Virus record (IMG/VR): IMGVR_UViG_3300032315_000166
Span: 1 to 59,289 of that record
DNA from: a virus
DNA: 59,289 nucleotides
Reading direction: 5' to 3' (one strand)
Under the pieces are notes generated by a model. The model saw nothing but the letters and a program-made list of their open reading frames with translations. It was not told where the DNA came from and searched no databases. A program made the position numbers and the translations under genes. How positions within the stretch are numbered: position 1 is the first letter of the stretch; each line of letters begins with the position of its first letter. Shown one piece after another: positions 1 through 59,289 of the stretch.

Positions 1-638
1 CCGGTGCCGGTAATTAGGCCGTTAGAGTCAATCCGCATACGCTCAGTGACGGAAGCGGCCACGCCCGAAGGCCGCGTCTGAAAGGAAAACCGCGCCCCCA
101 AATCGTTAGTCGCAGGCACAGAGTCAATGTTCGCAACAATGGCAGCCACATCCCGAACCTGAGTGCCGTCATGCGCCCGCGCGTACAACTCCATTACGGC
201 GTCAGAGTTCGAGACAGAACTGGGCGACGCCCACGAGCCACGAGCCTTGTCAAAGTACAGCAGCGAACCACGATTAGACGTAACAGCCGACCTCCACCGT
301 GACGACACCTGGGCGTCGCGCACAATGTCAAAGTCCGTACTCGGGCTTACTCCTATGCCAAGGCCAGTTGAGTTGACCCGCACCCGCTCCGTACCACCCG
401 TCGAGATCGCCACCGTGTCATCGGCAGGGTGGAAGATGCCCGTGTTCGTGTCGCCCGTGTTCGTGATCGACGGGGCAGACGCGGAACCGTCAGGGAACTG
501 AGCGACGCCAGTAAATGTAGGGTTAGCCTTCGGCGCCTTGACCGTATCCACATCCTCAGCAAGATTCTGCATCACCGTAGGAACATTCGCCGGATCCGAA
601 CTCGCCGGATAACGCAAACCACCAGACGACGTAGGCAT
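1..638 (-). CDS. Tail fibre / receptor-binding protein, 3' end off the window
   Basis: The frame opens at ATG 638 and stays open to base 1. The start lies 2 nt after the stop of the gene at 641. The N-terminus (MPTSSGGLRYPA...) matches the module that begins the fibre gene at 55596-55925. The middle carries phrases typical of phage fibre repeats and chaperone-type tips (NTGDTNTGIF, ERMRIDSNGLITGTG). If the contig is circular, the same frame continues at 59289 without a stop and gives a readable continuation (NASASAWEGVGVELP). It is the first gene of the adhesion cluster after the head operon terminator. Function by family: distal host-binding fibre. The exact receptor cannot be inferred. Confidence 0.75.
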   Translation of the reverse strand, partial: MPTSSGGLRYPASSDPANVPTVMQNLAEDVDTVKAPKANPTFTGVAQFPDGSASAPSITNTGDTNTGIFHPADDTVAISTGGTERVRVNSTGLGIGVSPSTDFDIVRDAQVSSRWRSAVTSNRGSLLYFDKARGSWASPSSVSNSDAVMELYARAHDGTQVRDVAAIVANIDSVPATNDLGARFSFQTRPSGVAASVTERMRIDSNGLITGT

Positions 639-640
639 AC

Positions 641-1186
641 TCAGATTCCAATCGCTAGAAACGGATTCAACACCTTGGCCTCGGCAGACTCGGCCGCAGC
701 CTGAGCCGCCGTAGCCGCCGCCGCCGCCGCGTTCACCTGAGCAATCAGCCCTTGCGTCGTCGAAGTCACCGTCTCAATCGTGTCCACCCGAACCACCAGG
801 GCATTGAACACCGACAGCAACACATACGTCGACACCTCGTCACCAGTGGACAACACCACCGGAACCTTGTCCGCAAGATTCTGATTAGCCGGCGACGCAG
901 CCAACTGAATGTCGTAAGTGCGTCCCCCCGTGAACGCTTCCTCCACTCGGTAAGTGAAGTTCACCGGCGACAGAGACGCATCATTCGTCGCCGGCAGGAC
1001 AACCGTGAACGTCCCCGTAGCATCCAAGTCGACAGTGACCGTGCGAGGCATGATGATCTGATCCGCCACACCATCGACCAGCACGGCACGCGGCGTGAAC
1101 TTCACCTGACCCGCAATAGGGTTACCCGCAACGTCCACATACTGACCGCCCAACGTAACCGTAGACAGGTTAGGGGTAAGCGCCAC
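641..1186 (-). CDS. Minor tail / fibre protein with a carbohydrate-binding-like N-terminal module
   Basis: 181 residues starting at GTG 1186, with a good RBS (GGGAGG) a few bases upstream. The first ~95 residues (GGQYVDVAGNPIAGQVKF, then a conserved GGRTYDI segment) are paralogous to the first ~100 residues of the 447-residue fibre at 57575-58918, so the module is duplicated on both sides of the contig junction. The C-terminus is an Ala-rich heptad-like stretch (about residues 140-175) that probably trimerises as a coiled coil. Likely role: a baseplate or fibre connector that presents the following fibre gene, whose start lies 2 nt downstream of this stop. Confidence 0.7.
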   Translation of the reverse strand: MALTPNLSTVTLGGQYVDVAGNPIAGQVKFTPRAVLVDGVADQIIMPRTVTVDLDATGTFTVVLPATNDASLSPVNFTYRVEEAFTGGRTYDIQLAASPANQNLADKVPVVLSTGDEVSTYVLLSVFNALVVRVDTIETVTSTTQGLIAQVNAAAAAATAAQAAAESAEAKVLNPFLAIGI

Positions 1187-1208
1187 GAAATCCTCCCTGA
1201 ATGTGCCT

Positions 1209-1250
1209 AGCGGCGGGGCCAGCAGGGATCACCCGCTGAACCCCGCCGCT
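1209..1250 (-). terminator. Hairpin terminator after the capsid operon
   Basis: A perfect 10-bp inverted repeat, AGCGGCGGGG (1209-1218) and CCCCGCCGCT (1241-1250), with a 22-nt loop. It sits in the 84-nt gap between the head-fibre-like gene and the first tail-fibre gene. There is no T-run, as often seen in high-GC phages. It would separate head-gene from fibre-gene transcription. Confidence 0.55.
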
Positions 1251-1270
1251 CAGGCTGAACTAACTACCTA

Positions 1271-1690
1271 TCAGGTCAGGTCAACCCACAGGTAACGGAA
1301 CGTATGCGACCCCTCGTTGATCGAGGAAACACTCGCATTGACCGCGTACACCGTGACCGTGTTAGCGCCCGTCACAGCAGCACCCGCGAAGGCGAGTCCC
1401 GATGTGAACGCCGGAGGGTTCACCACAACCATGTCACCGACAGCAGCGCCCGTGACCGTGATAGTGCCCGACCCGGTAGCCCCGGCAGAAATCGACGGAA
1501 GGTCGATAGCGCCGGTGCCCGTGCTAATGCCCTTGACGGTGGAACCGCCACCCACAGCGAGCGTACCCGCCGTAAGGTCACCGGTCACAGTCGCATCGTC
1601 ACCGACCGTGAGGTCATCGCCAGCGACAACATCGTCTTCCGAATGGAGCCGACCGACAAGGGCCTCTCCCTGAGTGAGACGGTTAGACAT
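1271..1690 (-). CDS. Repetitive head-fibre-like / virion surface protein
   Basis: 139 residues. The start ATG overlaps the capsid stop (TGATG). Residues ~18-48 contain short beta-like repeats (DDVVAGDDLTVGDDATVTGDL) of the kind found in fibre stalks. The rest is Gly/Thr/Val rich with a beta-sandwich look and ends in FRYLWVDLT. Position directly behind the major capsid gene and translational coupling suggest a head fibre or capsid-surface decoration rather than a tail part. The family itself is not recognised, so the assignment is inferred from composition and context. Confidence 0.55.
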   Translation of the reverse strand: MSNRLTQGEALVGRLHSEDDVVAGDDLTVGDDATVTGDLTAGTLAVGGGSTVKGISTGTGAIDLPSISAGATGSGTITVTGAAVGDMVVVNPPAFTSGLAFAGAAVTGANTVTVYAVNASVSSINEGSHTFRYLWVDLT

Positions 1691-2667
1691 CAGGCCACCG
1701 CTGTGTTGAAGTAGACACCGAGGTCGCTGGACACGACCTTGTTGTCGAACGCAACCTCAGCCTCGACACGATCCGCCTTGAGGGCGTCCATGCGAATCTG
1801 AGAGGTGCCGACCGTCTGGCCGAGGCCACCCGACACACCAGTCCACGAGAAGATGTAGCCGGCGGACGGGGTGAGCAGGCCGGGGTTCGGGGCGACGTGG
1901 CCGAGCCACGCAACCTTGCCCACGTTGAACGAGTAAGCGCCAGTGGCACCCTCGTTGTTCGTGGCCCGGATCGACTTGGCGACGAGCACGCGGTCCACCT
2001 CGAACATGCGGGCGAGCATGTCGCTCGTCACCACAGAAGAAGAGGTGTACTTGATGCGGTCGACGATGTCGGGGTGATGACGCAACTTGCGGAACGTCTC
2101 GTACCCGAGGACGAGGGTGTTGGCCTCGAAGCCCGTGGTCGAGAGGATCTGCGCCTTGCCAGTCTCAACATTCTCAATCGGATCGGAGTTGGCGTAGTCG
2201 CTCCACTGCTTGAACTCGTCCGTGGAGGGAGCGCCGGCAACACCGGTGTAGTCCTTGCCCCAGACCGAAGTGGTCATGTAGTCGGACACGAACTGGACCT
2301 CGCGACGGAGCAGGAGACGCTGCGTCACGAACTCGGCAGCCTCGCGAAGCGGGTTCAGCGGGCTGTCCGAGTTGGCCTTCGTCTGATCGCCGACATCCTT
2401 GTGGAACGCCCACACGTCAGCCGAGTAGGTCGCGGTGCTCAGGTTGTAGCCCGAGCCAGCCGACTCGGTTGCGTCGGCGCGGCGCTGGGCCTCGTCGCGG
2501 AACCAGTCGTTCTTCGTGTAGACGAAATACTTGTCCGACTTCTTGTCCACCGGGACAACCGGGAAGACCTTGTCGGCGATGAAGTTCTCCGACTTCTGCA
2601 TGTACGCGACCGAGATGTTGGTCAGGATCGCGTCGATGTGAACATTGTTCACGTTCGGCTGTGCCAT
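1690..2667 (-). CDS. Major capsid protein
   Basis: 325 residues, ATG 2667. It resembles the lambda-gpE-like major capsid family common in actinophages: an N-terminal helix with FIADKVFPVVPV, a KYFVYTKNDWFRDEA strand, a central TLVLGYETFRKLRHHPDIVDRIKY segment (alpha/beta core) and a C-terminal VEAEVAFDNKVVSSDLGVYF P-domain strand. It lies after the XkdF protease, scaffold-like and decoration genes, which is the expected order. Expected product: the HK97-fold subunit of the icosahedral shell. No delta-domain is obvious, consistent with a separate scaffold gene upstream. Confidence 0.92.
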   Translation of the reverse strand: MAQPNVNNVHIDAILTNISVAYMQKSENFIADKVFPVVPVDKKSDKYFVYTKNDWFRDEAQRRADATESAGSGYNLSTATYSADVWAFHKDVGDQTKANSDSPLNPLREAAEFVTQRLLLRREVQFVSDYMTTSVWGKDYTGVAGAPSTDEFKQWSDYANSDPIENVETGKAQILSTTGFEANTLVLGYETFRKLRHHPDIVDRIKYTSSSVVTSDMLARMFEVDRVLVAKSIRATNNEGATGAYSFNVGKVAWLGHVAPNPGLLTPSAGYIFSWTGVSGGLGQTVGTSQIRMDALKADRVEAEVAFDNKVVSSDLGVYFNTAVA

Positions 2668-2696
2668 CGTTACTGCTCCTTATCTCTCTCGGCCCG

Positions 2697-3092
2697 TCAC
2701 GCAGCCCGCGAGGGCGCGGCGCAGTTGACGACGGCGGTTGCGATTTCGTTGTCGGCTCCGACTGCAAGGATCACGGTGCCGACGACGTACTCAGTCGTGT
2801 CGGTGCCGGGAACCTTGGCATCAGCCTTGCCTGCGTTGTTGGTTCCGATGAGGGTGCCAACGGTCAGAGCGGCAGAGGCGACGATCTTCGTGCCGCCGGC
2901 CACAACGATCTCGGCTTCCTCGCCCTGAAGGGGCGCGTTCTGAAGCACGCCGATCGGCCGGTCAGTGGCGCCGTTGCACAAGGTCACGACACCGCCCGTT
3001 CCGATCTCGACGAACTTGTACTGATGGGTGCTGAGGTCCGCCCCCGCGACGAGGGTGATCTTCAGCGAGTAGTTGTTGATCTCGTATGCCAC
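2697..3092 (-). CDS. Head decoration protein (DUF2190-like)
   Basis: 131 residues starting at GTG 3092. The fold signature is that of small capsid-stabilising proteins: GADLSTHQYKFVEIGTGG near the N-terminus, RPIGVLQNAP in the middle, then alternating beta strands with EAEIVVAGGTKIVASAALTVG. It lies between the scaffold-like protein and the capsid gene, where lambda gpD and SPP1 gp12 counterparts usually sit. Function: binds the capsid exterior after expansion. Confidence 0.8.
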   Translation of the reverse strand: MAYEINNYSLKITLVAGADLSTHQYKFVEIGTGGVVTLCNGATDRPIGVLQNAPLQGEEAEIVVAGGTKIVASAALTVGTLIGTNNAGKADAKVPGTDTTEYVVGTVILAVGADNEIATAVVNCAAPSRAA

Positions 3093-3097
3093 GGCGA

Positions 3098-3910
3098 TCA
3101 GCCCTTCTTCTCGGCGAGGTACTCGGTGTAGAGAGCCGGATCGCTGACGAACACGTCAGAGAGAGCCTGCTCGAAAGTGGCTGAGGTGCCGTCAGCGACA
3201 GCGGCCTTAGCCAGCGACTCCGCCTTGTGGAAAGCGGAGCCAGTATGAACGGGCGTTGAGCCGATCTCGCTGAAGATGTCAGCGGACTCGACCTTCGCGT
3301 TGGCCGCAAGCAGCGTGCTCTCGACCGACTTCGCCAGGGCCTCATCGACCTCGGCAAGGCGACGCAGCGCCGGGCCGACCTGATCGGCGTCAAGACCGAG
3401 AGCCCCGTAGGTCTCGCGGGCCTTCACGACCGCGTCAGCGTCAGCACGCTCTGCACGCTCCTTGAGAAGCGTGGCCTCGGCAGCCTCGGCCTTAGCCATG
3501 GCCTCCTGCGCCTGCTTCTCCATGACCTCGAACGCTTTACGAACAGACTCAGGCGCAGCCTTCATCATGTCCTCGTCGTCCTCGGGCTCTTCCTCATCCG
3601 AATCGCCACGGGAGGCCATCTCCTTCTCCATATCGGCGATCCGCGACTCGGCAGCGGCGAGGGCCTTCAGGGCCTCGTCGAGCCGATCCTCGGTGCTCTT
3701 CTCCATGTGGCCCTCCTGGGCGTCGGTGGACGGCACCTCCTCTTCGGAGGTGTCAGGTTCCTCGGTGATCTGCTCCATGGCTGCCACAACAGCGTCAGGG
3801 TCGGCCGCCTTCATGACGAGCCACCCCTCGGCAAGGTGAGCAGGATGATCGACGCCGGATGTCTCTTCGATAGCAAGATTGACCATCTTGCGCGTACGGC
3901 GACGCTCCAC
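3098..3910 (-). CDS. Scaffold-like protein with an XkdF C-terminal motif
   Basis: 270 residues from GTG 3910, chosen because AGGAGG lies just upstream; an in-frame GTG at 3931 has no such site. Residues ~10-35 (VNLAIEETSGVDHPAH, GWLVMKA) match the segment that normally ends XkdF/prohead-protease proteins. Residues ~60-200 are a long acidic, Ala/Glu-rich coiled coil typical of scaffolds, and the C-terminus (YTEYLAEKKG) is compact. It seems to combine a relic of the protease C-terminus with the internal scaffold needed by a capsid lacking a delta-domain. It would act inside the prohead and may be a substrate of the upstream protease. Confidence 0.7.
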   Translation of the reverse strand: MERRRTRKMVNLAIEETSGVDHPAHLAEGWLVMKAADPDAVVAAMEQITEEPDTSEEEVPSTDAQEGHMEKSTEDRLDEALKALAAAESRIADMEKEMASRGDSDEEEPEDDEDMMKAAPESVRKAFEVMEKQAQEAMAKAEAAEATLLKERAERADADAVVKARETYGALGLDADQVGPALRRLAEVDEALAKSVESTLLAANAKVESADIFSEIGSTPVHTGSAFHKAESLAKAAVADGTSATFEQALSDVFVSDPALYTEYLAEKKG

Positions 3911-3939
3911 AGATCCTCCTAAACCAGACACGGGCCGCC

Positions 3940-3957
3940 AACCCCTAAGTAGGGGCG
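3940..3957 (-). promoter_or_regulatory. Promoter/operator-like palindrome before the capsid genes
   Basis: On the minus strand this reads GCCCCTACTTAGGGGTT, a compact version of the AACCCC/GGGGTT element found upstream of many genes here. A second -10-like TAGCCT lies about 20 nt upstream (near 3978). It probably drives the scaffold, decoration and capsid genes. Confidence 0.4.
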
Positions 3958-3980
3958 ACGACCCGCAGGTCTCGATGAGG

Positions 3981-4145
3981 CTAGGTTAGCACGATCCCTG
4001 TCCCCCGAGAGGGTTGCGAAACGGGTTGTGCGGATGCTAAGGCAAGGCCGACAGCCCAGCCGGCGATGAAGCCGCAGCCGAGCCACGCCGCCACTGCGAC
4101 GACAGCGACCCCCGTCTCAGGGGTCCACGAGTTCCGTAGGTCCAC
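3981..4145 (-). CDS. Small putative membrane protein
   Basis: A 54-codon frame from GTG 4145 to a TAG at 3981-3983, overlapping the end of the previous gene by 29 nt. Residues ~13-40 form one clear hydrophobic segment (GVAVVAVAAWLGCGFIAGWA...), long enough to span a membrane, followed by a short polar tail. No strong RBS is visible and I do not recognise a family. It fills most of an otherwise empty gap, but its coding status is uncertain. Confidence 0.35.
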   Translation of the reverse strand: MDLRNSWTPETGVAVVAVAAWLGCGFIAGWAVGLALASAQPVSQPSRGTGIVLT

Positions 4146-4338
4146 CGTTGAACACCACTACGGGCTTGCTGCGAACTCGTCCACGGGAAGCGGACAGGCG
4201 AATGTCGACCTGCTCGGCGGGGAACGCCCGCATGGCGAGAAGGAACTCGGGGGAAAGCAACTGTGCACACCACGCCGCCACAACAGGGGGTATGTCGGGT
4301 GAGTCGAGGGCAGCCTTGACCACGTCCCGCTGCATCAT
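4117..4338 (-). CDS. Hypothetical small protein
   Basis: 73 residues from ATG 4338, preceded by GGGAG with 8-nt spacing. The sequence is mostly helical (MMQRDVVKAALDSPD, VVAAWCAQLLSPEFLLAMRAFP) and ends in a beta-like VVVFNGG turn. It lies between the protease and the scaffold-like gene and is not recognised. It could be a small head-assembly accessory. Confidence 0.55.
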   Translation of the reverse strand: MMQRDVVKAALDSPDIPPVVAAWCAQLLSPEFLLAMRAFPAEQVDIRLSASRGRVRSKPVVVFNGGPTELVDP

Positions 4339-4378
4339 CCGCGTGACTCCCGCAGCATCCGCTCTTCTCCGGGCAGAC

Positions 4379-5041
4379 TCACTCGGTCTCCTCCAAGTCG
4401 ACGAACAGTCTCTCGGCGCGTCCCCCAATAGAGTAGCCCCTGATCTTGCCGCCCTTGACTAACTCCCACGCCCACGGCTTCCACTTCACGCCGAGGAACA
4501 CGGTGTTAGCGGGGAACGACACCGGTTCATGTGTGTCCTCACCGGTCGCGGCCTTCTTCATCATCGGCACCTGCACCTCGTAAGGCCACGTCATCACCTC
4601 GACCCACTCCCCAGCGACCTCATCCCGGTCATGCTGAAGACGGATCCGGCGGTCGCCGCCCTTGACGTAATCCCACACGGCCTTCTGCAACTCTTGCGCG
4701 TCGGTCCACTCGGAGTGGGCGTCGAGACGGTCGGGGATGTACATGGGGCCGAGGGTGAACATCTCCTCGGAGACGGCCTTGGACACCTCGAAGTCGCCGA
4801 CACTCTTCGCCACCTCGGGAGTGAAGGCGTCGGGGGCGAAGTCGCGTGCCTCCTGCTCGTCGACCTCATTGGTGTTCGTGTCAAGGTCGATGAGGAACTT
4901 GATGAGCCGGTCGGTGTCTTCCCAGGCGCCATCGCGCCAGATGTGCTGAGTGACTTCTTCCGCCTCGTTGTCGACGTTCAGGCGGTACAGAGCCACGGGC
5001 TTCTCGTCGATGGTGGTTCTGACGAAGTACCGGCTCCCCAT
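4379..5041 (-). CDS. XkdF-like prohead maturation protease
   Basis: 220 residues from ATG 5041, chosen because GAGGAGG lies 6 nt upstream; an ATG at 5068 in the same frame lacks a site. It matches the XkdF / S78-type serine protease domain: FTLGPMYIPDRLDAHSEW (about 96-112), IRLQHDRD with His137, VPMMKKA, and VFLGVKWKPW...KIRGYSIGG with Ser204 as likely nucleophile. The usual C-terminal motif (SGVDHPAH type) is missing here and appears at the start of the downstream scaffold-like protein. Role: cleaves scaffold and possibly other internal proteins during capsid maturation. Confidence 0.85.
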   Translation of the reverse strand: MGSRYFVRTTIDEKPVALYRLNVDNEAEEVTQHIWRDGAWEDTDRLIKFLIDLDTNTNEVDEQEARDFAPDAFTPEVAKSVGDFEVSKAVSEEMFTLGPMYIPDRLDAHSEWTDAQELQKAVWDYVKGGDRRIRLQHDRDEVAGEWVEVMTWPYEVQVPMMKKAATGEDTHEPVSFPANTVFLGVKWKPWAWELVKGGKIRGYSIGGRAERLFVDLEETE

Positions 5042-5066
5042 GTGTTTCCTCCTCTTCCCGTGCTCC

Positions 5067-5094
5067 ATCCTACCATTCAGGTGAAACCGGGGTT
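5067..5094 (-). promoter_or_regulatory. Promoter-like element upstream of the protease gene
   Basis: Minus-strand AACCCC (5094-5089) followed by TAGGAT (5072-5067) as candidate -10, about 25 nt upstream of the protease start. It is a weaker member of the genome-wide AACCCC element family. Confidence 0.4.
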
Positions 5095-5097
5095 ATG

Positions 5098-7665
5098 TTA
5101 CTCGAATGTCTTTAGAGCCAGGGTGCCGATCCCTAGCAGGGCCTCATAGTTCTGCGGTTGCGGGATCTGCGAAGCAAGGCGCACCATCCCAGTCCACGCC
5201 TTCCACCGTTCACGCTTACTGCCCGAAGTCCGCATCACCTCGTATGAGTCATGCAGAGATCGAATCGGGCCGCCCTTTGTGGAGCGGCCTTCCTTGATGT
5301 CGAGGCTCGTCGGCGTATGCAACTGCAACTCGACCGTCACGCCATCTTTCGTAGCCTTGATGTTGATGCCCTGGTAGTCGTCGCCCTTCTGCCAGAAGTT
5401 CTTAGCCCTGACGACATAACCGTCCTGATCTAGATCGCGGACAATAGCGCGAGCGCCATCGGTGTATTGGGCGTCACCGATGACAGCCGTGTAGCGGACA
5501 GCGTCGCTAATGTTCGCTGCCGCTGCCGCACGGTCACCCCCATACTCGGCTTCAGCATCGGCGTCGATCTTGCGGGCCAAAGAGTCGGTGGTCTTCAACC
5601 GCTGCTCAAGGCCCTCCATCGTGCCGCCACGTCCCTCGACCATGGAAGTTACTTTCCCGGTGATCTCCGGCTCAAGCGCCTCGGCTCGCTTCCGCAGGGC
5701 GGTCGCTTCAGCGGCGGCTTGTGGGGAACGTGACGAGTTCGGTGCCTGATCAGCCACGAGGCTTGGCGTCCCGCCACCCTTTCGGGGAGCGTGACTCGAC
5801 TGGTCGTGCGAGCCGTGCTTCTCAACAGGCCAGTTCAGGGTCACCACAGCGCCACCGGGAAGGGAGAACGTGGTCATGCTGTCCGGTAGAGAGTCGTAGT
5901 ACAGGGTGTGACTGTCGACGGCCTTAGAGGCGCGGTTGCGCTTGTCGCCCGGCCACATACCCGTGACCTCGCGGTGCCGGATCGCGCAGTAACCCTTGGC
6001 CTGCTCACTGCTCATGTACTTGCCGACCGCAGCCACACAGGCAGTGAAGTCGCCGCCGGCGCCCCACGAAATCTTGCCCTTGCCACCGCCACGCCAGTAG
6101 TCCCGCAGCGCCTCGGGGTTGCCGGCCTTCTCCATCTCGTCCGCGAGGTAGGCGTAGGAACCGAAGTCGGACAGGTCGTCCTCGTCCATGGTGGACAGCA
6201 ACTCTTCCTCGTCGACTTCGTCATCGGTCAGTGGCCCGCCGGTGAGCCACGCCGAGCAGGATCGTGCCGCAGCGCACTTGAACTGGAACAACTCGCAGTA
6301 GCCCAGGCCCGCTGCTTCCGCTACATCTTCGCCCTCGTCGCTGATGTTGCCGGCGATGGCGTCGACGATCCCTTCCTTCACGTTGAAGGCGGCACAGTTG
6401 CCGCAGCGGGTCGTGGACGCCTCGTCCGCCGGCACGCCCCACACCTCACCGAGACGCTCCCAGTAGTCTCCGGGCTCGTCCGGGTTCATCGGCCCGTACA
6501 GGTACTCGTCGATGGCGTGCTGCCGGTTCTCAAGGTTGACGTGGATGTCAGTGATCGCCTCGGGGACGGCACGCTTCTCCACGTCGCCGAGCACGGAACG
6601 CACCCATGACCGGCCGGGGTCTCCGCCCCACGCATCCCACGCCACACGCCACGGCGTCGGCTCCCCGTCGTCGAGTTGGGCGTGGTCGCCGCGCTGCTTG
6701 CCGTGCCGGGCGAAGTAGGCCCGCATCTTCACGAGCGTGTCCTGGCCGACCGTGCCGCCCTCAGCGAGTTGCCTAGCCCGGTTGCGGCCCACCGAGGTGA
6801 ACCCGTCGCCGGCCTTGCCGTCCTCAATCCACGCCACGGCTCGACGGGCAGCGGAACGGACAGCGTCGGGCACCTTGTACGAGTCGGCCTTCTCAAGGGC
6901 CCCAATGGACTTCAGGGACGACGCCCGATGCCCCACGACCGTGTCCGTGGGCCGGAAGCCCTGAGAGGTGAGCCGGTACACGCGAATCAGGACCGCCGGA
7001 TCCTCTTCCGAGGCGTTCAGCGTGAAGGTCGAGTCGGGCACGTTGACCTTGCCCTCGGTGACGATCCGCTCAATGCGGCCCCTGGCGGGTCCACCGGATG
7101 AGCCCCAGGTGACGAAGTCGTCGACTCGCCATTCCTTCGCCTTAGCGAACCGTTCGATCTGGTCGAGGCGGGCCTGCGCTTCCTCGCGAGTTTCGTAGGT
7201 GCCGAACTCCCGATCGGTGTCCTCGGCCATGACGACGTACTTGCCGTCCCGCTCGATGATGCGCTTGAGCATGGCTTTCGGCTTCTCGGCACCCATGATG
7301 GAGTCGACGTGGACCGTGTTCACGTTGGGTGACGCCTTGAGGACGTAGCCGTCGACTGTGAGGAGCACCTGCACGGTGCCACCATGTTCGAGGGCCTTGG
7401 CGAGGGGCTCGGACAGGTCACCGGGGAAGTCGATGTCGTCGACCGACGCCACCTCGGCCTCATCGACCACGATCACTGACCGGGACCACTGGTCATCCTC
7501 GTGCCCATGATCGAGGCCCCGCTTCAACATCTCCTGCGACACCAGATGGTGAGCCTGCACCGCAGCCGGATCATCCACGGCAGAGGCGTCAAGGCGGGCG
7601 TGCAGTGCGACTAGATCGTCGGTGGGGAGAGCGGCCAGCCTGACGGCGGGGTCGGTCACTGTCAT
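5098..7665 (-). CDS. Multidomain head-region (polyvalent-type) protein with a RelA/SpoT-like C-terminal domain
   Basis: 855 residues from ATG 7665 (CCGGAGG upstream). Visible modules: an N-terminal helical part; a TUDOR-like DUF2945-type domain (~180-255, DFVTWGSSGGPARGRI); a domain with YFARHG and AWDAWGGDPGRSW (~265-360); a Cys-rich segment (~420-475, CGNCAAF, YCELFQFKC); a second phage-head domain (~520-580, KISWGAGGDFTACV, GYCAIRHREVTGMWPG); the tether KHGSHDQSSH at 616; then a RelA/SpoT-like fold (~665-815) with SLARKI, ISDAVRYTAV, YQGINIKATKDG and VELQLHTPTS. Small homologous modules occur fused to portal or MuF proteins in other actinophages. Probably packaged in the head; alarmone synthesis is an inference. 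Confidence 0.75.
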   Translation of the reverse strand: MTVTDPAVRLAALPTDDLVALHARLDASAVDDPAAVQAHHLVSQEMLKRGLDHGHEDDQWSRSVIVVDEAEVASVDDIDFPGDLSEPLAKALEHGGTVQVLLTVDGYVLKASPNVNTVHVDSIMGAEKPKAMLKRIIERDGKYVVMAEDTDREFGTYETREEAQARLDQIERFAKAKEWRVDDFVTWGSSGGPARGRIERIVTEGKVNVPDSTFTLNASEEDPAVLIRVYRLTSQGFRPTDTVVGHRASSLKSIGALEKADSYKVPDAVRSAARRAVAWIEDGKAGDGFTSVGRNRARQLAEGGTVGQDTLVKMRAYFARHGKQRGDHAQLDDGEPTPWRVAWDAWGGDPGRSWVRSVLGDVEKRAVPEAITDIHVNLENRQHAIDEYLYGPMNPDEPGDYWERLGEVWGVPADEASTTRCGNCAAFNVKEGIVDAIAGNISDEGEDVAEAAGLGYCELFQFKCAAARSCSAWLTGGPLTDDEVDEEELLSTMDEDDLSDFGSYAYLADEMEKAGNPEALRDYWRGGGKGKISWGAGGDFTACVAAVGKYMSSEQAKGYCAIRHREVTGMWPGDKRNRASKAVDSHTLYYDSLPDSMTTFSLPGGAVVTLNWPVEKHGSHDQSSHAPRKGGGTPSLVADQAPNSSRSPQAAAEATALRKRAEALEPEITGKVTSMVEGRGGTMEGLEQRLKTTDSLARKIDADAEAEYGGDRAAAAANISDAVRYTAVIGDAQYTDGARAIVRDLDQDGYVVRAKNFWQKGDDYQGINIKATKDGVTVELQLHTPTSLDIKEGRSTKGGPIRSLHDSYEVMRTSGSKRERWKAWTGMVRLASQIPQPQNYEALLGIGTLALKTFE

Positions 7666-7692
7666 TAGTCCTCCGGGCTCGATCCTCCTAGG

Positions 7693-7896
7693 TTACCGCT
7701 CGGTGGGCTCCTGGCCGGGGCTTGGCGACAGTGCGTATGCCATCACTTGTACGAGGATCTCGGCGTAGATACCGGTTGCCTCGTCGAGGGGGCGGCCAGC
7801 GTCGACGTTCCGCTCGACGGTTTCCCAGAACTCGGCGGGTGCCTGATCGTAGGCGACGGCCTTGAGGGCTTCGAGGACTTCGAGGTCTTCGTTCAC
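7693..7896 (-). CDS. Hypothetical acidic protein
   Basis: 67 residues, ATG 7896, overlapping the upstream gene by 4 nt (ATGA-type coupling). Helical and acidic (LEVLEALKAVAYDQ, LDEATGIYAEILVQVMAYAL). No family recognised. It is one of two small genes between the two giant multidomain proteins and could be a chaperone or antidote-like partner of one of them, but nothing in the sequence proves that. Confidence 0.6.
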   Translation of the reverse strand: MNEDLEVLEALKAVAYDQAPAEFWETVERNVDAGRPLDEATGIYAEILVQVMAYALSPSPGQEPTER

Positions 7897-8090
7897 TGTG
7901 CTCTCCGGTAGTACGGGGACTGGAAGACGGCCTCTTGCTCTTCAGGTGTCATCTTGTCGAACTCGTCGGCGAAGGCGTACATCTCGGGTAGGGCTTCGCG
8001 CATGGCCTGCTCGTATTCGGTGTCGGTGGCGGTCTCGGGCAGTGTGTTGTACACCTTCTCCGAGGTCGCAAGGATCTTGTCTACGTTCAT
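7893..8090 (-). CDS. Hypothetical acidic protein
   Basis: 65 residues from ATG 8090, which has GGAGGG 6 nt upstream; the in-frame ATG at 8108 would sit on the RBS. Predicted all-helical and acidic (DTEYEQAMREALPEMYAFADE, split around a MTPEEQEAVF motif). Unrecognised. Coupled to the next gene by a 4-nt overlap. Confidence 0.65.
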   Translation of the reverse strand: MNVDKILATSEKVYNTLPETATDTEYEQAMREALPEMYAFADEFDKMTPEEQEAVFQSPYYRRAQ

Positions 8091-8113
8091 GGTCTTCCCT
8101 CCTTCCATACTCT

Positions 8114-8134
8114 AACCCCCGTTATGATACCACG
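8114..8134 (-). promoter_or_regulatory. Extended -10 promoter with GGGGGTT arm
   Basis: Minus strand reads TGGTATCAT followed by AACGGGGGTTAG: TGG plus TATCAT (8129-8124) is an extended -10 and the downstream GGGGTT is the usual arm. It lies 34 nt upstream of the start at 8090. Confidence 0.5.
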
Positions 8135-11116
8135 TTAGTCGAACAGGGCCTGCTGCCCAGGAATCTGCGGCTCGCTCCCCGCACTGGCACCCGGCTGAGT
8201 CTCGGTCGTCGAGCGTCGAGGGCCAGACGGACTCAACTCCTTGATCCCATACCAATCCGTGCCCAGCAGCGCCTCCTTGCCCGGCCAGGTAGCGGCACCA
8301 TCGACGAAGCCCCACGACGCCACCTCGCGGGGGCTCGGATAGTCAGGATCCGATGTCGGTAGATCGAGCCGCGCCCGCAGGCTCCTGCCCGACCGCTCAA
8401 CCGAGCCGGGCAGCGCACCGCTATCGAGCACCTCATCGAACTGGTACTTGACTGAACTGGTCGCCCCACCGGTACGCGCCCAGTCGAAGCCCTGCCTCGC
8501 CCACGCGAACCCACCCACGTCGAGGGCGGCGTGGACATGCACGTCGGTGATGCCGTGTGAGATGTAGTAGTCCTCTGCCCGCTTATTGAAGACCTTGGCG
8601 AACCCGGTGCCCTGGTACTCCTCGTCGATTCGGAGGAGTTCGTGGCTTACAGCCACTCTGCCGTTGTCGTCGAAGAAGAAGCGTCGCTGGAACTCGCCGG
8701 CCCAGTCTCCATTCTCGGTGTAGATCGTGCCGGTGACATCGACGTGATTCTCGCCCCAGTAACGCTCGACAGTCACATCCCCGACCTCGGCTTGTAGCCG
8801 GACAACTCGACCATCAGGTGTCATGCCCTCGTGGCCTATCCCGTAGACCTCGTTGAAAGCGTCGGTGTCTAGCCCCTCTAGATCGGATTGCCGCATCTCG
8901 TCACCGTAGTCAGCGACGTAGAGATCCAAGTCGCTTTCCATGCGTGCTTCGAGGCGCTCGTCGAACTCTTGCTGGTAGGTGTTGCCCATGAGGGGCTCTT
9001 CATAATCGGGTTCGTCGCTGCGATCGACCCAGCCCTCGTCGGCCATCTCCTGCTCAACGGCCTCGCGGGCGCTCTCCTCGATGATCTCGGCGTAATCTTC
9101 ACGGACTCGATCGCGCAAGGCATCATCATCCATGCCGCCGGCGGCACCGACCTCCAACACGTCACGGCCCGGCCCCACGTTAGCCATCGCGTCGATGTCT
9201 TTCTGCCGGTCACCCCAACCCGACGCGCCACCGCCGCCGCGACCGTGAGACTTCTGGTCATGCGCCCCGCCCAGGTGCTTCCGCAGCGCCTTACCCACCC
9301 ATGACGGCTTACCGAACTGCTCATAGTAGGAATCGCGCAACGCAGAAGCCTGCTCCGCCGAGTAATCCCACGTCTTGCTGCGGCGCCGCAAGCCGAGTTT
9401 CTCAGCAATCGCCACCATGCGCTTCTGCACACGGCCCTCCGCCGCGCCGAGGCGCTGCGCCAGACGACTCGGACCAATATCTAGCCCCGAGTAGTCACCC
9501 TCAGTTAGGGCACGCGCAACTGCGTCCTGTTGCCGAGTGAAGTCACTCGTCCAATGCTCCTCCGGCGAGCGACTGCCGCCACCCTTACGGCCATGAGAAG
9601 CCTGATTATGTGAGCCGTGCTTCAGGACAGGTCGGAGTCCGGGCTCGAAGACGAGGACGACTCCTCGCCCGCGAACTTCGCCCACAGACTCTTTGCGTAC
9701 TCGTCGATCTCCGCGTCTGTCATCTTCGACAGGTCCGGCAGTTTCACTACCTGCAACGGCCTTTCCGACTGCTCCTGTGCCACCGGTATCTATCTCCTCG
9801 AAGTTGGCTACATCCCAAATGCTGATCTGGTCCCGCTTACGTCCCGCGTCAATAGCGGTGTCACGGTCCATGATGTTCTCGGACACGTCGAGGTACACCT
9901 TGCCGTCCGCCTGATTGTGCCACAACCCGAGGTAGGAGCCCTCGGACAACTCGCGGTTCGCCTTCATGAAAGAGCCCAACGCCTCAGGGCCACGCTCCGG
10001 GTCGTAGAACTCGTCGGCGTCCACGATGGCGCCCTTGCTGCCGCCCATGGCGACCATGAACCCCTTAGTGGGTTCGGATCCGTCGACCATGTTCACGGAG
10101 AGGCCGCCGTTAGCGCGGACCCGTTCGACGATGGATTGTGCGACAGTTCCGTCGAGTTTCAGGCTAGATCCGCCGCCGCCTCGGCGACCGTGCGTGGACT
10201 GGTCGTGGGTGCCGTGCTTGAGTACGGGGCGTAGTCCGGGCTCGAACGCCACGATCACCGACTTCGCCACCGTCGTAATGATCTCAGGATCCTTCGAGAC
10301 ACTGAACGTGTCCACAATGATCGTCCGCTCACCCACAGCCTTCTCTGTCGATTCAGGCAGATTGTCTCCCCAGAAATACTTATCCGCGAAATATTGTGAC
10401 GCTGGGTTAGAGGTGCGACCCCCCGTAAGCGCCCACTCCGTGTAAGACTCCGCCCACGTTTCAGCACCATTTGTTCGCCCATACTCACTAACACTGTCAA
10501 TGGCACCAGACTGAAACAGCGCGTAGTCATCTTGCGCCCCGCTCGATCGACGATCCAAGACGTGCCCGTATTCGTGGGTGACGTAGTAAGTCAATGGGCT
10601 CGCTGACTCGTAAGACGGCATGAAATGGCCTGGGTCTGGGCGTTCGGTAACTACGCCCTGCTCGACAAGACCGGGGCGCATGTTGATTGTCTTCTCGCCT
10701 CTAATGACGAATCCCATGGCGCCACCGTCGATGATGGCGGCCTCATCCCTGAAGGGCTGATCGCCGAAATGGACAACGAGATCCTTGACGGGATTGAGTT
10801 TCTGGACAGTGTCGATAGCGCCAAGTGCTTCATTCATCTTGGCAGGGTCGACTTGCTGGCTCGCATCATTGAACATCACACGGACAACGGTTCCATTGGG
10901 GCCGTCAAACTCGCGGGTGCGATCTGTGACCCTATCGGCAATCTCTTGCACGCGGCTTGGATCGTCATAGTGCTGGCTGAATCGCGACATCTGACGTTCG
11001 CGTACCGCATCGCGACTGCGCTCTGACCAGCCCTCGGGAAGATCAGATGTCCCGGCCTTGTGCGGGTTATGCGACGCCTGATTATGCGACCCATGCTTGA
11101 CAACCGTGTCCATCAC
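8135..11116 (-). CDS. Giant multidomain head-region protein: metallopeptidase, linker repeats, GNAT-like domain
   Basis: 993 residues. Four copies of a His-rich tether divide it: KHGSHNQASH at 7, KHGTHDQSTH at 300, KHGSHNQASH at 499, and a variant KHLGGAHDQKSH at 613. Between them: a zincin-like domain with HEYGH (181-185) and ETWAESY (219-225) supplying further ligands; a ~150-residue domain ending in KVYLDVSENI and ISIWD then GGTG; a helical HTH-like block (~515-600); and, after an acidic region, a GNAT-like acetyltransferase segment (~820-870: GTGFAKVF, DVGGFAWARQGFDW). Each looks like an effector or toxin-type module joined by a common linker. It lies directly after the MuF gene, as MuF-linked effectors do. 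Likely carried inside the capsid; targets unknown. Confidence 0.78.
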   Translation of the reverse strand: MMDTVVKHGSHNQASHNPHKAGTSDLPEGWSERSRDAVRERQMSRFSQHYDDPSRVQEIADRVTDRTREFDGPNGTVVRVMFNDASQQVDPAKMNEALGAIDTVQKLNPVKDLVVHFGDQPFRDEAAIIDGGAMGFVIRGEKTINMRPGLVEQGVVTERPDPGHFMPSYESASPLTYYVTHEYGHVLDRRSSGAQDDYALFQSGAIDSVSEYGRTNGAETWAESYTEWALTGGRTSNPASQYFADKYFWGDNLPESTEKAVGERTIIVDTFSVSKDPEIITTVAKSVIVAFEPGLRPVLKHGTHDQSTHGRRGGGGSSLKLDGTVAQSIVERVRANGGLSVNMVDGSEPTKGFMVAMGGSKGAIVDADEFYDPERGPEALGSFMKANRELSEGSYLGLWHNQADGKVYLDVSENIMDRDTAIDAGRKRDQISIWDVANFEEIDTGGTGAVGKAVAGSETAGPVEDDRRGDRRVRKESVGEVRGRGVVLVFEPGLRPVLKHGSHNQASHGRKGGGSRSPEEHWTSDFTRQQDAVARALTEGDYSGLDIGPSRLAQRLGAAEGRVQKRMVAIAEKLGLRRRSKTWDYSAEQASALRDSYYEQFGKPSWVGKALRKHLGGAHDQKSHGRGGGGASGWGDRQKDIDAMANVGPGRDVLEVGAAGGMDDDALRDRVREDYAEIIEESAREAVEQEMADEGWVDRSDEPDYEEPLMGNTYQQEFDERLEARMESDLDLYVADYGDEMRQSDLEGLDTDAFNEVYGIGHEGMTPDGRVVRLQAEVGDVTVERYWGENHVDVTGTIYTENGDWAGEFQRRFFFDDNGRVAVSHELLRIDEEYQGTGFAKVFNKRAEDYYISHGITDVHVHAALDVGGFAWARQGFDWARTGGATSSVKYQFDEVLDSGALPGSVERSGRSLRARLDLPTSDPDYPSPREVASWGFVDGAATWPGKEALLGTDWYGIKELSPSGPRRSTTETQPGASAGSEPQIPGQQALFD

Positions 11117-12210
11117 ACCGCCTCATCCATCAGACGCAACTCCGCCAGCCACCTATCCATGTCCTGCGACGGCAAACCGGTAAGACCACGAGACGGCGGA
11201 ATCAACACAGCCGTGCACCGACAATGCGGATGCGCCGGCGGCATCGTATGCCCAGTCGGGAACGCAGCGTTCCACTGCACCCGCTTCCCACTCAACGACG
11301 AACACACATCACACGGCTTCCCACGCCGAGACGCAGAAGGAGCCACAAGCCATTCCTTCTGCGACGACCCATCCAACAGGCCCGTCTTGTACGACGCATC
11401 CCACGAAGTCTGCCGCGCCATGTTCTGCGCCAACTGCAACTCCGTGCGGGCAATCATCTCCGCCCTACGCCGGATCAGCCTGTCCCGGTACGTCTTAGTC
11501 ATCACGTCAGCCTTGGCCCGCGCCGCCTCCGGCGTCATCCCAGCCCTCACGAGTTGCCGGATCGTCGTCGAATCGTAGTTGTCGACAGCCCTAGCCCAGC
11601 GGGTATGCAGGCCCACGGTCTGCCGCAACATGCGGGCCGTGTCATACGGGGAACGGCCCTGCGCGAGAGAGTCACGGATGACGTACCGAATCGCCGTCCG
11701 GTTCGCCGTGTCAATGTCCGTTACCAGCATGGCAGCGCGAGTGTCGGCGTAATACACGGCCCTCGGATCCACGAAGTCGACAATCACGTTACGGATCGGG
11801 TTGATCGCGAACTCGTCGACACCGCCACCATCCGGCAGGGCAAGGCTCGACGGGACAATGATCCCCGAAGGCAACCGGACACCCGGATCTTGCAGGATCG
11901 GCACACCCGGCCGGGCATCATTCTGCACCAGTCGAACGAACTCTTCCTGCGCCCGACGCAGGTACGCCTTCTTGAGTTTCTCGGCGAGGCGTGCTTCCAG
12001 ATAAGCGACCGTTATGTCGTTGATGAACTCTTCCACGGCACTCGGGTCGAGCGAAGAGATTGCGTTGACGAGCCACTCGATATCGGCAACCAGCCGTGTC
12101 TCCCGCAACATGCGGGCGATCTGGTCGGCGATTGCCTGCTCCGCCGGCGTGAAGGGGTTACTCGGGCCGTAGCCGCCGGGGCGCCGCTTGCCACCACGAG
12201 TCAGCGCCAC
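11113..12210 (-). CDS. Mu gpF / SPP1 gp7-like minor head protein
   Basis: 365 residues, GTG 12210. The C-terminal third carries the Phage_Mu_F signature: RRRAEMIARTELQLAQN (~247-263), Cys300 and Cys303 in KPCDVCSSLSGKRVQW, and the terminal PPAHPHCRC (~325-332), a probable zinc site. The N-terminal two thirds are helical. It lies immediately after the portal gene and overlaps the giant effector-like gene. Role: binds the portal inside the prohead and is often co-ejected with DNA. MuF proteins are the classical carriers of fused effector domains. Confidence 0.9.
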   Translation of the reverse strand: MALTRGGKRRPGGYGPSNPFTPAEQAIADQIARMLRETRLVADIEWLVNAISSLDPSAVEEFINDITVAYLEARLAEKLKKAYLRRAQEEFVRLVQNDARPGVPILQDPGVRLPSGIIVPSSLALPDGGGVDEFAINPIRNVIVDFVDPRAVYYADTRAAMLVTDIDTANRTAIRYVIRDSLAQGRSPYDTARMLRQTVGLHTRWARAVDNYDSTTIRQLVRAGMTPEAARAKADVMTKTYRDRLIRRRAEMIARTELQLAQNMARQTSWDASYKTGLLDGSSQKEWLVAPSASRRGKPCDVCSSLSGKRVQWNAAFPTGHTMPPAHPHCRCTAVLIPPSRGLTGLPSQDMDRWLAELRLMDEAV

Positions 12211-12213
12211 GGG

Positions 12214-14022
12214 TTACTCCCCGAGTGCGGCGTCGAGATTATCCGCTATGCCTCGGAGGAACTCCCCGTCGTCATAGTCGGAAGCCCCATCGGCGACGGC
12301 ACGCACCTCGCGGACAAATCCTTCGACCCCAAACCAGTTCGAGTCGGTGGCCGCATACCGACCAGCGTCGTAGAGCGACCCGGCTGCTGACTCAAGATCC
12401 CTAGCACGCGCAGATCCCGGCTCGACTCCACGCCTGCGCTCGTCAACCGCCTTCGCACCGTTTTTCGCGGCTTCAGTCACGCGCTCCGACCTCGAACCCC
12501 TCTTAGCGTGATCTTTCTGATTGTGGGATCCGTGCTTCGCAACCTCTTCGTCGTCGGGCTTAGGCTCCTCGTCAGCCTTCCTACCCCCACCGAACGGTGC
12601 GGCACCGCCAGGGAACGCCGGGGCGTCCGGCACAATCCCGGTGCGCTCGGCCAACTGGCGTTGCGCGTTCGGCAGAGCCAGGAGAGCCTTCTGGTCCTCT
12701 TCGCTCATGTCGGATCCGCCGGCGTCCTCTGTGTTGTGGGCCGCCGGGGGCAGGCCGGCGAGGTCGCGCAGGTGATCTTCGAGGGTGGGGTCGGGCACGA
12801 GGATGCCGGCGGCGGTCATCTTGGAGACGAAGTCGCTGATCTCGGTGAGGTCGACGTGTGCTACCTCGGAGTACACGAGGTTGGGGCAGCGGGTCGTGTC
12901 CATGCCGTTGAGGCGCATGAGGCGCGGGATGGCGTGGGCGTTGATCGTGTCGGCGATGGTTTTGCACAGGCTATCCACAGCCATTGTCCACAGGTCCATC
13001 TTCGTTGCGCCGAGGGCGAACGAACCGACCCGGTCGTGGCCGAGGAGGATGAAGTCGCTGAGGACCGACATGGCGATGCGCTGGTCATACCGCTGAATGA
13101 TCTTGTCCGTGTCGAACTGGCGTGACCCGCCCGACGACAGCAACGTCAACTCGAAGAGTTTGTGGCCCGCCTCGTCGTAGATGACGGGGAAGATGACGCC
13201 CTCGTTCTCGTTCCGCTTGATCGAGGTGACGATCTCCTTGACGGCGTTCAACACACCGATCTGCTCCGGGGTTGCTGTCGAGGACAGGTACTCCGGGGGC
13301 ACATGGGCGACGGGAAGGCCGGCGAGGTCACGCTCGATACCGATCGCTTCGATCTCTTCGATGCGGCGCTTGAAGTACCAGGGGCGGTAGGCGTTGCGAA
13401 GCAGGGAACGGCCCTCGGGGTTATTCTTCTGCGTCGTCGTGCGGAACAGCAGCGACTTGTCGATCGGGATGGTGTGCATCCCGCCACCGGACGGGTCGTA
13501 CTGTGTGTACGCCTGGATTCCGCCGTCCTCGTCGAACTCCCACTTCATCCACGTCTCTTGGGCGCGGATCGGCCACTTGCGCCAGCCAATCTTGCCGTCA
13601 TTGAACTTGGACCGCTTCTTCGGATCCTTCTGCTCCGGGCCGAGGCGACGCTTGTACACGATCTCGTGCCACGACCAGCCGAACACAACGAAAGACAGAA
13701 TCGAGGCGAGCGCGGAGTCCCACGAGTCGCTCATATCATTGAGGCACTCTTCAACGAAACGGGCCGCCTCAACATCGTCCTCGGCGGGCTCGTCGGTGGC
13801 GCCGATCTCATTGAACGGGTCGATGCGCCATTCGAGGCGGGTGATGATCTTCTCGACGGCGAACAGGAATGAGCCGATGACCGGATCGTTGTCCGACATC
13901 TCCCGGTAGGTGCGGGTGCCGAGGCGGCCCCGCAACTGTGTGAGGAACTCCTCGTACACATAGCCTGAGGAGCGGCGTAGACCGGTTGAGCCTATCTCGG
14001 TGAGATCGGGCCTCGGTGCCAT
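12214..14022 (-). CDS. Portal protein (Mu gp29 / DUF935-like) with C-terminal His-rich tether
   Basis: 602 residues, ATG 14022 with GGGAGAG upstream. Recognisable portal features: an N-terminal TYREMSDNDPVIGSFLFAVEK, a LSFVVFGWSWHEIVYK helix, PEGRSLLRNAYRPWYFKRR, and a wing/stem region through FILLGHDRVGSFALGATK. The core ends near residue 480. It is followed by KHGSHNQKDH at 496 and an extra ~95-residue helical tail. The tether is the same one found in the two giant proteins next door, which links them structurally or by shared processing to the portal. Role: dodecameric DNA gate at the head vertex. Confidence 0.92.
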   Translation of the reverse strand: MAPRPDLTEIGSTGLRRSSGYVYEEFLTQLRGRLGTRTYREMSDNDPVIGSFLFAVEKIITRLEWRIDPFNEIGATDEPAEDDVEAARFVEECLNDMSDSWDSALASILSFVVFGWSWHEIVYKRRLGPEQKDPKKRSKFNDGKIGWRKWPIRAQETWMKWEFDEDGGIQAYTQYDPSGGGMHTIPIDKSLLFRTTTQKNNPEGRSLLRNAYRPWYFKRRIEEIEAIGIERDLAGLPVAHVPPEYLSSTATPEQIGVLNAVKEIVTSIKRNENEGVIFPVIYDEAGHKLFELTLLSSGGSRQFDTDKIIQRYDQRIAMSVLSDFILLGHDRVGSFALGATKMDLWTMAVDSLCKTIADTINAHAIPRLMRLNGMDTTRCPNLVYSEVAHVDLTEISDFVSKMTAAGILVPDPTLEDHLRDLAGLPPAAHNTEDAGGSDMSEEDQKALLALPNAQRQLAERTGIVPDAPAFPGGAAPFGGGRKADEEPKPDDEEVAKHGSHNQKDHAKRGSRSERVTEAAKNGAKAVDERRRGVEPGSARARDLESAAGSLYDAGRYAATDSNWFGVEGFVREVRAVADGASDYDDGEFLRGIADNLDAALGE

Positions 14023-14055
14023 GTCTCTCCCGGCTGCTCGATGGTCATGGGCGTG

Positions 14056-14078
14056 CTACCCCTCGGGCTAGTGTACCG
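14056..14078 (-). promoter_or_regulatory. Promoter upstream of the portal operon
   Basis: Minus strand GGTACACTAGCCCGAGGGGT: TACACT at 14075-14070 with a GGGG arm 7 nt downstream. About 48 nt upstream of the portal start and the only plausible entry point for the head operon. Confidence 0.5.
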
Positions 14079-14085
14079 GCGTGCG

Positions 14086-14256
14086 TCACTGGGGGGTGGT
14101 TACGAGTCCGGCTTCGATGAGCGCGTCGGCGGTGCGCCCGTAGTGGCCTTGCAACGTCCATGCCATGCCGTTGTCGACGAGTGACTGGAAGAAGGCGATG
14201 GTGTCGTCTTCGCTCAACTCGCCCTGCTCGTATTTGATGAGTGTGTCGATGTTCAT
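14086..14256 (-). CDS. Small conserved phage protein
   Basis: 56 residues from ATG 14256, GGGAGAG upstream. The sequence pattern [18 protein letters not shown] and [20 protein letters not shown] is a widespread small phage family (DUF7417-like) found in phages of many hosts. Function unknown. It is the last gene of the early run before the portal promoter. Confidence 0.85.
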
Positions 14257-14271
14257 GGTGCTCTCCCTTCT

Positions 14272-14292
14272 GCCCCGCTGATACGGGGGTTA
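14272..14292 (-). promoter_or_regulatory. AACCCCC...GGGG inverted-repeat element
   Basis: Minus strand TAACCCCCGTATCAGCGGGG, 16 nt upstream of the small gene at 14256. The arms are conserved but the -10 is poor, so it may act as an operator only. Confidence 0.4.
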
Positions 14293-14877
14293 GTTATTCT
14301 TGGGTGGTGTGGTCTTGCAGGGGTACAGGGCGAGGCCCTGACGGAACGGGGCCATGATCCAGTTCTCGTGATGCCAACTCGACCAGCCGCCGTACTGTGT
14401 GGCGTCGAGGGTGCCGTGCCGGGTCAGTCCCCAGGGCTGCCAGTTGCGGCCCTTGTCGCTCCACCGGTACACGATCTTCGACTGGCGGTAGGGGTCCATC
14501 ATGGCGGCCATCGACCACCACGGCTTACCGGAGTGCGCGGAGGCTTGGATCTGCCAGACCCCATACGCTCCACTAAACCAGGGTGAGTCAGCCCCGAGGT
14601 TCTGGTGCTTGGACTCGCGCCAGGTGATGGCCCAGGCTTGCTGGTGTGCCCTGCCGGTGAAGCCGGCCCGGTACAGGATCTTCGCCATGCGGTTCTTGCA
14701 TGTCCATTCGGGCTTCGGCTTCTTGTCTAGTGCGGCCCGTGCTTCTTGTACAGATTGCTGTACAGGTGGCGGGGGTGCCGCTTCGGCGTCGAGGGACGCG
14801 GTGAAGGCGAGCGGGATGGTGATGAGGGTCGCGAGGGTGATGTCGCGGATGTTGCGGCCTCGTGCGGTGAGTCGCAT
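14290..14877 (-). CDS. Secreted lysozyme-like (transglycosylase-fold) protein
   Basis: 195 residues from ATG 14877 (AAAGGA upstream). Residues 1-~34 form a signal peptide: basic MRLTARGRN, hydrophobic LATLITIPLAFTASL, then AEAA. The mature part has TCKNRMAKILYRAGF, then QAWAITWRESKHQNLGA whose Glu fits the catalytic position of SLT/lysozyme folds, then FSGAYGVWQIQ and YRWSDKGRNWQPWG. This is close to resuscitation or transglycosylase domains of actinobacterial proteins. It lies far from the main lysis genes and right behind two tiny membrane peptides. Possible roles: accessory lysin, superinfection interference or wall remodelling. Confidence 0.75.
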   Translation of the reverse strand: MRLTARGRNIRDITLATLITIPLAFTASLDAEAAPPPPVQQSVQEARAALDKKPKPEWTCKNRMAKILYRAGFTGRAHQQAWAITWRESKHQNLGADSPWFSGAYGVWQIQASAHSGKPWWSMAAMMDPYRQSKIVYRWSDKGRNWQPWGLTRHGTLDATQYGGWSSWHHENWIMAPFRQGLALYPCKTTPPKNN

Positions 14878-14891
14878 AGAGGTTCCTTTCG

Positions 14892-14972
14892 TCAGCGTGA
14901 CTCCCGTGCGAGGAGCCAGAGGGCGAGGGCGATGAAGGTCCATCCGGCGAGGATGGACAGGGCGACTGTCAT
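14892..14972 (-). CDS. Tiny membrane peptide
   Basis: 26 residues, ATG 14972: MTVALSILAGW then FIALALWLLARESR. One transmembrane segment with a positive C-terminus. The start overlaps the stop of the preceding 25-residue peptide (ATGA) and its stop lies 14 nt before the lysozyme-like gene. Holin-like in size and context, but no family can be named. Confidence 0.5.
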   Translation of the reverse strand: MTVALSILAGWTFIALALWLLARESR

Positions 14973-15046
14973 CCGGTCATCTCCTCGAAGATCACGACGG
15001 CGAGGCCGTAGGCGATGGCGGCGAGTGCGAGTGCGGCAGCCAACAT
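14969..15046 (-). CDS. Tiny membrane peptide
   Basis: 25 residues, ATG 15046, with GGAGAACC directly upstream. Almost wholly hydrophobic (MLAAALALAAIAYGLAVVIF) with a short EEMTG tail. First gene after the promoter at 15082-15107 and coupled to the next peptide. Could be part of a two-peptide holin or a membrane-potential modulator. Confidence 0.5.
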   Translation of the reverse strand: MLAAALALAAIAYGLAVVIFEEMTG

Positions 15047-15081
15047 GGTTCTCCCTTCCGCCGGGAGTCCCCCTCCCGGTC

Positions 15082-15107
15082 AACCCCAGTGTAGCATAAC
15101 GGGGGTT
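15082..15107 (-). promoter_or_regulatory. Canonical phage promoter/operator element
   Basis: One of the best copies. On the minus strand AACCCCCGTTATGC precedes TACACT (15093-15088), and GGGGTTG follows. The -10 has the extended TGC. The arms AACCCC and GGGGTT are inverted repeats around it. Drives the peptides and lysozyme-like gene. Confidence 0.65.
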
Positions 15108-15251
15108 TCAGGCGGCGTAGGTGTGGCAGACACACTCATAACGCTCGCCACGCTCCATGAAGCCGTGACGGCAGCCCATCACCGTGTCATGCTCCGCTGC
15201 CAGATGGCGGCACTCGGCGCACTTCGTGTCGATGTCAGCGATCATCATCAT
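15108..15251 (-). CDS. Small zinc-binding-type protein
   Basis: 47 residues from the first ATG of an ATGATGATG run (15251); GGAGG lies 10 nt upstream, so any of the three could be used. Four Cys and several His in KCAECRHLAAEH, GCRHGF and ECVCHTY fit a compact zinc site. Lies just upstream of the SSB stop. Function unknown; one of about 20 such small Cys-rich proteins in this genome. Confidence 0.65.
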   Translation of the reverse strand: MMMIADIDTKCAECRHLAAEHDTVMGCRHGFMERGERYECVCHTYAA

Positions 15252-15272
15252 TGTCTAGTCACCTCCTCTCGC

Positions 15273-15695
15273 CTAGAACGGCGGGATGTCATCTTGAACG
15301 GGAGTGGCCCACGGGTCGTCCAGCGGCTTCACAGCCACGCCGGCGCTCTCAGCCTTCCGGTACACGCCGCGCTTCAAGTCAGGGCCGATCGAGTAGGCGT
15401 TCACCTTGAGGGACTGCCGCTCGGACCCATCCTTCGCCGTGTAGGTATCCATGTACTGCCGGCCCACGACGATGACCTGATCGCCCTTCCGCAGCGACTC
15501 GACAGCGTTCTCCCCGAGGCCCTCCCACGCCTCGACCCGATACCACGTCGTCTCCGACTCGACCCAGGAACCGTCCGGCTGCTTCGTCGACTTCGACGTG
15601 ACCATGCTGAAAGAGGCAACGGACTTGCCGGCCTGAGTGAAACGGATCTCCGGGTCGCCGCCGAGACGGCCAATCAGTGTGACGTTAGTAGACAT
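15273..15695 (-). CDS. ssb: Single-stranded DNA-binding protein
   Basis: 140 residues, ATG 15695. A typical OB-fold SSB: MSTNVTLIGRLGGDPEIRFT, SFSMVTSK, ETTWYRVEAW, GENAVESLRKGDQVIVVG, and YTAKDGSERQSLKVNA. The short linker ends in the acidic DDIPPF tip that binds host replication proteins. Tetrameric ssDNA protection at forks. It likely works with the Erf annealing protein at 31663-32274. Confidence 0.95.
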   Translation of the reverse strand: MSTNVTLIGRLGGDPEIRFTQAGKSVASFSMVTSKSTKQPDGSWVESETTWYRVEAWEGLGENAVESLRKGDQVIVVGRQYMDTYTAKDGSERQSLKVNAYSIGPDLKRGVYRKAESAGVAVKPLDDPWATPVQDDIPPF

Positions 15696-15705
15696 GCTTT
15701 TCCCT

Positions 15706-15969
15706 TCAAGAGGCTTTCATAACGGGGATGGGAATGATGTTGCGCTGCCGGCGGAGCAGGCGACGCTGATGCTCAGTCGTGCCGCCCCAGATCCCCACGA
15801 CGTTGACGTGTAGGGCGTACTCCAAGCAGGCGTCCTGCATCGGGCAAACATCGCACAGAGCCTTGACTTCGCGGATGTCCCGATAGACGATGCTGTTATC
15901 GGGGGTAAAGAACAGGTCGGTTCCCACCTGTGCACAAGGCTCGGAACCGGTAAAGGCTGGGTACTTCAT
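15706..15969 (-). CDS. WhiB-family [4Fe-4S] transcriptional regulator
   Basis: 87 residues from ATG 15969; GGGAGA lies 6 nt upstream, while the ATG at 15975 is too close. Four cluster cysteines (C12, C39, C42, C48: LCDVCPMQDAC), the GIWGG turn (59-63) and a basic C-terminal HQRRLLRRQR for DNA binding. WhiB proteins bind sigma-A region 4 and redirect promoter choice in actinobacteria. Coupled by ATGA overlap to a second WhiB. Likely controls host or phage promoters lacking a -35. Confidence 0.9.
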   Translation of the reverse strand: MKYPAFTGSEPCAQVGTDLFFTPDNSIVYRDIREVKALCDVCPMQDACLEYALHVNVVGIWGGTTEHQRRLLRRQRNIIPIPVMKAS

Positions 15970-16229
15970 GCACATTCTCCCTTTCGTTGTTTCAGACGGT
16001 CTTCACGAGTTGAGTTGTCGGGCCGGACACGGTAACCGTTCCGCCATACCACCCCGCCCGCGACGCCGTCGAAGTTGCTCTTCGAGGGGCGAACGGTAGT
16101 GATGCACTGCTCGACGATGGTGCACCGCTGGCAGTAATAGAGAGCGAGGCTGGCTTCGGGAAACTGGTAGTGATCGAACACTGAAGGTTCGACCCCAATA
16201 CATGCGGCATCGGATAGATCCGCAATCAC
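15966..16229 (-). CDS. WhiB-family regulator, second copy
   Basis: 87 residues if started at GTG 16229 (GGAGG with 5-nt spacing); GTG 16235 is also possible. Cys ligands C10, C33, C36 and C42 (YYCQRCTIVEQC) and a degenerate glycine turn GVAGGVVW in place of GIWGG. The basic tail EDRLKQRKGEC is shorter than usual. Divergent from its neighbour, so probably acquired separately or diverged after an old duplication. Works as a sigma-factor partner by family. Confidence 0.85.
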   Translation of the reverse strand: MIADLSDAACIGVEPSVFDHYQFPEASLALYYCQRCTIVEQCITTVRPSKSNFDGVAGGVVWRNGYRVRPDNSTREDRLKQRKGECA

Positions 16230-16250
16230 GCTCACCTCCGGTTGAGAGCC

Positions 16251-16277
16251 TGGGGTTCAGGCTACCCTACCTGGGGT
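16251..16277 (-). promoter_or_regulatory. Promoter before the two whiB genes
   Basis: Minus strand CACCCCAGGTAGGGTAGCC TGAACCCC: -10 TAGCCT (16264-16259) between two CCCC-type arms, about 30 nt before the WhiB start. Confidence 0.45.
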
Positions 16278-16294
16278 GAATGGGCAATCATCGG

Positions 16295-16555
16295 TCAGTC
16301 GTCGTCTATCTCTTCGCCGTCATAACTGTCGACATCGAGCATTTCGCCGGCTGCACCGAGTAGCCCGTTGATTCGCCACTGCGGGTCGTCGGACGCCCAC
16401 GCGGCGACGCTGGCGGCCCCAGTTTCGTCGAGGTATTCGCAGACAACTATCCATGTGGTGATCATGACGGGGCCGCCTTCATCGGCGGCGAGGATGGCCT
16501 GGACGGCGTCGGGCAACACCCGGTGCGGTTCGGGCTTCTCGGGGTCCGTGGTCAC
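16295..16555 (-). CDS. Hypothetical acidic protein
   Basis: 86 residues from GTG 16555, chosen because it overlaps the upstream stop as GTGA. Middle segment MITTWIVVCEYLDETGAA looks like a beta hairpin; the C-terminus is strongly acidic (DSYDGEEIDDD). Similar short proteins with a ...WIVVCEYLDE... core are common in actinophage early regions. Function unknown. Confidence 0.65.
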   Translation of the reverse strand: MTTDPEKPEPHRVLPDAVQAILAADEGGPVMITTWIVVCEYLDETGAASVAAWASDDPQWRINGLLGAAGEMLDVDSYDGEEIDDD

Positions 16556-16680
16556 GTTCCAAGGGTAGAGCCTTGGCGGGCTTTCAGTAGGGCGCAGGTG
16601 GGGCATCCGGTCGTGTCGAGGCGGGCTTCGGTGGTCCATGCTCCGCAGGAGGGGCAGCGGGTGATTGCGGGGTGACTCAT
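16552..16680 (-). CDS. Small zinc-ribbon protein
   Basis: 42 residues, ATG 16680, joined by 4-nt overlaps to genes on both sides. Two CxxC knuckles (CPSC at 9-12 and CPTC at 26-29) make a minimal zinc ribbon. No recognised function. Confidence 0.65.
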   Translation of the reverse strand: MSHPAITRCPSCGAWTTEARLDTTGCPTCALLKARQGSTLGT

Positions 16681-17069
16681 GGGTGGGCCTTTCGGGCGTT
16701 TCGGCGGCAGAGGGCACAGTAGCGGGGGCCTTTCGGTTCGTCGTGTGAGCAGGTGTCAGGGAGGTTGTCGAGGGGGTCGGGGCGTGTGCGGGCTCGGGCT
16801 CGGAAGGCCGCAGCGGTCCATTCAGGGTTGGGGGTGGGGATGGGGTGTCCTGACATGGTGGCGGGGCTGTGGGGCTCGCAGTAGGCGCCTGAGGGGTACA
16901 GGAGGGCGTCTTGGCCGCAGGTGGTGCTGGTGTCGGGGTGCCAGTACCCGCAGGTGTGTTTCCTACTCACGAGTAACCTTCCGGTGGGGGCAGGTTCGGG
17001 GCGCAGGTCTACCTCTCCGGCCCTGACGCTGAAGTGCCCCGTCAGGGTCGGGTCGTGGGCAGCCTTCAC
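16677..17069 (-). CDS. Cys-rich protein with two zinc-type clusters
   Basis: 130 residues from GTG 17069, with GGAGG 8 nt upstream. Two Cys/His clusters: HTCGYWHPDTSTTCG...YCEPH (~38-67) and CSHDEPKGPRYCALCRR (~107-123). The linker is Pro/Arg-rich. Looks like two zinc knuckles in one chain. Function unknown; starts the small operon ending with the WhiB-upstream genes. Confidence 0.6.
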   Translation of the reverse strand: MKAAHDPTLTGHFSVRAGEVDLRPEPAPTGRLLVSRKHTCGYWHPDTSTTCGQDALLYPSGAYCEPHSPATMSGHPIPTPNPEWTAAAFRARARTRPDPLDNLPDTCSHDEPKGPRYCALCRRNARKAHP

Positions 17070-17089
17070 GTCATGAACCTCCGTGTTGA

Positions 17090-17103
17090 CGCCCCGAACC
17101 TAG
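17090..17103 (-). promoter_or_regulatory. Possible promoter
   Basis: Minus strand CTAGGTTCGGGGC: TAGGTT (17102-17097) followed by a GGGG arm, matching the TANNNT-N-GGGG pattern. Lies in the 36-nt gap before the gene at 17069. Confidence 0.3.
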
Positions 17104-17105
17104 GT

Positions 17106-17573
17106 CTATGGCATGAGCCGGGTCACGTCGATGCCGGCTGTGGTTTCGAGGATCTGAAGCCCGCTCTCGTACTTGCGGGTGAGTCGGGCTCGGGTGGCGG
17201 GATCCGCGATGCCGTCGATGCGCTGGTAGTTGTCGATGACATCGGAAGTCTTCACCCATGCGGCGATGGGGTGCCGGGCGAGCCGCGTGACGTGGTCGAC
17301 ATAGGGCTCGTGCCTGTCCGTGCGCGTGAGTAGGGCGACGGCCTCAATGACGTGGGGGTGTGCGCCGAGGGCTCGTAGGTCGTCGAGGGTGTGGGGTGTG
17401 TCCTCGACAACGTCGTGCAGGAGGCCGGTGATGACGTAGGTGTCACCGAACTCGTGGAGGCGGGCTCCGACTCTCAGGGGGTGCAGGATGTAGGGGGATC
17501 CTTGCATGTCGACTTGCCCGTCGTGTGCTCGGGTGGCGAACTCGATGGCGCCTTCAATGGTGTTCAGGCTCAT
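17106..17573 (-). CDS. HD-domain hydrolase, MESH1/SpoT-hydrolase-like
   Basis: 155 residues from ATG 17573 (overlaps upstream stop as ATGA). Metal-binding HD residues are visible: H17 in RAHDGQ, H31 in ILHPL, H53-D54 with E57-D58 in LLHDVVEDT, and D111/D114-N115 in KTSDVIDN. This is the pattern of small alarmone hydrolases (MESH1 and the RelA/SpoT HD domain), ~150-180 residues. It could remove ppGpp or a related nucleotide during infection. Notable because another phage protein carries a RelA/SpoT-like synthetase domain (5098-7665). Substrate is inferred from family only. Confidence 0.82.
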   Translation of the reverse strand: MSLNTIEGAIEFATRAHDGQVDMQGSPYILHPLRVGARLHEFGDTYVITGLLHDVVEDTPHTLDDLRALGAHPHVIEAVALLTRTDRHEPYVDHVTRLARHPIAAWVKTSDVIDNYQRIDGIADPATRARLTRKYESGLQILETTAGIDVTRLMP

Positions 17574-17944
17574 GCTTCGATCTCCTCGGGCTCGGGGATG
17601 GTGGACAGGGTGAAGCCGGTGCGGCACACCTCGGCGGCCCACATTAGATCGTCGATCTGGCGTTCGCGCTCGGCGGCGAGGAGGTCGGCGTGGGGCACGT
17701 TGAACTTGTGCCAGTAGGCGGGGTCGCTCATGGGGTCGAGCATCATGCAGGCTTGAGCGATGAGGTAGAGGGCGTGCTCGTAGTGGCGCTTGCCGTTGTG
17801 GCGGTTCTCGGCCATGCGGTCGAGGTAGACGCCGACGAGGTGATCTCGGCCTTCGAGGTCTTTCGCTTCGATGCCGATCCCGGCGCAGCGGCGCAGGATC
17901 ATGCGCTCCTCGTCGTCGAGGTAGGTGAGTGAGTAGGTCTGCAT
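17570..17944 (-). CDS. Hypothetical protein
   Basis: 124 residues from ATG 17944 (TAATG overlap with upstream stop). Helical, with a repeated aromatic pattern (HYEHALYLIAQACMMLD, DPAYWHKFNVPHADLL) and an acidic end. Unrecognised. Sits directly before the HD hydrolase and could be a partner, judged only by coupling. Confidence 0.65.
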   Translation of the reverse strand: MQTYSLTYLDDEERMILRRCAGIGIEAKDLEGRDHLVGVYLDRMAENRHNGKRHYEHALYLIAQACMMLDPMSDPAYWHKFNVPHADLLAAERERQIDDLMWAAEVCRTGFTLSTIPEPEEIEA

Positions 17945-18192
17945 TATGCCTCCTTGGCGTCGGCGAGGAAGGCGTCGACCCACGCTCGCATCTGTGGGAC
18001 GGTCTCCCACGTTCCGTACCGCTCGGGCATCGTAAACATGGTTGTGGCCCAGTCGCCTCCGGGGCGACGTGCACCGAACATCAGTCCGGCGCCCTTGAGG
18101 CCGATGGCCTGGATCTCGGTGCCGGCTTCGCTTGTCCACTCGGCGGCGATGCCGGTGCCGGTCGCGAGCGGGTAGATGGCGATGTTGCTCAT
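17944..18192 (-). CDS. Hypothetical protein
   Basis: 82 residues, ATG 18192, 2 nt after the previous stop. Short beta-like N-terminus (NIAIYPLATGTG) and a C-terminal helix (MRAWVDAFLADAKEA). No recognised family. Confidence 0.65.
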   Translation of the reverse strand: MSNIAIYPLATGTGIAAEWTSEAGTEIQAIGLKGAGLMFGARRPGGDWATTMFTMPERYGTWETVPQMRAWVDAFLADAKEA

Positions 18193-18194
18193 GG

Positions 18195-18401
18195 CTAGTC
18201 CTCCTCGACGATGAGTGAGCCGACCTGATTGCCGTTGTGGTCGCGAAGCAGGAACTCGGTGGTCTCGCCGGTTGCGATGTCGCGGTCGTTGAGTCGCTGC
18301 ATGGCCTTTCGCATGAACTCTAGGACGGCGGCCTTGTCGAGGTCGTCGTCGAAGCGGAAGGCGGCGTTGTCTGTCTTGAATGACAGGGTGATGCTGCTCA
18401 T
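18195..18401 (-). CDS. Hypothetical protein
   Basis: 68 residues, ATG 18401. Starts with an ITLSFKTDNAAF strand, then an amphipathic helix (AVLEFMRKAMQRL), then LRDHNGNQVGSLIVEE. This is the compact alpha/beta pattern of many phage early proteins. Unrecognised. Confidence 0.7.
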   Translation of the reverse strand: MSSITLSFKTDNAAFRFDDDLDKAAVLEFMRKAMQRLNDRDIATGETTEFLLRDHNGNQVGSLIVEED

Positions 18402-18411
18402 GGGTTGCCTC

Positions 18412-18549
18412 CTAGAACGGTGGTGTCGGGTCGGATGTGGGGAAGAAGCCGGTGGCCTTGGCTCGGGCGATCATGCACGGCTTGCACGGTGTGTTCGTGA
18501 AGTAGCCGAGCGGGTCGTCGTGGCCGCACGCGGCGAGTAGCCCGGTCAT
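18412..18549 (-). CDS. Small Cys-rich protein
   Basis: 45 residues from ATG 18549 (4-nt overlap with upstream gene). CGHDDPLGYFTNTPCKPCMIARAKATGF has one Cys plus a CxxC pair and His, resembling half of a zinc ribbon common in actinophages. Ends in PTPPF. Confidence 0.6.
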   Translation of the reverse strand: MTGLLAACGHDDPLGYFTNTPCKPCMIARAKATGFFPTSDPTPPF

Positions 18550-18746
18550 CGGGGCTCCTCGAAGTCGGGCTCGGGCTGCGGGTCGAGGTAGCCGGTGTTC
18601 TGGTCGTATTCGCGGGTCTCGGTGGTGCGGTAGTTCTTGATGTTGGCGGCCCACTCCTCGTAGGGGATCTCGGTGCGGTCGAGCAACTCGATCATGCGGG
18701 TGCCGTCTGCGGACCAGAAGGCCCGGCGGTATGGGGTTCGGTACAT
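18546..18746 (-). CDS. Hypothetical protein
   Basis: 66 residues from ATG 18746, GGGAGAAC upstream, 25 nt after the canonical promoter. N-terminus rich in Tyr/Arg (MYRTPYRRAFW), then IELLDRTEIPYEEWAANI. Unrecognised. First gene of a five- to six-gene coupled run going left. Confidence 0.65.
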   Translation of the reverse strand: MYRTPYRRAFWSADGTRMIELLDRTEIPYEEWAANIKNYRTTETREYDQNTGYLDPQPEPDFEEPR

Positions 18747-18764
18747 GATGTTCTCCCTTCGTTC

Positions 18765-18789
18765 AACCCCAGTGTAGCACACGGGGGTT
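18765..18789 (-). promoter_or_regulatory. Canonical phage promoter/operator element
   Basis: Minus strand AACCCCCGTGTGC, then TACACT (18776-18771), then GGGGTTG. Extended -10 and both arms are perfect. The upstream arm lies inside the 3' end of the previous gene (stop at 18788). Confidence 0.65.
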
Positions 18790-19003
18790 ATGCGTCTGGT
18801 GAGCACCCCGCCGTCCAATGACAGACGGTGATGTCATGCTGAAGTCGCGTCTCACACGCCCAACGCGGCTCCTCGCAGCAGTCCGTCATCGTCAGGCAGA
18901 CCTCGCCGCACTGATTCGGGCAGCCCTCCTCGATCATCTTCAGGACGTGGGCGTAGGCGTCGCTCTTGCCGCGCTTGTGGGCACGCTCCTCGGGCGTCCA
19001 CAT
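18788..19003 (-). CDS. Cys-rich protein
   Basis: 71 residues, ATG 19003. A helical N-terminus (RAHKRGKSDAYAHVLKMI) is followed by many Cys (GCPNQCGEVC, DCCEEPRWACE, VCHWTAGC). May bind metal or form disulfides. Stop codon (TAA) is embedded in the promoter arm that follows. Confidence 0.6.
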   Translation of the reverse strand: MWTPEERAHKRGKSDAYAHVLKMIEEGCPNQCGEVCLTMTDCCEEPRWACETRLQHDITVCHWTAGCSPDA

Positions 19004-19005
19004 GG

Positions 19006-19158
19006 CTAACCCTCGTCCGAGGCGTCGAGGATCTCGAAGTCGCCGAACGCCTTGCCGGTCATGGCGCAGGCGTTGAGGTAGTCGAGGGCTTGCTCTCGAT
19101 CGCCGTAGGTGGCGATGAGGTTATTCAGGTAATAGACGCGGTACGGTGCGCGGCTCAT
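19006..19158 (-). CDS. Hypothetical protein
   Basis: 50 residues from ATG 19158 (ATGA overlap with upstream). YRVYYLNNLIATYGDREQALDYLN looks like a small beta-alpha unit. Unrecognised, but similar short 'YRVYY...' proteins are frequent in actinophage early operons. Confidence 0.6.
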   Translation of the reverse strand: MSRAPYRVYYLNNLIATYGDREQALDYLNACAMTGKAFGDFEILDASDEG

Positions 19159-19301
19159 GGCTTGCCTCCCCAGAATGTCGGGCGGCACTTCAGGCAGTCC
19201 ACCGCAGCGAACAGCGGCGATACCTCGAAGGCCGGATCGGTCTGTGCAGTGGCTCCGCACATGGCTTCCCATCGAGTCATCATCGTGCGATGCACGCTCA
19301 T
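19155..19301 (-). CDS. Small hypothetical protein with CxxC
   Basis: 48 residues, ATG 19301, with 4-nt overlaps on both sides. Contains VDCLKCRPTFWGG near the C-terminus, a single CxxC knuckle. No function known. Confidence 0.6.
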   Translation of the reverse strand: MSVHRTMMTRWEAMCGATAQTDPAFEVSPLFAAVDCLKCRPTFWGGKP

Positions 19302-19603
19302 GCGTTCGCTCCCTTCGGGAAGTCGTAGGAACGGAAAGCGTGCGCCTCCCAGACGCGCTCGCTGATCTCATCCATGTACACGTCAGTCAACTCACCCTTC
19401 GGGAACTTCTTGCCGGCGCGATTGAAGACGCGGCGCACGGTGTAGGTGTCGCGGCCCTCGACGTACTCGACCTCGACCGTGTAGCCGGCGCCGACTGGCA
19501 GCACGAGGGTGCCGTCGACGAGGTAGCCGCGTCCGCCGGAGACGGCGAGGAATGTGATGCGCCCAATCTGGTCGAGCAGTGTGTTCTTCTGGTCGATGTC
19601 CAT
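19298..19603 (-). CDS. Hypothetical beta-rich protein
   Basis: 101 residues, ATG 19603. Alternating strands (LVDGTLVLPVGAGYTVEVEYV, DTYTVRRVFN) and a C-terminal helix (MDEISERVWEAHAF). Homologues of this type are common in actinophages without assigned function. Confidence 0.7.
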   Translation of the reverse strand: MDIDQKNTLLDQIGRITFLAVSGGRGYLVDGTLVLPVGAGYTVEVEYVEGRDTYTVRRVFNRAGKKFPKGELTDVYMDEISERVWEAHAFRSYDFPKGANA

Positions 19604-19613
19604 GAAGCCCTCC

Positions 19614-19802
19614 TTAGAAGTCGGTCGGTTGGGTGTAGGTCTCGCCGTTCAGGGACATGAGAACGACTCCAACGTCGCCGCCCTTGACCTTCTTGCGGGT
19701 CTTCGCCTGGAAGGCGAGGATGGCGGCCTGTTGGGCGCCGTAGAGTGTGTCGGCTTCGACGGTCATCTCTTGACCGTTCCAGAAAGCGGCGTAGGTGTTC
19801 AT
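19614..19802 (-). CDS. Conserved small phage protein
   Basis: 62 residues, ATG 19802, overlapping the upstream gene by 4 nt. Pattern NTYAAFWNGQEMTVEADTLYGAQQ and ILAFQAKTRKKVKGGDVGVVL is a widespread small phage family (compact alpha/beta fold). Function unknown. Confidence 0.75.
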   Translation of the reverse strand: MNTYAAFWNGQEMTVEADTLYGAQQAAILAFQAKTRKKVKGGDVGVVLMSLNGETYTQPTDF

Positions 19803-19996
19803 GCTGTCTCCTTGGCGAGTGCGCTGGGCTTGTCTTCGGATTCGCAGGCGAGGCAGAAGTCGGCGTTGCTACCGAAGTAGGCGTAGCCGGACTCCTCGTC
19901 GACTGCGATCGGCGGGACGATCTGTGTGCGTCCGCAGGTGGCGTGGATGATGGTCATGGTTCCGTCAAGAGCGACGGTATAAGTGGCGTTTTTCAT
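19799..19996 (-). CDS. Small Cys-containing hypothetical protein
   Basis: 65 residues from ATG 19996. Begins MKNATYTVALDGTMTII; ATCGRTQ and FCLACESE supply three Cys for a possible zinc knuckle. First gene after the promoter at 20017-20043. Confidence 0.65.
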   Translation of the reverse strand: MKNATYTVALDGTMTIIHATCGRTQIVPPIAVDEESGYAYFGSNADFCLACESEDKPSALAKETA

Positions 19997-20016
19997 TGGG
20001 TCTCCCTTCCCTGTCT

Positions 20017-20043
20017 AACCCCCAGTGTATCACACCCCGGTTT
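20017..20043 (-). promoter_or_regulatory. Promoter/operator element
   Basis: Minus strand TGATACACT (extended -10; TACACT at 20029-20024) followed by GGGGGTTAG; upstream arm is AAACCGGGG. Overlaps the 3' end of the HTH gene that ends at 20030. Confidence 0.6.
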
Positions 20044-20587
20044 GGTCCTCGGATAGGGGGGTATCGAGCACCTGCCGCACCCGCTCCCGAGTCACCCCCA
20101 ACACCATAGCGATCGACTGAAGCGTCACCCCATCACGCCGCAACACCCGCAACTCGCGGATCAGGGCGTGCGCAGCCCGCGTCTCCCAACGGCTCCCGTA
20201 CCCGGCGGCGGCCTTGACGTTGTCGCTCTCGTACCGGATCCACTCCACCTCCTCAGGCGTCAAGGGACGGTGCTTCAGGGGCTTCACGGCCCTCCTAGAG
20301 GCCCTGGTGATGGTTCGGCGCGACACCAGCAGCAGCCCCTGGCGGCGGGCCTTGAGGATCTGCTGATTCACCGACCCATCCGGCCACCCAATCGCCCGAG
20401 CCATCGCCGGCGTCGATACACCGTCGAGATACAGCGACGCAGCAACCCGCCGGAACTCGTCATTGTTCGCCCGGCGCTCCTCAGTCCATGGCGGAGTCGA
20501 CGCGAACATGGCGGCGGTCACCCGCAGCCACTCAGCCTCCAACGGAGTGAGCGGGCGACCCTCCCAGGCTTTCACTGTCTTACTCAT
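20030..20587 (-). CDS. DNA-binding protein with two tandem HTH-type repeats
   Basis: 185 residues, ATG 20587. The chain is an internal duplication. Repeat 1 (about 10-90) starts RPLTPLEAEWLR and ends TPAMARAIGWPDGSVNQQI. Repeat 2 (about 105-175) starts RPLTPEEVEWIR and ends LQSIAMVLGVTRERVRQVL, a sigma-region-4-like HTH. A pseudo-twofold protein like this could bind an inverted repeat as a monomer. Its gene ends inside a copy of the AACCCC/GGGGTT element, so it is a candidate regulator of that family. Role inferred. Confidence 0.7.
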   Translation of the reverse strand: MSKTVKAWEGRPLTPLEAEWLRVTAAMFASTPPWTEERRANNDEFRRVAASLYLDGVSTPAMARAIGWPDGSVNQQILKARRQGLLLVSRRTITRASRRAVKPLKHRPLTPEEVEWIRYESDNVKAAAGYGSRWETRAAHALIRELRVLRRDGVTLQSIAMVLGVTRERVRQVLDTPLSEDQTGV

Positions 20588-21453
20588 GAGCGCCTCCTCT
20601 TGGCGTACTTGGCTTTCAGTTGCTCCCGCATCTCAGCGGGCATGATGTTGTGCTTCCCGGCCAGAGCCTTCTCGATCAGGGCCATGCGCTGACGCAACCG
20701 CTCCTTGTCGGCCTCGTCGCGAGTGAAGCCGAGGTAGTCGACTGCCGAGTGCCACTCGGACACGGCGGTGCGCTCGGTCTTGATCTCCTCCATGTAGTTG
20801 CGCCCGTAGCGGTTCGGCAGCATCAGCGGCTCACCGGAAGCGGTCGGCGCGGCGGCCCTGCGCTTGGCGTCCCGCTCGGCCTTCTTCGCCTCACGCTCCG
20901 CCTTAGCGGCTTCCTTCGCCACCTTGTCGGCGGTCACGATCGTGGTGGGCCGGTTCAACACCTCGGCAGGGGCCGACGGGTAACACACGGTGCAGGCGGT
21001 CTCGCCAGCGGCCTCGACGATCTCGGTCTCGTCCGCGCCGGACAACTGAGGCAGCCAAGCGAACTCGGTGGTCGGGAAGCACGTCGAGCAGTCTTGCGAC
21101 TTGTGGACGTGGCCGTTGCTTGCCTTCACGAGGAAGGCCCGGTTCCAGTAGTAATCCCGGTAGCAGGCGGCCAACTCGGCGATCTCCTCGTCGATGGCGG
21201 CGGCTGTGGCGAGGTTGCGGTCGTAGGCGGTCTTGACCCGCTCGAATGAAGCCGCATCCCAGGACTCGGGCGTGGCGTAGAGGGCGTCCTCGAAGGTGCC
21301 GTCCCATTCGCGGGTGCGCCAGTCGCGCTTCTGTCCGGCGTAGCGGCGGATGGTGTCTTTGATGATGCCGCGCTCGACGGCGAAGGTGTAGTCGGCCCAG
21401 GACAGGTCGGCGAGTCGCTCGTCGACTGTGCGGGCTAGTTCTCTGATGCTCAT
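20584..21453 (-). CDS. Conserved actinophage protein with Cys-His pairs
   Basis: 289 residues, ATG 21453. Central region FLVKASNGHVHKSQDCSTCFP and ACTVCYPSAP is a signature of a large family found in many actinophages, probably a zinc-stabilised fold. Flanked by an N-terminal helical domain and a C-terminal Lys/Ala-rich coiled coil (~175-200) plus another helical part. Function unknown. Coupled by overlap to the HTH gene downstream. Confidence 0.75.
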   Translation of the reverse strand: MSIRELARTVDERLADLSWADYTFAVERGIIKDTIRRYAGQKRDWRTREWDGTFEDALYATPESWDAASFERVKTAYDRNLATAAAIDEEIAELAACYRDYYWNRAFLVKASNGHVHKSQDCSTCFPTTEFAWLPQLSGADETEIVEAAGETACTVCYPSAPAEVLNRPTTIVTADKVAKEAAKAEREAKKAERDAKRRAAAPTASGEPLMLPNRYGRNYMEEIKTERTAVSEWHSAVDYLGFTRDEADKERLRQRMALIEKALAGKHNIMPAEMREQLKAKYAKRRRS

Positions 21454-21471
21454 GGGGTCTCCCTTCCCTTC

Positions 21472-21497
21472 ACCACGAGTGTACCATACGGGGGTTT
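21472..21497 (-). promoter_or_regulatory. Promoter/operator element
   Basis: Minus strand AAACCCCCGTATGG, then TACACT (21483-21478), then CGTGGTG. The downstream arm is degenerate. About 25 nt before the start at 21453. Confidence 0.6.
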
Positions 21498-21768
21498 AGT
21501 TCCAGCCACGGCACCCGCAATAGAACCTGTCGAACTCGGACGGAGCACGCTCCTCGAAGCCGTGATCCGTGATCCCAGCCCGCCCCGTCAGCGGATTCCA
21601 CTTCAGGTGCGCGATGCGGGAGTAGCCGCAGCGACAGTGGTCGACCGCCCACCCCGAGCCCGGACCCCGATACTCGACGAAAGCGGCGAGCGGATTCGTC
21701 GAGTCGGTTTCGGCGCCGCAGTGGCAGCGGGCTCGGCGGCCTTCGAGTCTGTCATCCGAGAGCGGCAT
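21496..21768 (-). CDS. Zinc-ribbon protein of actinophage type
   Basis: 90 residues, ATG 21768. Cys clusters RCHCGAETD, HCRCGYSRIAHLKW and YCGCRGWN; the 'CGYSRIAH' phrase recurs in many actinophage proteins and probably binds zinc. Overlaps the end of the upstream gene by 17 nt. Function unknown. Confidence 0.7.
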   Translation of the reverse strand: MPLSDDRLEGRRARCHCGAETDSTNPLAAFVEYRGPGSGWAVDHCRCGYSRIAHLKWNPLTGRAGITDHGFEERAPSEFDRFYCGCRGWN

Positions 21769-22321
21769 GGAGCACCTCCATCTCGCCGTTCAGCCACTCC
21801 TTGAACACCTCGACCTGATCCTCTTGGACGTACACGGTGATCGCAGTCGAGAACACGTTGCTCGTCGGATCCGCAGCCACCGCCACATTCACGGGTGGGG
21901 CCTCATCCTTCAGGGACTCGACCCACTCATTGAACGGGCGCTTACGGGCACCGGTCGAGTCGCCCCAGCCACCGGTGGTCCAGCCTTCGAGGCCGACCTC
22001 GGTCCAGCCCTCGATCGTGGTCACGTTGTAGCCGCGCCACGCGCTCGTCGAGTGCCAGGTGCGTCGCGCCTCGATCTCGGGATCGTCGCCGTACTTGCTC
22101 ATGGAGAACTTGTCTCCGACATACACCCGGTCGGGGCCGTCGCTGTCGCCGGGGTAGTCGGGGCCGTAGAACAGGACGGTCGAGACGTGCTGCGACTCGG
22201 ACTCATAACACGGCTCGCACAGCCACTCTTCGGCGATGTTCGCCCACTGCATGTAGTCGGTGTCGAGGTCGAACGTCTCTTCGCAGGATCCGCACTTGAC
22301 GTTACGGTCGTCGGTACTCAT
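21752..22321 (-). CDS. Hypothetical protein with N-terminal zinc ribbon
   Basis: 189 residues, ATG 22321. Residues 10-38 have CGSCEETF...CEPCYE, a treble-clef or ribbon. The middle is Trp/Gly-rich (GWTEVGLEGWTTGGWG) and the C-terminus beta-alpha (FSTAITVYVQEDQVEVFKEWL). Unrecognised. Confidence 0.65.
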   Translation of the reverse strand: MSTDDRNVKCGSCEETFDLDTDYMQWANIAEEWLCEPCYESESQHVSTVLFYGPDYPGDSDGPDRVYVGDKFSMSKYGDDPEIEARRTWHSTSAWRGYNVTTIEGWTEVGLEGWTTGGWGDSTGARKRPFNEWVESLKDEAPPVNVAVAADPTSNVFSTAITVYVQEDQVEVFKEWLNGEMEVLHAALG

Positions 22322-22575
22322 GCTGCACTTCCCTTCGGGTTAGCGGCGTTCCAGCCCTTCATCCATCCGGCGTGCCACGAACTCGTTTCGGACGCGACCA
22401 GCAAGGTCATCGCCCAGTCGCGCTCCTCCTCGGAAGCGCCTTGGGCTCGGAGCAGTTCACCGATGAGGTGGTAGGCGCGGCGCGACTCGATCGTGCCGGA
22501 CTTGCTCGGGTAGTCGGCGAGGAACTTGTCGATGCGCTCCTCGGTTGCTTTCATGTCGAATGTCGTGGTGTCCAT
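22318..22575 (-). CDS. Hypothetical helical protein
   Basis: 85 residues from ATG 22575 (GAAGGGA upstream). Helices KATEERIDKFLADYP and RRAYHLIGELLRAQ, ending in AGWMKGWNAANPKG. No recognised family. Confidence 0.65.
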   Translation of the reverse strand: MDTTTFDMKATEERIDKFLADYPSKSGTIESRRAYHLIGELLRAQGASEEERDWAMTLLVASETSSWHAGWMKGWNAANPKGSAA

Positions 22576-22588
22576 GTGGGTGTCCCTT

Positions 22589-22804
22589 CTACTGAGGTGG
22601 TCGCGGTTCGCCGTCTGCGCGGTAGCCCCACGGGGCTGCGCCTTGGGCGTATTCGATGAGTGAGGTGATCTCGGCGGTGGCGCCCATGGCGTCAAGTGCT
22701 TGAGCGAGTGCCTCGTCAGTGTCGTTGGCCTTGAGTGCGGCTTCGAGGTCGCGGAGGTCTTCGCGGATGCGCTTGGCGTAGGCGCGGATCTGTGTCTTCT
22801 GCAT
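22589..22804 (-). CDS. Hypothetical helical protein
   Basis: 71 residues from ATG 22804. First leftward gene from the divergent promoter region. Amphipathic helices (AYAKRIREDLRDLEAALKAN, DEALAQALDAMGATAEIT), then EPRPPQ. Unrecognised. Confidence 0.65.
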   Translation of the reverse strand: MQKTQIRAYAKRIREDLRDLEAALKANDTDEALAQALDAMGATAEITSLIEYAQGAAPWGYRADGEPRPPQ

Positions 22805-22825
22805 TGGGTCTCCCTTCCCTGTCTC

Positions 22826-22850
22826 TACCCCGAGTTTAGCATACCCCCAT
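22826..22850 (-). promoter_or_regulatory. Leftward promoter of a divergent pair
   Basis: Minus strand TATGC then TAAACT (22838-22833) then CGGGGTAG: extended -10 plus GGGG arm. Shares its CCCCC block with the rightward promoter next to it, so one protein could control both directions. Confidence 0.55.
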
Positions 22851-22871
22851 TTAGGCTCTATCATCGGGGTC
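22843..22871 (+). promoter_or_regulatory. Rightward promoter of the divergent pair, leaderless start
   Basis: Plus strand ACCCCC (22843-22848), TATCAT at 22859-22864 as -10, CGGGGT after it, and the ATG at 22872 only 8 nt after the -10. Transcription would begin at or next to the ATG, giving a leaderless mRNA, as is common in actinobacteria. Confidence 0.5.
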
Positions 22872-22997
22872 ATGGTCGAACGATGGATCTGGCGCTGCAC
22901 CCTCTGCGGGAAGACAGGCATCGCGAAGGATGCGAGTCGAGGCTTCACTGAGCACTACGTGGCGACCCACTCGGACCCCCCACTGTCAGGGGCATAA
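22872..22997 (+). CDS. Small C2H2-type zinc-finger protein
   Basis: 41 residues, ATG 22872. CTLCGK...FTEHYVATH gives C-x2-C and H-x4-H spacing, a single zinc finger. No RBS is visible, consistent with the predicted leaderless start. First gene of the only rightward block, and its stop overlaps the next promoter. Confidence 0.55.
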   Translation: MVERWIWRCTLCGKTGIAKDASRGFTEHYVATHSDPPLSGA

Positions 22998-23020
22998 CCC
23001 CCGTATGGTATCCTCGTGGT
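22996..23020 (+). promoter_or_regulatory. Rightward promoter element
   Basis: Plus strand AACCCCCGTATGG followed by TATCCT (23009-23014) and CGTGGTG. Same layout as the leftward copies but on the other strand, matching gene direction. Confidence 0.6.
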
Positions 23021-23057
23021 GTTGGCCGGGGGGACCGGCCAGGGAAGGGAGCCCACC

Positions 23058-23267
23058 ATGAAGATCGACTGCTCGAACTGCATGACCACCATCACGGTCG
23101 ACCCCGATGCGGGCACGGCCACTTACACCCGTCCCGGCCAGGGGCAGGGCCGCAAGCGCATCCCGACCGAGACCATCGTCAAGCCCGCTTGGGACGAGGA
23201 TTGCCTGCTGGTCTGGGAGGCGCCCTGCTGCCCCGACTACGTCGACTCTTTCGAGGAGGGGACATGA
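23058..23267 (+). CDS. Small Cys-rich protein
   Basis: 69 residues, ATG 23058, GGGAAGGGAG upstream. CSNCMTTITVD and CCPDYVD could form a zinc site; basic middle (GQGRKRIPTETIVK). Unrecognised. Confidence 0.65.
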   Translation: MKIDCSNCMTTITVDPDAGTATYTRPGQGQGRKRIPTETIVKPAWDEDCLLVWEAPCCPDYVDSFEEGT

Positions 23268-23476
23268 GCACCGACTTCACCCTGCAACTGCTCGGGATCC
23301 ACGCCGGCAAGGGCGCGACCATCCACCTGTACGACCTCGACGGCGAGCGCCGCTTCACCGTCTGCGGGCGCCGCATCGGCGTGAACCCTCGACTGCTCGG
23401 CCCTGGCAACTCAACGAGCGTGTCGGCGGATCTCGCCGATTGCCCGAAGTGTCGCCGGAACTCCACGGCCTACTAG
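23264..23476 (+). CDS. Small hypothetical protein
   Basis: 70 residues, ATG 23264, overlapping the upstream stop by 4 nt; GGAGGGG lies upstream. Contains FTVCGRRIG and ADCPKCRRN near the end, a split zinc ribbon frequent in actinophages. Function unknown. Confidence 0.7.
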   Translation: MSTDFTLQLLGIHAGKGATIHLYDLDGERRFTVCGRRIGVNPRLLGPGNSTSVSADLADCPKCRRNSTAY

Positions 23477-23554
23477 GCCCCTCGATCTCCGGTGGGGGAC
23501 ATGCGACACCCCCCGACTCGCTTCCCCCACCGGACCCCCCACTGACATCCGCCC

Positions 23555-23580
23555 AACCCCCGTGCAGTACAATGGGGGTT
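23555..23580 (+). promoter_or_regulatory. Rightward canonical promoter element
   Basis: Plus strand AACCCCCGTGCAG, TACAAT (23568-23573), GGGGGTTGAG. Perfect arms and a near-consensus -10. Confidence 0.65.
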
Positions 23581-23598
23581 GAGAGAAGGGAGCACCAC

Positions 23599-23886
23599 AT
23601 GACCAAGAAATGCCGCGAGTGCTACGCCCGAGTGGGCGCCGATGGATGGCGCTGCGACCCCTGCGCCGCCCGCTGGAAGAAGTACACCGACGACTACATC
23701 GCAGCCCGAGCCGCATCCGGCGGCAAAGGATGGGAGCACGCCAACTGCGACCACGCCTACGGGTACTGCGCCGCAACCCCAACCAACACCTTCGAGTCCT
23801 GCAAGGGCTGCCGAGACGCTGCCGCCAAGGCCGCCTCGACCGGGCTCGACTACATCTGCATCGCCCACGAAAGGAGCCCCGCATGA
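23599..23886 (+). CDS. Cys-rich zinc-binding-type protein
   Basis: 95 residues, ATG 23599, GAAGGGAG upstream. Cys pairs at CRECYARV, CDPCAARW, then NCDHAYGYC and SCKGCRDAA, so potentially two zinc ribbons. Second half is Ala-rich. Unrecognised. Confidence 0.7.
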   Translation: MTKKCRECYARVGADGWRCDPCAARWKKYTDDYIAARAASGGKGWEHANCDHAYGYCAATPTNTFESCKGCRDAAAKAASTGLDYICIAHERSPA

Positions 23887-24119
23887 GCAACATGGACATC
23901 ACCCCCGAGCAGTACCTCGAACTCGGCATGACCCGCAAGGGCCTGATCCTCGACCTCGTCAACAGCATCGACAGCGACCTGCTGATGCTCGCCAAGGACG
24001 AGTACGCCGCCAACGACGGAGCCACGACGGTCGCCGACCGGGCCACACGCCGGCTGATGAACCTCGTCGCCCTCATCGAGCCCGACCTCATCAACATCAA
24101 CCCCGAGGAGAACGCATGA
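23883..24119 (+). CDS. Hypothetical helical protein
   Basis: 78 residues, ATG 23883, ATGA overlap. All-helical (MTRKGLILDLVNSIDSDLL, ATRRLMNLVALI). Unrecognised; coupled to neighbours on both sides. Confidence 0.65.
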   Translation: MSNMDITPEQYLELGMTRKGLILDLVNSIDSDLLMLAKDEYAANDGATTVADRATRRLMNLVALIEPDLININPEENA

Positions 24120-24340
24120 CCGAACACGCGCCCTCCATCACACACATGAGCCTCAAGGCACGGCAACGCGCCGCACGGCAGTGGGCCACATGGCGCAACG
24201 CCGGCGAAGGCGCCGAGATCACCTGCCAGCGGGCCTACGAACTCACCGGCATCGACTGGTACGGTCAGCGCGACCCGCGAGTGCCCGTCCGGCTCACCGC
24301 CGTCGCCATCAACTACATCAAGAAGGGAGAACGCCCATGA
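24116..24340 (+). CDS. Hypothetical basic protein
   Basis: 74 residues, ATG 24116, ATGA overlaps at both ends. Arg-rich helix (LKARQRAARQWATW), then AYELTGIDWYGQRDPRVPV. Could bind nucleic acid. Immediately upstream of the deacetylase-like gene. Confidence 0.65.
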   Translation: MTEHAPSITHMSLKARQRAARQWATWRNAGEGAEITCQRAYELTGIDWYGQRDPRVPVRLTAVAINYIKKGERP

Positions 24341-25221
24341 CCACCACCATCATTCACAGCGACACCTACTCACACTGGGCGTTCGACCCCGAGCACCCCA
24401 CGCAAGGCCGCCGCTTCGACAAGGGCCTCGACGCAATCACCATGGCCCTCGAAGAGGACGGCCGCCAGTATCGGATCGTCGAGCCCGAGCAGGCCACCCT
24501 TTACGACCTGCACCGGGTACACACCATCGGTTACGTCTCCAAGGTCGAGCAAGGCTTCAGCGACGAATGGTCCGGGGCACGCCCCGACCTCGGATCCCTG
24601 GCCTCACTGTTCGTCGGCGGCACACTCACCGCCCTTGACGCGCTCACGAAGACCAAGGGGCTCGCCGTCAACCTGCCCGGAGCGAAGCACCACGCCATGG
24701 CCGACCATTCCAGCGGATTCTGCGTGTACGCCGACTTCGCGATCGCAGCCGACATCGCCACCGAGCAAGGCCACCGTGTAGCGATCCTCGACATCGACGC
24801 GCACCACGGCGACGGCACCGAGGCGCTCACCCGCAGAAACCCGAACGTGCTCACGTTCAGCGTGCACGAGGGCGGCATCTTCCCCGGCACCGGGCTCACG
24901 GACGACAAGCAGCACAACGTGTACAACGACCCTCTGCCGCAACTCAGCGGCGGCGGGCACCTGCTGAACGCCGTCGACCGGTTCATCGAAGTTGGTGACC
25001 CGTTCGAGCCGACCATGCTTTTCATCGCCGGCGGTGCCGACGGGCATTGGCGTGACCCGCTGTCGAGCCTGCTGTACTCCCTCGAAGACTACGAGGAGGC
25101 CATGTGGCGGGTTCGCATGACGTTCACGTCGCTGCCGATCCTGTTCGGTGGTGCCGGCGGGTATCAGCCTGACGGTGGCACGCCCCTATCGTGGGCAGCC
25201 ATGATCCGGGGACTCACCTAG
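24337..25221 (+). CDS. Histone-deacetylase / acetoin-utilization-like deacetylase
   Basis: 294 residues, ATG 24337 (AGAAGGGAG upstream; overlaps previous stop). Complete arginase/deacetylase-fold catalytic set: His-His dyad H118-H119 in LPGAKHHAMADHSSGFC, zinc ligands D154 and H156 in LDIDAHHGDG, a further D235 in AGGADGHWRDP, and catalytic Tyr276 in GGAGGYQPDG. Length and order match class I/AcuC-like enzymes. Known substrates of the family are acetyl-lysine, acetylated polyamines and similar amides. Here it may deacetylate host proteins, small molecules or a modified base precursor. It is the last gene of the rightward block and meets TerL tail to tail with overlapping stops. Confidence 0.88.
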   Translation: MTTTIIHSDTYSHWAFDPEHPTQGRRFDKGLDAITMALEEDGRQYRIVEPEQATLYDLHRVHTIGYVSKVEQGFSDEWSGARPDLGSLASLFVGGTLTALDALTKTKGLAVNLPGAKHHAMADHSSGFCVYADFAIAADIATEQGHRVAILDIDAHHGDGTEALTRRNPNVLTFSVHEGGIFPGTGLTDDKQHNVYNDPLPQLSGGGHLLNAVDRFIEVGDPFEPTMLFIAGGADGHWRDPLSSLLYSLEDYEEAMWRVRMTFTSLPILFGGAGGYQPDGGTPLSWAAMIRGLT

Positions 25222-26819
25222 AGCGCACCCCACGAGTTGACCTGCCCGATTCCGATCGGCTTCACGTTCGGCACGGTCTTCCCTGGCGGTTCATAGATCG
25301 CGAGCAAGATCGCCTCGGCACGGTCAGGGCTCGACACGCCGCGCCGCTTCATCTCGGCTTTCGTTTCGATTTGGATGCGGCCGGCGGAGTCTGCCTTGAA
25401 CGTGGGGCCGGCCAACTGGGTCATCACTTTCCGGTCCACTTCGAGACACAGGTCGGTGGGGCCATCGGCCCTGGGTTGCATCATGAGGCGCCCGTTCCAC
25501 CACAACTCCGAACGAATGTTACGGAACTTCTGCGGATCCTTCGCCCGCTCGGCCACATTCACCGGCACGATCGTGGACTTGTGCCGGCCTTCCTGCCCCC
25601 ACGTCTGCAACATGGACACCACACCCCAGCCGACGCCGATGGTGTCGATCTTCACCCTGACGGGGTTCGTGATGTCGCGTTCCGTGTGGACGGCTTCGGC
25701 CTCGTGGATAGCGGCGAGCGCGATACCGGCCACGTCGACCGCGTTCTGATTTGTTTGCCCGCTCGACCGGTGCACGATATCGACATAACCGCCGTCCGCT
25801 TTGGCGATGACGTATTCGTCTCCGCCGTCTGCCGCCACGTCGATGCCGAGCCGGATCTCACCCCGAGGGATGGCGTCCTCATTCTCTGCGGACCTTTCGC
25901 ACCACGAATACGGGATGACCTTGTTCGCTGTTGAGCGTGGGAAGCGTGCCAGGACACGGGCTTCAACGAACGGCGAGTCGTCACCGAACTCGGTGATCAC
26001 GTCGTCGACCCATTTCTTGTCCACGAGGTGATCGGTGATGTAGTGGTCCCCTACCTGGGGTGGGCACGTCTTGCACAGGCCAACAGGTTCGCCCGTGAAG
26101 TTGGGGGTGTCATAAGCCGAGATCGTGATGGGGTGATACAGGGGCGAGTTGAAGCACCGCTCGAACCACGAATCCTCTTCATCGGTGGGCGGGTTGCCGA
26201 GGAGGAGGAGGCGGGTGTTGCCGCCAGTCATAAGTGCTTCGAGGGCCTGACCGACGACTTCCCCGATACCGCCGGCCTCGTCGACCACGATGAGCAGGTT
26301 CGGTGAGTGGATGCCCTGCGTGGCGGCCTCATCGTAAGGGGACGGGGAGAAGCCATAGGCGGCCACATCTCCACTGACCTTCCACATCGACGTAAGTACC
26401 TCGCCGGGCAGTTTCCCGATGTAGTGGCAGCGGCGAATGTGAGGCCAGATGATGTTGCGAACCTGCCGGTGCGTGGGGGCGATCGTAATCGCGAGGCTCG
26501 TGCCCGGTGCGTGAGACGCAACCCACCACGACACGATGCGGGCCGACAGCCACGACTTACCGGGAGCGTGACAAGCGGCGACAGCGGTGCGCTGATTCTC
26601 GATCACCGAGTTGATGATCTCCCGCTGCTTCGACCACACCGTTTCGCCGAGGGCCTCGGTGATGAACTTCAGGGGCTCTTCCTCGTACTGAGCCCACGGG
26701 TTGCCTTCCTCAGCGGCCAGCAACCGGTCGAGGTGAACTTTCTCGTGAGCGGTCAACGTCGTGTAGATGCGGAGCCGCTGCTCGGGTTCTGCCGTGAGTA
26801 CCCGGTCGACCAGTCTCAC
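25218..26819 (-). CDS. terL: Terminase large subunit
   Basis: 533 residues from GTG 26819, chosen because it overlaps the upstream stop as GTGA and follows GGGAGG; GTG 26843 in the same frame is an alternative. ATPase: variant Walker A CHAPGKS (~83-89) and Walker B LLIVVDEA with D180/E181. Coupling motif LLLLGNPP. RNase H-like nuclease: LGIDVAADGGDEY (D327), KIDTIGVGWGV (D392) and PDRAEAILLAIY near the C-terminus. DNA translocation and cutting during packaging. Its stop shares the palindrome CTAG with the converging deacetylase gene. Confidence 0.94.
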   Translation of the reverse strand: MRLVDRVLTAEPEQRLRIYTTLTAHEKVHLDRLLAAEEGNPWAQYEEEPLKFITEALGETVWSKQREIINSVIENQRTAVAACHAPGKSWLSARIVSWWVASHAPGTSLAITIAPTHRQVRNIIWPHIRRCHYIGKLPGEVLTSMWKVSGDVAAYGFSPSPYDEAATQGIHSPNLLIVVDEAGGIGEVVGQALEALMTGGNTRLLLLGNPPTDEEDSWFERCFNSPLYHPITISAYDTPNFTGEPVGLCKTCPPQVGDHYITDHLVDKKWVDDVITEFGDDSPFVEARVLARFPRSTANKVIPYSWCERSAENEDAIPRGEIRLGIDVAADGGDEYVIAKADGGYVDIVHRSSGQTNQNAVDVAGIALAAIHEAEAVHTERDITNPVRVKIDTIGVGWGVVSMLQTWGQEGRHKSTIVPVNVAERAKDPQKFRNIRSELWWNGRLMMQPRADGPTDLCLEVDRKVMTQLAGPTFKADSAGRIQIETKAEMKRRGVSSPDRAEAILLAIYEPPGKTVPNVKPIGIGQVNSWGAL

Positions 26820-27073
26820 TGTGCCTCCCAGAATCTCGCCCACTGTTCAATGTCACCGGTCACGTCTTCTATTCCGTCCCGGTAGGCGTGGGCCTCAGCG
26901 ACGGTGTGGTCGAGGCGCACCGGTCGGGCTTGCGCTTTCGGTAGGAGCCGGTCACAGATCCACTCGTCGACCGCTTCACACGCGAGAGCGGCGACGGCCT
27001 GCACCTGGGCGGGAGTCCAAGCCTCGTACAGGATGCCCCCGAGGCGGTGCGCGACGTAGTCCTCCCGTGTCAC
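26816..27073 (-). CDS. Hypothetical protein upstream of TerL
   Basis: 85 residues, start at 27073. Helical (VQAVAALACEAVDEWI, GDIEQWARFWEAQ) with a basic middle. Overlaps both neighbours by 4 nt. Unrecognised. Position suggests a packaging accessory, but no motif supports it. Confidence 0.65.
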   Translation of the reverse strand: MTREDYVAHRLGGILYEAWTPAQVQAVAALACEAVDEWICDRLLPKAQARPVRLDHTVAEAHAYRDGIEDVTGDIEQWARFWEAQ

Positions 27074-27414
27074 GGCTTGTAGCCTGCCTCTTCGAGGAGC
27101 CGTAGGAGGGTGGCGAACTTGACGGCGGCGGGCCAGTCGTCGATGCGAGCGGGACCGTATCCGTCTGGGCGGATGATCGTGACGGGCAGTATCCCTTCGG
27201 ATATCCGCTCGGTCTGCTGGTTGAGGGCGCCGGTGAGGTCGAGGCCCCGGCGGGCTTTCACTTCCACGTCGACCCCGAGAAGACCGAGAATGTCGGTGCC
27301 TTGCCGGCCTGCCCCGGTCGGCTCGGCGTAGATCCAGCCCGCTTCACGGAACCGTTCAGCGACGATGCGCTGCGAGGCGTAGCCCCGGTGCTTCCTGTGC
27401 TGTGACGGCATCAC
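27070..27414 (-). CDS. PD-(D/E)XK nuclease, Holliday-junction-resolvase-like
   Basis: 114 residues. N-terminus HRKHRGYASQRIVAERFREAG, then GAGRQGTDILGLLGVDVEVKAR with D41, E51 and K53 in the PD-(D/E)XK arrangement. This compact form (about 110-130 residues) is common in actinophages and related to archaeal Hjc-like or VRR-NUC enzymes. Probably resolves branched DNA before packaging, consistent with its place next to TerL and TerS. GTG 27414 or ATG 27411 could be the start. Confidence 0.75.
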   Translation of the reverse strand: MMPSQHRKHRGYASQRIVAERFREAGWIYAEPTGAGRQGTDILGLLGVDVEVKARRGLDLTGALNQQTERISEGILPVTIIRPDGYGPARIDDWPAAVKFATLLRLLEEAGYKP

Positions 27415-27611
27415 GCCTCCGAGATGTGGGGGTTGCCGGCCCGCTCGTCGAGGCGGCCACGCTCATACCCGTTGCTGTACGCCTTGTATGTCTGCTCCCG
27501 CACAATCTTCGACACCCGTATGAGGGAGTCCTGATCGGCGCGGATCTCAGCGATGCGCTTACAGTCGGCGCAGTCGCCGCTCTCAGGGTTGCGGCAGTAC
27601 ATGTCGTGCAC
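27411..27611 (-). CDS. Small hypothetical protein
   Basis: 66 residues, GTG 27611 in a TAGTG overlap with TerS. YCRNPESGDCADCKRI gives three Cys, and SNGYERGRLDERAG is a basic/acidic helix. Unrecognised. Confidence 0.6.
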   Translation of the reverse strand: MHDMYCRNPESGDCADCKRIAEIRADQDSLIRVSKIVREQTYKAYSNGYERGRLDERAGNPHISEA

Positions 27612-28078
27612 TACTCACCTCGGGTTTCGAGGATGCGCTGCACCTTCCGTTCCAGATCCTCCGTGGACACGTCAAGCCGAACTGGTCCACCTTCAGCGCC
27701 GGTGACCTCGGAACGGTCGAAGCGGCCCCACTGTCGGGGGAACTTGCGTTCGAGGATCCAGGCGGCGGCTTGCCAAGTGCCGTTTCTGGCGTGGTTGGCG
27801 ATTTCGCCGAGGAGGTCGACGGCTGCTTCCGACTGGGCTCTTTCTACTGAGTGCAAGAACTGCACGAAGGGTGCCTCGTCGGGGTCGGATGCTAAACCGG
27901 CGTTGATGCGGTCGCGTTCGGTGCGTCCGCGTTCCATCCACCCGTGGTAGGTGCGTGTGGAGATGCCTGCGGCTTGGGCGGCGTGGTCGATGTAGGCGCC
28001 GTTGCGGAGCGCGTTGGTGATCGCTTCGAGGCGGTCGTCGTCGAGGAGTGTGGGGCGTCCTGTTTTCTTCCCTGCCAT
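27611..28078 (-). CDS. terS: Terminase small subunit-like HTH protein
   Basis: 155 residues, ATG 28078. N-terminal HTH GAYIDHAAQAAGISTRTYHGWMERG followed by a helical oligomerisation part (FVQFLHSVERAQSEAAVDLL), GTWQAAAWILERKFPRQWGR and a C-terminal LDVSTEDLERKVQRIL. This matches small terminases of the type found in Gram-positive phages. Recognises the packaging site and delivers DNA to TerL, which lies three genes downstream. Confidence 0.8.
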   Translation of the reverse strand: MAGKKTGRPTLLDDDRLEAITNALRNGAYIDHAAQAAGISTRTYHGWMERGRTERDRINAGLASDPDEAPFVQFLHSVERAQSEAAVDLLGEIANHARNGTWQAAAWILERKFPRQWGRFDRSEVTGAEGGPVRLDVSTEDLERKVQRILETRGE

Positions 28079-28082
28079 GCCG

Positions 28083-28119
28083 GTTATGTTACATGGGGTT
28101 CAGGGTTATGGGGGTTGGG
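28083..28119 (-). promoter_or_regulatory. Triple AACCC repeats with -10 before terS
   Basis: Minus strand has AACCCCCAT, AACCCTG and AACCCCATG in a row, then TAACAT (28091-28086). A variant cluster of the promoter arms; drives terS and the packaging genes. Confidence 0.45.
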
Positions 28120-28124
28120 CGCGA

Positions 28125-28184
28125 TTAGTCTTCGTCGTGTTCGACGTAGCCGAGGAACTCCCAGATGTCGTCGTCCATGGGCAT
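28125..28184 (-). CDS. Tiny acidic peptide
   Basis: 19 residues, ATG 28184: MPMDDDIWEFLGYVEHDED. Short acidic peptides of this type (DDDIW.FLG) recur next to terminase genes in actinophages. No RBS; coding status is uncertain. Confidence 0.4.
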   Translation of the reverse strand: MPMDDDIWEFLGYVEHDED

Positions 28185-28227
28185 GATTCTACCGGTGTGC
28201 TTGTTATGTTGGGAAGTCTTCTTCCGT

Positions 28228-28247
28228 GTATGATAAGTCCAGGGTTA
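28228..28247 (-). promoter_or_regulatory. Possible promoter
   Basis: Minus strand CTAACCCTGGACT then TATCAT (28235-28230). Weak copy, in the 60-nt gap before the tiny peptide. Confidence 0.35.
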
Positions 28248-28598
28248 GGTGTATTGGCCTACGGCTTCGGCGTTGAACTGTGTCTTGTGTGCGGAGGCGA
28301 GGGAACGTCCGACTTCGATTTGTACGCCGAGGGTGCGGATGCGTTCTTTGCAGGCGCGGACTTTCTGCTGCGCGATCTCGTAGATGAGGTTCTCGTCTTG
28401 GGTTTCGTAGATGGCGATTTGTTTCCGCAGGTCCATTGAACCCTGGTTGTCGAGGAAGGCGCGTGCGTAGGCGACCTCGTAGGCCGACTTCGCTCGGACG
28501 GCTTCCTCGTCGAGGACAGCGATCTCCGAGGTGGCCGCGTCGAGGAGGCGAGACAGTTCGGCGAGGCGTTCGAGGGACTGCATCTGTGTGGGGATCAC
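28245..28598 (-). CDS. Hypothetical coiled-coil protein
   Basis: 117 residues from GTG 28598 (GTGA overlap); GTG 28613 is an alternative. Long helix with heptads (LERLAELSRLLDAATSEIAVLDEE), a conserved SMDLRKQIAIYETQDE and another helix (VRACKERIRTL). A family seen often in actinophage DNA-metabolism regions; function unknown. Confidence 0.65.
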   Translation of the reverse strand: MIPTQMQSLERLAELSRLLDAATSEIAVLDEEAVRAKSAYEVAYARAFLDNQGSMDLRKQIAIYETQDENLIYEIAQQKVRACKERIRTLGVQIEVGRSLASAHKTQFNAEAVGQYT

Positions 28599-28666
28599 GG
28601 GACGGTTTCCCACAAGCCCGGCGTATCAGGTTCCCCTTCGGACCATCCCAAGTTCGACACGGTCAC
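28595..28666 (-). CDS. Tiny hypothetical peptide
   Basis: 23 residues from GTG 28666: VTVSNLGWSEGEPDTPGLW. Overlaps both neighbours by GTGA junctions, which supports real translation. No function known. Confidence 0.45.
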   Translation of the reverse strand: MTVSNLGWSEGEPDTPGLWETVP

Positions 28667-28812
28667 TCCTCGATTTCGTGCACGGGTGCCTTCTTCAGGC
28701 TGTAATACCGGTGGCAGGCAGGGCAGAGACGCCAGTCGCAGTGCGTGCAGTGACGGGTGGCTCGGTCTGCGAACATGGGAAGGTTGCAGTACGGGCACCT
28801 GACGGCATCCAC
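28663..28812 (-). CDS. Three-knuckle zinc-ribbon protein
   Basis: 49 residues from GTG 28812 with GGAAGGAG upstream. CxxC motifs at CPYCNLP, HCTHCDWR and CPACHRYY give a zinc ribbon with an extra knuckle. Probably nucleic-acid or protein binding. Confidence 0.65.
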   Translation of the reverse strand: MDAVRCPYCNLPMFADRATRHCTHCDWRLCPACHRYYSLKKAPVHEIEE

Positions 28813-28828
28813 GACGACTCCTTCCTCT

Positions 28829-28981
28829 TCAGTCAAGGGTAGTCGCTTTCCATCCTCGGCAGGGGCATGGGACGAGGAGGCTGTAGAAGTCCAGGCATGC
28901 CGGGTCGACTCGTGCGTTGCACGCTGCGACAGCCCGATCACCGTGGGTGGTTTCGCGGTGCCCGCACTCACACATCATCAT
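28829..28981 (-). CDS. Small Cys-rich protein
   Basis: 50 residues from ATG 28981 (GGAG 5 nt upstream). MMMCECGHRETTHG, ACNARVDPACLDF and PCPCRGWK form the Cys/His-rich zinc-type pattern seen repeatedly in this genome. Overlaps the previous gene's end. Confidence 0.6.
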   Translation of the reverse strand: MMMCECGHRETTHGDRAVAACNARVDPACLDFYSLLVPCPCRGWKATTLD

Positions 28982-29099
28982 CGTCACTCCACACGTCTGC
29001 CATGTCGCCGAGGTGGCTGAGCGCGATAACGATGTTGGCGATGAGCACACCGCAGGTTGCCCCTACGGCGGCGATGGCTGCGATGGCCCACGGGTTCAC
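28968..29099 (-). CDS. Small single-pass membrane protein
   Basis: 43 residues from GTG 29099 (GTGA overlap). PWAIAAIAAVGATCGVLIAN is a transmembrane helix; the tail is acidic (WSDDDDV). Function unknown. Confidence 0.6.
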   Translation of the reverse strand: MNPWAIAAIAAVGATCGVLIANIVIALSHLGDMADVWSDDDDV

Positions 29100-29287
29100 G
29101 GCCAGTGCCTTTCGTTCTGCGGAGGGGAGCGACGTTCGGTGCTGTGTAGATGATTGAGGGATTCGAGGTATCTCCGGGCTTGCTTCTCTTCGTGTCGTTG
29201 ACCGGCGAGGAAACTCATGTTCAAGGCGAGCACGATTGCCACTGATCCAAGAATCAAGAACGCGAACCAGAGGACGATCTCGGTCAT
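29096..29287 (-). CDS. Small membrane protein
   Basis: 63 residues, ATG 29287 (ATGA overlap). One N-terminal transmembrane helix (EIVLWFAFLILGSVAIVLAL) and a charged tail (HEEKQARRYLESL). Together with the next gene it forms a pair of membrane peptides inside the replication region, perhaps anchoring a complex to the membrane. Confidence 0.65.
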   Translation of the reverse strand: MTEIVLWFAFLILGSVAIVLALNMSFLAGQRHEEKQARRYLESLNHLHSTERRSPPQNERHWP

Positions 29288-29931
29288 GTCGCGTTAGCGG
29301 CGTTCTGCTGGGCGATGTACTCGCGGAGGATCTTGTACACGTTCTGCTCCGTGGTGCCCATGGCTTCGGCGATCTCACGGTAGGTGACCTTGCTGTCGCG
29401 GAGACGCTGAATGATGGAGCGGCGTGAGTGTGAGATTTCTTCGATGTCACGCTGGCGCTGCCGAATCTGCATGGTGAGTTCCTTGACGGATTCAAGATCA
29501 TTCTTTGATGCGGTGTCGACTGCGATAGTCACTTGGTTTCCCTTCCGTTTCAGGTCATCTGATCCTACCCCACTTTCAGCACGGGGGTTAGATGCGTGTT
29601 TGGTTCCGTCGTTGCCGAGAATCCACCAGTTTCCGTGACCGTCTCTGAACGGGTGTTCGACGGGAATGTCACGGTCGTACAAGATGATGCCGTGGTCGAG
29701 TGATTGCCGGCGATGCGCTTCGACCCATCCGTGGCAGCCGGTGGTGCCGGATCCGCAGAGCAGGAGCAGGTTCGCGGGTTCGTTGCTGTCGCTGCGCCGT
29801 GTCCCTCCCATGCGGCGGGGCCGGCGGTGGTGCACGCTGGCTTGCCCGTGGACGGGGGTGTAGCAGCGTTCGCACTGGTAGTGCGCCCGCAGGGCTACGG
29901 TCTCTCTTGTGGCGGGTGTGGGGCCGCTCAC
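29284..29931 (-). CDS. HNH endonuclease fused in frame to an HTH domain
   Basis: 215 residues from GTG 29931 (GTGA overlap with upstream stop). The N-terminal half is an HNH domain: CERC (20-23), VHHRRPRRMGG (33-43), EPANLLLLCG with N54, and CHGWVEAH (66-73), then the usual tail GNWWILGNDGT. The frame continues without a stop into an 82-residue C-terminal part starting at V134 (GTG 29532) with KVTYREIAEAMGTTEQNVYKIL, a sigma-region-4-like HTH. A good RBS (GGAAGGG) precedes GTG 29532 and a phage promoter element lies at 29562-29588 inside the reading frame. So the HTH part is probably also made alone. Confidence 0.7.
   Translation of the reverse strand: MSGPTPATRETVALRAHYQCERCYTPVHGQASVHHRRPRRMGGTRRSDSNEPANLLLLCGSGTTGCHGWVEAHRRQSLDHGIILYDRDIPVEHPFRDGHGNWWILGNDGTKHASNPRAESGVGSDDLKRKGNQVTIAVDTASKNDLESVKELTMQIRQRQRDIEEISHSRRSIIQRLRDSKVTYREIAEAMGTTEQNVYKILREYIAQQNAANAT
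29562..29588 (-). promoter_or_regulatory. Internal promoter element inside the HNH-HTH frame
   Basis: Minus strand TAACCCCCGTGCTGAAAGTG with GGGGTAGGAT: both arms plus TAGGAT (29567-29562). It is translated as part of the HNH linker (SNPRAESG) but would also start transcription 30 nt before GTG 29532. Confidence 0.55.
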
Positions 29932-30110
29932 GAGGCAGCCTCGATCCTTCTGGGGTGGACCTTGGCTCCTTGGGTGAGGACGATGCCCATGGTGGTGCAT
30001 GGTTTCCCGGCGTGAGCCTTGCACCAGGGGCAGCGCAGCCGCATGGCTTTCCGGTACGTCCCCCAGTCCTGAGCCCCTAGGGCGGCGTATGCGGCCTCGA
30101 CGGGGGTCAC
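29928..30110 (-). CDS. Small zinc-finger protein of actinophage type
   Basis: 60 residues from GTG 30110 (GTGA overlap). CPWCKAHAGKPCTTMG with HPRR at the end is a widespread actinophage zinc-finger signature. Probably DNA-binding or replication-associated. Coupled to genes on both sides. Confidence 0.7.
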   Translation of the reverse strand: MTPVEAAYAALGAQDWGTYRKAMRLRCPWCKAHAGKPCTTMGIVLTQGAKVHPRRIEAAS

Positions 30111-30541
30111 TCGACTCTCCGGGCCAGGTTGCCGTATTCGATGGCCCTGTGGGCTTGTGGGAGGCTCTGGCGGGCAACCCCGAGGACGTGGTCGGCCACC
30201 TTCTCCGCCTCGTCCTCCGTGAGACCGTCCCCAACTCCGCGATACCAGGCTTGCTGCCACTGCTGATAGGAAGACGTATCACTCGGGTCAATGGGGGGTA
30301 GGGGTGCGATGCGATCGCCGATGCGGACCTTCCGCACCGCCATCACCTTCGAGCGCACGTCCGCCGGCGTGATCGAGTGCGGCGACTCCCGGTAGTGGGC
30401 GATGACGGCTTCGCGGCAGTCGTCGAAGCGCAGGTCACCGATGACGGCGTGCCACGCCTTCGCGTCGATGTCGCCGTACATGCGCCGGGTATCGAGGGCA
30501 GTGATCATCGCCAGCACTGCGGCTGTCTCACGCATGTCCAC
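30107..30541 (-). CDS. Helicase-loader-like conserved protein
   Basis: 144 residues, ATG 30541. N-terminal part DMRETAAVLAMITALDTRRMYG...AWHAVIGDLRFDDCREAVIAHY...ITPADVRSKV matches a family annotated as possible helicase loader in several actinophage genomes. The rest is linker and a charged helix (LTEDEAEKVADHVLG). Follows the winged-helix initiator-like gene, a typical initiator-loader order. Role inferred. Confidence 0.55.
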   Translation of the reverse strand: MDMRETAAVLAMITALDTRRMYGDIDAKAWHAVIGDLRFDDCREAVIAHYRESPHSITPADVRSKVMAVRKVRIGDRIAPLPPIDPSDTSSYQQWQQAWYRGVGDGLTEDEAEKVADHVLGVARQSLPQAHRAIEYGNLARRVE

Positions 30542-31271
30542 TGTCGCTCCCTACGAGGAGATGGGTCAGTCCAATGAGGCGCTGGTCGGCAGTGCTCGCC
30601 CCACCCCTCATTGTAGTCGGGGGGTTGAGGATCATGTTGAGTTCCGAGGCGAGCGTCGACGGATGCAAGCCCTTGGCGCTGACCGATCGGAGGGCTTCAA
30701 GGATCTTGTCTGCGGGGAAGCCTTGGTCAATGAGGAGCCTGACCTCTCGGGCTGTCTGCCCAACTACGCGATCCGGTGGACGCACCTGTAGTCCGTCGAT
30801 CCAGGCAGTGATGATGGTGCCTGAGTTCGCGACGGCAGTCGCGGGAACTAGGTCTTGGTTGTTATTAGACGGTTGTAAAGACGGTTGCTTAGGGGTGGAG
30901 TTGGGGAGTGACCGGTCAGAGTTGGGGAGTTGCCCGTCAGAGTTGGGGGGTGCGTCCCCAACATTCTTGGGGGCTTCGGGGCGCATGATCTCCCCATCTT
31001 CGTTGAGGACGAACGGCAGTAGCCGGTACTCCGTGGCCTTGCCCTTGCTGTTGCCTTTCCGTTCGATCGTTAGCGTGCCGTCCTCGACCATGCGGAGCAC
31101 GCACTGGCGGACGTATTCCACGGAGCAGCGGGCCTTGCGGGCGAGAGAGTTCTGGCCGGCGTAGAACCAGCCCTCATCGTTGGCGTGGTCAGCCATGGCG
31201 AGATGCAGAAGCAGGCGTGCCCCGTCATAGGGTGAGTCGGACCAGATACGGTCCATCCACTTGATGCTCAC
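30528..31271 (-). CDS. Winged-helix replication initiator-like protein
   Basis: 247 residues from GTG 31271 (GTGA overlap). Residues ~1-95: SIKWMDRIWSDSPYDGARLLLHLAMADHANDEGW, NSLARKARCSVEYVRQCVLRM and GTLTIERKG form a winged helix as in RepA/DnaD-type initiators. Then a Pro/Asn/Gln-rich linker with LPNS repeats (~115-150) and a C-terminal helical domain. Likely binds the phage origin. Possible origin DNA would lie within or near this gene, but I see no clear iteron set. Confidence 0.65.
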   Translation of the reverse strand: MSIKWMDRIWSDSPYDGARLLLHLAMADHANDEGWFYAGQNSLARKARCSVEYVRQCVLRMVEDGTLTIERKGNSKGKATEYRLLPFVLNEDGEIMRPEAPKNVGDAPPNSDGQLPNSDRSLPNSTPKQPSLQPSNNNQDLVPATAVANSGTIITAWIDGLQVRPPDRVVGQTAREVRLLIDQGFPADKILEALRSVSAKGLHPSTLASELNMILNPPTTMRGGASTADQRLIGLTHLLVGSDSGHA

Positions 31272-31672
31272 GGCGACTCCACATGGCCGCAGTTGGAGCA
31301 CGGCTTGGGCTTGCGTCCGTGAGCCTCGACCTCACGTTCGTCGATGTAGTACAGGTGGACGTACACTTTGCACCGGTCACGGGTCTCCGTCAGCCGAGCG
31401 ATCTTGGCGTCCTTGTGGAGCACGGACAGGGCGCCGGAGGCGGTGCCGTGATGCCAGCCCATCTTGTCGCCGAGTTCCTTCCACGTCACGCCTTCAAGGC
31501 CAGCCTGGAACAGGGCGAAGAGGGCAGCGGACTGCCGGTAGGAGGTTTCGCCGGAGGCGTCCGCCGTGACAGCGCGAGCCCGTGACGTGCTGGACCCTGA
31601 CCATCCCGACGTGTCGGCGTAGGGGAGTGAGACACCGTCATCCCCGATGAGTGTCAACTCCTCTACGCCCAT
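31268..31672 (-). CDS. HTH protein with C-terminal zinc knuckle
   Basis: 134 residues. Central winged helix (LFALFQAGLEGVTWKELGDKMGW, GTASGALSVLHKD) and a terminal KPCSNCGHVES. Related proteins in actinophages are often described as helix-turn-helix DNA-binding proteins. Overlaps Erf by 10 nt and the initiator by 4 nt. Confidence 0.65.
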   Translation of the reverse strand: MGVEELTLIGDDGVSLPYADTSGWSGSSTSRARAVTADASGETSYRQSAALFALFQAGLEGVTWKELGDKMGWHHGTASGALSVLHKDAKIARLTETRDRCKVYVHLYYIDEREVEAHGRKPKPCSNCGHVESP

Positions 31673-32274
31673 GAGGCCCTCTTCTCCTGGGCAGCCTCAC
31701 CGATGGCAGCGGCCTGCTGTTCGGTCATGGTCATGCCCTGTGCGTAGGTGAGGATCTTGCCGAGGGCAGGCTCATCTGCGGTCATCTGGATGGCGTGCAG
31801 GGCACGGTCGAGGATGTCCGGGGTCATCGACTCCTGTGCTGGCGCCCGCTCGTAAGAGTGCGAGTCGGGGTCGGGCTCGTCCGTGGGCAGGCTGAGGGCC
31901 TGTAGGAGGGCCGTACGGAAGGCAACGGACATAGCCTTGGCCGTGGCCTTGTCCCCGGAATCCATCGCCTCTCCGGGGACGGTAGCGGTGATGGCACCGC
32001 CGCCGACGTGGTGGAACGTGTAGGTCACGACGACCCGGACGTGCCCCATGGGTGTCCGATTCTTCCCAATCTCGACAGTGTTGTAGTCGACGGTCTCGAC
32101 CTTGGGCGTGACGATGATGCCGTGCGCCCGCAGGGCAGGGGACACGGCGTTGACGACGGCGTCGATGCCTCGGAAGGAGAAGTTCTGGGACGTGTTGCGG
32201 TCCCCCTTCTTGACGGCCCCGACCTCGGCCATGACGGCCGCCATCGCAGAGTAGACATTGTCATGAGTGCTCAC
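31663..32274 (-). CDS. erf: Erf-family ssDNA-annealing recombinase
   Basis: 203 residues from GTG 32274 (GTGA overlap). Conserved ERF signature: NFSFRGIDAVVNAVSPALRAHGIIVTP, VVVTYTFHHVGGG, GEAMDSGDKATAKAMSVAFR and TALLQALSLPTDEPDPD. Pairs complementary single strands in phage recombination and in concatemer formation; works with SSB (15273-15695). C-terminal part is a small helical extension. Confidence 0.88.
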   Translation of the reverse strand: MSTHDNVYSAMAAVMAEVGAVKKGDRNTSQNFSFRGIDAVVNAVSPALRAHGIIVTPKVETVDYNTVEIGKNRTPMGHVRVVVTYTFHHVGGGAITATVPGEAMDSGDKATAKAMSVAFRTALLQALSLPTDEPDPDSHSYERAPAQESMTPDILDRALHAIQMTADEPALGKILTYAQGMTMTEQQAAAIGEAAQEKRASWA

Positions 32275-32801
32275 TTCGACACCTCCACGGTGAAGTTGAC
32301 GGTGGGGGGCTCGACGTTGAGCCCAGGGATGATCTCACCGCTCGCCGGATCAGCGGAGTCGGTGAGGGAAGCGTCGCGTAGGGCGCTCAAGGAAACGTCC
32401 TCCTTGACGACGAGCCAGTCAGGGTGGTTGACCTTAGCCCACTCGATGAACTCGGCCTTGTCGGAGAACACGAAGCGGGTCTGTCCGATACGGGACTTGA
32501 TCGCACCGTAGGGGGTGGACACGGTCTTGCGTCCCTCGGCACGCTGCTTCATGGCGTACTCGATGAGGATGCCCTCGAAGTAGTCGAGGTCACGCATCGG
32601 CACACGGGACTCGTGTTCGGCCCAGTCTTGGATGCGGGCGATCTCCGCCTCGGCGATGGTCTTGATCTCGTCGAGCCGGCCTCGGGCGATGGCGGCTTTC
32701 CGCATGGCCCAGGTAGCCTGCGAGTCGTCCTCGATCTTGAATCGTTCCCGGTCATGGCCGGGGTCGTGGCTATCCCAGTCGATAGCGTCGGTACTGCTCA
32801 T
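32271..32801 (-). CDS. Gam-like host-nuclease inhibitor
   Basis: 176 residues, ATG 32801. Begins with an acidic stretch, then DDSQATWAMRKAAIARGRLDEI, AEAEIARIQDWAE, YFEGILIEYAMKQR, and TPYGAIKSRIGQTRFVFSD...FIEWAKVNHP. This fits Mu-Gam-like or siphovirus Gp157-like proteins that bind DNA ends. Shields linear DNA from host RecBCD/AddAB-type nucleases. First gene of the replication operon behind a canonical promoter. Confidence 0.75.
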   Translation of the reverse strand: MSSTDAIDWDSHDPGHDRERFKIEDDSQATWAMRKAAIARGRLDEIKTIAEAEIARIQDWAEHESRVPMRDLDYFEGILIEYAMKQRAEGRKTVSTPYGAIKSRIGQTRFVFSDKAEFIEWAKVNHPDWLVVKEDVSLSALRDASLTDSADPASGEIIPGLNVEPPTVNFTVEVSK

Positions 32802-32823
32802 GGAATCTCCCTTCCTAGAAACT

Positions 32824-32847
32824 AACCCGAGTGTACTACATGGGGTT
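32824..32847 (-). promoter_or_regulatory. Promoter of the replication operon
   Basis: Minus strand AACCCCATGTAG, TACACT (32835-32830), CGGGTTAG. About 29 nt upstream of the Gam-like start. A second TACACT-like site in opposite orientation is at 32863-32868 (GGGGGTACACTAAACCC), of unclear meaning. Confidence 0.6.
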
Positions 32848-32904
32848 GGGGAGTCCTAATGGGGGTACACTAAACCCGCCCGGAACTCCCTTCCTGGGCG
32901 GTAG

Positions 32905-32941
32905 AGCGGCCCACCTAGTCCCCCGAAGTAGGTGGGCCGCT
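32905..32941 (-). terminator. Hairpin terminator after the lysis genes
   Basis: A perfect 13-bp stem: AGCGGCCCACCTA (32905-32917) and TAGGTGGGCCGCT (32929-32941), loop 11 nt. No T-run. Lies between the amidase stop and the replication promoter, so it would stop the late transcript. Confidence 0.7.
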
Positions 32942-32984
32942 CCCATTCCCGCCCTCATAGTCACAGACCAGACAGGTCCAGCAA

Positions 32985-33917
32985 CTAAGGCTTGACAACC
33001 CCGAACATGCGCTTCTGCGTAGACGGCGAGAACTTACCGTGAGGGTTATGCCACCCCTGCGCCTTCTGGAAACGCACGACCGCCGACTCCGGGTACTTCT
33101 GCACACCACGATCCAACGGGCGCGTCTCCTTGAAGCCCATGTCGAACAGGCGGCAGGCCACACGCCACACTGCCACGTTCGCCTCACGCGCATCCTGGGC
33201 GCGGCGCACAGCCGCCATCGAAGGCACCGTGCCATCCCACGTCTGCGGCGACTGCATCCACCCCTTCGCCTGCTCACGCCACCACGGAGCGTTGTACGGC
33301 TCGGGGTTCGACTCACCCGGCCACGCACCCCACGGCCCGTCGATCGTGTCGTTCTTCCGGCCCACGCACGGAGATGGACCCTTCGGGTTCCAGCCATGAC
33401 AGCCATCGGTGTAGCACTTGTGCGTACCGACAGCCTCATCCACATTCCACGCGCACAGTTCCGCCAGCGCAGCGAGGGCTCGACCGGTGTTTTCAATCTG
33501 GTACGGAGTCAGGCTCGAAGCCGTCTTGCCGGCGTCGTCCAACTCGAAGCCGAACAGGCGGGTCTGCCCGAGGAAGCCACGGGACGGGATACCCAGCGCC
33601 GGCACAGGTCCGCCATCGCCACAGTGGTAGGTCGAACCCGCCGAAAGCAGGTAAGAATCGCCCGGCCCACGGCCCACGATCATGTTGCACACGGGCTTGT
33701 CATAGGCGGTGACTGCCCAGTACAGGGACGGGCAACCCGACGCCCCCACGGCGGAAGCCGTGGCCGTGTGATGAACCACAGCGCCAGTCAGGCCAGGGCT
33801 ACCGTCCGGCCCCTGCCACGGACGACCAATCGTGTCCCAACTCTTGTACGTCTTGACATCGACACCATGGTCCATGAACGCCGCAAGGATCTGCGAGGGT
33901 GTGGGATTGGCGCTCAC
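32985..33917 (-). CDS. Endolysin: N-acetylmuramoyl-L-alanine amidase
   Basis: 310 residues from GTG 33917. Amidase_2 fold: AVVHHTATAS with zinc ligand H49/H50, YLLSAGSTYHCGDGG, FGFELDDAG with catalytic E125 and GTHKCYTDG with H166/K167. A C-terminal region (~235-310) ending in VVRFQKAQGWHNPHGKFSP probably binds cell wall. No signal peptide, so export relies on the holin. Main lysis enzyme. Confidence 0.9.
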   Translation of the reverse strand: MSANPTPSQILAAFMDHGVDVKTYKSWDTIGRPWQGPDGSPGLTGAVVHHTATASAVGASGCPSLYWAVTAYDKPVCNMIVGRGPGDSYLLSAGSTYHCGDGGPVPALGIPSRGFLGQTRLFGFELDDAGKTASSLTPYQIENTGRALAALAELCAWNVDEAVGTHKCYTDGCHGWNPKGPSPCVGRKNDTIDGPWGAWPGESNPEPYNAPWWREQAKGWMQSPQTWDGTVPSMAAVRRAQDAREANVAVWRVACRLFDMGFKETRPLDRGVQKYPESAVVRFQKAQGWHNPHGKFSPSTQKRMFGVVKP

Positions 33918-34054
33918 GAATCTGCCTCCTCGTCAAGGTCAACGACATCAGCCGGATCTGGCAGGGAGTCGACTACGTCAGCGGACCAGCCCGCAGGCGG
34001 CTGAGTTACCTCGATGTCGGCGAGGTCGAGGCTACCGTCGTGTCCTTCACTCAT
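33914..34054 (-). CDS. Small acidic protein in the lysis cassette
   Basis: 46 residues, ATG 34054. Highly acidic (DLADIEVTQ, DVVDSLPDPADVVDLDEE). Its stop overlaps the amidase start and its start overlaps the holin stop by 8 nt. Might regulate lysis timing, but no family is known. Confidence 0.65.
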   Translation of the reverse strand: MSEGHDGSLDLADIEVTQPPAGWSADVVDSLPDPADVVDLDEEADS

Positions 34055-34301
34055 CATCTTCAACGGTGGTCATCACTGCCTCGTCCGCCAGTGAAGGACC
34101 GTAGTAGGAACCGACATTGTTAGACGCGACGGACGTGAGGACCGACAGGAGGGCAGCCGTGCCAGCGATGGCGAGGGACTGCATCCAGTAAATGTCGAGG
34201 ATGGTGATGCCCGCAGCGAACACGGCCACGAGAGCCTGCGCGAAAGTCTTGATGGCCCGCTCGCCGGACGCCTGGATGAACTCGATACTGAAGATGTTCA
34301 C
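34047..34301 (-). CDS. Holin (r1t-type)
   Basis: 84 residues from GTG 34301. Pattern IQASGERAIKTFAQALVAVFAAG...LDIYWMQSLAIAGTAALLSVLTSVAS matches r1t-like holins of Gram-positive phages with two membrane helices, and the acidic end ADEAVMTTVEDDE. Permits endolysin access to the wall. Located directly before the amidase. Confidence 0.88.
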   Translation of the reverse strand: MNIFSIEFIQASGERAIKTFAQALVAVFAAGITILDIYWMQSLAIAGTAALLSVLTSVASNNVGSYYGPSLADEAVMTTVEDDE

Positions 34302-34657
34302 TTGGTCATCGCCTCCCAGGTACGGACATCGACCTCACCGGTCGGCCTGATACCCCTGTCGCCCTGGAAGCGGCGCACGGCCTTCGCCATCAGCGTGCCG
34401 TAGCGGCCGTCCTGATCGCCTTCCCAGAAACCCTGGGCGGCGAGTACGCGCTGCACCTCAGCCACCACGGGGCCATGGTCGCCCTGGGAGAGGCGGCGCT
34501 TGAACATGAGGGTCGTCGTGACCTTCTCCGTCGACTTGGGGGCCGGTGCGGGAGCGGGTGTCGGCTCGGCGACGGGCGCCTCAGTGGCGACCTCGACGAC
34601 GGGCTCAGGCTTCGGCGCCGGGCGGCGGGTGTTACGCGGCTTGCTGCTGTCAGTCAT
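34298..34657 (-). CDS. Peptidoglycan-binding domain protein
   Basis: 119 residues, ATG 34657. A Pro/Ala/Glu-rich N-terminal linker (~8-45) precedes a PG_binding_1-type domain: SQGDHGPVVAEVQRVLAAQGFW, DGRYGTLMAKAVRRFQGDRG, TGEVDVRTWEAM. Has no catalytic domain and no signal, so it probably acts as a separate wall-binding helper in lysis, overlapping the holin gene by 4 nt. Confidence 0.8.
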   Translation of the reverse strand: MTDSSKPRNTRRPAPKPEPVVEVATEAPVAEPTPAPAPAPKSTEKVTTTLMFKRRLSQGDHGPVVAEVQRVLAAQGFWEGDQDGRYGTLMAKAVRRFQGDRGIRPTGEVDVRTWEAMTK

Positions 34658-34682
34658 CGAGGTTCTCCATTCGACCGGAATG

Positions 34683-34709
34683 ACCCCAGTCTAATGCGCC
34701 AACCCCAGT
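34683..34709 (-). promoter_or_regulatory. Promoter of the lysis operon
   Basis: Minus strand AACTGGGGTTGGCGCAT, TAGACT (34693-34688), GGGGTCATT. 30 nt upstream of the gene at 34657. Confidence 0.5.
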
Positions 34710-35068
34710 TAGTTACGAGACTCGATGCTTTCCAGGCGCGAGGCGATCTCGATTTGCCGCACCTCGATCTCGCCGACCCGGCTCGACAGGTCGAACGCCA
34801 AGTCGTGGGTGTCGCACACCTTGTCTTTCAACGACTCGCCACCGTTGCGATGCAATTGCCCGTCGATGTTATTCAGCCGCTCCATTACACCCGGCACCCT
34901 TGTCCGCCCCGGCTCTTCGATCTCCCCGTCCCAGTCGCGCTGAAACTTGCGCCACCACAACATCATGTCGCTGACCTCACGCCACATGGGATACAGCACA
35001 TAGCGCACAACGCCAGCAACACTCAAGACACCAGCAGCCAACCAAAACACGGTCTCAAGCGAAGGCAT
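34709..35068 (-). CDS. Membrane-anchored coiled-coil protein
   Basis: 119 residues from ATG 35068 (GTG 35074 in frame is possible). N-terminal transmembrane helix (LETVFWLAAGVLSVAGVV), then WWRKFQRDWDGE and a long C-terminal coiled coil (DLSSRVGEIEVRQIEIASRLES). Resembles the DUF2746-like proteins found next to holins in actinophages. Likely a second membrane component of lysis or of the tail-tip operon. Confidence 0.7.
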   Translation of the reverse strand: MPSLETVFWLAAGVLSVAGVVRYVLYPMWREVSDMMLWWRKFQRDWDGEIEEPGRTRVPGVMERLNNIDGQLHRNGGESLKDKVCDTHDLAFDLSSRVGEIEVRQIEIASRLESIESRN

Positions 35069-35108
35069 AGTCACTATTGTGAATCATCTAACTCAATGTG
35101 CGTGGGGT

Positions 35109-35762
35109 TTATTCGGCAGGTCCGACATATTGAACACGAAACACGGGCGTGACATCGAGATTTCCGCCCGAGGTTTGCTCCACCGTCAACTCAACATAGT
35201 TGCTCGCAGCAAGACTTACCGGGCCAGTCATCACCGTCAAGTCCGTGGTGCCAGCCGAACTCGTGGACACCCGCTGCATCGCCTGCGCCGTCGTACCTTG
35301 ACTTCGTACCTTCACCCCACGAATACCGGTCGTGTTCGCGGCAAAGGAGACCCATCCGGTGAACGTGTACCAGCCGTCCAGCGGTGCCGTAATCCGAGTC
35401 GGGTTAGGCGAGGCAGCCCACAGCACCCACGGATCCGTTCCCACCTCGGTCGTGAAAGTGATAGCCGTCTCCGTGCTGTTCGGAATCGACTGCACCGCAG
35501 AACGACCCACCTGAAGAGCCGGCACACCCCGAGGCGCCAGATGTCCGATAGCGAAGATGTCCGAACCGTCACTGATCAGCCATACCTGGGCACCCACTCG
35601 CGGCGCGTACGACCCCAAATACTTGACCCCCGTGATCTGCGAAGTGGAGCCAGCAATCTTCAACGTCAAGCCATAAGACGACACCGCAACCACTTCGCCC
35701 TGCCGCACCCGCAACGCAGGAGACGCAGCCACTTGCCCAGCAAGAGCCTGAATCGCGTCCAC
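35109..35762 (-). CDS. Minor tail protein with C1q/TNF-like C-terminal domain
   Basis: 217 residues, GTG 35762 (TAGTG overlap). Residues ~15-75 resemble an OB-like domain (RQGEVVAVSSYGLTLKIAG, GAQVWLISDG); residues ~95-217 look like a jelly-roll (GWYTFTGWVSFAANTTGIRGV, NYVELTVEQTSGG). Last gene of the tail operon; likely a tail-tip host-binding piece. Confidence 0.75.
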   Translation of the reverse strand: MDAIQALAGQVAASPALRVRQGEVVAVSSYGLTLKIAGSTSQITGVKYLGSYAPRVGAQVWLISDGSDIFAIGHLAPRGVPALQVGRSAVQSIPNSTETAITFTTEVGTDPWVLWAASPNPTRITAPLDGWYTFTGWVSFAANTTGIRGVKVRSQGTTAQAMQRVSTSSAGTTDLTVMTGPVSLAASNYVELTVEQTSGGNLDVTPVFRVQYVGPAE

Positions 35763-36874
35763 TACTCCACCACCCTCACCGTACGGGCTTGCGCCGAGAG
35801 AGCAGCCGAAGGAGACAGGGGGATGGTCACCTGATCCACAATGAGCACACGCTCCGTCTTCGTGCCACTGTTACGTAGCAACACGACATCGTTCACGTCG
35901 AGTGCCGGATCCACAGTCGACTCCCACGTCACGTTCTGCGCCAAGCCAAGACCCTTAGCCAAGAGAGCGGCGGCTGCCGTCGTCGCCGCGTTACTGTCCG
36001 TGATCGCCGACTGAGACACGATCTTCGGAACCTCTCCGAAGGCGCCGTAACGGTAGGTCGGCGAGTTGGGATCCAAGTCCCACACCTCCACCCGGTAAGG
36101 GACCAGCAGCCAGGACGACTCGACGATGTACACGACACCGTTGTAAGTGTCTTCAGTGGTGTCTTGCCGGCGCACCTTCACCAGCACATCCTCGTCGGTG
36201 TAAGTGGCGACCACGCTTGCCGAGTCCGGCGACGGGAAAGGCTGCAACACGCACACCCCGTTAGCGTCGAAGAACAGATCGTAACCTGCCATCTCCGCCA
36301 GGTACACGGCGTCTTTCCACGGGTCGTTACCAGCGTCCTGCCCGAGCACTTGCTGCTGCACATTTACTGCCAGCGTCGGGAAAGACAGTTCAATGGCCGG
36401 CCACCGGTTCTGCAACAGGTTAGTGAGCGCCGTCGTGAGCGGGCCGGCCGGCACCTGATATGGCTCAAGCCACACGTTCCCCGACACACGCAAGGAACGG
36501 TCAACGCCAGACACAGTCACCTTGACCTGATCTGGTCCCTGATCCATCTCGACGCTAGTGATCACGAAGACACCGAGCGGCACCATCTCCCGGCTACCGT
36601 CAGCGAACTGCACCCCCCGATACAAGCGGATCTCATTACCGAAGGGAGTGATCGCGTCGAAAGGCGTCGAGGGAATCAGATCGTTGTCGCTTGCGCTCAC
36701 CGAGAATCCGACCGTACACGTCCGGCGCGTCGACTGGTTCACACTCACCGACACTGAACCATCGCTGATGTCGAGGTCTAGAATCTTCTGCAAACCACGC
36801 CACACCTCAGCCGTGCTCACCGCAGTGTGCGACTGCCGAACAGCCTGACGGAAAGCGTCCGACGTGGGATACAT
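35762..36874 (-). CDS. Minor tail protein (DUF5047-like)
   Basis: 370 residues, ATG 36874 (TGATG overlap). Recognisable FRQAVRQSHTAVSTAEV start, GVFVITSVEMDQGPDQVKVTVSG and a distal-tail-like C-terminus (DVNDVVLLRNSGTKTERVLI). The family is common in siphoviruses of actinobacteria, in tail-tip gene clusters. Structural. Confidence 0.82.
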   Translation of the reverse strand: MYPTSDAFRQAVRQSHTAVSTAEVWRGLQKILDLDISDGSVSVSVNQSTRRTCTVGFSVSASDNDLIPSTPFDAITPFGNEIRLYRGVQFADGSREMVPLGVFVITSVEMDQGPDQVKVTVSGVDRSLRVSGNVWLEPYQVPAGPLTTALTNLLQNRWPAIELSFPTLAVNVQQQVLGQDAGNDPWKDAVYLAEMAGYDLFFDANGVCVLQPFPSPDSASVVATYTDEDVLVKVRRQDTTEDTYNGVVYIVESSWLLVPYRVEVWDLDPNSPTYRYGAFGEVPKIVSQSAITDSNAATTAAAALLAKGLGLAQNVTWESTVDPALDVNDVVLLRNSGTKTERVLIVDQVTIPLSPSAALSAQARTVRVVE

Positions 36875-38400
36875 CAGCCCTCAACCTCGACGAAGTCGAA
36901 GGACACCTCACGCACAATCCGCCCAGCCGAGTACGCCTCATTCCACGACCGGTTCACCACGCGAACATACTTCTGGCGGCCAGTCGGATCCTGCACAAGC
37001 AGCACGCCCTGATGAATCATGATCGCCTCAACGGTGGACCACTGCGCCTGATTCATCGTCATGATCCGATACGAGCCATCCTCGCCACCAATCAACCCCG
37101 ACACCACGATGGGCAGATTTTTGCCAAGCGGCTTGAACGTCGTGTAGGGCTCCTGCACCGTGACCGATAGCGGCCCGGTCACGTTCAAGGAACCAACATT
37201 CAACGTGGGTGCTGCCACCGCCTTCAGCCACCACGTCCCATCGTTAGTCACGAGCACCTGCGGAATGACCGAAGACCACGCGGAAGGGATCCGCTCCTCG
37301 CCAGCCACCCCAACAGACCGTGCACGGTATCGAACCGTGAGCCCGCGAGGCGCCTCATAGTCGACAACTGTGGCCGTGTTACTACCCGACACCGCGATCT
37401 CAGTGCCCGAGCGGATGTAATCCCACGACACCCCAGAGTTATCCGACCTCTGCACTTGAAAGAATTGCGACGAGTAGGACAGCCCCGGAGCGCCGCCCGC
37501 CAGAGTCAGAGTGGCCTTACCCTCGCTAGAACTCCACGCCGCCTCGATGGCGACAGTCGGAGGAGGCGTCACGCTGATCGTGAACGGCTCGAAGTCCCAG
37601 GTCGACCAGAACGGCTCACCGTTGATTGACTTCGCGACACGCACATAGGCCCTGTACGTTCCAGACAACAGGCCATCACCGATGAAAGCGCCGGGCTCAC
37701 TCGACTGAACCGAGCCCGACTCCCACGTCACAGGAGACGTAGCCGGATCGAATCCACCGATCCCGAACTGGGCAGCAGTGAAGACGCGCACCTCGTAGAA
37801 AGCCTGCGGATCGGCAGCATCGGGATCCGTGTACGTCCACTGAACCTCAGGAGTGGCAGTCGTCGTCACCGTTCCCGTAGGAGCAGTCACGACCACAGTA
37901 GGCTGCGCGGCCTTATCCACGTCGATGTACAACTCGTACACATAGCCGATGTCCGTGGAATCCGTGTACTCAATGTACTGGGCACGCAAAGCGTCAATAC
38001 GAGTCTGATCCCAAGATGCGCCATCAGGGCTCGACGTGAACCACGCACCCGTGACAGCCACAGGCGTCGACACACCGACAGCACCACGCACCGGGTAACC
38101 CGTGTAGAAATACGTCAAGCCACTCACTCGCGTGCCGAGCATCAGATCCATCTTGCCGTTCGCGTTGTCCGTCTCCACGCGGGCACGCAACCGCACACGC
38201 TTCACGCGCTCCGCCGCAGTAATCGTGTTCGTCCCGAACGTAAGCGAAAGAGTCGCCGTACCAGCCACCGCAGAAGACTTACGCACGAAACTCGCGTCCG
38301 AGTTGTCATTCGTGGCAGCCGCAGCATTAGCGGCACCCGTCACCGTGAACGCCGACGCGCCCGTACCCACCCCGTCAGGACGCAACGTCACAACAGCCAT
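36874..38400 (-). CDS. Minor tail protein with fibronectin-III-like repeats
   Basis: 508 residues, ATG 38400. Beta-rich: residues ~20-160 a lectin-like first domain, ~165-275 (PTVVVTAPTGTVTTTATPEVQWTY...) and ~280-400 (PTVAIEAAWSSSEGKATLTLAGG) two FnIII-like repeats, then a C-terminal domain (YRIMTMNQAQW, RQKYVRVVNRSW). Probably a tail-tip protein between tape measure and DUF5047-like protein. Confidence 0.78.
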   Translation of the reverse strand: MAVVTLRPDGVGTGASAFTVTGAANAAAATNDNSDASFVRKSSAVAGTATLSLTFGTNTITAAERVKRVRLRARVETDNANGKMDLMLGTRVSGLTYFYTGYPVRGAVGVSTPVAVTGAWFTSSPDGASWDQTRIDALRAQYIEYTDSTDIGYVYELYIDVDKAAQPTVVVTAPTGTVTTTATPEVQWTYTDPDAADPQAFYEVRVFTAAQFGIGGFDPATSPVTWESGSVQSSEPGAFIGDGLLSGTYRAYVRVAKSINGEPFWSTWDFEPFTISVTPPPTVAIEAAWSSSEGKATLTLAGGAPGLSYSSQFFQVQRSDNSGVSWDYIRSGTEIAVSGSNTATVVDYEAPRGLTVRYRARSVGVAGEERIPSAWSSVIPQVLVTNDGTWWLKAVAAPTLNVGSLNVTGPLSVTVQEPYTTFKPLGKNLPIVVSGLIGGEDGSYRIMTMNQAQWSTVEAIMIHQGVLLVQDPTGRQKYVRVVNRSWNEAYSAGRIVREVSFDFVEVEG

Positions 38401-38402
38401 GC

Positions 38403-41400
38403 CTACCTCCGCGCCGTCTGGGCCTGCTGCGCGACCTGCGCCAGGGCCTCCATGACCGCCAACTTCACGGTCGAGGATACGGCCGCAGCGTTAGCGCCGT
38501 CACCCACCGAAACCTGCACCTGCACCCCACCGCTCGCCACCGTGATCGGCGCCCCGGTAGCCCCGACAGACGGAACGTAAGTGGTAGTAGCCGATCGGCC
38601 CGTGCGATTGCCACCGCCGTTGCCGCCTCGATTGCCGCCGCCTCCTCCGCCGCCACCGGTAGCCGGAGGGGTCAGGGCTGCCTGCCACGCCCTCGCGATC
38701 TCCTCGCCAATGGCCTTGATCGCCGCAAGCACCACAGTCTTCTCCGCCTCAAGGCCCGCAAGGGTCTGCGCGAGAAGATCCCTGCCCGCCGCATAACCGG
38801 CATCCGTCAAGGGCGTAAGAGCGTTCTGAATCGACAAGACAATACCGTCAATCGCGCCGGTCACATCCGTCATGTCGCTGACCAGGCCATCCCGCAAAGC
38901 CTTAGCCGACGTGACACCCGCGTCATACATGATTCCGGCCTGAGTATCGCCGAACTGGGCCGCCGTCTCTTCATTCTTCGCCGTCAACGAGTTGATGTAG
39001 GCAACCTGTTCCGCACTAGCACCCGCCAACACCGCAGCGAAAGAACCACCCTGCTCCGGCCCAGCCTCAAGGATTTGCTGGATGACGCTCCCCGAGACAC
39101 CCTTCTTACGCAGCGCCTCGATATTCTTGATGTACGTCGCCGTCGCTGCCGCACGCTGCTCAAGCCCCTTGATGAACTCCTCAGTCGACGACACGTTGCC
39201 GCTGATCTTCGAGAAGTTACGAATCGAATCAGCAAACTTCTTCTCGGCGTCTTCCCGCACGCGGGTCGCTTCAGCGAACTTAGCCTCAGCATCCGCGAGT
39301 TGCTTCGCTAGGTCTTCACGCTTGTTGATGAGGTCGACAAGCGCCTGAGTCTGGTTCCGCAGATACTCGACAGTCGGATCAGCAACTCCATCCTCATAGC
39401 CATCGAGGCGGGCGCGGATCATCTCCTCGAACTTGTCGAACAGTTGAATCGCTTGGTCGACACTGATCGAAGCCGAGTTGTATGCCTTATCGAACTCGCT
39501 CGACTGACCAAATCGCTTCTCGAAGAATGAAGCAAGGCTCTGACGGGCCTCTTCCCGAGCGGCCATGCGATCCTCGATGGCCTTGATCTCGGCGTTGATC
39601 TCATTGAGGCGGCCAGTCAACTTCTCAAGTTCACGCAGTTCCACCTCGAACCGCTCGCTGACATTTGACATGACGCTGTCGGCGTAAGCCTGAGCAGCCT
39701 CACGAGTCATCCCAGCCTTGCGAGCGCGGTCGTAGAGACGCTGCGACATGGCATCCCATGCCCCGTCAATACCGGCGCCACTCGCGAGGTCGGTCATCAG
39801 GGTTTTGCGTACAGCGCCGAGGCGCTGACGCGGCATGGTGGCAAGTTTCCTTTCAGCAGCAACATTCCTCATCGCTTCCCGATATGCCTCGGCAGCATCA
39901 GCCGAGTCACGCAACGCCATCGCAAGAGCCCGCTCCGCAGCAGCAACCTCCCGAGCCGACGCCTCACCCTTCTTGCGCTCCTCGCGGATCTCCTTCAACG
40001 CCTTCTTCGCATCCTTGACACGATCGCTCGCATCTTTCATCGCGAACCAGGCATCCTGCGCGGTACGCGCAACACTCTGAACGAAATCGCGAGCGCCCCT
40101 CAACCAGCCAAGTTTCAAGCCCTTGATCAGATCGTCACCGATCTCCATAAACACGCGAGACGGAGACTTGATCTCACCCGCCGCCTTGGCCGCAGCAATC
40201 GCAGCCTCGACAACCTGCCGAGCCGCCGCCGCAACCGGCCCCTGCCCGTTATTCAGGCTCACGATCATGCCCTGCACAAGAGCACTACCCACAACACTGC
40301 CCGTGTTACGCACCTGACTAGAAGTCTGAATCAAGCCTTGCACCATGCCCACACCGACCATGCGGCCAGCCGTAATAGCAAACGTAGAAGGTGACGACAC
40401 ACCCGCGCCGGCGTTCATGCCGTCGATCAGCGTCTCGCCACCTACCAGGCCAGCCGCGTTGATGGCCGACTCCTGCTCCGACATGCCCGCAGTGATGCCC
40501 TGCGCGATCGCGTTGCTCACGTCAAGCCCCGCCGTCTCAGCCGCAGCAACAGCGTCGCCCATGTTCTCGACTGCCTGCTTCGATGCGTCGATCGACCCCT
40601 TGATGCTGTTGTACAGATCCGACTCAGTAGGCTTGATGCCCTGACCCTTCAGGCCGGCCTTGACTTCGGCCTCCAAATCTATGAGAGCCGCCAACTCTTG
40701 CTGCGGATCCTGAAGCGACTTTGCGTAAGCCATCTGCGCTTCCGCGTAACTCAACACCGAGTCGCGGTTAGCAGTAGCGGCCTCATTGTTCTTGTCGATA
40801 CCGGCCGTGTTCTCGGCCAACTGCTCCTTCATTTCGCGCAGAGCAGCCGTCGCCCGATCCGCAGCACGCGCACCTGAGATGATCGCATCCAACTCGGAGT
40901 AAGTATCCTTCAAGGCGCGAACGGCAGCCTCAGTAGTATTCGTGACGGCCGTAACCCGGTCCTGATTACGCACCGCAGCATCCGTGTAAGACTGATGCGC
41001 CGCAGCCATCCCCGAATACTGTGCGTAGGTAGTCTCCGTATTGGCTCGACGCTCCGCCGCCTCCGTACGCAGGCTGGCGCTCATCGCACGGTTATTCGCC
41101 ATCTGCTGATTAGCAGCAATCGTCAGAGCGTCCGCCTTAGCAGCCTCCTCAGACGCAATAACGGCTGCCGTATCAGTGGCGGCATCCGCCATGCCCTGAT
41201 AGTTGCGCTGCCAAGTAATCAGAAGGTCACGCTGCGCCCCGCTCGACGTGTTGATGAGATGCTGCAACTGCTGATTGAACGCCTCGGCAGCCGCCGGCCC
41301 CTTCATAATCGCGTCAACAGCCTGCGTGACACCGACGCCGAGTTGCGCGAGAGCCGCCTGATCCTCACTGCTCAAGTCGATGCGGAACTGAGTGCCCATC

Positions 41401-42935
41401 ATCTGGGCGCTCATAGCCGTCAATGCGCCCGTGGTCTCGTCTACCGTGTCCTTCAACTGCGACACAAGGGCTTCGCCCTCGGCAGCCTTACCGCTGAATA
41501 CCTCGAACGCCACACTGACACCGATCAGAGCCCAGCCAATCGGACCCAGTGATGTGAGAAGTCCCTTAGCGGCAGTAGCAATCGCCCGGAACGCTCCCAC
41601 CACGACAACGCTGACCTTACGCGCCGTGATCGCAAGCATCTCCATGCCGGCGCGAAGATTGGCGATACTGACCACGACAGTCTGAGTTGCCACTACTGCG
41701 CCCGCACGCATCGAAGCAAAGGATGCCAATACTTGCGTGTTAGCCGCTTTCCAGCCCACCGCATAACGACGTGACAACAGAATGAGTGTCGCCATCACTG
41801 CGATCATCGTCTGCATCGAACCCGGCAAAGCCTCGAAGAGACTCATCAGAGAGCCGAGACCCTCAGCCAACGCCACAATCGGGCCGGCAAGCGCCGCAAG
41901 AATGTCAGCCATCCCCGTCATCGCACCGATGATGTCGAACAGCGGCGGAATAATCGCGGAGGCAACAGGAACCAACTGTTGCATGAGCGTGGCGCCCTCG
42001 ATGAGAGCAGGCCCCAGTTCTTGAGCGAAACCTTCAGCCATCGCCTCGACCGCAGGCATCACACCCATCAGCGCCTCGGACAACATCGGCATAGACGGCA
42101 TAAGCCCGTCGATCAGAGCATTATTGACCGTGTCATTGAACGTCGAAATGACACCAGCGAGAGTTTTCGACTGCCGCTCCATAGCGCCCGCAGCGCCAGG
42201 GAACTGCTGCATCGCCTTGATCATGGCGTTGATTGCGGTCTCAGAGTCCAGCGATCCCCGCTCCATCGCCTGCGACATCGCAGCGACATCGCCGTTGAAC
42301 AACTCCTTCGCGATCTCCATCTTCGCGTTGAAGCCCGGCAGCGCGTTACCGATCTGCATGAGATCCTGTGACATGACACGACCGGCAGACTTCATCTGGC
42401 CGAACGCATACACCACAGCCTGAACTGCGTGCGGCGGCTGACCCAAGGCGGCAACGATGTCACCGACCGCCGGAAGGATCGTGTCCTTCACCTCATTGGC
42501 GGCGTACCCAATAGACAAGAGGCGCTTGACGGCGTCGAGAATCTGCGGCAACTCGAACGGTGTCGCGGCAGCGAAGTCACGCAAATCACCGAGGTACGTC
42601 TTGGTTTCAGATGTTGCCTGCTCGACTGTCTTCCCCATCCCCACGAAGATGCCCTCGATGGAGATAACGGTCTGCTCGTAATCCTTAGCAGCCTGGATGC
42701 CCTGCATCGCGAACTGCTTGACCATGCCCGTTGCGCGGGTAAGCGCCTGGGCACCCAACGTACCCAGCGCAGCACCGAACGCAATCGTCGAAGCCTTGAC
42801 CTCGCCGACAGCCTTATCGACCTGCGGCAACTGGTCAGCGAAAGCCTGCGTCGCACGCTGCGCGTCACGCACAGCACGCACATACGCGGACGTGTCAGCG
42901 GTGTACCGGGCGTCGACATGAGCGACTGTTGCCAC
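38403..42935 (-). CDS. Tape measure protein
   Basis: 1510 residues, GTG 42935 with GGAGG upstream. The N-terminal ~250 residues are a tape-measure domain (YVRAVRDAQRATQAFADQL, DYEQTVISIEGIFVGMGKT, GRVMSQDLMQIGNALPGFNAK). A hydrophobic stretch lies at ~290-480, then long Ala/Gln/Glu coiled coils to the end. At about 0.15 nm per residue the tail would be near 220 nm. A Gly/Asn-rich loop near the C-terminus (GGGGGGGNRGGNGGG) is notable. Sets tail length and may be ejected first. Confidence 0.92.
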   Translation of the reverse strand: MATVAHVDARYTADTSAYVRAVRDAQRATQAFADQLPQVDKAVGEVKASTIAFGAALGTLGAQALTRATGMVKQFAMQGIQAAKDYEQTVISIEGIFVGMGKTVEQATSETKTYLGDLRDFAAATPFELPQILDAVKRLLSIGYAANEVKDTILPAVGDIVAALGQPPHAVQAVVYAFGQMKSAGRVMSQDLMQIGNALPGFNAKMEIAKELFNGDVAAMSQAMERGSLDSETAINAMIKAMQQFPGAAGAMERQSKTLAGVISTFNDTVNNALIDGLMPSMPMLSEALMGVMPAVEAMAEGFAQELGPALIEGATLMQQLVPVASAIIPPLFDIIGAMTGMADILAALAGPIVALAEGLGSLMSLFEALPGSMQTMIAVMATLILLSRRYAVGWKAANTQVLASFASMRAGAVVATQTVVVSIANLRAGMEMLAITARKVSVVVVGAFRAIATAAKGLLTSLGPIGWALIGVSVAFEVFSGKAAEGEALVSQLKDTVDETTGALTAMSAQMMGTQFRIDLSSEDQAALAQLGVGVTQAVDAIMKGPAAAEAFNQQLQHLINTSSGAQRDLLITWQRNYQGMADAATDTAAVIASEEAAKADALTIAANQQMANNRAMSASLRTEAAERRANTETTYAQYSGMAAAHQSYTDAAVRNQDRVTAVTNTTEAAVRALKDTYSELDAIISGARAADRATAALREMKEQLAENTAGIDKNNEAATANRDSVLSYAEAQMAYAKSLQDPQQELAALIDLEAEVKAGLKGQGIKPTESDLYNSIKGSIDASKQAVENMGDAVAAAETAGLDVSNAIAQGITAGMSEQESAINAAGLVGGETLIDGMNAGAGVSSPSTFAITAGRMVGVGMVQGLIQTSSQVRNTGSVVGSALVQGMIVSLNNGQGPVAAAARQVVEAAIAAAKAAGEIKSPSRVFMEIGDDLIKGLKLGWLRGARDFVQSVARTAQDAWFAMKDASDRVKDAKKALKEIREERKKGEASAREVAAAERALAMALRDSADAAEAYREAMRNVAAERKLATMPRQRLGAVRKTLMTDLASGAGIDGAWDAMSQRLYDRARKAGMTREAAQAYADSVMSNVSERFEVELRELEKLTGRLNEINAEIKAIEDRMAAREEARQSLASFFEKRFGQSSEFDKAYNSASISVDQAIQLFDKFEEMIRARLDGYEDGVADPTVEYLRNQTQALVDLINKREDLAKQLADAEAKFAEATRVREDAEKKFADSIRNFSKISGNVSSTEEFIKGLEQRAAATATYIKNIEALRKKGVSGSVIQQILEAGPEQGGSFAAVLAGASAEQVAYINSLTAKNEETAAQFGDTQAGIMYDAGVTSAKALRDGLVSDMTDVTGAIDGIVLSIQNALTPLTDAGYAAGRDLLAQTLAGLEAEKTVVLAAIKAIGEEIARAWQAALTPPATGGGGGGGGNRGGNGGGNRTGRSATTTYVPSVGATGAPITVASGGVQVQVSVGDGANAAAVSSTVKLAVMEALAQVAQQAQTARR

Positions 42936-42949
42936 GGACCCGCCTCCTT

Positions 42950-43481
42950 CTAACTCTTACGCTTCATGGCCTGTTCGTGCTCCCAGTTGCGGAGTTGCCA
43001 CAAGGCCATCCATTCAGTGAGTTCTTGGCTCGTAACAGGACGGTGGGCCGGGGAGCCATGAAGCAACTCCCCGACCGTCCGCCCAAGTTTCTCTGCCAAC
43101 TCGAACAGGAAGCGTCTTTCAGGATTCTTCAGGAAATCGCTTCCCGGCAGCATCCGTGGACTGCTCACCCTCCATGCCGGAGAGGCGAAGCCCAACCTTC
43201 GCGAGACGGTCAATTGCCTGCGCCGACTTCTGCATCAGCGCCGCAACATCACCATCCTCGAAGATGTGAGCGCCAGTCGCGGGGTCGTATGCCGTGGCGA
43301 TGACGGTCTCGGCGTACAACATGCTCGCCTTGACCTCACCACCGTCAGCAACGGCCTCGAAGATGCGTGCACGGTCAGCGCCGGACATGCCACGCACCTC
43401 GACAGTGACATCCCACTCGGGGATCTCCACCATCTCGGACGCGATGTCAGTTGCCTGAAGGATCTGGTCGCGCAAGGACAC
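42950..43481 (-). CDS. Tail assembly chaperone long form, made by frameshift (G-T fusion)
   Basis: The second frame (open from 43213 to stop 42950) has no RBS and starts inside the first chaperone gene. Its protein matches the usual T part (RRFLFELAEKLGRTVGELL, SQELTEWMALWQL). To reach it from the first frame a +1 shift (or -2) is needed shortly before the first stop. The site CGA TTT CCT at 43133-43139 allows tRNA-Phe to slide from TTT to TTC. The fused product would be ~176 residues: the G part through Arg-Phe, then Leu-Lys-Asn. Both forms coat the tape measure during tail assembly. Confidence 0.7.
43119..43481 (-). CDS. Tail assembly chaperone short form (G)
   Basis: 120 residues from GTG 43481, which has AAGGAAG upstream; GTG 43508 in frame is alternative. 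DQILQATDIASEMVEIPEWDVTVEVRGMSGADRARIFEA and YDPATGAHIFEDGDVAALMQKSAQAIDRL are typical of actinophage chaperones. Ends FPEES just after the frameshift site. Located between tail tube and tape measure, as expected. Confidence 0.8.
   Translation of the reverse strand: MSLRDQILQATDIASEMVEIPEWDVTVEVRGMSGADRARIFEAVADGGEVKASMLYAETVIATAYDPATGAHIFEDGDVAALMQKSAQAIDRLAKVGLRLSGMEGEQSTDAAGKRFPEES
43130..43139 (-). promoter_or_regulatory. Predicted +1 frameshift site
   Basis: Minus strand CGA-TTT-C-CTG: after TTT (43136-43134) one base (C 43133) is skipped and reading resumes at CTG 43132. Three in-frame codons and the TGA stop lie directly downstream, as in other tail-chaperone shifts. Confidence 0.55.
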
Positions 43482-43536
43482 TAGGGTCACTTCCTTTCGA
43501 GGGGCCACTAGGGCACGTTGTGGGGTTATTCAGTTA

Positions 43537-43965
43537 TCAGGAGGTGGCGCGGGTGATGGCGCCGGTGCACTGGAACGAAGCGGAGAACGTGCTCACGTCG
43601 CCGACACTACCGGAAACCTCGTAGGAGGTGAGGTAGCACTCGCCCGTGTACTTCGGGTTGTTAGCGCCAGCCGAACCACCACCGGGGGTGTAGGCGAAGG
43701 TGACCGAAGCGTCCTGGCCGAGGATGCCAGCCAGCACCGCATCGACCGTGGAAGCGCCAGCCGCATCGAACTTGCCCGACACGCTGATCGTGGCGTCGGA
43801 CAGGCCGATGATGTACTCCTTGGCGTTGTCGCCGAAGGTCGTGGTCTCTGCCGTCTCGATGTCGCGGCTGATCGAAACCTCGTCGCAGAACGCAGAGATG
43901 TCGACTGGGGTGCCGGCGGCATTGTCAATCTCGAACTTGCTCTTCTTGCCATGTGTGAAAGCCAC
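43537..43965 (-). CDS. Major tail (tube) protein, paralogue 1
   Basis: 142 residues, GTG 43965 (AAAGGAG upstream). Tube-like features: HGKKSKFEIDNAAGTPVDIS, ETAETTTFGDNAKEYIIGLSD, SVSGKFDAAGASTVDAVLAG. It shares this signature with the next gene upstream, so the tube protein is duplicated. Directly before the chaperones. Forms hexameric rings of the tail tube. Confidence 0.82.
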   Translation of the reverse strand: MAFTHGKKSKFEIDNAAGTPVDISAFCDEVSISRDIETAETTTFGDNAKEYIIGLSDATISVSGKFDAAGASTVDAVLAGILGQDASVTFAYTPGGGSAGANNPKYTGECYLTSYEVSGSVGDVSTFSASFQCTGAITRATS

Positions 43966-43977
43966 TGTATGACTCCT

Positions 43978-44697
43978 TTACTTCCGGGCGAACGCCATTG
44001 TGTAGGTGACCGACCCGGAGGAGCCTCCGGGGGCGTGAGAGGCACGGAGGTAGCGATTCACCGTGCCCGTTACCGCGATGCGCTCGGCGGTCGCGGTAGT
44101 CGAGGAGACACTCGCGAAGGTCACGAGGTCAGCGAATGTGACGTTGTCCGACGAGTGCTGCACCTTGAACGTGCTCGACCCGTCGCGGGTGTTAGCGGTG
44201 ACATGCAGGTAGCCGGCGCCACCCCGAGATGAAGACGCCGCGTTGTCCTGCGCCGCACCCGTGGCAGCGGTGGTGGCTGCCGTATTCGCTCCAAGGAGCA
44301 CGCCACGGTCGATGCCGCCGTCCGCCTGAATCGACAGGCTCGTCGACACGACATCACCGACAGGGCTGCTGATCTCGTAGGAGGTCTTGCGGGCAGCGCA
44401 CGAGTAGGACGCCTTACCGACCGCCAGACCCTCGGGGGCGATAGTTGCGACGCTGGCAGCGTCAACACCCAGGGCCGCCTCGATCCGCTTGTCGACTGCG
44501 CTCTCGTCACCATCGAACATGCCCGAAACGGACATGGTGCCGTCCTTCAGACCGATGATGTAAGACTTAGCCGAAGAGCCGAACGTCGTCGTCTCCGCAG
44601 TCTCCACATCCTGAGATGCCGAAGCCTCATTGAAGAACGTCGACAGGTTCCCTGCACCGACGAGAACGCCGCTGCTCTTGCCATGGACGAAGGCCAT
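43978..44697 (-). CDS. Tail tube protein, paralogue 2, with extra C-terminal domain
   Basis: 239 residues, ATG 44697 (TAATG overlap). First ~135 residues repeat the tube signature (AFVHGKSSGVLVG, ETAETTTFGSSAKSYIIGL, SVSGMFDGDESAVD). Residues ~140-239 are an added beta domain (SSTFKVQHSSDNVTFADLVTF, VNRYLRASHAPGG) as in surface-exposed decorations. The two tubes could be mixed in one tail, giving knob-like surface subunits. Confidence 0.8.
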   Translation of the reverse strand: MAFVHGKSSGVLVGAGNLSTFFNEASASQDVETAETTTFGSSAKSYIIGLKDGTMSVSGMFDGDESAVDKRIEAALGVDAASVATIAPEGLAVGKASYSCAARKTSYEISSPVGDVVSTSLSIQADGGIDRGVLLGANTAATTAATGAAQDNAASSSRGGAGYLHVTANTRDGSSTFKVQHSSDNVTFADLVTFASVSSTTATAERIAVTGTVNRYLRASHAPGGSSGSVTYTMAFARK

Positions 44698-44906
44698 TAG
44701 TCCTCATCTCCCTCGGGCTCGGGGGCGGGAGCCGGCTTCCCCGGCTTGGATGCTGCACCGGCGGGCTCGATGAGTCCCTGCTCGGTCAGCCACTTGATGC
44801 TCTTCGCGGGCAGGTCTTCGACCACATCTCCCGGCTCTGCACGACGGTCGGGCGGGTAGTCAAGCCCGACGAGAACCCTGTAAGCGGGCACCCGGTCCAC
44901 CTCCAT
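44697..44906 (-). CDS. Small head-tail region protein
   Basis: 69 residues from ATG 44906. YRVLVGLDYPPDRRAEPGDVVEDLP...IKWLTEQGLIEP is a conserved small protein in actinophage structural regions, probably a small SH3-like fold; the tail is Pro/Lys/Glu-rich. First gene of the tail operon. Confidence 0.7.
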   Translation of the reverse strand: MEVDRVPAYRVLVGLDYPPDRRAEPGDVVEDLPAKSIKWLTEQGLIEPAGAASKPGKPAPAPEPEGDED

Positions 44907-44990
44907 GACGGCGCGTGTGGACCCCGCACCGCCTAGGCCACACGGGGCACGTCCAAGCGACGGACAGGGGCCACTATGGGCACGAATGTT

Positions 44991-45010
44991 GCTACCCCTC
45001 AGTCTAGGGG
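44991..45010 (-). promoter_or_regulatory. Promoter of the tail operon
   Basis: Minus strand CCCCTAGACTGAGGGGTAGC: TAGACT (45006-45001) between CCCC and GGGG arms. The gap 44907-45095 (189 nt) otherwise holds only a downstream leader and the hairpin at 45022. Confidence 0.5.
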
Positions 45011-45021
45011 CACACAAGCAG

Positions 45022-45056
45022 GATCCCCGACTTCCGGGGGGATGAAGTCGGGGATC
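45022..45056 (-). terminator. Strong hairpin terminator
   Basis: A perfect 13-bp stem: GATCCCCGACTTC (45022-45034) and GAAGTCGGGGATC (45044-45056), loop 9 nt. Sits between the small-gene operon (stop 45096) and the tail promoter. It can work in both directions. Confidence 0.72.
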
Positions 45057-45095
45057 GCTTCTCACTCGGGCCAGGGGAAGTAGCCCGAGGGAGGT

Positions 45096-45245
45096 CTAGT
45101 AGCAGGCGTTAGCGGTGCAGTGGCCGGCCTTGCGGTGGCCCATGGCCTGCCCGTTGTAGAGGCAGTTGTAGTGCCGGGGCACGGGCCGCTGACCTAGGGC
45201 TTGGGCGGCGTCGCACTCGGGGCAGTCGGTGACGTAGTCGCTCAT
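45096..45245 (-). CDS. Small Cys/His-rich protein
   Basis: 49 residues, ATG 45245 (GGGAGACCTC upstream). CPECDAAQ, HYNCLYNG, GHRKAGHCTANACY supply Cys and His for a zinc-type fold. Ends just before the terminator. Function unknown. Confidence 0.65.
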   Translation of the reverse strand: MSDYVTDCPECDAAQALGQRPVPRHYNCLYNGQAMGHRKAGHCTANACY

Positions 45246-45373
45246 GAGGTCTCCCTTCCAGGGTGCTTGGCCTTGCGCTTGTAGGTCTTGCCTGAGGGGA
45301 TCGGGGAGGCCGCCGATGAGCGGCGGCGCTCCAACACGACCCGCTGGTGGTCCGGGCTGCGGCGGGGTCTCAT
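45242..45373 (-). CDS. Small basic protein
   Basis: 43 residues from ATG 45373 (ATGA overlap). Arg/Lys-rich (RPRRSPDHQRVVLERRRSS, YKRKAKHPGRE). Could bind nucleic acid. Unrecognised. Confidence 0.55.
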   Translation of the reverse strand: MRPRRSPDHQRVVLERRRSSAASPIPSGKTYKRKAKHPGRETS

Positions 45374-45930
45374 GCCGCCACCTTGGGGGCAGGGTACTCG
45401 GCCATGACGTAGAGGGCTGCGGAGCAACCGGCCGGCAGGATCCGCGAGGTCAGCAGGCAGGTCTCCTGCGCCTCGACGAACTCGCCGCTGCTGGTCTGCA
45501 CGGCCAGGTAGTCAGCGGGCACGAAGAAGGACTCGCCATCGGCGGTCTCGACCTTGGCCCGGAAGAAAGTGGCCCGACGATCGCTGCGGAACTTGTCCTC
45601 GCCGTACCACGTCACCGTGCCGGTCTTGCCCTTGTACTTGCGGCCACCGGTCACGAGGACCGTGGAGCCAGCCTTGACGAGGGTCTGCTCGTAGGCGGCC
45701 TGCACGGCGAGGGCTGCGGTCTTCTTGGCCTCGTAGAAGTCGGCGTAGCGGGCGAGCACGTCAGGGGTGGCGTCGACCTGAGCGATGAACCCGCCGCCGC
45801 AGGCGGTGGATCCGGTGGTGACCCAGGTGAAGGCACCCTCGTCGGTCTCGATGAGTGCGAGGAAGTCGCTGTCGTAGGCGCCGTTATTCTCGCGGGTGGC
45901 GATGACCTGGCCGGTGTAGTTCTTGTTCAT
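45370..45930 (-). CDS. Hypothetical protein with a KOW-like motif
   Basis: 186 residues from ATG 45930 (AGAGGGGG upstream). GQVIATRENNGAYDSDFLAL, GGGFIAQVDATPDVLARYADF, then GSTVLVTGGRKYKGKTGTV, a KOW/SH3-like turn, and FVPADYLAV. Conserved in several actinophages, function unknown. Confidence 0.68.
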   Translation of the reverse strand: MNKNYTGQVIATRENNGAYDSDFLALIETDEGAFTWVTTGSTACGGGFIAQVDATPDVLARYADFYEAKKTAALAVQAAYEQTLVKAGSTVLVTGGRKYKGKTGTVTWYGEDKFRSDRRATFFRAKVETADGESFFVPADYLAVQTSSGEFVEAQETCLLTSRILPAGCSAALYVMAEYPAPKVAA

Positions 45931-45966
45931 GGGATCCCCCTCTCGGCGGGGCCTTTCCCCGCTCAC

Positions 45967-45992
45967 AACCCAAGTGTAGCATAACTGGGGTT
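45967..45992 (-). promoter_or_regulatory. Canonical promoter/operator element
   Basis: Minus strand AACCCCAGTTATGC, TACACT (45978-45973), TGGGTTGTG. About 37 nt before the start at 45930. All features of the family are present. Confidence 0.65.
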
Positions 45993-46004
45993 GTGGACCT
46001 AATC

Positions 46005-46238
46005 CTAGAAAGGCACCGAATCGCGGATCTGCCTCACCCGAATATGCAACTGGCAGGCATACGCGATCAGATCCTCGATCTCCTCAAGGGCATCCTGCAC
46101 GATGGCCTCCATGGGGCGCTTCTCGAACCGCTGAAGCCCCGAACCGTCGTCATACTGCAACATCCCCGGCCCCATGATCCGGTCGCCCAGGCGCTCTACA
46201 ATCGTCGCGACCTCAGCCGCGTACTCCCCAGAAGTCAT
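46005..46238 (-). CDS. Hypothetical helical protein, MazG-like
   Basis: 77 residues, ATG 46238. YDDGSGLQRFEKRPMEAIVQDALEEIEDLIAYACQLHIRVRQI resembles degenerate MazG-type (all-alpha) domains in actinophages with a conserved EExxD-like segment. Might act on nucleotides, but the active site is not complete. Confidence 0.55.
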   Translation of the reverse strand: MTSGEYAAEVATIVERLGDRIMGPGMLQYDDGSGLQRFEKRPMEAIVQDALEEIEDLIAYACQLHIRVRQIRDSVPF

Positions 46239-46254
46239 GACCCCACCCTACCCC

Positions 46255-46279
46255 ACCCTAGAGGTTACCGGCCAGTAAC
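46255..46279 (-). promoter_or_regulatory. Palindrome and possible promoter
   Basis: Forward 46264-46279 is a 16-nt near-perfect palindrome (GTTACCGGCCAGTAAC). On the minus strand TAGGGT (46260-46255) with GGGGT arms follows it, 17 nt before the gene at 46238. Confidence 0.4.
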
Positions 46280-47463
46280 TACAGGACCGCCAAGTCACTC
46301 CAACCACCATCACCGATCACCATAGACACCATCCCCGGCGGCGAATCCTGCCCCGTCTTATGCCGCCACCATGTCGAGCCACCATCCAACGCAGGAATCT
46401 GAATAAACGACTTCGCTCCCGACTGCTCCACCCGCAGATGATGCAAGTGGGCGCCCAACAGAAGCGTCGCCGACCCAATCGGCTGCATCCCATGCGCCTG
46501 CCCAGCCCACCACTTCACCGGGTCACGCCCGAACTGGTGACCGTGCGCGAACCCCACCGCCGTCCCCTCAATGTCGAGGGTGATAGTCAACTCGTCACGG
46601 CCCGGAAACACGAAGTGCACATGCTCATACCCCCCGGCCAGGTTCAGGGCGTCAGCGACCGCCACAGCCCCTTCCACGGCCCACGAGTCATCATACCGGC
46701 GCACCACCTTGCCCTGCCGCTCCACCTCATCGTGATTACCCGGCACAACCGGCACCACAATCTTCTCCGCCAGCCCAGCGAACTGCTGCATCTGATGCAA
46801 CATCAGCCTCCGATACACCCGCAACTGCTCCGACACCGTCAAGTCCAGCCGGCCAGCCATCGCCAACGCCCCCCCCTGGGACACGTTCCCCTCGATGCAA
46901 TCACCCAACCAGCCCAACGTGATCGAGTCGATCTTGCGGCCCGCCTTCCGCAACTCCTTCAGCCGGCGCACCGTCCCGTCCGTCTTCGTCAGGAACCGCT
47001 CGACCGTGCCCTCCGTGCCATCCCCGTCCGGCTTACCCAACTGAAGATCCCCGGCCAGCACCACATACGACAAGCCCCCACCCTCAGCCACCGGCGGAGT
47101 CGGACGCTTCTTCCCCACCGCAGCAAGCAACTCGTCCAGGCTCGACTGCCCAATCCGGCGGCGCCGCACATTTGCCCGGTAGTAGAACATGCGCTGCACG
47201 TTCCCCTCACCCAAGCCCGCATCCCAAGCCCGGTACTGCACCGGCTCGACAACCTCATACTCGGCAGGATCTAACTCCCACACCGCCAGCAACTCCGCCC
47301 AATCCTGAGGCGGCGTATCCATCGGCTGCGTCGTCAACACCCCCGACGTGCCATCCCACGCCACCCCCGGCTCCCACCCAGAAGGATGCTTCACCGTAGG
47401 CGCCTGATAGGTAGATGTATCTCCGGCGTTAGCCAATGCTTCAAGATCATTCTCAAGACTCAT
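46279..47463 (-). CDS. Metallophosphoesterase (SbcD/Mre11-like fold)
   Basis: 394 residues from ATG 47463. Calcineurin-type motifs: VVLAGDLQLGKPDG, TLGWLGDCIEGN, VVPVVPGNHDE, VGFAHGHQF and LLLGAHLHHLR. N-terminal part is an extra domain. The family is common in actinophages and may act as a DNA phosphatase or nuclease. Lies between connectors and tail genes, so packaging or DNA-end processing is possible. Confidence 0.82.
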   Translation of the reverse strand: MSLENDLEALANAGDTSTYQAPTVKHPSGWEPGVAWDGTSGVLTTQPMDTPPQDWAELLAVWELDPAEYEVVEPVQYRAWDAGLGEGNVQRMFYYRANVRRRRIGQSSLDELLAAVGKKRPTPPVAEGGGLSYVVLAGDLQLGKPDGDGTEGTVERFLTKTDGTVRRLKELRKAGRKIDSITLGWLGDCIEGNVSQGGALAMAGRLDLTVSEQLRVYRRLMLHQMQQFAGLAEKIVVPVVPGNHDEVERQGKVVRRYDDSWAVEGAVAVADALNLAGGYEHVHFVFPGRDELTITLDIEGTAVGFAHGHQFGRDPVKWWAGQAHGMQPIGSATLLLGAHLHHLRVEQSGAKSFIQIPALDGGSTWWRHKTGQDSPPGMVSMVIGDGGWSDLAVL

Positions 47464-47722
47464 CGCGTCCACCCCTCGCAACCGTTTCCTGAGCCTCCAT
47501 CGCCGTGACAATGAGACTGTCGGCTATCTGCCGAATCGTGTCGTGAATAGCCGTCAACCCCGCATAAGTAATGGCGTCCTCAGACTTCAACGCCCCCGCC
47601 GCAGCGTCAATGCCACGCCGCTCCACCATGCGGAGATACTCAACGAAAGCCGTACATTCGATCCACACCCGATGATTACCGGGCTTCACCATCATCGTGA
47701 TCGCTTTCGTGTCTAGGGACAC
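47453..47722 (-). CDS. Hypothetical protein
   Basis: 89 residues from GTG 47722. Mostly helical; AFVEYLRMVERRG, AITYAGLTAIHDTIRQIADSL. Overlaps both neighbours by about 10 nt. Unrecognised. Confidence 0.6.
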   Translation of the reverse strand: MSLDTKAITMMVKPGNHRVWIECTAFVEYLRMVERRGIDAAAGALKSEDAITYAGLTAIHDTIRQIADSLIVTAMEAQETVARGGRDES

Positions 47723-47976
47723 AAGCACCCCGCGCCACGAGTACGACGACGGTGCCGCTGCACAGAGTGATACGCGATGTCGTATCCCCACTTCCGCAAC
47801 GTCTCGGCAACCCGCCCGGACGGCACCCGGCAATCCTCCTCAAGGAGAACACCAAGCCACTCACGCTGCTCATCGGTGACCTGCTCAAGCACCAGGCTCA
47901 CCGCGCACCGCTTCTGATGAGGAACCTCACTGCGCTCATCCAACAGCGCCTTCAAGTCCTCGACAAGATCACTCAT
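47713..47976 (-). CDS. HTH-type conserved actinophage protein
   Basis: 87 residues, ATG 47976. Helix pair (QREWLGVLLEEDCRVPSGRVAETLRKWGYDIAYHSVQRHRRR) ending in CLC. The pattern with a terminal RHRR...C is a widespread actinophage family, probably DNA-binding. Possible packaging or regulatory role. Confidence 0.65.
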   Translation of the reverse strand: MSDLVEDLKALLDERSEVPHQKRCAVSLVLEQVTDEQREWLGVLLEEDCRVPSGRVAETLRKWGYDIAYHSVQRHRRRTRGAGCLCP

Positions 47977-48109
47977 GCCTATTCTCCGCCTTGCATCTCG
48001 AACAGCGAATAGCCCACGGCCGCGTCACCAGCAACGCGATGATCCGGTTACAGCGCCAACACCGAGGCACCTCATCCGTGATCGCCGACCGGCCATACGG
48101 ATCCGTCAC
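47969..48109 (-). CDS. Com-like zinc-knuckle protein
   Basis: 46 residues from GTG 48109 (GTGA overlap). CWRCNRIIALLVTRPWAIRCSRCKAEN matches the Mu Com-type zinc finger (CxxC ... IxCxRCKxxN). In phage Mu such a protein activates mom translation; here no mom-like gene was seen, so another target is likely. Confidence 0.65.
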   Translation of the reverse strand: MTDPYGRSAITDEVPRCWRCNRIIALLVTRPWAIRCSRCKAENRHE

Positions 48110-48507
48110 GGACGCACCACACACGAGAAGTTCATGCTGATCATCGGCCGGCCATTCTGGTCCTCACCCATCGGCAAGAAAGACCCATCCGCCGCCACCC
48201 GCATGATGTAGATACCGGAGATCGAGGTCTCCGTGATCCCCGCCATCAGCAACCGGACAGCCCTCGCCTTATTACGAGCAGCCGGGTAGTCACCACGAGT
48301 AGACCGAACAATGACCTGTAACCCCGGTTGCTCGACAGCGAACGCCGCAGCACCCATAGTTAGCATTGGGGCATACCCCTGTGTCTCGTAAACACAGACA
48401 CAAGAATCCGGGGACTCCGGCATCGTCGCCAGAAACAGATTCGTGCCCAGAGTGCCTTCACCCTGAGCCTGCAAATAGTCACCGACTGCTTCAAGAATGG
48501 TGCTCAT
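48106..48507 (-). CDS. Tail terminator / minor capsid-like connector protein
   Basis: 133 residues, ATG 48507. LEAVGDYLQAQGEGTLGTNLFLATMPESPDSCVCVYETQG, GLQVIVRSTRGDYPAARNKARAV and EDQNGRPMISMNF match the minor capsid protein family (PF12691-like) and tail-terminator folds. In the connector block between head-tail adaptor and small genes. Caps the tail tube. Confidence 0.75.
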   Translation of the reverse strand: MSTILEAVGDYLQAQGEGTLGTNLFLATMPESPDSCVCVYETQGYAPMLTMGAAAFAVEQPGLQVIVRSTRGDYPAARNKARAVRLLMAGITETSISGIYIMRVAADGSFLPMGEDQNGRPMISMNFSCVVRP

Positions 48508-48914
48508 TAGATGACGAACCTCCGGTTGATCATGTCAAGCACCCGGACCCTCATCCTGTCGGCCATGCCCTTAGCGTAGAGTTTCACGGGCCGTTCTAGG
48601 TACTTCCACTGCGTCGGCGAGGCGTGTGTCGCCCTTCCTGGGGGCAGTTCGTGGACATAAATGGCGTAGTTCGCTGCCGCCCCGCCATACCGGATCCAGG
48701 CATGGGCCAGGTTCCCGGTGCGGTACTGAGTGACATTCCCCGAGGACCGCAGCACACCCGTGTCGACCGGGACGACTTGCTGAGACAGGCGGAAAGCCTC
48801 CTGGGCCTCCTCGAACAGGGCTTGCTGCCCGTAGATCGGGGCATCCTTGCCGGCGAGAAGGAACGCCTCATTCAAGGGGTCAAGCCCGCGAGCCCTCACA
48901 TAGGCGCCAGCCAT
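48507..48914 (-). CDS. HK97 gp10-like head-tail connector
   Basis: 135 residues, ATG 48914. VPVDTGVLRSSGNVTQYRTG, NYAIYVHELPPGRATHASPTQWKYLERP. The VDTG..R..G and YA.YVHE...H..PTQ.K pattern is typical of gp10/tail-completion proteins. Links head to tail. Confidence 0.82.
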   Translation of the reverse strand: MAGAYVRARGLDPLNEAFLLAGKDAPIYGQQALFEEAQEAFRLSQQVVPVDTGVLRSSGNVTQYRTGNLAHAWIRYGGAAANYAIYVHELPPGRATHASPTQWKYLERPVKLYAKGMADRMRVRVLDMINRRFVI

Positions 48915-48920
48915 GGGCCA

Positions 48921-49253
48921 TCACGCCCCGAACCCGATAACCGTGTGGTGGGCGCCCGACTCGTCCCTCAACTGCGACACAGACGTGATTAGGGGGGTGC
49001 GGCCATCCGGCAACGCGATCCTGTCATTCACGTCCACCGTCGCGACGCCGTACACGACCGCCCGACCGGCCTCAAGGATCTCCCGTCCGTCCTGCGTGCG
49101 GATCATGCGCGAGTCCCAGATCAGCCGGCACTGATACGACGTACCCGACCCAGAGTGCGACTGCTTGCCATACTTGTCAAGCGTTGACGAGCCGTACACG
49201 ATGACCGCGTGAGGCATCATCACCGCGAAATCTTTGGCGATAGCCACAATCAC
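48921..49253 (-). CDS. Head closure / neck protein
   Basis: 110 residues from GTG 49253 (GTGA overlap). Beta-rich: HAVIVYGSSTLDKYGKQS, YQCRLIWDSRMIRTQDGRE, GRAVVYGVATVDVNDRI. Resembles gp16/stopper-like proteins; position after the adaptor agrees. Confidence 0.72.
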   Translation of the reverse strand: MIVAIAKDFAVMMPHAVIVYGSSTLDKYGKQSHSGSGTSYQCRLIWDSRMIRTQDGREILEAGRAVVYGVATVDVNDRIALPDGRTPLITSVSQLRDESGAHHTVIGFGA

Positions 49254-49663
49254 GCCCCAGGGTTGTCATGCAGACCGGTGTGGAACTCATGTCCCTGCAT
49301 ACCCAACTCGCTCCGCTCATTCGCGGTCTGAAAGTTCTTCGGCGACGCCCACGGAGTAGGCACATCACGGCGATAAGACAGAGCCATCAGCCGATCAGCC
49401 AGCGCATAGAACGACTGCGACCGGTCCTGATACGAGAGAGACAGATCACCGACCGACTTCGACGTAGCCATCCTCGCGAACTTCGACGCAATCACATGGC
49501 AGGCGTCATGAGCAGCCTGATAGATCGAGTCACCCGACTCCGTAAACAACCACTCGATCTCGTCGTCGTTGAGCAACTGATCATTCGTGTCCGTGTCCCC
49601 GATCAGGAACCGGACACGGTCACGGTCGGAGTGAGCCGGGTCGCCGGTGTAAGTCCAAGCCAC
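49250..49663 (-). CDS. Head-tail adaptor
   Basis: 137 residues from GTG 49663 (GGTAGGAG upstream). VRFLIGDTDTNDQLLNDDEIEWLF, AAHDACHVIASKFARMAT, VGDLSLSYQDRSQSFYALADRL match gp6/gp15-like adaptors. First of the four connector genes. Attaches to the portal after packaging. Confidence 0.82.
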   Translation of the reverse strand: MAWTYTGDPAHSDRDRVRFLIGDTDTNDQLLNDDEIEWLFTESGDSIYQAAHDACHVIASKFARMATSKSVGDLSLSYQDRSQSFYALADRLMALSYRRDVPTPWASPKNFQTANERSELGMQGHEFHTGLHDNPGA

Positions 49664-49695
49664 AAGCCACTCCTACCCTCGGTTAGGTTCCTATT

Positions 49696-49953
49696 CTACT
49701 GGCGGGAAGCCATGATCGCGTCGACCGCGCCCTCAGAAAGGCCCATGTCCAGCAACTCCTGGCGAGCCGACGCCAGAGCCGCAGCCTTCTCTTCCTCCGC
49801 AGCGACACGCTCCAACTCGGCAGCCTCAGCCGCCAGCCGATCCACCTCACGCTGCTCCAACTCAGCCACCGTCATCGGCCTCATCGTCTGCTCGCCCGTG
49901 GCGCAGTTCACTTCCAGCACCATCGGAACCTCGTCCGTGACCATCTCACTCAT
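49696..49953 (-). CDS. Fibre-region accessory protein
   Basis: 85 residues, ATG 49953 (AAGGAGAAAC upstream). VNCATGEQTMRPMTVAELEQRE then a long Glu/Ala coiled coil and LLDMGLSEGAVDAIMASR. Resembles XkdW-like or fibre-assembly-chaperone N-termini (VNCxTGE). Follows a glycine-rich fibre gene, so chaperone or foldase for fibre assembly is the best guess. Confidence 0.6.
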   Translation of the reverse strand: MSEMVTDEVPMVLEVNCATGEQTMRPMTVAELEQREVDRLAAEAAELERVAAEEEKAAALASARQELLDMGLSEGAVDAIMASRQ

Positions 49954-49968
49954 TGTGTTTCTCCTTAG

Positions 49969-51273
49969 TTAGTTACCGATATGGGGGTATCGAATGATGA
50001 CAATGCCGGAGCCGCCTGCCTTCTGGCTTGAATCGCCATTACCGCCTGCTCCGCCACCCCCGCCGCCCGTGTTTGCGACTCCAAGCGTGGCAGGTGTTGT
50101 AGTGGATAGGGCTCCGTTTCCTCCACCGCCGGTACCACCGGAGGATGCGGGGCCGTTATTGTTTCTGCCGCCACCGCCACCACCTGCGTACAAGGTGCCG
50201 AAGATGAGACGACCTGCGCCCCCGTCTCCGCGCACCGAGATTGTGCCCGCGACTCCCGCACCGCCAGCGCCACCACCACCGCCAGCCCAGCCACCCTGCC
50301 CGAATCCGCCGCTTCCCGTGCCACCGTTATTGCCTTGACCAGATGTTCCGCTTCCAGCAGCGACGGTGCCGTTGAATCCTTCCGCGCTGCCAGGAGTTCC
50401 GCCACCGCCGCCGGACCCCCCGCCGCTACCTGCCTTGTCGCCTCCCGCGCCGCCACCGGTCGCGGACAGACTGAACACCGAAGATGCGGACCCGCTCGCG
50501 TTGGCGTTGCCTCCCCCGCCAACAGTTACCGCGCCGGTGCCAACGGCAACACCCGCTCTGCCGAATAGAAGACCTCCGGCTCCTCCGCCGCCGGTAGGGC
50601 CTCCGCCAGTGGATGTTGTCCCACCGCCGCCACCGCCAGCGACAACCAGATACTCCACCTCCCCGCCCTCGATCACCCGCAACGAAGACGTAGACGTAAA
50701 CGTGTGAACCTTGTAACCACCCGAGATCGTCTCCACGCCGCCCACGATCACAGGCACCTGAGTAATCGCATACAAATAGAACGTGGAACCGGCAATAAAC
50801 AGAGTTCCGTTCAATGGCGCAAGCGACACCGAAGTAATCGCAGCCGTACCCGTCCACAAACTAGCATCGACACTCATCCACACAGTCGTCGCATTATTCT
50901 CAGACACACAGCGCGACAACACAGATTTCTGAGTGCTGCCCGCATAGTTAGGGATTGTTGCTTCCGAGTTACCGAAGGTGCTCGCTGTGGCAGTAGCGCC
51001 CGTACTTGACTGACCCAGGTACAGGCCGGTCTGCGACGTGAATGATCGGCTGGATGCAGCCGTGCCTGAACCCTCAAGCAGTCGAGTTGAGTAGTTCGCT
51101 CCGGTGTCACCGTTGAAGCGCACCAGCACCGCGTCCGTGTCCGACGCTCGGTTAGTACGCGCCGACACAAGTAAACGCAGATCGGCGTAAGTCTGTGGCA
51201 GGTTGGAGACCGTAACCGACCCGGTATCCGCAAGGAGTGTCTGCTTGGCGATGAGGCGTTTCACACCGGGCAT
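49969..51273 (-). CDS. Glycine-rich tail fibre with receptor-binding module
   Basis: 434 residues, ATG 51273. N-terminal half: beta domain with VSNLPQTYADLRLLVSART, repeated in five other genes here. C-terminal half (~215-434): polyglycine loops (GGGGGGGTTSTGGGPTGGGG) ending in GSGIVIIRYP, the typical Gly-rich fibre tip. Such tips bind glycans and vary by recombination. Strong paralogy with the 52805-54115 gene. Confidence 0.82.
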   Translation of the reverse strand: MPGVKRLIAKQTLLADTGSVTVSNLPQTYADLRLLVSARTNRASDTDAVLVRFNGDTGANYSTRLLEGSGTAASSRSFTSQTGLYLGQSSTGATATASTFGNSEATIPNYAGSTQKSVLSRCVSENNATTVWMSVDASLWTGTAAITSVSLAPLNGTLFIAGSTFYLYAITQVPVIVGGVETISGGYKVHTFTSTSSLRVIEGGEVEYLVVAGGGGGGTTSTGGGPTGGGGAGGLLFGRAGVAVGTGAVTVGGGGNANASGSASSVFSLSATGGGAGGDKAGSGGGSGGGGGTPGSAEGFNGTVAAGSGTSGQGNNGGTGSGGFGQGGWAGGGGGAGGAGVAGTISVRGDGGAGRLIFGTLYAGGGGGGRNNNGPASSGGTGGGGNGALSTTTPATLGVANTGGGGGGAGGNGDSSQKAGGSGIVIIRYPHIGN

Positions 51274-51310
51274 CAGCGGCCCCCCGTTCGCGATTCATGG
51301 GTTAATGTCA

Positions 51311-51817
51311 TCACGCCGCCTTGATTCCGTAGAGCGACACCACGGACCCAATGCCGAAGTCATTGCTAGTCGCCGTCGTGATCTTGATCTCGTTGATCGC
51401 GGCTGTGTTCTGCCACAGGCCGACCTCGCGCTCTACGCCAGTATCCGAGGAGGCGGCTTGACCCAATAGGGTTTTGAAGACCGATGTGTTGGCGTATGAC
51501 ATGACATCGAGGATGACCGTGGCGACCCCACTAGACGAGGCAGGCTGGCCCACCAATCGCGCAATGCTGATGAACGCGGCAGAGGTATTTCGGTAGGACG
51601 CGGCTGATGAGCCGTTGCCCGTCAACTGTGTGCCGCTGTACCCGGTCGTTGTGCCGTTGAAGGTGACCTGCAAGGTGGGCTGATTCGTGGTGTTTCCCTT
51701 GAACAGAAACACCAGCACTAGGTCCGTGTAGGTGCTGGGGATGCTGGACAGGGTGACAGTCGAGGTGGCGCTGCCTAGGGTCTGCGAGGCGATCGGCTCA
51801 TACGTCCTAGGCATCAT
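51311..51817 (-). CDS. Fibre protein, receptor-binding-type beta module
   Basis: 168 residues, start at 51817. Single copy of the repeated module: SSIPSTYTDLVLVFLFKGNTT, VILDVMSYANTSVFKTLLGQ, SVVSLYGIKAA. Probably a C-terminal or separable receptor-binding head. One of six related copies in the cluster. Confidence 0.72.
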   Translation of the reverse strand: MMPRTYEPIASQTLGSATSTVTLSSIPSTYTDLVLVFLFKGNTTNQPTLQVTFNGTTTGYSGTQLTGNGSSAASYRNTSAAFISIARLVGQPASSSGVATVILDVMSYANTSVFKTLLGQAASSDTGVEREVGLWQNTAAINEIKITTATSNDFGIGSVVSLYGIKAA

Positions 51818-51862
51818 AGCCCCCCGTCTGTAACTGTGTCGTTAGTGTCGTCATCATGGGGC

Positions 51863-52447
51863 CTACCCCTTGATCCCATACAACGCGAAGACGCTCCCGG
51901 TCGCGAACGTGGGACCATCCCAAGAGTGAAACGTAACCTGAGTCACCGCAGAAGTGGAAGTCAACAGCAGAGAGGACTGCCCGACGTTGCCGGAGCCGTT
52001 CAAGTCGCAACCCCATACGAAACGCCCCACCTTGTTCTTTGTAGTGATAGCGTAGTCAAGAATTTCGACAACCACCCCACCATAGATGTTCGCCGCAGCA
52101 TTGGCCTGCGGGTAGATGAAAGAAAGCGGCGCCCCATTGTTCACATAGGCGAAAGCGTCAGTAGCGGAGCCCGTGCCCTGAATGTAGTGACTTGTCCCCG
52201 TGGCCTGAGCGTTCATCTTCATAAACCCCCAGCCCGTAGTGGAAGCGTTCGTGCCCCGTGCGGAAACGCGGACCTGCAAATGCTGATACGTCTGGGGGAT
52301 GGACGAGAAGCCCACCGAAGACGAGGGCGAAGCGAGGCTTACGGTCTGGATGGAGTCCATCTCCGACCAACCCCACCCATAACCACCAATCACAGACGAG
52401 CCCTTACGGCCCGTCAAATCAGCAGTAGAGAAACGCCTAATCGCCAC
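51863..52447 (-). CDS. Fibre protein with N-terminal anchor and receptor-binding module
   Basis: 194 residues from GTG 52447, supported by overlap with the next gene. N-terminus (VAIRRFSTADLTGRKGS) resembles the anchor of the gene at 54626. Then SSIPQTYQHLQVRVSARGTN and a C-terminal GSVFALYGIKG. Same module family. An ATG further in (MDSIQTVSL) is possible but would lose the anchor. Confidence 0.68.
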   Translation of the reverse strand: MAIRRFSTADLTGRKGSSVIGGYGWGWSEMDSIQTVSLASPSSSVGFSSIPQTYQHLQVRVSARGTNASTTGWGFMKMNAQATGTSHYIQGTGSATDAFAYVNNGAPLSFIYPQANAAANIYGGVVVEILDYAITTKNKVGRFVWGCDLNGSGNVGQSSLLLTSTSAVTQVTFHSWDGPTFATGSVFALYGIKG

Positions 52448-52790
52448 GGAACACCTCAACCCACGACCCCGTGCCCTCATCCCACGAAATCGACAGGTGA
52501 TCCTCAGTCCACTCCGGCATCGGCACCGGCGACTTCCAATCATGGTTCTCGTCCAGGGTCCATGACGCGGCAGGCCGAGGGGCCACGAACACATCAGCCG
52601 TCGCATCGTAGGTGAAGCCAGGGCCGGGGTACTGCTTACGGATCCGCCCGTTGTACGAGCATTGGATCCATGTGCCGCCGAGGGTGAGGTCATTGGCGAG
52701 GTAGTCCTGGCCCCGGTGTTCCTGCTCGTCGGGCACCACAAGAACACGAACCACAACCCCGGTTGAATCCACTTCAGCGTAATGAGCCAT
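52437..52790 (-). CDS. Virion structural protein, fibre-associated
   Basis: 117 residues, ATG 52790. AHYAEVDSTGVVVRVLVVPDE, WIQCSYNGRIRKQYPGPGFTYDATADVFVAPRPAASWTLDE. The R..Y.G.G..YD...D.F....P..SW pattern is found in many phage tail-related proteins including cyanophages. Structural or fibre-assembly role. Confidence 0.75.
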   Translation of the reverse strand: MAHYAEVDSTGVVVRVLVVPDEQEHRGQDYLANDLTLGGTWIQCSYNGRIRKQYPGPGFTYDATADVFVAPRPAASWTLDENHDWKSPVPMPEWTEDHLSISWDEGTGSWVEVFRGD

Positions 52791-52804
52791 GCGCCTATTC
52801 TTCC

Positions 52805-54115
52805 TTACCTGTAGGGATATCGAACGATTACGACTCCCGAACCACCGTTACCTGACGAGCCGTTAGAAATCTTCCCTCCACCACCACCACCCGTATTCGC
52901 GGAGCCGTTGATGCCCGTAGAGAAGCCGCTGTAGCCACCCGCCCCACCGCCGCCCAAACCACCGGCAGTCGAACTATTCGTGTTGTCACCCGACCCACCA
53001 GCCCCGCCGCCAGCGTAGAACGTGCTAGTGCCGCTGATGCTGGACTGCAACCCGTCGCCACCCCGCCTAACACCATTGGTGTTTCCCACCTGACCGGCAC
53101 CACCGCCACCACCGCCGGAACGGGAACCAGTAGACACGCCGCCCGCGTTGCCCTGACCGCTGACCCCCGAGCCTGCCGTACCGGCACTATCGCCGCCTCG
53201 CCCACCACCAGAGCCACCGGAAATACCGGGGCTCTCATCCCCACCGCCGCCGCCACCAGCGAAGACTGACGGCAAATCCGCGAACGATGAGTTCGTTCCG
53301 CTACCGCCGCTGCCTCCAAGAGTAGCCGTGCCGGTGCCCCCCGCTCCCACGACTACGCCGTACGGTCCCGACGCGATGTAGCGCGATCCACTCACCATGC
53401 CGCCCGCGCCACCACCACCACCAGCGCCGCCGAAGTTATTGGACTCGCCCTGTCCACCCGCGCCGCCGCCCGAGACAACGAGATACTCACACCAGCCTGG
53501 ACTGTTGACCTGCAATACGCCCGACCCTGTGAACGTGTGGATCTTCCAGCCGCCCGAGATGAGTACGTCCCCACCCGACGCATCCATAAACACACCCGGA
53601 TCAGCAGACGCCCGGCGGATGCCACACACGAAAAAAGACGACCCGGTAAGAATGTTCGCCCCAACGCGAGACACAAGGCGAATGGAAGTGATAGGTGCGG
53701 TAAGCGTAGACACAGAAGCCGCAGGCTGAATGTATGCCTCGGTAGCATTATTCTCAGAGCATCCGGTGGAAGAACTGACCTTAGCCTGCGAAGAAGTGTA
53801 GTTAGGGATGTAAACCTCGGCGTTGCCGAACGTAGAGGCAGTAGCGTTAGCACCGCAGGTGGTGAGGCCCCAGAACTCGGAAACAGACGAAGACGACGCG
53901 CCGGAACCGTTGCCCTCAAGGATCCGAACGGTGTAGCCCGTAGTCTGCCCGTTCAACTCAAGCCGAAGAATGTCCACAGTCAGAGCGCGATCTGTCCGTG
54001 CGGAAGCCATGATCATCAGGTCGGTGAATGTCTGCGGGATGTTAGAGAAAGTTACTGCGGTGGCTGAGGAGCCAAGCACCTGTTTCGTGATGAACTCATA
54101 TGTTGCCGCCATCAC
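52805..54115 (-). CDS. Second glycine-rich tail fibre
   Basis: 436 residues, start at 54115. N-terminal beta module (FSNIPQTFTDLMIMASART, GNAEVYIPNY) and a C-terminal glycine-rich tip (~205-436, GGGGGGAGQVGN, GGSGVVIVRYPYR). Highly similar in layout to the first glycine-rich fibre (49969-51273), so a duplicated fibre. Two fibres with different tips would broaden receptor use. Confidence 0.82.
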   Translation of the reverse strand: MMAATYEFITKQVLGSSATAVTFSNIPQTFTDLMIMASARTDRALTVDILRLELNGQTTGYTVRILEGNGSGASSSSVSEFWGLTTCGANATASTFGNAEVYIPNYTSSQAKVSSSTGCSENNATEAYIQPAASVSTLTAPITSIRLVSRVGANILTGSSFFVCGIRRASADPGVFMDASGGDVLISGGWKIHTFTGSGVLQVNSPGWCEYLVVSGGGAGGQGESNNFGGAGGGGGAGGMVSGSRYIASGPYGVVVGAGGTGTATLGGSGGSGTNSSFADLPSVFAGGGGGGDESPGISGGSGGGRGGDSAGTAGSGVSGQGNAGGVSTGSRSGGGGGGAGQVGNTNGVRRGGDGLQSSISGTSTFYAGGGAGGSGDNTNSSTAGGLGGGGAGGYSGFSTGINGSANTGGGGGGKISNGSSGNGGSGVVIVRYPYR

Positions 54116-54645
54116 GCACCCCGCAGACCGTACAGATCGAACGTGGACCCCGCCACCAAATTGTGTGTTGGAAAACTAGCGCCGAGAGACATAGTGATAG
54201 AGGTAATGGCACTAGTAGAACGCCACAATGAAACAACCCTATCTACCGCGCGAGCCGGTGCAGCGCCAGCGCCAAGGCTACTCTTGAACACATTAGTATT
54301 CGCATAAGAGCAGATATGGGCCACCACCATGCTTTCCAGGGTCGTCGTAGATCCCTGACTAGTCAGACCTAAGCCGCCACTGGTCCCACTAGACACACGA
54401 CCGCTGCCTGCCACACTTCCATCACCATTGACTTGCGTGTAAGAATAGTTGCTACCGGAGTCGTCATTGAAACGAACTCGAAGAGTTGCCCCTGCGGTCG
54501 CCCCACCGAACTGAGCAACTACTACAAGGTCGGTGTACGTCTGTGGGATACCGGAGAACGTCACAGACGCGGCAGCCGATACGAGTGTGATGGACGCAAT
54601 AGGGTCACCAGTCAGAGCCACGGGATCACCTAGCCACCACGCCAT
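54112..54645 (-). CDS. Fibre protein, receptor-binding-type beta module
   Basis: 177 residues from ATG 54645. SGIPQTYTDLVVVAQFGGATAG, HICSYANTNVFKSSLG and STFDLYGLRGA, again the shared module. Overlaps the neighbours at both ends. Alternative earlier starts would be in the previous gene. Confidence 0.7.
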   Translation of the reverse strand: MAWWLGDPVALTGDPIASITLVSAAASVTFSGIPQTYTDLVVVAQFGGATAGATLRVRFNDDSGSNYSYTQVNGDGSVAGSGRVSSGTSGGLGLTSQGSTTTLESMVVAHICSYANTNVFKSSLGAGAAPARAVDRVVSLWRSTSAITSITMSLGASFPTHNLVAGSTFDLYGLRGA

Positions 54646-55219
54646 ACAGCGCAGCCGTGGAGTGTTGCGTGAAGTTACCGGCATCCCAGAGAAGGGAAAG
54701 CGAAGTGACTGCGGCTGTGCTGAACCAAGCCCCCGACCACAGGCCCACGTTACCCTCGGTATTTGCATCCATGCCGGTGATGGCCCTCACGGTCTTGGTC
54801 TTAGACGTAGATGCGAAGTCCATAATGTCGATAACGGTGTACACGAAGGTATTGGCAAGAGTGGAACTTGCGATATTGGATGATCCAATGGTCTGTCCGA
54901 TGCTGGCTACTCCCGCTGCGCCCACCCCGCCATCAGCGATTAGAAGGTGAACCGAGTAGTTCGCTGCGGAGTCATTATTGAATCTAAGGCGCATACGTTG
55001 AAGGCTGGCGGAAGTTGTGCGAGACAGCACGCGAAGATGTAGATGTTGGAAGCGGTTAGGGATGCTAGTGAAGTCGATGCTTGCTGCACCGCCCGCTCCG
55101 ACCGTCACCGTCTGAAGATTGTCAAGCACACCAAGCGTCGGCACATAGTTACCTAGTGCAGTCGTGTACTTCTCAAGCCCTTCCCGAAGAGAGGACTGAG
55201 ACAGGCGAGTGACAGCCAT
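54626..55219 (-). CDS. Fibre protein with anchor and receptor-binding module
   Basis: 197 residues, ATG 55219. Anchor MAVTRLSQSSLREGLEKY, then SIDFTSIPNRFQHLHLRVLSRTT, DIMDFASTSKTKTVRAITG and STAALYGVVAR. Same module as the five others; carries its own N-terminal attachment region. Confidence 0.72.
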   Translation of the reverse strand: MAVTRLSQSSLREGLEKYTTALGNYVPTLGVLDNLQTVTVGAGGAASIDFTSIPNRFQHLHLRVLSRTTSASLQRMRLRFNNDSAANYSVHLLIADGGVGAAGVASIGQTIGSSNIASSTLANTFVYTVIDIMDFASTSKTKTVRAITGMDANTEGNVGLWSGAWFSTAAVTSLSLLWDAGNFTQHSTAALYGVVAR

Positions 55220-55225
55220 GACCTA

Positions 55226-55591
55226 TCAGGTATTCTCCGCGCCGAACGCCGCGAAACTCATCGACGTAGACGAGGCGTTGATCGTGATGATATCCGTCGC
55301 CGCGAGCGTCAACCCCAACGTGAGCGCCGTGGAATCATTCGCCTGCATCGGCACATCGAACGCCACCCAATGAGCCGCCGCAATCGCAGCACCCGCCGGG
55401 CGGATAGCAATCCGGTACGTCTGCTGCGAAGTGGTCTGGTTACACACCGTGACCGTGGACACCACCGTCGAAGTAGCAGACGGCACCGTGTACAGATTGT
55501 AGTTCGTGTTGATCGCGGCAAGGGCCTGTGCCCCGTTCCCCGTATGACCAGCGGAACCCGTCATAGCGAGAACCTTGTAAGTAGTAGGCAT
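55226..55591 (-). CDS. Virion structural protein (paired with 57205-57534)
   Basis: 121 residues, ATG 55591. PTTYKVLAMTGSAG, LYTVPSATSTVVSTVTVCN, YRIAIRPAGAAI, MSFAAFGAENT. Clear paralogue of the gene at 57205. The family occurs in fibre regions of several phages, with a beta-sandwich and a role as a trimer-stabilising or baseplate part. Confidence 0.75.
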   Translation of the reverse strand: MPTTYKVLAMTGSAGHTGNGAQALAAINTNYNLYTVPSATSTVVSTVTVCNQTTSQQTYRIAIRPAGAAIAAAHWVAFDVPMQANDSTALTLGLTLAATDIITINASSTSMSFAAFGAENT

Positions 55592-55595
55592 GTGC

Positions 55596-55925
55596 TTATG
55601 CTCCCATCAGAAGGAATACCGAGTCGAGTCCGACACCCGACGACGCAGCAGCCGGAGTAGCCCACTTAACGCCAGTAGCGGTCGTGGAGTCAAGAACAAG
55701 CGCCTGCCCATCCGTACCCGCGCCCAACCTGGCAAACGTGTTATCCGCCGTGCCAACAATCAGGTCACCCTTAGCGTCGAAGATCGCACGCGGAATAATG
55801 TCCGCCGAACCCGGCTTCCCACCCAACGCAGTCTCAACATCGGTGGCAAGAAACTCAAGGTCACGCGGCACGTTAGGTGTGTCCGCCGCCGCCGGGTAAC
55901 GCAACCCGCCAGGTGTAGTAGGCAT
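55596..55925 (-). CDS. Short fibre protein
   Basis: 109 residues, ATG 55925. N-terminus PTTPGGLRYPAAADTPNVPRD is paralogous to the gene at 1-638. Then IPRAIFDAKGDLIVGTADNTFARLGAGTDG, a common phage-fibre module (AKGDLIVGTADNT). Looks like a truncated version of a longer fibre. Confidence 0.78.
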   Translation of the reverse strand: MPTTPGGLRYPAAADTPNVPRDLEFLATDVETALGGKPGSADIIPRAIFDAKGDLIVGTADNTFARLGAGTDGQALVLDSTTATGVKWATPAAASSGVGLDSVFLLMGA

Positions 55926-55935
55926 GTACCTCTCC

Positions 55936-56763
55936 TTACCAACTCAATGTGATGTAGCCGTTACCGCCATTGACGCCTTCAGCGGTCGCCGCCGGAACCA
56001 CAGCAGCGGTCGTGAAAGAGGAACCCGCACCACCGGCACCGTTACCACGGTTGTCGTCTGAGGAGTAACCGCCACCACCGCCGAAGTATCCGCTACCACC
56101 ACCCGCACCCGGAAAAGATGTAGAGGGATTCACATACGAGTTAGCGTCTCCCTCACCACCCTGCAACGCCGAACCGGCAGACGCCGTATTGTTAGGTTCC
56201 CCTGAACCGCCGCGAGCGCCACCCGCGCTGACCGTGCCCGCAGCGCCGTTGAATGATCCCGGCCCACCCAAGTTAGAGGCACCACCGCCGCCACCCGCGA
56301 CAACGATCGCATTACCCTGCGTCAGAGAGCCCGCCGAGAAGATCCCCGAATAGCCGCCGCCCGCGCCGCCCTGCGTAAAAGCGCCAGGGTAGAAGTTCCA
56401 TGTCGGCGCACCGGCGTTACCACCACCGGGCCACCCACCGAGATTCTGCGTGAACGCCGGATCAGGAAGCGACGCGATCCCGCCTTCGCCCGCCCCACCC
56501 GCAGCCAAGTGCAACGTCGCCCCCGGTGTCGTCGTCATACGGCCCGTGACCATGCCGCCGCCACCACCGCCACCGTTCGTGGAGTTGCTGCTGCCACCGC
56601 CACCCGCGCCCACGACCTCAACCGTGATCGTGGTGACGTTCGCCGGAACCGTGAACGTCTGAAAAGCGTTCGACACATACACGAAAGACCTGCGGGCACG
56701 CTGCGGCCCGTCCATAGCAAGGCTACGGGCGGACATCGCACCACGAGTCGCAAGCATCGGCAT
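55936..56763 (-). CDS. Third glycine-rich tail fibre
   Basis: 275 residues, ATG 56763 (TGATG overlap). FQTFTVPANVTTITVEVVGAGGGG then polyglycine loops to the end (GGNGYITLSW). A different glycine-rich class from the two fibres above: the Gly-rich part follows a TVPANVTTITVEVVGAG strand rather than a receptor module. Surface-exposed adhesin. Confidence 0.78.
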   Translation of the reverse strand: MPMLATRGAMSARSLAMDGPQRARRSFVYVSNAFQTFTVPANVTTITVEVVGAGGGGSSNSTNGGGGGGGMVTGRMTTTPGATLHLAAGGAGEGGIASLPDPAFTQNLGGWPGGGNAGAPTWNFYPGAFTQGGAGGGYSGIFSAGSLTQGNAIVVAGGGGGASNLGGPGSFNGAAGTVSAGGARGGSGEPNNTASAGSALQGGEGDANSYVNPSTSFPGAGGGSGYFGGGGGYSSDDNRGNGAGGAGSSFTTAAVVPAATAEGVNGGNGYITLSW

Positions 56764-57203
56764 CAGGCGAACCTGCCCACACTCGCCAGCACCACATACG
56801 TCGGAGTACCCGCCGTCTTCACAACCGTGAAGGAATACACCTCAATCGAAGACGCCGACCCTGCCGTGGGAGCGAACCCGCCCAGCCACCGAGGCGTCAC
56901 GGCGTTCCCGTCGATCTGTGTCGCCGACTGGAAGTACGGTGTAGAACCATTGGTGACAAGGAAAGACACCGTGAAAGACTGCCCCACCGGCAGCAGCGAG
57001 TTCAACGTCGTCGAAGCGTTCCCGCGAATGTTCAACGTCCAGTTCGCTGACGCATTAGATGTAAAATACAGCACCGACTGATCCATGACATTGAACGCGA
57101 TAGTCCCAGTCGCCGCAGTCGCGGACACCGTGACCTTCTCCTTCGGAGAAGTAAAGAGCGGGTTCGTGAACTCAGCCACCTCACGGGACCGGTAGATCGC
57201 CAT
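56763..57203 (-). CDS. Cyanophage-like virion structural protein
   Basis: 146 residues, ATG 57203. FTNPLFTSPKEKVTVSATAATGTIAFNVMDQSVLYFTSNASANWTLNIRGNAST... followed by QSFTVSFLVTNGSTPYF, QIDGNAVTPRWLGGFAPTAG and DVYSFTVVKTAGTP-like end. This pattern (NW.LN.RG, IDG, GG.AP..G, KTA) is very common among T4-like cyanophages and other aquatic phages, unusual in cultured actinophages. Presumably a fibre or baseplate part. Confidence 0.78.
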   Translation of the reverse strand: MAIYRSREVAEFTNPLFTSPKEKVTVSATAATGTIAFNVMDQSVLYFTSNASANWTLNIRGNASTTLNSLLPVGQSFTVSFLVTNGSTPYFQSATQIDGNAVTPRWLGGFAPTAGSASSIEVYSFTVVKTAGTPTYVVLASVGRFA

Positions 57204-57204
57204 G

Positions 57205-57534
57205 TCAGGTGATCTCGCTTCCGAACAGGGCGAACGTCATGTCAGCGGAAGACGCATACACGACCACTAGGTCCGAGGCGTCGATCGTGAGCCCGATGCT
57301 GAAGGACACGGTTTCGTTGCCAAGGATCGGGGAGTCGAACGCGATGTAGTGCTGATTCGCGAGCGCGTCACCGTTCGGGCGGACAGCGATACGGAACGAT
57401 CCCGCTGCGGCACCACGGTTACACACAACGACGCTTGACACCACAACCTGGGTTGCGGGCGGGCAGGTGTAGATCGTCGTGTTAATCGTGGCGCTAGGGG
57501 CCGACTGACCCAACACCTTGTACGCGATAGGCAC
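57205..57534 (-). CDS. Virion structural protein (paired with 55226-55591)
   Basis: 109 residues, ATG 57534. IAYKVLGQSAPSATINTTIYTCPPATQ, VVSSVVVCNRGAAAGSFRIAVRPNG, ADMTFALFGSEIT. Same family as the gene at 55226. A promoter-like TAGACT is near 57575, but weak. Confidence 0.75.
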   Translation of the reverse strand: MPIAYKVLGQSAPSATINTTIYTCPPATQVVVSSVVVCNRGAAAGSFRIAVRPNGDALANQHYIAFDSPILGNETVSFSIGLTIDASDLVVVYASSADMTFALFGSEIT

Positions 57535-57574
57535 TACAATCTCCTAACCCTGGTAAGTGAATCTGGTATCAAGT

Positions 57575-58918
57575 CTACCGCTGAACACCTAGTGACCCCG
57601 TGAATGTGAACGGGTGAGGAAATAGTTGCTCAGCCTGGGCGACGGCTTGAGTTGCGGCAGTTTCAGCGATGATTTGCGCCGAAGGGGTGGTGGCGTTGCG
57701 GCTAGTGGAGGCGTGGGCGGTGCCGGTCCAGAAACCGTCCTTAGACCCGTCGAAGTAGGAGCCCACCGTAGAAGACTGCTCCATCAAGGCGGCGTCGAAG
57801 TACACGACCTGCCCCGAAGTAGTAGCGACCTGGACGTAGCACAACGGGATCACGGACTGCGCTCCTGCCGGGGCAGTAGCGGTGATGCTCACCCGCGTCC
57901 AGCCGTTCAGCGTGACCGCCGTCAATGACCCGGAGGATGTAGACAATAAAGTGCCTGCCGCGACCGCGCTGTCCCTCCACCCTAGGTAGGCCCGGTAGTC
58001 GCGGCTCGCTGCCGTGTCCTTGATCCACACGCTGAACGTGTAGGTGAGCCCAGCGGTCACAAGGAAGCCCGGCCCGGAGCCCGCGGCTGCCCACCAGAAG
58101 ACGCCAGCGCCGCCGCTTGGCGTGGTGTTGAAGACCGTCCTGTATGACGCCAAGCCCGCGTAGGAGTCCAGAGTGGAGCGTGCCCCCGTGGCGTTATTAG
58201 CGTTCCACGTCGCCGCATCCGTTTCCACGGACGGGTTCGTTACGAGGTTCACCCGAGTCGTGCCGAACGGAGCCACATCACCCGAAGTCGCCACCAGATT
58301 CGCCGCCGACAACAACCCCGTGTAAGACGGAAACGCCACAGCCACAGACGTAAACGACTGCTCCGTCACCAGCAACGACCCATAAGTAGTAGGCATCTTC
58401 ACGCCCGCAGGAGACAGGGAGATAAGCGCCTCCTGCGCCGTAACCGCCTGCTCCTCCACGACATATGCCTGGTATGCCGCTAACTCCGTGTACGACTCAC
58501 CCGAATACACCGGCACCAGGCTCGAAATCTTCACATCAGCAACACCAACCAACTGACCAAACGTCTGCCCCGAACCAGTCAAGTCAGCAAACGTCGCATA
58601 CCGAAGCGACAGATCCTCGAAAGAGTCAATCCCCGGAAGTGACACCTGCCAAGTGCGACCACCCAGAAACGTCTCAGTAATCGTGTACTGGAACGTCTCA
58701 TTCAAGTTCGGGTCATCGGTCGCCGGGACCGTGATTGAGAAGGAACCGAACGCATCGAGGGTCGCCGAGTACGTCGACTGGACAACGATCTGGTCCGCCA
58801 AGGCGTTCTGAAGAGTCTTCGGTAGGCGGAACTCGATCTGTCCGGCGATCGGGTTGCCTTCGTAGTCGACGTATTGCCCGGTGACGGTGACGAGGGCGAG
58901 GTTCGCGGCTAGGGCCAT
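57575..58918 (-). CDS. Tail fibre with carbohydrate-binding-like C-terminal domain
   Basis: 447 residues from ATG 58918 (TAATG overlap). Residues 1-~100 repeat the module of the gene at 641-1186 (VTVTGQYVDYEGNPIAGQIEF). Then a linker with coiled-coil character. Residues ~225-390 (RVNLVTNPSVETDAATWNANN, ...TYTFSVWIKDTAASRDYRAYLGW, VYFDAALMEQSSTVGSYFDG) look like a CBM4/laminin-G-type jelly roll common in phage fibres. Ends after a short Gln/Ala helix. Recognises cell-surface sugars. Confidence 0.8.
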   Translation of the reverse strand: MALAANLALVTVTGQYVDYEGNPIAGQIEFRLPKTLQNALADQIVVQSTYSATLDAFGSFSITVPATDDPNLNETFQYTITETFLGGRTWQVSLPGIDSFEDLSLRYATFADLTGSGQTFGQLVGVADVKISSLVPVYSGESYTELAAYQAYVVEEQAVTAQEALISLSPAGVKMPTTYGSLLVTEQSFTSVAVAFPSYTGLLSAANLVATSGDVAPFGTTRVNLVTNPSVETDAATWNANNATGARSTLDSYAGLASYRTVFNTTPSGGAGVFWWAAAGSGPGFLVTAGLTYTFSVWIKDTAASRDYRAYLGWRDSAVAAGTLLSTSSGSLTAVTLNGWTRVSITATAPAGAQSVIPLCYVQVATTSGQVVYFDAALMEQSSTVGSYFDGSKDGFWTGTAHASTSRNATTPSAQIIAETAATQAVAQAEQLFPHPFTFTGSLGVQR

Positions 58919-59133
58919 TATGTCGCCGGTTCGACGGGCCACACGGCTAGGCGCGGGTCAGCCGTGTTGTCGGGGAGGTCGCGTAGCGCCTGCCGATACG
59001 CCTCCCACGGCTCCAGGGGCCAGGGGGCGTCCATGACGACGCGGAAGTCGCAGGCCGCCAAGAGCGCGTTGCGGCGGTTCCTAAGACGCTCCCACACCCA
59101 ATCAGTCGGCACGCCACGCTCAGCGGTGTCCAT
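58918..59133 (-). CDS. Tail-fibre assembly protein; probably N-truncated by an indel
   Basis: 71 residues from ATG 59133 but with no RBS. The protein (MDTAERGVPTDWVWERLRNRR, LLAACDFRVVMDAPWPLEPWEAYRQALRDLPDN) is of the fibre-assembly/DUF4376-like type. The same frame reads sensibly upstream of the ATG (HHFHRIGSDPTATWTYWSD) but lacks a start codon before a TAG. Removing one G from the GGG run at 59197-59199 (CCC on the plus strand) would join it to GTG 59209 and give a full protein. Likely a sequencing or assembly error, or a real frameshift. Confidence 0.65.
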   Translation of the reverse strand: MDTAERGVPTDWVWERLRNRRNALLAACDFRVVMDAPWPLEPWEAYRQALRDLPDNTADPRLAVWPVEPAT

Positions 59134-59164
59134 GTCCGACCAGTACGTCCACGTTGCGGTGGGG

Positions 59165-59289
59165 TCACTGCCGATCCGGTGGAAGTGATGAGGCTTCCCT
59201 GACTGGCACTAACAAGTGAACCAGAAAGGAAGTCGGCTGTGGACGGCAACTCGACGCCCACACCTTCCCACGCCGATGCTGACGCGTTC
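59165..59289 (-). CDS. 3' end of the fibre gene that starts at 638 (across the contig junction)
   Basis: If position 59289 joins position 1, the frame of the 1-638 gene continues here with good codon use (WEGVGVELPSTADFLSGSL). With the same one-base correction at 59197-59199 it stops at TGA 59167-59165, just overlapping the next gene. Without correction it stays open to 58947 in a sequence that looks non-coding. Confidence 0.5.
   Translation of the reverse strand, partial: TRQHRRGKVWASSCRPQPTSFLVHLLVPVREASSLPPDRQ

Follow-up and report, generated by a model that had tools for sequence, protein, structure and literature searches.

A predicted HDAC-family zinc deac(et)ylase of an AcuC-related clade encoded by tailed actinophages

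Introduction

Which substrate would an enzyme of the HDAC family have if it is encoded by a tailed phage, and how exceptional is such a gene? Both questions are raised by a gene on a viral DNA stretch of 59,289 bases, which represents an entire IMG/VR record and is called the window in the following. The phage-encoded acetyltransferase Rac reshapes its host (PMC7552054). In the literature, which we covered in part so that absence is weak evidence, phage deacetylase lineages did not come up, nor did a paper presenting an eraser of acylation as a gene conserved in a phage lineage, and a 2024 survey of bacterial deacylases leaves phages unmentioned.

Results

The gene spans positions 24337-25221 (+), an open frame whose translation is exactly 294 amino acids long. 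It starts with an ATG within an ATGA overlap with the upstream gene, with AAGGGAG as ribosome site. At its 3' end it meets the convergent gene of the terminase large subunit (terL, 25218-26843, -), whose stop overlaps its own, the two genes sharing 4 bp; terL served as synteny anchor of the lineage (cluster 1, 60 loci). Compared with its two closest relatives, the enzyme gene shows dN/dS ratios of 0.19 and 0.31 and is thus under purifying selection, which excludes a chance ORF.

The protein matches PF00850 over residues 31-291 (5.2e-51, far above the cut-off), and its AlphaFold (AF2) model reached a pLDDT of 95.5 and a pTM of 0.94. The best structural match in VIA-align was the solved lysine deacylase 5zmp (Z 39.5, rmsd 1.8, 286 residues aligned); solved HDACs gave Z values of 37.6-39.5, with ApaH and HDAC6 lying within 1.5 Z units of 5zmp. 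All key residues named in the preliminary description were confirmed, namely the zinc ligands D154, H156 and D235, the His dyad H118-H119 and Y276, and each of them is identical in 83/83 aligned homologues. The same is true for D152, D159 and the gatekeeper L242, while K117, assigned to the foot pocket, is kept in 82/83. Given the full-length PF00850 match, the predicted fold and the catalytic residues, the enzyme belongs to the HDAC / arginase-deacetylase superfamily, and the domain match and the invariant residues bear out its initial reading as a class I/AcuC-like deacetylase that is full-length (294 residues) and whose active site is intact.

The active-site signature is GAKHH...AGGY, the latter part (A273-G-G-Y276) corresponding to the (G/A)GGY motif of the AcuC type. 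In strict deacetylases and ApaH, RPPXHH together with EGGY closes the foot pocket, in AcuC XGGLHH and (G/A)GGY leave it open, and in VcHdaH the residue immediately preceding the two histidines lines the acyl chain (PMC11532494). Judged from its position in the sequence, K117 would line the foot pocket of the phage enzyme and bring a positive charge there, and it may shift the acyl preference.

In our tree, which was built without eukaryotic class I enzymes and from which Rhodococcus phage E3 gp202 was excluded for its branch length of 8.8, all GAKHH proteins form one clade (100/99) that is sister to AcuC, and the rows with RPPGHH/EGGY (class II/ApaH) fall outside. Since the XGGLHH motif is absent and GAKHH stands in its place, we regard the enzyme as AcuC-related and do not file it as AcuC. 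Monophyly of the virus proteins within the GAKHH clade received a support of 51/75, so that neither the direction nor the number of phage-host transfers can be told.

The same clade comprises chromosomal proteins of the GAKHH/AGGY type, which are encoded by small-genome actinobacteria (L086, L182-L193), by Aurantimicrobium (L130) and by a Micrococcales MAG; the L086 protein is 47% identical to that of the window. Such copies are rare, as they occur in 12/296 genomes of one small-genome actinobacterial order and in 1/198 genomes of another order. Next to these copies or close by, a vWA gene is found in 8/14 cases and a dual-specificity phosphatase gene in 5/14; NrtR-type regulators occur nearby in two cases, and the Aurantimicrobium copy has NERD-helicase and GmrSD-type genes, both of them defence genes, on its two sides. 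No acetyl-CoA synthetase gene and no acuAB turned up in the neighbourhoods of the phage genes, nor in those of the cellular GAK copies that we inspected. As a separate observation, an actinobacterial gene group (L098:1984-7694, L287, L288, L285) combines an NrtR-type NUDIX regulator or a sigma-like factor with a vWA protein, a dual-specificity phosphatase and a GAKHH deacylase, and possibly represents a stress or conflict system.

Relatives of the enzyme are encoded on 276 contig stretches of IMG/VR, the best 80 of which share at least 52% identity with it over nearly the full length. From the best 80 terminase matches, which include near-identical contigs, we took the 27 terL loci flanked by at least 6.5 kb: the enzyme gene is present and convergent with terL in 24 of these and missing from 3. 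Within these best 80 terminase matches, the enzyme is close to a core gene of a large actinophage lineage. Such a deacetylase had been considered unusual in a tailed phage, but the 276 relatives and the 24/27 terL loci contradict this view. Isolate phage collections are poor in the enzyme, and a homologue search of deposited phages delivered as credible matches only Magritte gp204 (40%) and the divergent E3 gp202. Matches in Staphylococcus records and in Pseudomonas phage Y10 were rejected as phage enzymes, since host contamination is likely in these unannotated or unverified records; the Pseudomonas aeruginosa enzyme L007 has ApaH features. PHROGs, NCBIfam and PADLOC yielded no match to the enzyme. 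A DNA-pattern search with the GAKHH codons in 396 Actinomycetota genomes matched chance sites as well, and deacetylases were found at 0/12 loci inspected.

The window encodes a terminase, a Mu-like portal, MuF, an XkdF-type protease, a tape measure and a major tail protein, and host contamination as its source was rejected, since phage genes are present throughout. It further encodes a WhiB-like regulator (15757-15939, -; PF02467, 1.5e-16, above the cut-off), a mark of an actinobacterial host. Of the 25 virus records considered, 20 carry WhiB, as does the actinobacterial genome, and this indicates actinobacterial hosts. Elsewhere in the window, the motif KHG[STD]H[DN]Q[SA][ST]HG recurs six times between 5098 and 14022 (-): it occurs at the C-terminal end of the portal and in two large multidomain proteins of 993 and 855 aa that follow MuF. 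Behind its copies in related contigs lie varied effector-like domains, identified by eye as ADP-ribosyltransferase-like, metalloprotease-like and GNAT-like, and the motif might mark effectors carried in the virion, as a prohead tag or a cleavage tag. A GNAT-like domain is found at 8402-8884 (-), inside the 993-aa protein.

Five to six tiny Cys-rich genes had been described in front of the enzyme gene. The count of five is correct, while the cysteine content holds for three of them, which encode proteins with several Cys: 23058-23267 (+, 69 aa), 23264-23476 (+, 70 aa) and the Cys-rich 23599-23886 (+, 95 aa). It does not hold for the two genes directly before the enzyme, 23883-24119 (+, 78 aa, 0 Cys), which shares an ATGA with the preceding gene, and 24116-24340 (+, 74 aa, 1 Cys), which overlaps the enzyme gene. 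A promoter-like motif with the consensus AACCCC[CA][GT]TnnnGTACACT is located about 40-50 bp upstream of start codons. It has five copies in the window, each in front of an operon (18771-18788, -; 21478-21495, -; 22997-23014, +; 23556-23573, +; 32830-32847, -) and is kept in the related records L002 and L003, while by counts alone it shows no excess over chance within the window. The copy at 23556-23573, AACCCCCGTnnnGTAnnnT, would head the transcription unit of the enzyme, opened by the gene of the 95-aa protein, and the copy at 22997-23014 the two genes upstream of this unit. From these two motif copies, we judge that the small genes and the enzyme gene form two putative transcription units, and the split at 23556 places three small genes before the enzyme in its own unit. 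A phage sigma system or one linked to WhiB perhaps recognises the motif.

An HslV-like peptidase gene (PHROG 1040, 1.5e-33) lies downstream of the enzyme gene in 55/73 viral loci with at least 2 kb of downstream sequence. The gap between both genes is 9-44 bp in 33/59 loci (L028:10922-11482 and 58 similar ones), and T1, D17 and K35 (mature numbering) of this HslV/proteasome-like peptidase are intact in 59/59. No such peptidase is present in the window, in L003 and L002 or in other subgroups, and it is consequently not required by the deacylase. In most relatives, the adjacent peptidase may share a programme of host-protein remodelling with the enzyme.

Discussion

Taken together, we lean with modest confidence towards a zinc-dependent lysine deac(et)ylase that is catalytically competent, belongs to a separate AcuC-related clade and strips lysine acyls from proteins in the infected actinobacterial cell. 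The enzyme would be produced inside this cell and would deacylate lysines of host or phage proteins, taking off acetyl groups or other short acyls, whereby the phage would reset part of the host acetylome during replication. As far as the sequence allows a judgement, the enzyme is probably active and its substrate is probably a protein lysine rather than a small molecule, while a benefit to the phage seems plausible. Acetyl-CoA synthetase is among the proteins that AcuC deacetylates (PMC11532494, PMC13039410). However, the cellular homologues of the phage enzyme adjoin vWA, phosphatase and NrtR-type genes and not acetyl-CoA synthetase, and thus the AcuC substrate should not be assumed here. 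Among the targets proposed in the preliminary description, acetylated proteins are still the best guess and N-acetylated metabolites are still candidates, while polyamines have lost weight; the precursor of a modified DNA base was dropped, as no supporting gene was found nearby or among the proteins scanned.

One might alternatively envision a small-molecule amidohydrolase that acts on an N-acetylated metabolite, a cell-wall precursor, a nucleotide sugar or a NAD-related acetyl compound. The superfamily includes such enzymes with DmhA and PrpH, and cellular GAK-type genes adjoin an NrtR-type regulator and a phosphatase. However, the phage neighbours are tiny proteins, a peptidase and the terminase, with no biosynthetic genes among them, and we consider this alternative rather unlikely.

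A more far-reaching form of protein deacylation is a new deacylase subfamily kept mainly by actinophages, whose foot-pocket lysine alters the acyl preference, for example towards anionic succinyl or malonyl groups, and which rewrites the host acylome, mostly together with the phage HslV-like peptidase. We hold this to be unlikely as a whole.

A polyamine deacetylase would free spermidine or putrescine from N-acetylated stores for phage DNA packaging and translation, comparable to the giant-virus enzymes. Among the viral members of the superfamily, activity has indeed been proven for the N-acetylspermidine amidohydrolases of Imitervirales (PMC9992855), and the model resembles msAPAH with a Z of 38.1; this value is close to the 39.5 of the lysine deacylase, so that the fold alone selects no substrate. 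The active site, however, points in another direction. At 294 aa, the enzyme lacks the L2 polyamine-specificity loop, present as an insert in the P. aeruginosa enzyme L007, and it carries GAKHH/AGGY where the acetylpolyamine amidohydrolases of cluster 4 have RPPGHH/EGGY. Its gatekeeper is Leu242 in 83/83 homologues (D-P-L), in contrast to Glu in HDAC10 and Ile in bacterial ApaH (PIS), and the P(E/A)CE helix of the HDAC10 type is missing, with PECE absent from the sequence. Thus, polyamines appear quite unlikely as substrates.

Very unlikely, in our estimation, is an eraser for counter-defence or self-immunity that undoes acetylation, be it the work of a host defence or of the GNAT-like domain which the phage itself encodes in the tagged multidomain protein (8135-11116). 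The leading PDB fold matches of this domain (8402-8884) are nearly all acetyltransferases, arylalkylamine/dopamine acetyltransferases make up 6/11 of its weak sequence matches, PF00583 matches occur in related contigs (3 over the cut-off), and the Aurantimicrobium copy of the enzyme sits between the NERD-helicase and GmrSD-type genes. Nevertheless, the GNAT assignment is weak, with a fold E of no better than 1e-3 and a model of pLDDT 64.6, a GNAT is not shown in many carriers of the enzyme, and PADLOC did not recognise the enzyme. To our knowledge, there is no acetylation-based defence against these phages, which speaks against such an eraser as well.

That lysine deacylation exposes substrates to the HslV-like peptidase or a host protease is scarcely credible: the peptidase gene directly follows that of the enzyme (9-44 bp in 33/59) with catalytic residues intact in 59/59, but the window, L003, L002 and other subgroups lack it and the deacylase would have to function there without it.

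If the lysine deac(et)ylase that we favour is active, protein deacylation would be a routine step in a large actinophage group. With 294 residues, a confidently predicted active site and a single testable odd residue, the enzyme represents an easy handle.

Among known systems, AcuC (cluster 2c of the classical deacylases) is the sister clade and shares the fold, the catalytic residues and the motifs SGFCV, FPGTG and (A)GGY with the phage enzymes. It differs in having GG[LM]HH instead of GAKHH, in an identity of about 30-35% and in a long separating branch (1.36). The acetylpolyamine amidohydrolases of Imitervirales are virus-encoded members of the same superfamily too. However, they differ in hosts, origin and active-site motifs, share 17-24% identity, and some of them have proven polyamine substrates. 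In a PNAS survey on the polyamine enzymes of viruses, ApaH homologues were confined to Imitervirales (PMC9992855), and among the viral structures of BFVD all significant HDAC-fold matches stem from giant viruses. A phage homologue that is already annotated as putative histone deacetylase is the distant gp202 of Rhodococcus phage E3. It belongs to a tailed actinophage and to the same superfamily, yet it is very divergent, with H157, D159 and the GAK motif all missing. Microbacterium phage Magritte gp204, annotated as hypothetical, is in contrast of the GAKHH type and 40-43% identical over its full length. Yet Magritte is a 133-kb phage with another gene neighbourhood, and gp204 groups with the Micrococcales and Aurantimicrobium copies.
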